Shown here: piece after piece, positions 1 through 18,335 of the stretch
How the letters are laid out: the number at the start of each line of letters is the position of its first letter
Numbering within the stretch: the stretch's first letter is position 1
From: Eubacteriales bacterium
GTDB taxonomy: Bacteria > Bacillota > Clostridia > Peptostreptococcales > Acidaminobacteraceae
Assembly: GCA_030625285.1 (NCBI GenBank)
Contig: DAOURC010000003.1
Span: 1 to 18,335 of the forward strand
DNA: 18,335 bases
Direction of reading: 5' to 3'
The notes under the pieces: generated by a model
Seen by the model: only the letters and a program-made list of their open reading frames with translations
What the model was told of the DNA's origin: nothing
Database searches by the model: none
Program-made: the position numbers and the translations under genes

Positions 1-957
1 GGAAGATTCAAGCCGATTTACTATGATAGAATCAAAAAGGGGATTTTAAATCCTATCACTGCTATCGATGTTATTAAAGAAACTGAGACGACGGCAGTTC
101 TAGATGGAAACGACGGAATGGGTCATGTTGTAGCGAAAAAAGCGATGCAAATGGCCATTGATAAAGCTAAAGAGTATGGAATGGGCATGGTTGCGGTGAG
201 AAATTCATCGCATTACGGAATAGCAGGTTATTATACTTTGATGGCTGCGGAAGCTGGAATGATTGGTATAACAGGGACAAATGCAAGACCTTCCATTGCT
301 CCGACTTTCGGTGTTGAAAACATGCTTGGGACCAACCCTTTAACTATAGGAATTCCAACTGATGAAGCTTTTCCATTTGCTTTGGATTGTGCTACTTCGA
401 TATCGCAAAGAGGAAAGATAGAAAGATATGCCAGAGAAGGAAAAGAAACTCCAAAAGGATGGGTTATCGACAGGGAAGGCAGTGCAAGAACCGATACAGA
501 TGGGATACTTAAAGATCTGGTTTTAGGAAAAGCTGCATTGACGCCTCTCGGTGGAATAGGAGAAGAACTGGCTGGTTATAAAGGTTACGGTTATGCAACT
601 GTTGTTGAAATTTTATCTGCTGCTCTTCAAGACGGAAAGTTTTTAAAAGATATATCCGATCATGATGAAAACGGGAATCAAAAACCTTATCAGCTTGGAC
701 ATTTCTTTATAGCGATAAATGTTGAAAATTTCATCAATGTGGATATATTCAAAAGAATAGCCGGGGATATTTTAAGAAGCTTAAGAAACAGTGACAAAAT
801 GCCTGGTGAAGAGAAAATCTACACTGCTGGAGAAAAAGAACATATTGCTTGGATGGAGAGAAAAGATACGGGTATTCCGGTAGGAACAGAACTTCAGAAG
901 CAGATTAAAGAGGTAATAGAGAAGTTGGATCTAGAAGGATATGAAAACTTTATATAG
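1..957 (+). CDS. Ldh2-family malate/L-lactate dehydrogenase, 5'-truncated
   Basis: The reading frame is already open at base 1 and runs 318 codons to TAG, so the start lies outside the window. Family members are about 350 residues long, so perhaps 30-40 N-terminal residues are missing. Visible Ldh2/MdhB-type motifs are the segment DGNDGMGH, the NSSHYG motif carrying the presumed catalytic histidine, and the GTNP and DCATS segments of the NAD(P)-binding region. The family consists of cytosolic NAD(P)-dependent oxidoreductases that reduce 2-oxoacids such as pyruvate or oxaloacetate, or oxidise the corresponding 2-hydroxyacids. It is unrelated to classical LDH/MDH. Family membership is secure; the substrate (malate, lactate, ureidoglycolate or a sulfonated analogue) cannot be read from the sequence. 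An intrinsic terminator follows directly, so it is the last gene of its transcript. Confidence 0.88.
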   Translation, partial: GRFKPIYYDRIKKGILNPITAIDVIKETETTAVLDGNDGMGHVVAKKAMQMAIDKAKEYGMGMVAVRNSSHYGIAGYYTLMAAEAGMIGITGTNARPSIAPTFGVENMLGTNPLTIGIPTDEAFPFALDCATSISQRGKIERYAREGKETPKGWVIDREGSARTDTDGILKDLVLGKAALTPLGGIGEELAGYKGYGYATVVEILSAALQDGKFLKDISDHDENGNQKPYQLGHFFIAINVENFINVDIFKRIAGDILRSLRNSDKMPGEEKIYTAGEKEHIAWMERKDTGIPVGTELQKQIKEVIEKLDLEGYENFI

Positions 958-970
958 TATAGAAAAGAAG

Positions 971-996
971 CAGCGGATATAATTTCGCTGTTTTTT
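971..996 (+). terminator. Intrinsic terminator after the Ldh2-family gene
   Basis: The arms CAGCGGA and TTCGCTG pair over 7 bp with one G-U and are followed directly by six T residues. It starts 14 bases after the dehydrogenase stop codon. Confidence 0.8.
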
Positions 997-1077
997 CATT
1001 CTGTATGAACTTGAGGTACCATAAATTCTGTTTTTTTCGTATTTCTATAACGAGATATAATGAGGAGGGTTTTTAAA

Positions 1078-2313
1078 ATGAAAAGAAAGATAAGTATTAT
1101 ATTGGTTTTAGTGCTTTTGATGAGTACATTACTGCCGAGCATGGCTTTTGCGGTTCCTTATAAAAACTTGAATATGGATCAGTATATGCTGAAGAGTTTC
1201 CATTCAAGAATTTACAATGGTTTGCCGTGGGGACTATTTAAAAGAGGAGAAGGTAATCTACCTCCTGGACTTGCAAAAAAACTGGAATTGCCGCATGGAT
1301 TGAGCAAAGAGTTTCATGCAGATAACTTTGTTTTGTATGTAAATAAGATGCTTATTAAATACAACAGAACTGAGACAGAAGGTTTAATCGACGAAATTAA
1401 AGTATTGCTTGATGTGGATCCTATCGATAAAGATGCTATTGAGTTGTTACTCGAAGAGTTGAAAGAGACTTACCTATGGTATCAATTTATTGATAAGGTA
1501 GAATTGATTATTGTAAAATGCGAAGAAGTGGATACAAGCTTAGCGGCGCAAATTGAAGCATATATTCTATTGGATGATCCAGAAGACAGAGAAGTTATCG
1601 AAGCTTTAGTTGAAGAGCTTGAAGCGCTTTGTGATACTTTTGAATACTATGAAGATTTAGTAGATGGTATAAATGCAATTTTAGATGCTGATGGTTTTGC
1701 GTGGGGAGATACTGAAACTGGAGTATCATTTTTGATCAAATTCAACCTTTGGAATGGCCTTGTTGTTCCTAATCCTGATCCTATAGTGCTAGCTGAGGCA
1801 ATAGTAGTATTGGAAGCGTTGCTAGATTATTTAGATGATATGTTTACTATCACTGAAGGAATCGCTGCTTTAAATGTATATAAAATTCAAATGGAAGTTA
1901 TCCTTGAAGCTCCTGAATTTACAACTGGAGCAAACTATGGAGTTTATATCATAGGAGTAGAGGATATGTTTGATGAATATATCGCGGAAATTGACGACTT
2001 AACTAACCCTGAATTATTTGATATAATAGTATTGATTTCAAAAGTAGAGTTGTTATTGGATACTTATGAAGATATGAGATATGTTACATTACTTGAGAAT
2101 GTTGATTACATTGCAAAAAGAGACGCAGTATTGGCTTTAACAGCTACAATTGTTGGTCTGGATAATGATGAGCTAGATATTCTATATGCTGAATTTGTTG
2201 TTCTTGTTGCTCAATTAAACGCTGAAGCATATATTGAATTAGCTCAGTATGATAATTTCATTGAAAAATATGATGATTTGATGGAGTTATACGTAATTTT
2301 AACAACTCCATAA
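1078..2313 (+). CDS. Secreted acidic helical-repeat protein of unknown function, first gene of the sigI-rsgI operon
   Basis: I do not recognise a named family. The start is placed at the ATG at 1078, nine bases after AGGAGG at 1063-1068; the earlier ATG at 1060 lies upstream of that site. The 411-residue product begins with a clear Sec signal peptide: MKRK, a hydrophobic core to about residue 20, then a likely cut after AFA near residue 25. After it comes a Pro/Gly/Leu patch containing LPPGLAKK and then about 300 acidic residues. That part reads as roughly five degenerate helical units of 55-75 residues with the pattern I..L..EL....Y/F, for example VIEALVEELEAL and IELLLEELKETY. No enzyme motif, cell-wall anchor or transmembrane helix is visible beyond the signal peptide, so export to the surface or medium is likely. 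Only 21 bases separate it from sigI, which suggests co-transcription and perhaps a role as partner or target of that signalling pair. Confidence 0.75.
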   Translation: MKRKISIILVLVLLMSTLLPSMAFAVPYKNLNMDQYMLKSFHSRIYNGLPWGLFKRGEGNLPPGLAKKLELPHGLSKEFHADNFVLYVNKMLIKYNRTETEGLIDEIKVLLDVDPIDKDAIELLLEELKETYLWYQFIDKVELIIVKCEEVDTSLAAQIEAYILLDDPEDREVIEALVEELEALCDTFEYYEDLVDGINAILDADGFAWGDTETGVSFLIKFNLWNGLVVPNPDPIVLAEAIVVLEALLDYLDDMFTITEGIAALNVYKIQMEVILEAPEFTTGANYGVYIIGVEDMFDEYIAEIDDLTNPELFDIIVLISKVELLLDTYEDMRYVTLLENVDYIAKRDAVLALTATIVGLDNDELDILYAEFVVLVAQLNAEAYIELAQYDNFIEKYDDLMELYVILTTP

Positions 2314-2334
2314 CAAATTAGGGGGAAGTGCGTC

Positions 2335-2997
2335 TTGAATCTAACATTGATAGAAGCTTTAGCAGAAATAAAAGAAGAAAATCAGGATGAAGTAAGGAAT
2401 GAATTTATAAAAGAGTATTTCCCGTTTATTATCAAAAAAGTATCGGATTTTACCGGTCACTATGTAGATGTAAATAATTCGGATGAATTTTCCATCGCAC
2501 TAGATGCCTTCAATGAGGCTATCAACCGGTATGATTTTGGTAAAGGAAAGTTTTTAAGTTATGCAAAACTTGTTATTGAGAGCAGACTTAAGGATTTTTA
2601 TAAAAGAAAGAAAAACAAAGAGTTTTTAAGGGATTCTATTGATGATAGTATATCGGATCAAAAGGATATAGAGAGAGAATTCATTTTGAAGAATGAAATA
2701 TTGAGATTATCAGATGAGTTGGAAAAGTATGATATTTCATTTGAAAAGTTGATGGATACCTTGCCGAAGCATCAGATAACAAAATCGAACGCCAAAGAAG
2801 TTACTAGATTGATTGTTTCCGATGAAACTATATTAAAGTTATTAAAAGAAAAAGGCAATTTGCCTAGAAAAGAAATAATAAGCAAAATGAATGTGACAAA
2901 TAAACAACTAAAAAGAAGTAGAAACTTCATAATTGCAATGGCAATTGTTTTGTCGGGAGATTATGAAACCATAAATGAGTATTTGGATATTAAGTGA
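2335..2997 (+). CDS. sigI: RNA polymerase sigma factor SigI
   Basis: This is a 220-residue sigma factor of the SigI group, which directs RNA polymerase to stress or cell-envelope genes and is held inactive by RsgI. The sigma-2-like region carries the signature HYVDVNNSDEFSIALDAFNE followed by AINRYDFGKGKFLSYA, close to the SigI consensus (ENSDEFSIGL.AFNEAI..FD..KG.FLSFA). The C-terminal part, about residues 165-205, holds the DNA-binding region (GNLPRKEIISKMNVTNKQLK). The start is a TTG at 2335 behind GGGGGA; no better ATG exists. rsgI follows with its GTG start 13 bases after the sigI stop, the usual sigma/anti-sigma arrangement. Which promoters it recognises cannot be told from here. In better-known species the sigI operon is autoregulated, but I found no convincing SigI promoter upstream. 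Confidence 0.9.
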   Translation: MNLTLIEALAEIKEENQDEVRNEFIKEYFPFIIKKVSDFTGHYVDVNNSDEFSIALDAFNEAINRYDFGKGKFLSYAKLVIESRLKDFYKRKKNKEFLRDSIDDSISDQKDIEREFILKNEILRLSDELEKYDISFEKLMDTLPKHQITKSNAKEVTRLIVSDETILKLLKEKGNLPRKEIISKMNVTNKQLKRSRNFIIAMAIVLSGDYETINEYLDIK

Positions 2998-3010
2998 GGA
3001 GGTATTCACT

Positions 3011-4006
3011 GTGAATAAAGGTGTTATCGTAAAAATCAAAGATAAATATTGTGTTGTAATGACGCAGGGAATGAATACAAAAAAAATTGTTAAAAAAGAT
3101 GATTGCAGAGTTGGAAAGGAAGTTTATTTTTTAACTGAAGATGTAATTTCAAGTGTAAAAACTGATTGGATGAGATATGCAATTGCTGCTGTTTTAATGT
3201 TGGCAGTGTCGGTAGGAGCGTATGCTTATCAACTACAAAATACTGTATATTCAGTTGTGGCGCTTGATATAAACCCAAGCGTCGAAATCGAGCTCAATAG
3301 AAACGATAAAGTTATCGGACTTGAAGCGATAAATGTCGATGGTGAAGATATCATTGATGAGAATATGATTGGTAAACCTATCGAATATGTTCTTAATCAG
3401 TTAGTATCCAATGCTAAATTTTTAGAGTATTTAGCGGTGGATGATGGAAAAATACTTTTAACTACTGTTGAAAAGAAAAACGACAATGATAATATCGATA
3501 AAAAACTGGCTGAATTGATTGAGAATAACGAGTTATATAAAGATGTCGATGTTGTAATACTTCAAGCAACTAATGAAGAACATGAAGAGGCTGAAGCAAA
3601 AGGCGTTTCTGTAGGACTTCAAAAGCTCACTAAGATCGAAAAAGAAATCAACCCGGTTGCTGCTGAAAATAGAACTGAGGTTATGTCGGTCAAAGAATTC
3701 TTTTATAGTTTAGAGAATCTAGAGCAATTTCAAAATACTGAAGAAGCTAAGAATGGTCATGTGAAAATGAACAAAGAGATAATGAAAGCTGCAATTGCAG
3801 CTCATAAGGAAGCTATGAAGGAAGAGATTGAAGCAAGAAAAGCTGAAAACGGGAATAATAATGAGGATGTTGATTTAGAAACAGATCAAGAAGATGTAGA
3901 TAATGGCAATAAAGGTAAACCAGAAAATCCTGGTAAATCCAATGAAAATAGAGACAATGACGACGAAGACGAAGACGAAGACGATGAAGAAGAAGAAGAA
4001 GATTAA
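3011..4006 (+). CDS. rsgI: Anti-sigma factor RsgI with acidic C-terminal tail
   Basis: This is the 331-residue single-pass membrane anti-sigma factor of SigI. The GTG at 3011 lies eight bases after GAGGAGG, so it is preferred over the longer in-frame ORF beginning inside sigI. Residues 1-50 form the cytoplasmic RsgI N-terminal domain, which binds SigI. Residues 53-73 are the membrane helix. Next comes the conserved extracellular block VVALDINPSVEIELN; its Asn88-Pro89 bond matches the site at which RsgI SEA-like domains are known to autocleave before regulated intramembrane proteolysis. After about residue 215 there is a helical segment rich in Glu, Lys and Ala, then a low-complexity Gly/Pro/Asn stretch and a nearly pure Asp/Glu tail. 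Many clostridial RsgI proteins carry a carbohydrate-binding domain in this position; none is visible here, so the sensed signal is probably not a polysaccharide bound by a known module. Confidence 0.9.
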   Translation: MNKGVIVKIKDKYCVVMTQGMNTKKIVKKDDCRVGKEVYFLTEDVISSVKTDWMRYAIAAVLMLAVSVGAYAYQLQNTVYSVVALDINPSVEIELNRNDKVIGLEAINVDGEDIIDENMIGKPIEYVLNQLVSNAKFLEYLAVDDGKILLTTVEKKNDNDNIDKKLAELIENNELYKDVDVVILQATNEEHEEAEAKGVSVGLQKLTKIEKEINPVAAENRTEVMSVKEFFYSLENLEQFQNTEEAKNGHVKMNKEIMKAAIAAHKEAMKEEIEARKAENGNNNEDVDLETDQEDVDNGNKGKPENPGKSNENRDNDDEDEDEDDEEEEED

Positions 4007-4011
4007 TAACT

Positions 4012-4060
4012 AAAAACCTCCCCCTTGGATTTCTTTATAGAAATGGGGGGAGGTTTTTTT
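4012..4060. terminator. Bidirectional intrinsic terminator between rsgI and the convergent diguanylate cyclase gene
   Basis: CCTCCCCC (4017-4024) pairs with GGGGGAGG (4046-4053), flanked by A-rich sequence on the left and seven T residues on the right. The A/T flanks give a U-tract on either strand, and the two genes converge here. Confidence 0.88.
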
Positions 4061-4067
4061 ATTGAAT

Positions 4068-5549
4068 TTAATCGGTGCTATGTTTAGTTCGGATTTTATG
4101 GTTGTACATTTCAGTATCAGCATATTCAAGAAATTGATCAAGGTTATAACCGAGCTTGTAGTTATATTCAGCTAGACCATAGCTAAAATTAATTTCATAT
4201 AATTTGTTTGGAGTGCAGTTCAATTCATCTAGGATATCTTCAGTTGAATTGAATAATGCTTTTGCATCTACAAGTGAGGTGAGCGGCATTATTAAAAGAA
4301 ACTCATCACCGCCGAGTCTACATAAAGAGTCTTCGGGGTGGATGTGTCTTTGAATAAATCTGACTGTATCGATAATAAGTTTATCTCCTACAGCGTGGCC
4401 GTGATTGTCGTTTAGATGCTTAAGATTATTTATGTCGATGTAAGCAATGGTAAATGTTTTTTTGTTTTCATCTGATAATGCCATAGCTTCTTTAAGTTTT
4501 TGTATGCCTATTCGCCTATTGAATATGCCTGTCAGGATATCTGTAGTCGCGTATTCAAATAGGGATTGATTTAAATTTTCAATGCGCTCTAGCATAAAAT
4601 TCACTTCGTCACTAAGCAAGTCAAGTTCGTATGAACCGGAAACATCAATACGTTTAGATAAATCTTCTCCATGAGCGATGTTTGATACACTATTGCTGAG
4701 TTTTTGGATTTGTGAAGCAAATTTTTTCATACTCAAGTAAAGTAAAAGACCTAGTATGAAAAAAGATAATAACAGTGTTGTTAGGGTTTTGTAAATTGTT
4801 GCTCTACCAAGGGCTACAATCTCGTTGTTGTTCGTCAATGATAAAAATAAGGCTTTTTCAGTATTTATGTATGGTATATAGAAATCAGCTTTTGAGAAAT
4901 CATCTGTTATTTTTGTTGTGTGAATAAGTTCTTTTTCGTTATAAGGTAAAGAAAAATTCTCTTTTTCTATATTGAATCGCGTATTAGAAACAATGGCATC
5001 AATATGACTGGCATCGATATCCGCTGCGAAAGATAGATAACCAACAATAGGACCTTCACCATCGGTTTTTAAAATAGGTTGAGTCGTAACGATGACGGGT
5101 TTGTTTTCAATCAACATCAGACCTGATTCATAAGGGGTTTCAAAAGCCGATTCAATTAATTCTATTGGAGTATCGATATATTGCTCAGCAAGTAAATCGT
5201 AACTTTTGGAGAATACAGTATTTCCATTAAGATCAGATAAAATAAAGTGATTTATTTTCAATATTTCAAATGTGTCAGGTGAAATATTCGCATTTATATA
5301 GTTTGGCATTTGACCAAGTATAAAATAGTATGAATCATCCCAAGTAGACCAATCTTGTGATTGTGGAATGATATGATCAATCGCTGATTGTATACCAAAT
5401 TCTATTCGCTCGACATCCTTATTAAAGTGATTTTCTTCAAGTTCTATATATCCTTTCATAACATAAGTAGATATCAAAAATGAACTGATAATTACTAAAA
5501 ATGTAGTGAACGATAGGATTAAAAAAAGAATTTTATTTTTGAGTTTCAT
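4068..5549 (-). CDS. Membrane-bound diguanylate cyclase (CHASE4-HAMP-GGDEF)
   Basis: The 493-residue protein has a transmembrane helix at about 7-29, an extracellular domain at about 30-250 and a second transmembrane helix at about 255-273. A HAMP-like linker (275-327) and a C-terminal GGDEF domain (about 335-490) follow. The sensor region has the CHASE4-like DWSTWDDSYYF segment. The GGDEF domain has D.LTG..NRR, YIDINNLKHLND and an intact GGDEF at 413-417, so it should make c-di-GMP from two GTP at the inner membrane face in response to an external signal. The inhibitory I-site, normally RxxD, reads HPED at 404-407, so allosteric product inhibition may be weak or absent. No EAL or HD-GYP domain is present. 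The ATG is preceded by GGAGG at seven bases. The gene stands alone between opposing neighbours, and its signal and target are unknown. Confidence 0.92.
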   Translation of the reverse strand: MKLKNKILFLILSFTTFLVIISSFLISTYVMKGYIELEENHFNKDVERIEFGIQSAIDHIIPQSQDWSTWDDSYYFILGQMPNYINANISPDTFEILKINHFILSDLNGNTVFSKSYDLLAEQYIDTPIELIESAFETPYESGLMLIENKPVIVTTQPILKTDGEGPIVGYLSFAADIDASHIDAIVSNTRFNIEKENFSLPYNEKELIHTTKITDDFSKADFYIPYINTEKALFLSLTNNNEIVALGRATIYKTLTTLLLSFFILGLLLYLSMKKFASQIQKLSNSVSNIAHGEDLSKRIDVSGSYELDLLSDEVNFMLERIENLNQSLFEYATTDILTGIFNRRIGIQKLKEAMALSDENKKTFTIAYIDINNLKHLNDNHGHAVGDKLIIDTVRFIQRHIHPEDSLCRLGGDEFLLIMPLTSLVDAKALFNSTEDILDELNCTPNKLYEINFSYGLAEYNYKLGYNLDQFLEYADTEMYNHKIRTKHSTD

Positions 5550-5608
5550 ATACGAGCCTCCGTGGGTGTAATGAAATTTGAATAATCAGAATTGTCACAC
5601 CGCATATA

Positions 5609-5638
5609 ATTATACATGTATTATTGCAAAAAATAAAT
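5609..5638 (-). promoter_or_regulatory. Possible promoter of the diguanylate cyclase gene
   Basis: On the minus strand a perfect TATAAT lies at 5609-5614, about 60 bases upstream of the start codon. The -35 region is only T-rich (TTATTT at 17 bp), so the assignment rests mainly on the -10 box. A 10-base palindrome, ATACATGTAT, lies next to it. Confidence 0.35.
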
Positions 5639-5651
5639 CAAATTAATGAAC

Positions 5652-5665
5652 GGTAACGATTGTTA
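5652..5665. repeat. Short inverted repeat, possible operator
   Basis: GTAAC-GATT-GTTAC is a 5-bp inverted repeat in the region between the divergent diguanylate cyclase and small membrane protein genes. It could be a binding site for a regulator of either gene, but this is only suggestive. Confidence 0.2.
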
Positions 5666-5726
5666 CATACTTTTTTATTCAGTTAGTTGTAATATTAAAG
5701 GAAACATGTAAAAGAGAGGGGTATAT

Positions 5727-5942
5727 ATGATGAGTAAGAAATTTTCGAAGTATATAAGATTGTTCCATAGATATATGACAGTGCCGTTTGTCATTATAAC
5801 GATTTATGTTATGCTTATTAATCCAGGTAATCCTGTAATGCTAAAAGTTCAAAAGGTAGCGATGTTGACTCTTGCGGTTACTGGAACAATATTGTTTTTA
5901 CAAATATATCAGAGAAAGTACTTTGGTAAAAAGAAGAAGTAA
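5727..5942 (+). CDS. Small two-helix membrane protein, function unknown
   Basis: A 71-residue protein with two hydrophobic segments (about residues 16-32 and 40-60), a basic N-terminus and a KKKK end, so both termini are probably cytoplasmic. A purine-rich site (GAGAGGGG) precedes the start; the ATG at 5727 is immediately followed by a second in-frame ATG at 5730, and either could be used. A strong terminator lies seven bases after the stop, making this a single-gene transcript. The part around FHRYMTVPFVIITIYVML resembles a membrane helix of PepSY-type proteins, but too weakly to name it. Its separate start signal, membrane pattern and terminator argue that it is a real gene. Confidence 0.7.
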   Translation: MMSKKFSKYIRLFHRYMTVPFVIITIYVMLINPGNPVMLKVQKVAMLTLAVTGTILFLQIYQRKYFGKKKK

Positions 5943-5948
5943 TAATGA

Positions 5949-5981
5949 AATGAGTAGCAAAAGCTACTCATTAATTTTTTT
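5949..5981 (+). terminator. Intrinsic terminator after the small membrane protein gene
   Basis: AATGAGTAGC (5949-5958) and GCTACTCATT (5963-5972) form a perfect 10-bp stem with an AAAA loop, followed by AA and a run of eight T residues. Confidence 0.93.
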
Positions 5982-6010
5982 TGTAGTGTATGAATAGTAG
6001 GTTATCAGGT

Positions 6011-6628
6011 CTACTCTTTGCTTGTAATAAAGTTCTTAGTTAGTTCATAATGTTCAGCTTTGCAGACAAAAACGATGGTGTCGTTATTTTTGAATTTAGC
6101 ATTAGGTCCTGGCGAGAGAATAGTTTTATCATCTCTTTTTATCATGACTATAGTTGAACCTGTGTGAAACCAAAATGAACTTTTACCTACTGTTTTGCCG
6201 ACAAGATGTGAATCTTTTGGTGTTTGAAGTTCGTAAGGATAAAAATTTGCAATGTGTTTTGGTCGAGAACTCAATTCAAAAACATGGTCAATTTTGTCTT
6301 TTATCCGATTATCAATAGATGATTTTTCATCAAGTAATTCCTTGATATCTTTTCTCAAATCATTGGATTTGTTGCTTGTATGCATATTGCTTATAAATAA
6401 TGAAGCATTTTCTATATTGAGAATGGTAATGCCGTTTTTTGGAGTTGATGAAACAACCTCACAATCCTTTAATAAGGCGATAGCTTTTCTTATAGTTTCA
6501 GGCGATACACCATATTTACTTGATAGTGTCGATCTTCCGCTTATTTTCGTACTTGCCAATAACTCTTTGTTGACTATAGATTCAGCGATATCTATAGCGA
6601 TTCGAATATAACGTGGTTGAGGTTTCAT
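6011..6628 (-). CDS. busR: BusR-like GntR/TrkA_C transcriptional repressor of osmolyte uptake
   Basis: A 205-residue regulator. Residues 1-75 are a GntR-type winged helix (SSKYGVSPETIRKAIALLKD is the recognition helix region). Residues 88-118 form a charged coiled-coil-like helix, and residues 130-203 a TrkA_C/RCK_C domain (HLVGKTVGKSSFWFHTGSTI, then a PGPNAKF..NDTIVFVCKAEHY end). This domain order is that of BusR, the streptococcal/lactococcal regulator that binds c-di-AMP through its RCK_C domain and then represses the glycine betaine transporter operon. The divergent neighbour is exactly such a transporter operon, which strongly supports the assignment. The start has GAGGGA about eight bases upstream. 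Its promoter region overlaps the likely operator, so autoregulation is probable. c-di-AMP binding is inferred from the family and not shown by the sequence. Confidence 0.85.
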   Translation of the reverse strand: MKPQPRYIRIAIDIAESIVNKELLASTKISGRSTLSSKYGVSPETIRKAIALLKDCEVVSSTPKNGITILNIENASLFISNMHTSNKSNDLRKDIKELLDEKSSIDNRIKDKIDHVFELSSRPKHIANFYPYELQTPKDSHLVGKTVGKSSFWFHTGSTIVMIKRDDKTILSPGPNAKFKNNDTIVFVCKAEHYELTKNFITSKE

Positions 6629-6670
6629 TAGCTTAATCCCTCTTTCTTTCCTTTTTATTTACATCTATTT

Positions 6671-6699
6671 ATTATAATACAAAATGGTTGTTATGTCTC
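6671..6699 (-). promoter_or_regulatory. Likely busR promoter
   Basis: On the minus strand, GAGACA (6694-6699) and TATAAT (6671-6676) are separated by exactly 17 bp, about 45 bases upstream of the busR start. The -10 box is perfect; the -35 matches 4 of 6. Confidence 0.55.
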
Positions 6700-6743
6700 T
6701 ATAATTTGACTAAAAACAACCCATATGTTAAAATTGAGTTGTT
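6686..6743. promoter_or_regulatory. Candidate bipartite BusR operator
   Basis: GGTTGTT (6686-6692) and its exact inverted copy AACAACC (6715-6721) are 22 bp apart. A third half-site, GTTGTT, lies at 6738-6743. The first lies inside the busR promoter spacer, the second in the transporter promoter just after its -35 box, and the third at the expected transcription start. BusR is known to read bipartite sites separated by 22 bp. That this repeat is the site here is inference. Confidence 0.5.
6706..6734 (+). promoter_or_regulatory. Promoter of the glycine betaine transporter operon
   Basis: TTGACT (6706-6711) and TAAAAT (6729-6734) with a 17-bp spacer, placing the transcription start near 6741, about 27 bases before the first gene. 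It is interleaved with the GTTGTT repeats. Confidence 0.75.
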
Positions 6744-6767
6744 ATTAAAAACGAGGAGGTACGAATT

Positions 6768-7787
6768 ATGAAAAATTCTAGTAGGAGAATTTTTTTGTTT
6801 TTTATTTTAATTAGTGTTTTGTTAATTGCTACAGCGTGTAGTGGTGGTACTGATGAGGTAATAAATGATAAAGAGGTTATAATATTTGCAGATGCAGGTT
6901 GGGATAGTTTGATACTACATAATGCTATTGCTGCATTTATTTTAGAAAATGGGTACGGATATGAAACGGATATAATGCCGGGTTCTTCAGCTAATCTACT
7001 TGAAGGAATGGTAGTTGGCGATGTAAGTCTTGAAATGGAAATGTGGCAAGATAATTTACCTGCTTATGGAGAATATAGAGAGCAAGGTAAGATGATTGAA
7101 CTTGGTACAAATTTCGATGACAATGATCAAGGATTATATGTTCCTAGATACTTGATTGAAGGGGATTCGGAAAGAGGAATTGAAGCTTTAGCACCTGATT
7201 TGAAAACTGTTGAAGATTTGAAAAAATATGCTGATTTGTTTCCGGATGCAGAAGATCCTGGCAGATCGATTATTGTAAATGCACCACCAGCGTGGGCTGT
7301 GACAACTATTATTGAAATCAAAGCTGATTACTATGAATTAACTGAAATGTATAATATAGTTGGTTCGGGTACTTCTGGAGCTTTAGCGGCTTCTCTATCG
7401 GCTGCTTATGAAAAAGGTGAGCCTTGGGTAGGTTATTATTGGGAACCGACATGGATATCTGGAAAGTATGATTTAGTGCTTTTAGAAGAAGCTCCTTTTG
7501 ATGAAGCTCTATGGAATGAAGAAGCTCAGTATCCTTGTGCTTTTAAACCAGTAGACGTTACAATTGTTGCAAATCCTGGATTTGTTGAGAGAAATCCTGA
7601 AGTTGCAGAATTTTTGAAAAATTATCACACTTCATCTGCTTTAACTGCAAAGGCTCTTGCTTATATGCAAGATAATGAAGCTGAGATTGCTGAAGCGGCA
7701 GAATGGTTCTTGAAAGAAGAAGAAGAGCTTTGGAAAACATGGGTGCCTGAAGATGTATATAATAAGGTAATGGATGCATTGAAATAA
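6768..7787 (+). CDS. opuAC: Glycine betaine/proline-type ABC transporter substrate-binding lipoprotein
   Basis: A 339-residue lipoprotein. It has a basic N-terminus, a hydrophobic stretch and a lipobox ending ATAC, so Cys24 would be the lipid-modified first residue and the protein is tethered outside the membrane. The body belongs to the OpuAC/ProX superfamily: GWDSLILHNAIAAFI, the MPGSSANLLEGM segment, the MEMWQDN segment, and WVGYYWEPTWISGKYDL with the aromatic residues typical of quaternary-amine binding sites. It should capture glycine betaine or a related compatible solute and pass it to the permease encoded next. The start follows GAGGAGG by about nine bases. In the Bacillus opuA operon this gene is last; here it comes first, and a hairpin after it probably favours its expression. 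The exact substrate is not certain. Confidence 0.88.
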   Translation: MKNSSRRIFLFFILISVLLIATACSGGTDEVINDKEVIIFADAGWDSLILHNAIAAFILENGYGYETDIMPGSSANLLEGMVVGDVSLEMEMWQDNLPAYGEYREQGKMIELGTNFDDNDQGLYVPRYLIEGDSERGIEALAPDLKTVEDLKKYADLFPDAEDPGRSIIVNAPPAWAVTTIIEIKADYYELTEMYNIVGSGTSGALAASLSAAYEKGEPWVGYYWEPTWISGKYDLVLLEEAPFDEALWNEEAQYPCAFKPVDVTIVANPGFVERNPEVAEFLKNYHTSSALTAKALAYMQDNEAEIAEAAEWFLKEEEELWKTWVPEDVYNKVMDALK

Positions 7788-7794
7788 GAATCGA

Positions 7795-7824
7795 TTTAGC
7801 AGACCTTTTGGTCTGCTAAAATTT
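7795..7824 (+). terminator. Intercistronic hairpin, weak terminator or mRNA-stabilising stem
   Basis: TTTAGCAGACC (7795-7805) and GGTCTGCTAAA (7810-7820) form a perfect 11-bp stem with a TTTT loop. Only four T residues follow, interrupted by A, so termination should be partial. It lies between the binding-protein and permease genes, where it can raise the ratio of binding protein to membrane components. Confidence 0.65.
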
Positions 7825-7837
7825 TGGGAGTGGTATT

Positions 7838-8689
7838 ATGAATGAATTTCCTCAATTGATAGATATAAAAATTGGAGAAGTTGTAGAAGATTTTGTAAAA
7901 TGGTTAACAATCAATTATTCTGGAGTATTTCAAAGTATCAAAGGTGGAATTTTAGCTGTACTTTTGAGAATGCAGGATTTTTTAAACTGGATTCCTTGGT
8001 TTGTAATCATTGCATTGATATTTTATGCAGGATGGAAATCGAAAAATTTAAAAAGCGGAATAATCTTTGCAGTGATGCTTTTAGCAATCGGATTTATGGG
8101 TTATTGGGAACAAACAGTATTGACAATTTCCGTTGTAATAACAGCGGTAATTATTTCTTTAATATTAGGAATACCTTTAGGCATTATATCTGCTTATAAA
8201 AAGAGAGTAGATTCCATTGTTAGACCAATACTTGATGCCATGCAGACCATGCCGAGTTTTGTCTATCTTATTCCGGCAATCATGTTATTTGGTTTAGGTA
8301 CGGTACCAGCAGTATTTGCAACAACGATTTATTCTTTACCGCCAGTTATAAGGCTTACAAACTTGGCTATTAAAAGTGTTTCAAAAGAAATCAAAGAAGC
8401 TGCTTATTCTTTTGGGCCTACAACTTGGCAAACTTTAACTAAAGTAGAGATTCCTCAGGCCATGCCTACAATTATGGCGGGTGTCAATCAGACGACTATG
8501 ATGGCGATGGCGATGGTTGTAGTTTCTTCGATGATCGGCGCAAAGGGTCTTGGATATAATGTTTTGATAGCAATAAATAGAACTGATATAGCTATGGGAT
8601 TCGAAGCGGGAATAAGTATTGTTTTTGTAGCGATAATTATTGATAGATTAACCCAATCGATTGGGGAAAAATTCAAATACGATAAATAG
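7838..8689 (+). CDS. opuAB: Glycine betaine/proline ABC transporter permease
   Basis: A 283-residue integral membrane protein of the ProW/OpuAB type. An N-terminal amphipathic part and two helices (about 45-62 and 71-90) precede the MetI-like permease core with several further helices. The EAA loop that docks on the ATPase is recognisable around KSVSKEIKEAAYSFGPTTWQ, followed by KVEIPQAMPTIMAGVNQT. The segment VVSSMIGAKGLGYNVL near residue 230 is typical of the family. It forms the channel for the osmolyte delivered by the upstream lipoprotein. The ATG follows GGGAG by seven bases. Unlike BusAB of streptococci and lactococci, the permease is not fused to the binding domain. Confidence 0.92.
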   Translation: MNEFPQLIDIKIGEVVEDFVKWLTINYSGVFQSIKGGILAVLLRMQDFLNWIPWFVIIALIFYAGWKSKNLKSGIIFAVMLLAIGFMGYWEQTVLTISVVITAVIISLILGIPLGIISAYKKRVDSIVRPILDAMQTMPSFVYLIPAIMLFGLGTVPAVFATTIYSLPPVIRLTNLAIKSVSKEIKEAAYSFGPTTWQTLTKVEIPQAMPTIMAGVNQTTMMAMAMVVVSSMIGAKGLGYNVLIAINRTDIAMGFEAGISIVFVAIIIDRLTQSIGEKFKYDK

Positions 8690-8701
8690 GAGGATGCTTT
8701 A

Positions 8702-9874
8702 ATGGAAAAAATAAGAGTGGAAAATTTAACTAAAATATTTGGAAAGCATCCAAACAAAGTTCTTCAACATCTCAAAAATGGTATGAATAGAGAAGAAATC
8801 TCAAAAACCACAAAGCATACTGTAGGGGTTGGAAATGTAAGCTTTTCAGTCAGTGAAGGTGAAACTTTTGTAATTATGGGGCTTTCAGGAAGCGGAAAAT
8901 CGACTTTGATAAGATGTATAAACTTATTGAATAAACCGACAGATGGAAAGATTTTTGTAGATGATGAAAATATTTTAGAGTTTGATAAAAAAAAGCTAAG
9001 AGAATATAGACAAAATAAAGTAGCTATGGTTTTTCAGCACTTTGGACTTTTCAGTCATAAAAATGTTATTCAAAATGTAGAATTTGGACTTGAAATAAAA
9101 GGCGTAAAAAAAGAACAGCGATATAAAAAGAGTATGGAAATGCTAAAAATAGTAGGATTGGAAGGTTGGGAAGATTATAATATTTCTCAACTTAGCGGGG
9201 GTATGAAGCAGAGAGTAGGACTTGCAAGAGCTCTTGCCAACGATCCGGAAATAATGCTCATGGATGAACCTTTTAGTGCTCTTGATCCACTGATTAGAAG
9301 AGATATGCATGATGAACTGCTGGATATTCAGTCGAAGTTTAAAAAGACTATAATCTTCATCACTCATGACGTAAATGAGGCGTTTAAGCTCGGTGATAGA
9401 ATTGCGGTGTTGAAAGACGGTGAAATCATTCAAATCGGTACACCTGAAGAAATTCTTGATAATCCAGAGAATGATTATATAAGCAACTTTATTCAGGATA
9501 TCGATCGAAGTAGAATTTTAAAAGCCGAAAACATCATGAGAAAATCTGCAATGAAGTTGGGAAGATTAACAAAACCAAAAATTGCTTTAGGAATAATCGA
9601 CGATTCTGACTTTGAATACGGCTTTATCATAGATAGAGAAACCGGCAAAGTTGAAGGTGTTGTCGATGCAGACGACGTGCTTAGAGCGGGCAAAGAAAAA
9701 ATAAGCATTGAAGATGTAATGCATACGAATTTCAAGGCGGTTAATAAAAACGCTTATGTTAAAGAAATCATAGAACTTGCTCTCGAGACAAAATATCCAA
9801 TTGCCGTTCTTGATGACGACGAAAGATTTGTAGGAAGAATCCATCGTGGAACCTTGCTAAAATCTTTAGTTTAA
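8702..9874 (+). CDS. opuAA: Glycine betaine/proline ABC transporter ATP-binding protein with CBS domains
   Basis: A 390-residue ATPase. Walker A is GLSGSGKST (60-68), the Q-loop is Q112, the signature is LSGGM (164-168), Walker B is IMLMDEP (184-190) and the switch histidine is H222. Residues 1-45 contain the N-terminal extension typical of OpuAA/ProV, and residues 278-390 form a pair of CBS motifs (ENIMRKSAM at the start of the first, EDVMHTNFKAV in the second). It hydrolyses ATP on the cytoplasmic face to drive solute uptake. In OpuA-type transporters the CBS pair senses ionic strength, and in several Firmicutes it binds c-di-AMP, which inhibits transport; the same may hold here. It follows the permease stop by 12 bases, with AGGAGG overlapping that stop. 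No terminator follows: the his promoter begins seven bases after its stop. Confidence 0.93.
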   Translation: MEKIRVENLTKIFGKHPNKVLQHLKNGMNREEISKTTKHTVGVGNVSFSVSEGETFVIMGLSGSGKSTLIRCINLLNKPTDGKIFVDDENILEFDKKKLREYRQNKVAMVFQHFGLFSHKNVIQNVEFGLEIKGVKKEQRYKKSMEMLKIVGLEGWEDYNISQLSGGMKQRVGLARALANDPEIMLMDEPFSALDPLIRRDMHDELLDIQSKFKKTIIFITHDVNEAFKLGDRIAVLKDGEIIQIGTPEEILDNPENDYISNFIQDIDRSRILKAENIMRKSAMKLGRLTKPKIALGIIDDSDFEYGFIIDRETGKVEGVVDADDVLRAGKEKISIEDVMHTNFKAVNKNAYVKEIIELALETKYPIAVLDDDERFVGRIHRGTLLKSLV

Positions 9875-9880
9875 AAACAC

Positions 9881-9909
9881 TTGCATAATTATTAATGCGG
9901 TGATATACT
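9881..9909 (+). promoter_or_regulatory. Promoter of the histidine operon
   Basis: TTGCAT (9881-9886), a 17-bp spacer and TATACT (9904-9909) preceded by TGA (an extended -10). Transcription should begin near 9916. It lies directly after the opuAA stop codon. Confidence 0.85.
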
Positions 9910-9944
9910 TATGCAAATTAAGAATTTAGCAGGAGAAGATGAAA

Positions 9945-10007
9945 ATGTTATCTAAAATATCATATTTAATACAATTACATCATCATCATAGATTAAAGAG
10001 TTTGTAA
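9945..10007 (+). CDS. hisL: Histidine operon leader peptide with four consecutive His codons
   Basis: AGGAGA at 9931-9936 is followed by a short frame starting ATG at 9945, eight bases away (an in-frame ATG at 9939 would be too close). It encodes 20 residues, MLSKISYLIQLHHHHRLKSL, ending in TAA. The four His codons, all CAT, lie at 9978-9989. The position 35 bases after the his promoter, the good ribosome-binding site, the run of regulated codons and the downstream alternative RNA helices all match an attenuation leader peptide, whose translation measures charged tRNA-His. The peptide itself probably has no other function. It is too short for gene finders and would usually be missed. Confidence 0.88.
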   Translation: MLSKISYLIQLHHHHRLKSL

Positions 10008-10135
10008 GAATGGACTGAAAAAATGTTCATAGATGCAAGCTCTAATTGCTTTGTTTTAAGAGAGCTTGAATCTATGATGGAAAAGTAATAAATATACTTA
10101 CCATATGGGTTTAATGCCCATATGGTTTTTTAATT
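9984..10135 (+). promoter_or_regulatory. Ribosome-mediated transcription attenuator of the his operon
   Basis: Read by eye, the leader offers mutually exclusive helices. (a) 9984-9994, the last His codons, pairs with 10069-10079 (11 bp). (b) 9997-10006, the end of the peptide frame, pairs with 10034-10043 (10 bp, two G-U). (c) 10027-10043 pairs with 10061-10077 (16 of 17). (d) 10072-10087 pairs with 10095-10108 (13 bp with a bulge and an internal loop) and would be the antiterminator. (e) The terminator stem is 10100-10109 with 10117-10126. A ribosome stalled at the first His codon covers (a) but leaves (b) free, so (d) can form and transcription continues. A ribosome at the stop codon blocks (b), (c) forms and termination follows. 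Without translation, (a) and (b) nest and termination follows. The mechanism is inference from pairing. Confidence 0.75.
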
Positions 10136-10137
10136 TT
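10100..10137 (+). terminator. Attenuator terminator upstream of hisZ
   Basis: CCATATGGG (10101-10109) and CCCATATGG (10117-10125) form a perfect 9-bp stem, extended by one A-T pair, with a 7-base loop. TTTTTTTAATTTTTT follows. It ends 19 bases before the hisZ start, so it can only act as a leader (regulated) terminator. Confidence 0.92.
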
Positions 10138-10155
10138 TTGGATGGAGGAAATGGT

Positions 10156-11106
10156 ATGCAATTTAAAAGTATTTTAGAGGAATTGGCGGCAACTAAATTT
10201 AGAAAAAACATCGAGAGAGAGTTGGAGGATTATTTTGAAGATAGTGGTTATTGGATGATTGAACCGAAAATCTTTCAAAGTTATGATGAGTTTGTCTGTT
10301 CGAATCTTAGAACAGATAGTAAAAAGACTGTCAAGGTGCTTTCGGGTAATTCCGAAGTCTATATATTGAGACCCGATATTACGATGAATGTTTTGAGAAA
10401 GATTTTTAGCAAATGGGAAAACGACAAACCGTTGAAGGTTTATTACAATTCTAAAATTTATCTCAATAACGAAAATTATAATATCAAGGAAATGAGACAA
10501 ATGGGAATTGAATATCTAGGAGAGGATTCGTTATTGGCGGATCAAGAGATGATAACCATGGCTGTCAATCTGATGAAAAAAATTGATCGACCATTTATTT
10601 TAGAACTGGGATCAAGCAAGTATTTAGATAGTTATTTTGAAGAAATCGATGTCGATATCGAACTTGAAATCAAGATCAAGAATTATATTGCAAAGAAGAA
10701 CAAGCATGGGCTTAAAAGTTTATTGAAAAAAAATAATATTAAAAGCCTTCTATTAGAAAATATATTGACTATGCAAGGAGATATGGAAGAGGTTATTAAT
10801 CAAGCTAGAGAATATCCGATGAATATCGGGATGCAAAATGCCTTAAAGGAATTGGAAGATTTAAAAGACATCTTTGCCAGCAATAAAATGATTCCATATA
10901 TCCACTTCGATTTATCCATGATTGCGGATTTGGATTATTATGATGGAATCATATTTAAAGGATATTATTTTCAGTCAAACAAAAAAATTCTAAGCGGTGG
11001 ACGATATGATCGTCTAACGGAGAAATTTGGAGAAAAAGCATCAGCTATAGGATTTTCTGTAGATATGGATGAATTTGTAGGATTGTTGCTTAAGGAGGCA
11101 AAATAA
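10156..11106 (+). CDS. hisZ: ATP phosphoribosyltransferase regulatory subunit HisZ
   Basis: A 316-residue paralogue of histidyl-tRNA synthetase that lacks the C-terminal anticodon-binding domain. The start is ATG 10156, seven bases after GGAGG; a longer frame from 10105 would translate the terminator hairpin and is rejected. Remnants of class II synthetase motifs are visible: RPDITMNVLRKI near residue 72, RQMGIEYLG near residue 115, and SGGRYDRLTEKFGEKASAIGFSVDM near the end. HisZ has no synthetase activity but is required with the short form of HisG to build the active, histidine-inhibited ATP phosphoribosyltransferase. The next gene is exactly that short HisG, overlapping by one base, which confirms the identification. 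Confidence 0.92.
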   Translation: MQFKSILEELAATKFRKNIERELEDYFEDSGYWMIEPKIFQSYDEFVCSNLRTDSKKTVKVLSGNSEVYILRPDITMNVLRKIFSKWENDKPLKVYYNSKIYLNNENYNIKEMRQMGIEYLGEDSLLADQEMITMAVNLMKKIDRPFILELGSSKYLDSYFEEIDVDIELEIKIKNYIAKKNKHGLKSLLKKNNIKSLLLENILTMQGDMEEVINQAREYPMNIGMQNALKELEDLKDIFASNKMIPYIHFDLSMIADLDYYDGIIFKGYYFQSNKKILSGGRYDRLTEKFGEKASAIGFSVDMDEFVGLLLKEAK

Positions 11107-11726
11107 TGGATAAACTCACGATAGCTCTTGCAAAAGGAAGACTCGCGGATGAAGGATTAAAATTATTCGAAAAATATGACTTAGTCTCGAATATTGATCA
11201 AGAATCAAGAAAACTGAAGTTTACCAACAACGAAAAAAATATAACATTCATTTTTGTAAAACCATCTGATGTAATCACATATGTAGAAAAAGGCGTTGCC
11301 GATATAGGTATAGTTGGAAAGGACATTCTTTTAGAATCTGAGAGTGATGTTTATGAAATCATGGATCTGGGTTTTGGAAAATGCAAGTTTTCAATTGCGG
11401 GATTCAAAGAACAATCGATATTCAAGAAGAATGAAGTGCTGAAAATTGCTACAAAGTATCCAAACTATGTTTATAGCATTTTCAAGGAAAGAGATCAAAA
11501 GATTGAAGTGATTAAACTGAATGGTTCAGTTGAACTCGCTCCGATCATGGGGCTTGCAGATGTCATAGTTGATATTGTTCAAACTGGAAGCACTTTGAAA
11601 GCCAACGATTTAGTGGTTTTAGAAGATTTGGAAGATATAAGTGCGAGACTTATTGCAAATAAAGTCAGTTATAGATTTAAGTTCGGGCTTATAGAGCAAA
11701 TTGAAGAGATTCTAGGAGGGAAATAA
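11106..11726 (+). CDS. hisG: ATP phosphoribosyltransferase catalytic subunit, short form
   Basis: A 206-residue cytosolic enzyme catalysing the first committed step: ATP + PRPP to phosphoribosyl-ATP + pyrophosphate. Its length and the absence of a C-terminal regulatory domain mark it as the HisG-S type that needs HisZ. Motifs: the N-terminal LTIALAKGRL and the PRPP-binding loop DIVQTGSTLKAN at 156-167. Its ATG overlaps the hisZ stop as TAATG, which suggests translational coupling and matched amounts of the two subunits. Feedback inhibition by histidine would act through HisZ. Confidence 0.97.
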   Translation: MDKLTIALAKGRLADEGLKLFEKYDLVSNIDQESRKLKFTNNEKNITFIFVKPSDVITYVEKGVADIGIVGKDILLESESDVYEIMDLGFGKCKFSIAGFKEQSIFKKNEVLKIATKYPNYVYSIFKERDQKIEVIKLNGSVELAPIMGLADVIVDIVQTGSTLKANDLVVLEDLEDISARLIANKVSYRFKFGLIEQIEEILGGK

Positions 11727-11727
11727 A

Positions 11728-13014
11728 ATGATTAAATACTTCAACGCACAAAATGACATGGATAAGATTGAGAGACTCATTAAAAGAACTCAGATGGAAT
11801 CGGAAGACATCATAATTAAAGTCAACGAAATCATCAAAGATGTTAGGGAAAATGGAGATAAAAGCATTAGTAAATATACTTTAAAATTTGATGGAGTAGA
11901 TTTAGAAAATGTGAAGGTAACAGATGAAGAATTTAAAGAAGCAAAAGAGAATATAGATCCAAAGTTAAAAAGTTCATTAGAAAAAGCTATTGATAATATC
12001 ACTGAATTTCATAAAAAGCAGATAAAAAAGAGTTTTACATTTAAAAAAGGTAGCGACATTATCTTAGGACAATTGATTAATCCTATTGAAAAAGTCGGCA
12101 TTTATGTTCCAGGAGGAACGGCTTCTTACCCTTCGACTGTTATGATGAATGTCATTCCTGCCAAGCTTGCTGGAGTAAAAGACATTGTAATTACCACACC
12201 AGCTAGCAGAACGGGAAAAATAAAAGATTCGGTTTTAGTTGCAGCTGATTTGCTTGGAGTGAAGAGTGTATATAAAATTGGTGGTGCTCAGGCGGTAGCG
12301 GCGTTGTCATTCGGAACAGAAACAATATCCAAAGTAGATAAAATTGTCGGACCGGGTAATATATATGTTGCCATGGCTAAAAGAAGTGTTTCTGGAATCG
12401 TCGGAATCGACATGATTGCAGGCCCTAGTGAAGTCTTGATTTTAGCTGATGAATCGGCAAACCCCAAATATATTGCTGCTGATATGATTGCGCAAGCTGA
12501 ACATGATGAAAGAGCGGCGTCTATTGTCGTTACGGAATGTGAGAGATTAGGCGAAAAAATTAAAGAAGAATTGAAAATTCAATTGAGTAAACTAGACAGG
12601 CGAGAAATAGCGGAAAAGGCGCTTACTGACTATGGAGCAATAATTCTAACTAGTTGTAAAAAAGAAACCTTTGAGATCGCGAATAGATTGGCACCAGAGC
12701 ATTTGGAAATTCTAACTAAAGATCCTTTTTCAGATTATAAGAAGATTAAAAATGCTGGAGCGATATTCTTAGGGGAATATACACCAGAGCCTGTTGGAGA
12801 CTATTTTGCTGGTCCCAATCATACGCTGCCGACTAGTAGAACTTCTAGATTTTCTTCGGCGCTTTCGGTTGATGATTTTTATAAAAAAACATCTTTGTTG
12901 TATTACAGTGAAAAAGCGCTTAAGGGTGCAGGGGAGGATATCATCAGACTTGCAGATGATGAATCTCTAACAGGACACGCCAATTCTATAAAAGTTAGAA
13001 TGGAAGGACTTTGA
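11728..13014 (+). CDS. hisD: Histidinol dehydrogenase
   Basis: A 428-residue zinc enzyme that carries out the last two steps, histidinol to histidinal to histidine, with two NAD+. Full length for the family. Visible elements are YVPGGTASYPST (127-138), the KIVGPGN stretch (206-211), the zinc ligands Q256 and H259 in AQAEHDERA, the catalytic pair E324-H325 in APEHLE, D358 in GDYFAGPNHTLPT, and the C-terminal GHANSI. It begins two bases after the hisG stop, behind GGAGGG. Nothing unusual. Confidence 0.98.
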   Translation: MIKYFNAQNDMDKIERLIKRTQMESEDIIIKVNEIIKDVRENGDKSISKYTLKFDGVDLENVKVTDEEFKEAKENIDPKLKSSLEKAIDNITEFHKKQIKKSFTFKKGSDIILGQLINPIEKVGIYVPGGTASYPSTVMMNVIPAKLAGVKDIVITTPASRTGKIKDSVLVAADLLGVKSVYKIGGAQAVAALSFGTETISKVDKIVGPGNIYVAMAKRSVSGIVGIDMIAGPSEVLILADESANPKYIAADMIAQAEHDERAASIVVTECERLGEKIKEELKIQLSKLDRREIAEKALTDYGAIILTSCKKETFEIANRLAPEHLEILTKDPFSDYKKIKNAGAIFLGEYTPEPVGDYFAGPNHTLPTSRTSRFSSALSVDDFYKKTSLLYYSEKALKGAGEDIIRLADDESLTGHANSIKVRMEGL

Positions 13015-13016
13015 TC

Positions 13017-14030
13017 ATGAAAAAATATGTTAGAAAAGCTGTTTTAGATTTAAAAGCATACGAAGTAAGTGATATAGATTACTCAATTAAATTGGATGCC
13101 AACGAGGGAATAGATTGGAAGGAAGGGTTGAACAGATATCCGGACAATCAAGCTGTCAAGTTGATAAAAGCCTTAAGCTACATGACTGGAAAGAAAGAAA
13201 ATGAACTTATTGCAGGAAACGGTTCTAGCGAACTGATTGAACTTATACTAAAGACATTTCTCGAGCCTGAGGAATATGTCGTAAGCATTGATCCGACTTT
13301 CAGCATGTATAAAATTTTTACGACTATCTATAATGGAAAATACGAAGGGTATAAATTAGTCGACAATCGATATTTTGACACGGAAGGTTTTATCAAATTT
13401 ATCAATGAAACAAAGGCCAAAATTGTCATGCTCAGCAATCCCAATAATCCGACTGGAAGTTTTATTGAAAAAGAATCCATTGAAAAAATCTTAATAGAAT
13501 CTGATGCGATAGTTGTAATTGACGAGGCGTATATCGAGTTTGCAAAAGACAGTGTCATCGATATGATCAATGATTATGAAAATTTGATTGTGCTTAGAAC
13601 GTTCTCAAAAGCGTATGCAGTGGCTGGAATAAGGCTAGGGTATTTAGCGGCGAACGAGTCGATAGTGAAATATATAAAGAGGGTGAAATCTCCGTATAAT
13701 TTAAATGTTATTTCCCAGGAAATAGGTTTAAAAGCCCTTGAAAATATTGATGGTGTAAATAAAAACATAGAATTGATTAAAGAAGAAAGAGAGAAAGTAT
13801 GGAAAGTACTCGACAAACTCGGATTGAATCCAATTCCATCACATGCAAATTTTATCCTTTTTCAAGGCGACGATAAGTTGAATGATTACCTTAAATCTTT
13901 TGGTATTTTAATAAGAGAATTTGGTGGTGATTTAAAGGGATACATTCGAATGACGATTGGAACTCAAGAGGAAAATGAGATGGTTGTCGAGAAAATCAGG
14001 AGGTATTACGATGAGAAGTGCCAAGATTGA
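13017..14030 (+). CDS. hisC: Histidinol-phosphate aminotransferase
   Basis: A 337-residue PLP-dependent enzyme of aminotransferase class I/II that converts imidazole-acetol phosphate and glutamate to histidinol phosphate. Motifs: LDANEGID near the N-terminus, NPNNPTG (141-147), IDEAY with D169, and the PLP lysine K198 in TFSKAYAVAGIRLGYL. The start is taken as ATG 13017, eight bases after AAGGA. A TTG at 13011 would overlap hisD but is too close to the ribosome-binding site. Its 3' end overlaps the hisB start region by 20 bases. Confidence 0.95.
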   Translation: MKKYVRKAVLDLKAYEVSDIDYSIKLDANEGIDWKEGLNRYPDNQAVKLIKALSYMTGKKENELIAGNGSSELIELILKTFLEPEEYVVSIDPTFSMYKIFTTIYNGKYEGYKLVDNRYFDTEGFIKFINETKAKIVMLSNPNNPTGSFIEKESIEKILIESDAIVVIDEAYIEFAKDSVIDMINDYENLIVLRTFSKAYAVAGIRLGYLAANESIVKYIKRVKSPYNLNVISQEIGLKALENIDGVNKNIELIKEEREKVWKVLDKLGLNPIPSHANFILFQGDDKLNDYLKSFGILIREFGGDLKGYIRMTIGTQEENEMVVEKIRRYYDEKCQD

Positions 14031-14589
14031 AAGGGATACTAGAGAGACTAGTATTAATCTGATTTTAAATTTAGATGGAACAGGGAAGGCTGAAATTGAT
14101 ACGGGAATTGGATTTCTAGATCATATGCTGGTAAGTCTAGGTTTTTATAGCGGATTTGATATTATTCTGAAGTGTGAAGGCGATTTAGAGGTGGATGACC
14201 ATCACAGCGTCGAGGATATTGGGATTGTTTTAGGGAAAGGTTTGTTAGAGGCTATTGGAGATAGACGAGGAATAAAAAGATTCTCCAGTATGACAACGCC
14301 TATGGATGAGAGCTTGGCCATTGTATCGATAGATATAGGTAATAGACCGTATTTGGTTTATAATTTGGAATTCAACAGAGAGAAAATCGGACAAATGGAC
14401 ACGCAAAATTTCAAAGAATTTTTTAGGGCTTTCGCTTTTGAATCGAGGATGAACCTGCATGTGAATCTTTTATATGGCGAAAATGAGCATCATAAGATAG
14501 AAGCTGTTTTTAAAAGTTTGGGAAGGGCGTTGAAAGATGCTGTAACGGTTATGGATGATCAAATTGCATCGACAAAAGGGGTTTTGTAA
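14011..14589 (+). CDS. hisB: Imidazoleglycerol-phosphate dehydratase
   Basis: A 192-residue monofunctional dehydratase that turns imidazole-glycerol phosphate into imidazole-acetol phosphate. The manganese ligands are visible in FLDHML (H38), DDHHSVED (H64, H65, E68) and ENEHHKIEA (H160, H161, E164). The start at 14011 lies seven bases after AGGAGG; the frame is open further upstream inside hisC, but that extension has no ribosome-binding site and no family counterpart. It is not fused to a histidinol-phosphate phosphatase domain, unlike HisB of enteric bacteria, so that activity must come from elsewhere. Confidence 0.97.
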   Translation: MRSAKIERDTRETSINLILNLDGTGKAEIDTGIGFLDHMLVSLGFYSGFDIILKCEGDLEVDDHHSVEDIGIVLGKGLLEAIGDRRGIKRFSSMTTPMDESLAIVSIDIGNRPYLVYNLEFNREKIGQMDTQNFKEFFRAFAFESRMNLHVNLLYGENEHHKIEAVFKSLGRALKDAVTVMDDQIASTKGVL

Positions 14590-15209
14590 TGAATGTTATT
14601 GTTGATTATGGTTTAGGCAACATAAATTCTGTTCAAACTGCACTAAAAATTGCAGGGATTGATACGGTAATTACAGATGAAATAGAAAAGATAATAAATG
14701 CCGATTTTGTTTTATTGCCGGGAGTAGGAGCGTTTAGAGATGCGATAAGTCTTTTGAAGGAAAAAGGACTGGATATCGCGATAAAAAAATTTGCGGATAC
14801 CGGCAAACCGTTGGTTGGAATATGCCTCGGTATGCAGCTTTTATATGATAAGAGTTATGAATATGGTGAATATGAAGGGCTCGGTCTTATTTCCGGTGAG
14901 ATAGTCAAATTGGAAAAAGAAAAAAAGATTCCTCATATGGGATGGAATAATTTAATAATAAAAAAAGAAGATACATTATTAAAGTATATTAAACCTGATG
15001 ATTATGTGTACTTTGTGCATTCTTACTATGCGAAGTCTTCAAATGACGAAATGTTGGCTTATACAGAGTATGGAGAAATTATTCCCGCTATAGTCAGAAA
15101 TAAAAATGTGATAGGATTTCAATTTCATCCAGAAAAAAGTGGACAGGTTGGAGCGAATCTATTAAAAGCCTTGGGAGAGATGATAAATGATTATATTTCC
15201 AGCAATTGA
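14589..15209 (+). CDS. hisH: Imidazole glycerol phosphate synthase glutaminase subunit
   Basis: A 206-residue class I glutamine amidotransferase that supplies ammonia to HisF. The catalytic triad is visible: C79 in GICLGMQLL, and H180 and E182 in FQFHPEKSG. The LPGVGAF oxyanion region lies at 43-49. The ATG overlaps the hisB stop (TAATG), and the 3' end overlaps hisA by 23 bases, so its translation is tightly linked to both. Confidence 0.97.
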   Translation: MNVIVDYGLGNINSVQTALKIAGIDTVITDEIEKIINADFVLLPGVGAFRDAISLLKEKGLDIAIKKFADTGKPLVGICLGMQLLYDKSYEYGEYEGLGLISGEIVKLEKEKKIPHMGWNNLIIKKEDTLLKYIKPDDYVYFVHSYYAKSSNDEMLAYTEYGEIIPAIVRNKNVIGFQFHPEKSGQVGANLLKALGEMINDYISSN

Positions 15210-15894
15210 TATAAGAAATGAAAAATGTGTGAGATTGACTCAAGGTGATTATTCCAAGATGACTGTATACGGGATTGACCCTGTTGAAGTTGCTCTTAAA
15301 TGGCAATCGAAGGGCGCTGAGTATTTGCATATAGTTGATTTAGATGGAGCTAAAGATGGGAAAAGAGTCAATGGAGCTGTTATTGAAAAAATTGCGAAAA
15401 GTGTTGAGGTCCCTATTCAAGTCGGCGGCGGAATCAGAGATACAAAGACGGTTGAAGAGTTGCTGAGCGCAGGCATAAGTAGAGTGATAATTGGTACTAG
15501 AGCAATAAAAGATTTGAAGTGGCTTAGTGAACTTGTTAGAGTTTATGGAGAAAAAATCTGTGTTTCCATTGATGCTAAAAATGGATTAGTCGCTACCGAT
15601 GGGTGGAAACAAATCAGTGAAATCAAAGCAGTGGATTTTGCCGTGAATTTAGAAAATATCGGTGTTAGGACGATTGTTTATACTGATATTCAAAAAGATG
15701 GAATGCTAAAAGGACCTAATTTCAAAATGTACGAGCAACTCATGAAAAAAGTAAATTTAGACATTATCGCATCTGGTGGAGTGTCGACAATAGAGGATAT
15801 TGAAATTCTAAAATCTATGGGTATATACGGTGCAATTATAGGAAAGGCCTTATATGATGAGAAAATAAAGCTAGAGGAGGCGATTTCATGTTGA
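15187..15894 (+). CDS. hisA: ProFAR isomerase (phosphoribosylformimino-AICAR-phosphate isomerase)
   Basis: A 235-residue TIM-barrel enzyme that isomerises ProFAR to PRFAR. Catalytic aspartates are D8 (FPAIDIR) and D129 (SIDAKNG). The two half-barrel phosphate sites are QVGGGIR (78-84) and ASGGVST near residue 196. ATG 15187 follows GGGAGA and lies 23 bases inside hisH. The family is close to HisF, but the FPAIDIR start, DLDGAKDG and the order of genes make it HisA. There are no signs of the dual-function PriA type, which would be expected in actinobacteria. Confidence 0.96.
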
Positions 15895-16646
15895 CCAAGA
15901 GAATAATTCCGTGTCTTGATGTAAGAAATGGAAGAGTTGTAAAAGGGAAAAAATTTGACGACATCATCGACGTAGAAGACCCTGAAATTCTTGGTAAATA
16001 CTACAGTGATATGGGCGCTGATGAATTGGTGTTTTACGATATCACTGCATCGAATGAAAAAAGGGGGATTTCTCTAGATTTTGTTGAAAAAGTCGCAAAA
16101 AAAATAAATATACCCTTTTGTGTTGGTGGAGGAGTTAAGACTATAGATGATTTTGTTGAGATACTTAGAAAAGGAGCAGATAAGGTTTCTGTAAATTCTG
16201 CTGCTGTCAAAAATCCTGATCTTATAAAAGAGGCAGCTGAAAAATTTGGTAATCAATGTGTTGTCTTATCTATTGATGCAAAGAAAACAGATGCAAATAT
16301 ATGGCATGTTTTTATAAATGGAGGGAGAACCGATACCGGTATTGATGTCGTTGAGTGGGCAAAGCGAGGTTGTGGTTTAGGAGCCGGGGAAATTGTGGTC
16401 AATAGCATCGATGAAGACGGCATGAAAAAAGGTTATGATATCGAATTATTGAAGCGAATTACCGATATTGTAAATGTTCCGGTTATCGCATCGGGCGGAG
16501 CTGGAGAAATGAAGCATTTCTACGATGCTTTAAAAGAAGCTGATGTAGATGGAGTATTAGCGGCATCTGTATTCCATTATAAAGAAATATCAATAAAGGA
16601 ATTAAAAGATTATCTTAAAAATAAAGGTATCGAGGTGAGGATCTAA
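15888..16646 (+). CDS. hisF: Imidazole glycerol phosphate synthase cyclase subunit
   Basis: A 252-residue TIM-barrel cyclase that uses HisH-derived ammonia to convert PRFAR into imidazole-glycerol phosphate and AICAR. It carries the catalytic aspartates D11 ([16 protein letters not shown]) and D130 (SIDAKK), the FYDITAS strand, and phosphate-binding CVGGGVKT and ASGGAGE. It overlaps hisA by seven bases, with AGGAGG at 15875-15880. Standard length and motifs. Confidence 0.98.
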
Positions 16647-17242
16647 TGAATATCAAATACGATGAAAAAGGATTGGTTCCTGCAATAGTCCAAGATGACG
16701 CTTCGGGTAAAGTGCTGATGCTTGCCTACATGAATGAAGAAGCGGTGAATTTGACAATTGAAAAAAAACTTGCTTATTATTTTAGCCGATCAAGACAAAA
16801 ACTTTGGCTTAAGGGAGAAACATCCGGGCATTATCAACATGTGAAATCTTTTCATTATGATTGTGACAATGACACAATACTACTAAAGGTAAAACAGATA
16901 GGAGTAGCTTGCCATACGGGAAGTTTCAGTTGTTTTTTTAATGAGGTTTTTGATGAATCATCTCAAGAGAATACTATAGATAGACTCTATGAAACAATAA
17001 TGGATAGAAGAATCAATCCAAAAGAAGACTCTTATACGACTTATCTATTCAAAGAAGGAATTGATAAAATTTTAAAGAAGATAGGTGAAGAAAGCAGCGA
17101 AGTCATCATCGGCGCAAAGAACTCTAAAGAAGAACTGATTTACGAAAGCAGTGATTTGATCTATCATTTGATGGTGCTTTTGGTTAATGAAGGTATAACC
17201 CTAACTGATATTTACGGTGAATTGAAAAAGCGGATGAAGTAA
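16646..17242 (+). CDS. hisIE: Bifunctional phosphoribosyl-AMP cyclohydrolase / phosphoribosyl-ATP pyrophosphatase
   Basis: A 198-residue fusion for the second and third steps. Residues 1-105 are HisI: the magnesium/zinc site is in HYDCDNDT (D72, C73, D74, D76) with C89 and C96 in [10 protein letters not shown], and the [16 protein letters not shown] signature lies at 46-61. Residues about 110-198 are HisE, with [15 protein letters not shown] as the pyrophosphatase metal site. It starts in a TAATG overlap with hisF and is the last gene of the operon. No hisN/hisK-type histidinol-phosphate phosphatase follows. Confidence 0.97.
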
Positions 17243-17305
17243 ATTAGAATATTGTGTTTTAAAAACAAAGTGGTGGGTAAATATAAGTTAGGAAGATTTC
17301 TTTCC

Positions 17306-17476
17306 TGGTAGAATCGGTAGTTGTTTGATTGTTAGTTTAATGATTCAAGAAGTACCGAGTAATATGAAAAGTTTTTTAGGTTAGTGTTTGTAAAGTAACA
17401 AGTTTTAAGATAGGTTTCACTTTTATAGAAAGTTTGTTTTAAAGTAAGTTAAGTTACAAACTACCTGATTCTATCG
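17306..17476 (+). ncRNA. Candidate structured RNA, 6S-like in shape
   Basis: Two distant segments, 17306-17322 and 17459-17476, can pair over 17 bp with a single bulged base (T17466) and three G-U pairs, for example TAGAATC with GATTCTA and GGTAGTT with AACTACC. They enclose about 136 AT-rich bases containing smaller possible stems, such as ACTTT/AAAGT (17419-17433) and GTTTGTAA (17386-17393) with TTACAAAC (17454-17461). The latter competes with the inner end of the closing stem. A terminator follows six bases later. Long closing stem, large interior and total length near 180-200 nt resemble 6S RNA, but I recognise no conserved 6S sequence. It could instead be the structured 3' UTR of the his operon. 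No convincing separate promoter was found; TTGTGT at 17252 has only a poorly spaced -10. Confidence 0.45.
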
Positions 17477-17481
17477 ATATC

Positions 17482-17511
17482 AAAAGCACACCGATTCTTG
17501 GTGTGCTTTTT
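17482..17511 (+). terminator. Intrinsic terminator after the his operon / candidate RNA
   Basis: AAAAGCACACC (17482-17492) and GGTGTGCTTTT (17500-17510) pair over 11 bp with a 7-base loop and a short U-run. It is the first strong terminator after hisIE. Confidence 0.88.
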
Positions 17512-17565
17512 ACGTGGCTTTACTATATGCTTTGAATCCAAATCAAGGCATTGAGAAACCTGAAT

Positions 17566-17594
17566 TTTACAGTTTTCTTTTTCTGTGATACAAT
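17566..17594 (+). promoter_or_regulatory. Candidate promoter of a small RNA
   Basis: TTTACA (17566-17571), a 17-bp spacer ending in TGA, and TACAAT (17589-17594) make a near-consensus extended -10 promoter. No gene follows within its terminator-bounded transcript. Confidence 0.6.
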
Positions 17595-17600
17595 GGAGTT

Positions 17601-17717
17601 GGGATATTATAGAAAAAACCAATTAAGCGTTTTAAAAATGTAAAATGCTTATAAAAAATCAGAAATCATTCTAGCAGATCTTTTCTATATGATATGTCTT
17701 TCAAGGACATATTTTTT
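17601..17717 (+). ncRNA. Candidate small RNA transcript (about 115 nt)
   Basis: The unit begins at the predicted start of the preceding promoter and ends at a terminator. Inside is an 11-bp hairpin, TAAGCGTTTTA (17624-17634) with TAAAATGCTTA (17641-17651), one G-U. I found no open reading frame with a ribosome-binding site. It could be an independent small RNA or a terminated leader of the downstream ATP-grasp gene, although that gene seems to have its own promoter. Confidence 0.4.
17692..17717 (+). terminator. Intrinsic terminator of the candidate small RNA
   Basis: ATATGTC (17692-17698) pairs with GACATAT (17706-17712), extended by two further pairs (T17699-G17705 and T17700-A17704) to a 3-base loop, and is followed by TTTTT. 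Confidence 0.8.
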
Positions 17718-17806
17718 CTTGCTCATTATTCAGTTGAAAAAAAATTCTAGTTATAAAAAACAACATTTAAAAATTCAGAAAAAATAAAGAGTGTATTATT
17801 ATTACA

Positions 17807-17823
17807 ACAAATTGGCGATTTGT
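17807..17823. repeat. Inverted repeat near the ATP-grasp gene promoter, possible operator
   Basis: ACAAAT-TGGCG-ATTTGT, a 6-bp inverted repeat, sits immediately upstream of or within the promoter region of the last gene. Suggestive only. Confidence 0.25.
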
Positions 17824-17831
17824 AACATAAC

Positions 17832-17861
17832 TTGCTTAATATACAATATAACGACTATAAA
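17832..17861 (+). promoter_or_regulatory. Likely promoter of the ATP-grasp gene
   Basis: TTGCTT (17832-17837) with TATAAA (17856-17861) at 18 bp. An overlapping alternative is TTGTAA (17820-17825) with TACAAT (17842-17847) at 16 bp. Either would serve the TTG start at 17886. Confidence 0.45.
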
Positions 17862-17885
17862 AATATTTAAAAGGGAGGAATTACT

Positions 17886-18335
17886 TTGAGTTACAAAATT
17901 GGGTTGATTTATGATAGACCACATGTGGAATACAAAGAAACTGAGGAGGCTAAACATGTTGATCATCAAAAGGAAGTTACAAAAGATGAAATATATAAAA
18001 TATTGAATACAAAGTATAAAGTAGAAAAAATTATAGTGGATGAAAAGACGATTGAGCGATTATTGAAAAGTGAAATTGATTTGGCTTTTCTTTTAACCAC
18101 TGGAATTAGGGGCGAAAGCAGACAATCTCAAATTCCAGCTGTTTTAGAGATGTTGGGGATTCCCTATATTGGTTCGGGAGTTTTGGCACATACGTTGGCT
18201 TTGAATAAGGCTGTTGCGAAAAAGGTCTTTGATTATCATAATGTCACTACGCCTAGCTTTCAAATTTTTCATGGAGTAGAGGAAAATTTGGATTCTGTTA
18301 TGAAGTTTCCATTGATTGTAAAACCTGCTTGTGAA
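17886..18335 (+). CDS. D-Ala-D-Ala ligase-like ATP-grasp protein, 3'-truncated
   Basis: The frame starts at TTG 17886, seven bases after GGGAGG (17873-17878), and is open for 150 codons to the window end, so the ATP-grasp catalytic domain is cut. Residues about 1-95 form the N-terminal domain (YKIGLIYDRP at the start). The segment TTGIRGESRQSQIPAVLEML (from about residue 77), then GIPYIGSGVLAHTLALNKAVAKK, marks a ligase of the Ddl superfamily (COG1181-type). In canonical Ddl the same place reads HGxxGEDG with a Ser and an Asp-Lys; here it has the GESRQSQIP version and Asn-Lys. It therefore probably belongs to a Ddl-like ATP-grasp subgroup whose substrate may not be D-alanine. It is likely to form a peptide or amide bond with ATP. 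It has its own promoter and is unrelated to the his operon. Confidence 0.75.
   Translation, partial: MSYKIGLIYDRPHVEYKETEEAKHVDHQKEVTKDEIYKILNTKYKVEKIIVDEKTIERLLKSEIDLAFLLTTGIRGESRQSQIPAVLEMLGIPYIGSGVLAHTLALNKAVAKKVFDYHNVTTPSFQIFHGVEENLDSVMKFPLIVKPACE

Follow-up and report, generated by a model that had tools for sequence, protein, structure and literature searches.

A probable ribosome-mediated attenuator of a clostridial histidine operon and its likely relatives with other leader codons

The stretch of DNA analyzed here (the window, 18,335 nt) contains a histidine operon whose leader region we conclude, with a probability of roughly 0.9, to be a ribosome-mediated transcription attenuator. 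A first-pass annotation, made from the letters alone, had recognized, upstream of hisZ, a promoter, a 20-codon leader peptide with His codons and a series of mutually exclusive helices whose last member is a terminator, and this description is confirmed by sequence, folding and relatives. The anatomy, conservation, covariation and geometry of the leader are established by the evidence given below, and the switch would presumably depend on histidine or charged tRNA. Beyond this operon, the best reading is one modular scaffold with exchangeable codons. We consider it rather likely that a single homologous Firmicutes attenuator has repeatedly exchanged its sensor codons (His, Trp, Tyr, Phe and perhaps Leu) with its switching RNA remaining alignable throughout, that the trpB motif is its Trp version and sRNA_2410 a Tyr/Phe branch with a displaced terminator, and that a pairing between two leader segments, A:D, clamps the antiterminator strand until stalling.

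All features are on the + strand of the window unless stated otherwise. The operon downstream of the leader has the order hisZGDCBHAFIE: hisZ (10156..11106), the first structural gene, matches PF13393 and has TIGR00443 as its top NCBIfam match, under the cut-off of that model, while hisG, hisD, hisC, hisB, hisH, hisA, hisF and hisIE (11106..17242) have NCBIfam matches above cut-offs. The most similar HisZ among those found, at 92%, belongs to the Eubacteriales metagenome assembly CSMAG_129. The predicted promoter (9881..9909) consists of a -35 hexamer TTGCAT (9881-9886), a 17-nt spacer and a -10 hexamer TATACT (9904-9909), with an extended -10 (TGaTATACT) whose TG lies one base 5′ of TATACT; transcription would start near 9916, judging from this promoter. 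An automatic consensus promoter scan did not list the his promoter, whose -35 has 3/6 consensus bases. The pattern TTGNNN-17-TAWANT with an extended -10 was found at -265 to -280 from hisZ in 7/7 relatives examined. A gene for a ProV-like glycine betaine/proline ABC transporter ATPase (8702-9874) ends 6 bases upstream of the -35 hexamer.

The leader ORF (9945..10007), preceded by the Shine-Dalgarno sequence AGGAG (9931..9935), has 20 codons and encodes MLSKISYLIQLHHHHRLKSL, followed by a stop codon at 10005; similar leaders occur in relatives, and an alternative in-frame ATG at 9939, just 3 nt past the Shine-Dalgarno sequence, would prepend MK. Codons 12-15 form the putative regulatory run CAT CAT CAT CAT (9978..9989). 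A run of 3-5 His is present in 32 non-redundant members, window included, and mixes CAT and CAC in 18/32. Segment A (9983..9993), which comprises the last His codons and the Arg codon AGA, has its partner in segment D at 10070-10080. Segment B (9997..10006) pairs with 10034-10043 over 10 pairs, as the first-pass annotation had correctly proposed, and this partner lies in segment C (10027..10043), which in the termination state pairs with D at 10061-10077. Segment D (10061..10087) is accordingly either the 3′ strand of C:D or, with E, the 5′ strand of the antiterminator; segment E (10095..10114) is the antiterminator 3′ strand, and its positions 10100-10110 are the 5′ arm of the terminator. The antiterminator strand had been placed at 10072-10087 and is in fact longer, the strand being 10066-10087 with 10095-10114 as partner. 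The intrinsic terminator E:F with its U-tract occupies 10100..10137 (E:F, 10100-10126), and the hisZ Shine-Dalgarno sequence GGAGG follows at 10144..10148. Three terminator-like sites lie in 9500-10500, versus 0.4 expected in shuffles; the two others are the reverse strand of the his terminator and a site inside hisZ. The leader folds at -60.9 kcal/mol (z -6.6), and 10000-10137 alone gives a z of -5.3.

Based on this arrangement, we propose the following switch. When charged His-tRNA is ample, the ribosome would reach the stop codon at 10005 and cover B, and C would pair with D; C:D would leave E for F, and transcription would end at about 10130-10137. When charged His-tRNA is scarce, the ribosome would wait on the first His codons, covering A and leaving B free; free B would pair with C, and D with E, such that the terminator would be blocked and the his genes transcribed. 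With no ribosome, either A:D around B:C or C:D would form, both of them compatible with E:F, and the default would be off. The mechanism in which stalling frees B for C and D for antitermination had been predicted at first pass, and is supported by geometry, by covariation and by folding with the ribosome masked, in which a footprint of +14 nt was assumed. For an RNA ending at 10112 and a ribosome stalled at the first His codon, 9.8 and 16.4 pairs were expected for B:C and D:E and 0 for C:D, while a ribosome at the stop codon gave 15.1 pairs for C:D and left 7.6 for D:E. A stall at the fourth His codon gave mostly C:D, so that it is the early His codons that matter.

The same geometry holds across the 82 non-redundant members of the alignment described below. 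A terminating ribosome (+14 nt assumed) covers at least half of B in 79/82 and leaves C free in 72/82, and a ribosome on the first codon of the run (+14 nt assumed, run position set by rule) leaves B free in 77/82; its cover extends over half of A or more in 58/82. C:D wins over B:C in 82/82 members when the ribosome is at the stop codon, and a stalled ribosome lets B:C prevail over C:D at equilibrium in only 47/82. Since the finished RNA at equilibrium favours E:F, even with a stalled ribosome, antitermination must be kinetic. Without a ribosome, C:D exceeds B:C in 54/82. The role of A:D is uncertain, because in the window without a ribosome (RNA end 10118) D:E overtakes A:D, with 13.8 versus 3.4 pairs, and because A:D exceeds D:E in just 46/82 members; equilibrium folding of the 82 members does not bear out A:D as a universal no-ribosome state, and the A:D clamp can be no more than one of a pair of default-off states. 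The leader has the features expected of an attenuator, namely a short ORF with its own Shine-Dalgarno sequence, a run of cognate codons, exclusive helices that include a terminator, and a fitting spacing (+14 nt assumed).

The helices were tested on 82 non-redundant sequences (less than 80% identity), with shuffles that ignore kinship. B:C is paired in 87.2% of cells versus at most 50.6% when slid, with 91 double changes versus 30.4 in shuffles, and C:D in 87.1% versus at most 47.4%, with 149 double changes versus 50.7. The outer 9 pairs of E:F reach 98.4% versus at most 51.2% slid (92.2% over 11 pairs). The cores of A:D and D:E, which were picked after viewing the per-pair table, are paired in 85.5% versus at most 46.9% slid and in 92.2% versus at most 57.6% slid, respectively. 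Drawn as in the window, the full-length A:D and D:E are not conserved in their outer parts; they are paired in 74.8% and 72.3% of cells, respectively, little more than the 68.6% and 69.2% of shuffles. Double changes in all five helices were above 300/300 shuffles, kinship being ignored. In a swap test, a segment's own partner was better than the median foreign one in 67/81 (A:D), 78/81 (B:C), 75/82 (C:D), 79/82 (D:E) and 81/82 (E:F) cases, and five control pairings gave between 33/81 and 42/79; the numbers vary from 79 to 82 because sequences with segments under 7 nt were excluded. The sixth pairing, A:D, is therefore statistically supported, and its proposed role would be that of the clamp. 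The upstream regions of relatives thus bear out the first-pass expectation, with a conserved His-codon ORF and five helices that covary or co-adapt. Intergenic terminators are common; the conservation of the run, the Shine-Dalgarno sequence and the five helices over 82 non-redundant members makes a plain terminator next to an accidental His run, with the operon constitutive or under a repressor, very improbable. No TrpR/HisR-type protein was found in the searched part of the source genome (an assembly of 1.06 Mb, 62.8% complete), which counts as weak, provisional evidence because of this completeness.

When the window was searched against 4227 Rfam families, RF04312, the "trpB motif", was the one convincing match (10026..10137; 49.1 bits, E 2e-4, under the cut-off of 59), the remaining four having E of 2.7 or more. 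Judged by sequence, the window element is related to RF04312, though it is not filed there. The T-box covariance model (RF00230) found nothing in the window at E up to 5, which upholds the first-pass statement that a T-box signature is lacking. A T-box likewise senses tRNA charging and controls a terminator, translation not being needed, and T-boxes are usual in Firmicutes, with 13 matches, 9 above cut-off, in this very genome; given the missing match in the window, a T-box that directly reads tRNA-His has a vanishingly small probability. T-boxes coexist with the leader-peptide attenuator in the genome of the window: a gene is readable behind 7/8 of the T-boxes viewed (L001-L008), and by eye we take these genes to be ileS-, asnA-, cysK-, proS-, trpE-, serS- and thrS-like. 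The covariance model of the proteobacterial His leader (RF00514, His_leader) did not match the window at E up to 5 either, although the His run, the alternative helices and the terminator are alike. In the E. coli his leader A pairs with B, whereas here A pairs with D. One relative, Lutispora locus L214 (2206-2359), matched RF00514 at 41.2 bits versus a cut-off of 49. Convergence with proteobacterial His attenuation, one of the two origins suggested at first pass, is undecided.

The C:D hairpin, the linker and the E:F terminator of RF04312 align with the window across the full length of the model, which begins at C, excludes the leader ORF, A and B, and is read as a riboswitch candidate. A single genome of 398 in the phylum sample had an above-cut-off RF04312 match, and its order was then surveyed: in this order, taken to be Lactobacillales, at least 160/295 genomes have RF04312, at least 52 of them above cut-off. 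Fusobacteria are said to carry the trpB motif. The first 30 loci inspected, all above cut-off, have a Trp leader in 30/30 cases, most often WQNWRR-like. Under a blind rule for choosing the leader ORF, Trp was present in 28/30 versus 19.4% of shuffles, and at least 2 Trp in 5 residues in 25/30 versus 0.89%; at the two remaining loci (L188, L189) the Trp ORF was the second choice of the rule, and these were assigned to Trp by hand. Among the matches listed, 40 further places (10 above and 30 under cut-off) gave 39 Trp leaders and 1 Tyr run, such that a leader ORF lies upstream in 70/70 inspected places, 69 with Trp codons and 1 with a Tyr run. Behind the first 30 loci lie 24 TrpX-like genes, 3 trpB genes and 1 reverse-transcriptase-like ORF, 2 being unreadable; the genes behind the 40 further places were judged by eye. 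The TrpX representative (L171) scores as a member of the NCBIfam equivalog for the tryptophan ABC transporter binding protein, and the trpB representative likewise scores as a member of its own model.

These counts bear on the alternative that the element is a metabolite-binding riboswitch, as proposed for RF04312, in which the first hairpin binds the amino acid and the short ORF is incidental. RF04312, with more than 900 representatives, was published as a strong riboswitch candidate (PMC11109978), and the window matches it at the E value given above; the available text of the same paper states that its authors were unable to exclude a classic attenuator. Trp or Tyr leaders in all 70 places, ranked first by the blind rule in 68 of them, and the 14 columns of an alignment of 29 stretches (see below) that are invariant or nearly so, every one of which is in a helix or the U-tract, argue against such a riboswitch, which we regard as unlikely. 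We conclude instead that the trpB motif is probably this same RNA design fitted with other codons. The best RF04312 match (L173, G1209:C1:26859-26965; 86.6 bits) is followed by an ORF that by eye resembles a group II intron reverse transcriptase, and an intron has possibly been inserted behind this attenuator.

Under the cut-off, RF04312 matches were found in 20/391 genomes of the class, at 24 places including the window, and by eye 20/24 of these have a short ORF with an amino-acid run. The other four (L018, L021, L027 and L028, the last with only about 75 nt of upstream sequence) lack a leader ORF with such a run, have the appearance of fortuitous terminator pairs and were excluded from the model that we built. 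This covariance model, R1, was made from 29 aligned C-to-F stretches, leader ORF excluded: the window, 19 other RF04312 places and 9 hisZ-located ones selected for their His leader, with 19/29 His members in total. In the order of the window, at least 87/393 genomes have R1 matches at E up to 0.01. We inspected 121 places among the matches listed, down to E 2.2e-5 and with opposite-strand partners excluded. Training members account for 15 of them, and the remaining 106 were counted separately because the hisZ-found training members had been chosen for His leaders. The blindly chosen leader ORF had a strong Shine-Dalgarno sequence and ATG in 115/121 places versus 8.1% of shuffles, at least 3 His in 5 residues in 53/121 versus 0.14%, and at least 3 Tyr/Phe in 5 residues in 51/121 versus 13.0%; without training members, the last two counts were 42/106 and 47/106. 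A Leu run (at least 3 in 4 residues) showed no enrichment, with 8/121 versus 5.2% of shuffles, and the Leu class, resting on 6 loci before SNF transporters, is tentative. Two places (L105, L108) were left unclassified, and L022 was excluded from the helix alignment.

The scaffold extends beyond this order. Among 55 named HisZ-relative loci, some of them probably HisS, a search limited to His-run ORFs, and hence not blind, found a His-run leader in 30, and a same-strand R1 match is present at 29/55, several being identical to loci already counted; the loci with a leader or an R1 match include Tissierella, Tepidibacter, Lutispora, Vulcanibacillus, Gottfriedia, Haloplasma and Acholeplasmataceae. 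In the class of the Lactobacillales-like order, R1 matched 16 places in 11/299 genomes, and this mostly His-trained model thereby recovered several RF04312 places; leaders with His, Trp or Tyr/Phe codons were found at 12/13 of the places examined, the exception being L326. Within Firmicutes, the scaffold would presumably owe its spread to common descent and not to convergence. Near the match end, 120/121 R1 and 30/30 RF04312 places have at least 5 T in 8 bases, the models themselves including the U-tract. In the window the U-tract lies directly 3′ of E:F, and the hisZ Shine-Dalgarno sequence is outside this hairpin. Attenuators that sequester the ribosome-binding site do exist (PMC9413887, available text), and a leader peptide controlling hisZ translation or mRNA stability rather than termination would be their counterpart here; the U-tracts and the position of the Shine-Dalgarno sequence make this highly unlikely. 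The sequence of A is similar to the beginning of C and that of B to the beginning of D, and the element would accordingly appear to be a set of overlapping inverted repeats. R1 also matches the - strand of the window weakly at 10013-10078 (39.3 bits), as it does at many other places, and such opposite-strand matches are probably a consequence of these repeats.

Leader codons were then compared with downstream genes in 162 records with a readable gene (the 121 places of the order, 30 RF04312 places and 14 further loci, minus 3 geneless ones), the gene clusters being named by their representatives. A His leader precedes hisZ in 54/54 records (46/46 within the 121 places, 35/35 outside training) and the HisX-like binding protein in 7/7. 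Trp leaders precede trpB in 3/3 and TrpX-like genes in 24/26, the other 2 having Tyr/Phe leaders. Tyr/Phe leaders precede the BrnQ-type carrier in 19/19 and the TrpY-like permease in 31/33 (2 unclassified), and SNF transporters follow 12 Tyr/Phe and 6 Leu leaders; an NhaC-like protein with a Tyr leader and a reverse-transcriptase-like ORF with a Trp leader are singletons. At the level of sequence, the leader codons are shown to be cognate to the downstream genes for His and Trp only. For transporters known by family only (BrnQ-, SNF- and TrpX-type), the leader codons may in turn suggest substrates. The BrnQ/LIVCS-type carriers (L086, L015, L094 and others, 19 loci) are annotated as branched-chain carriers, and their position behind Tyr/Phe leaders throughout suggests an aromatic substrate. 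At L133 an NhaC-like antiporter follows a five-Tyr leader, and may possibly be a tyrosine transporter.

RF02863, "sRNA_2410", overlaps two R1 places. Its consensus contains segments A, B, C, D and E in the order of the window, and the Rfam structure corresponds to A:D around B:C. The family is present in 55/58 genomes of a family taken to be Enterococcaceae, and FSYFR forms the end of the leader in 20/20 loci inspected; by eye, the genes behind them are TrpX-like binding proteins in 17 cases and shikimate-dehydrogenase-like in 3. Shikimate-dehydrogenase-like genes, also by eye, follow FSYFR leaders at L274-L276, L328 and L330. A U-tract after E:F is absent in 13/20 RF02863 loci (L257-L276), namely those in which a pattern located E:F, and T-runs come later, mostly 50-90 nt downstream; the terminator must therefore lie elsewhere and the last step must differ, and the idea that sRNA_2410 is simply a terminated leader is weakened. 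In E. faecium, sRNA_2410 was detected by RNA-seq as a 195-nt RNA, with two transcripts on Northern blots, according to the available text (PMC5593968). Leader and switch are common to this Enterococcus RNA and the window, and the terminator is displaced.

The other origin suggested at first pass, an under-described clostridial class, does not stand, as Firmicutes His leaders had already been reported. In the parts available, Naville and Gautheret (2010) described them in bacilli before hisZ and hisS* (PMC2965389), and Ashniev et al. (2022) in the B. cereus group, Peptostreptococcaceae, Lutispora and Erysipelotrichales (PMC9413887); the latter tabulate T-boxes, HisR and attenuators by lineage and did not find RF00514 in Firmicutes. 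These attenuators have the same short ORF with 3-5 His before his genes, with terminator and antiterminator, and the traits by which the 2022 paper recognizes them, as far as its available text goes, are those of the window: 3-5 His, no T-box and no HisR (genome 62.8% complete). Lutispora thermophila is itself a case of the 2022 paper; its leader L214 aligns over the full R1, and the same contig contributed to R1 training as L012. In that paper's available text three lineages are aligned apart, whereas here one alignable scaffold also covers Trp and Tyr/Phe. In the open-access literature, supplements being outside the scope, we found no earlier link of the trpB motif or sRNA_2410 to leader peptides, nor one for Trp or Tyr leaders of such a design. 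Known already, then, are the Firmicutes His leaders; unreported in the literature found is their joining with RF04312 and, for leader and switch only, with RF02863. A possible function thereby emerges both for an Rfam family listed as a riboswitch candidate and for an "sRNA" validated by Northern blot, and T-boxes in Firmicutes would seem commonly to be accompanied by ribosome-mediated attenuation. In S. suis, trpX is under a T-box according to the available text (PMC9382623), and the same gene therefore uses either sensor. With sensor and switch being separable, an exchange of codons could be a route to a new regulatory specificity.

The scaffold also occurs in pairs: the attenuators L158 and L030 (G301:C1:3424920-3425058 and 3428576-3428704) lie 3.6 kb apart before ABC transporter genes, one with a Phe-type leader (FFSSQF) and the other with a Tyr leader (YYYYY). 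Such a Phe/Tyr pair was seen about 3.6 kb apart in three genomes (G493, G497 and G505) and on separate contigs in two others (G488 and G567).
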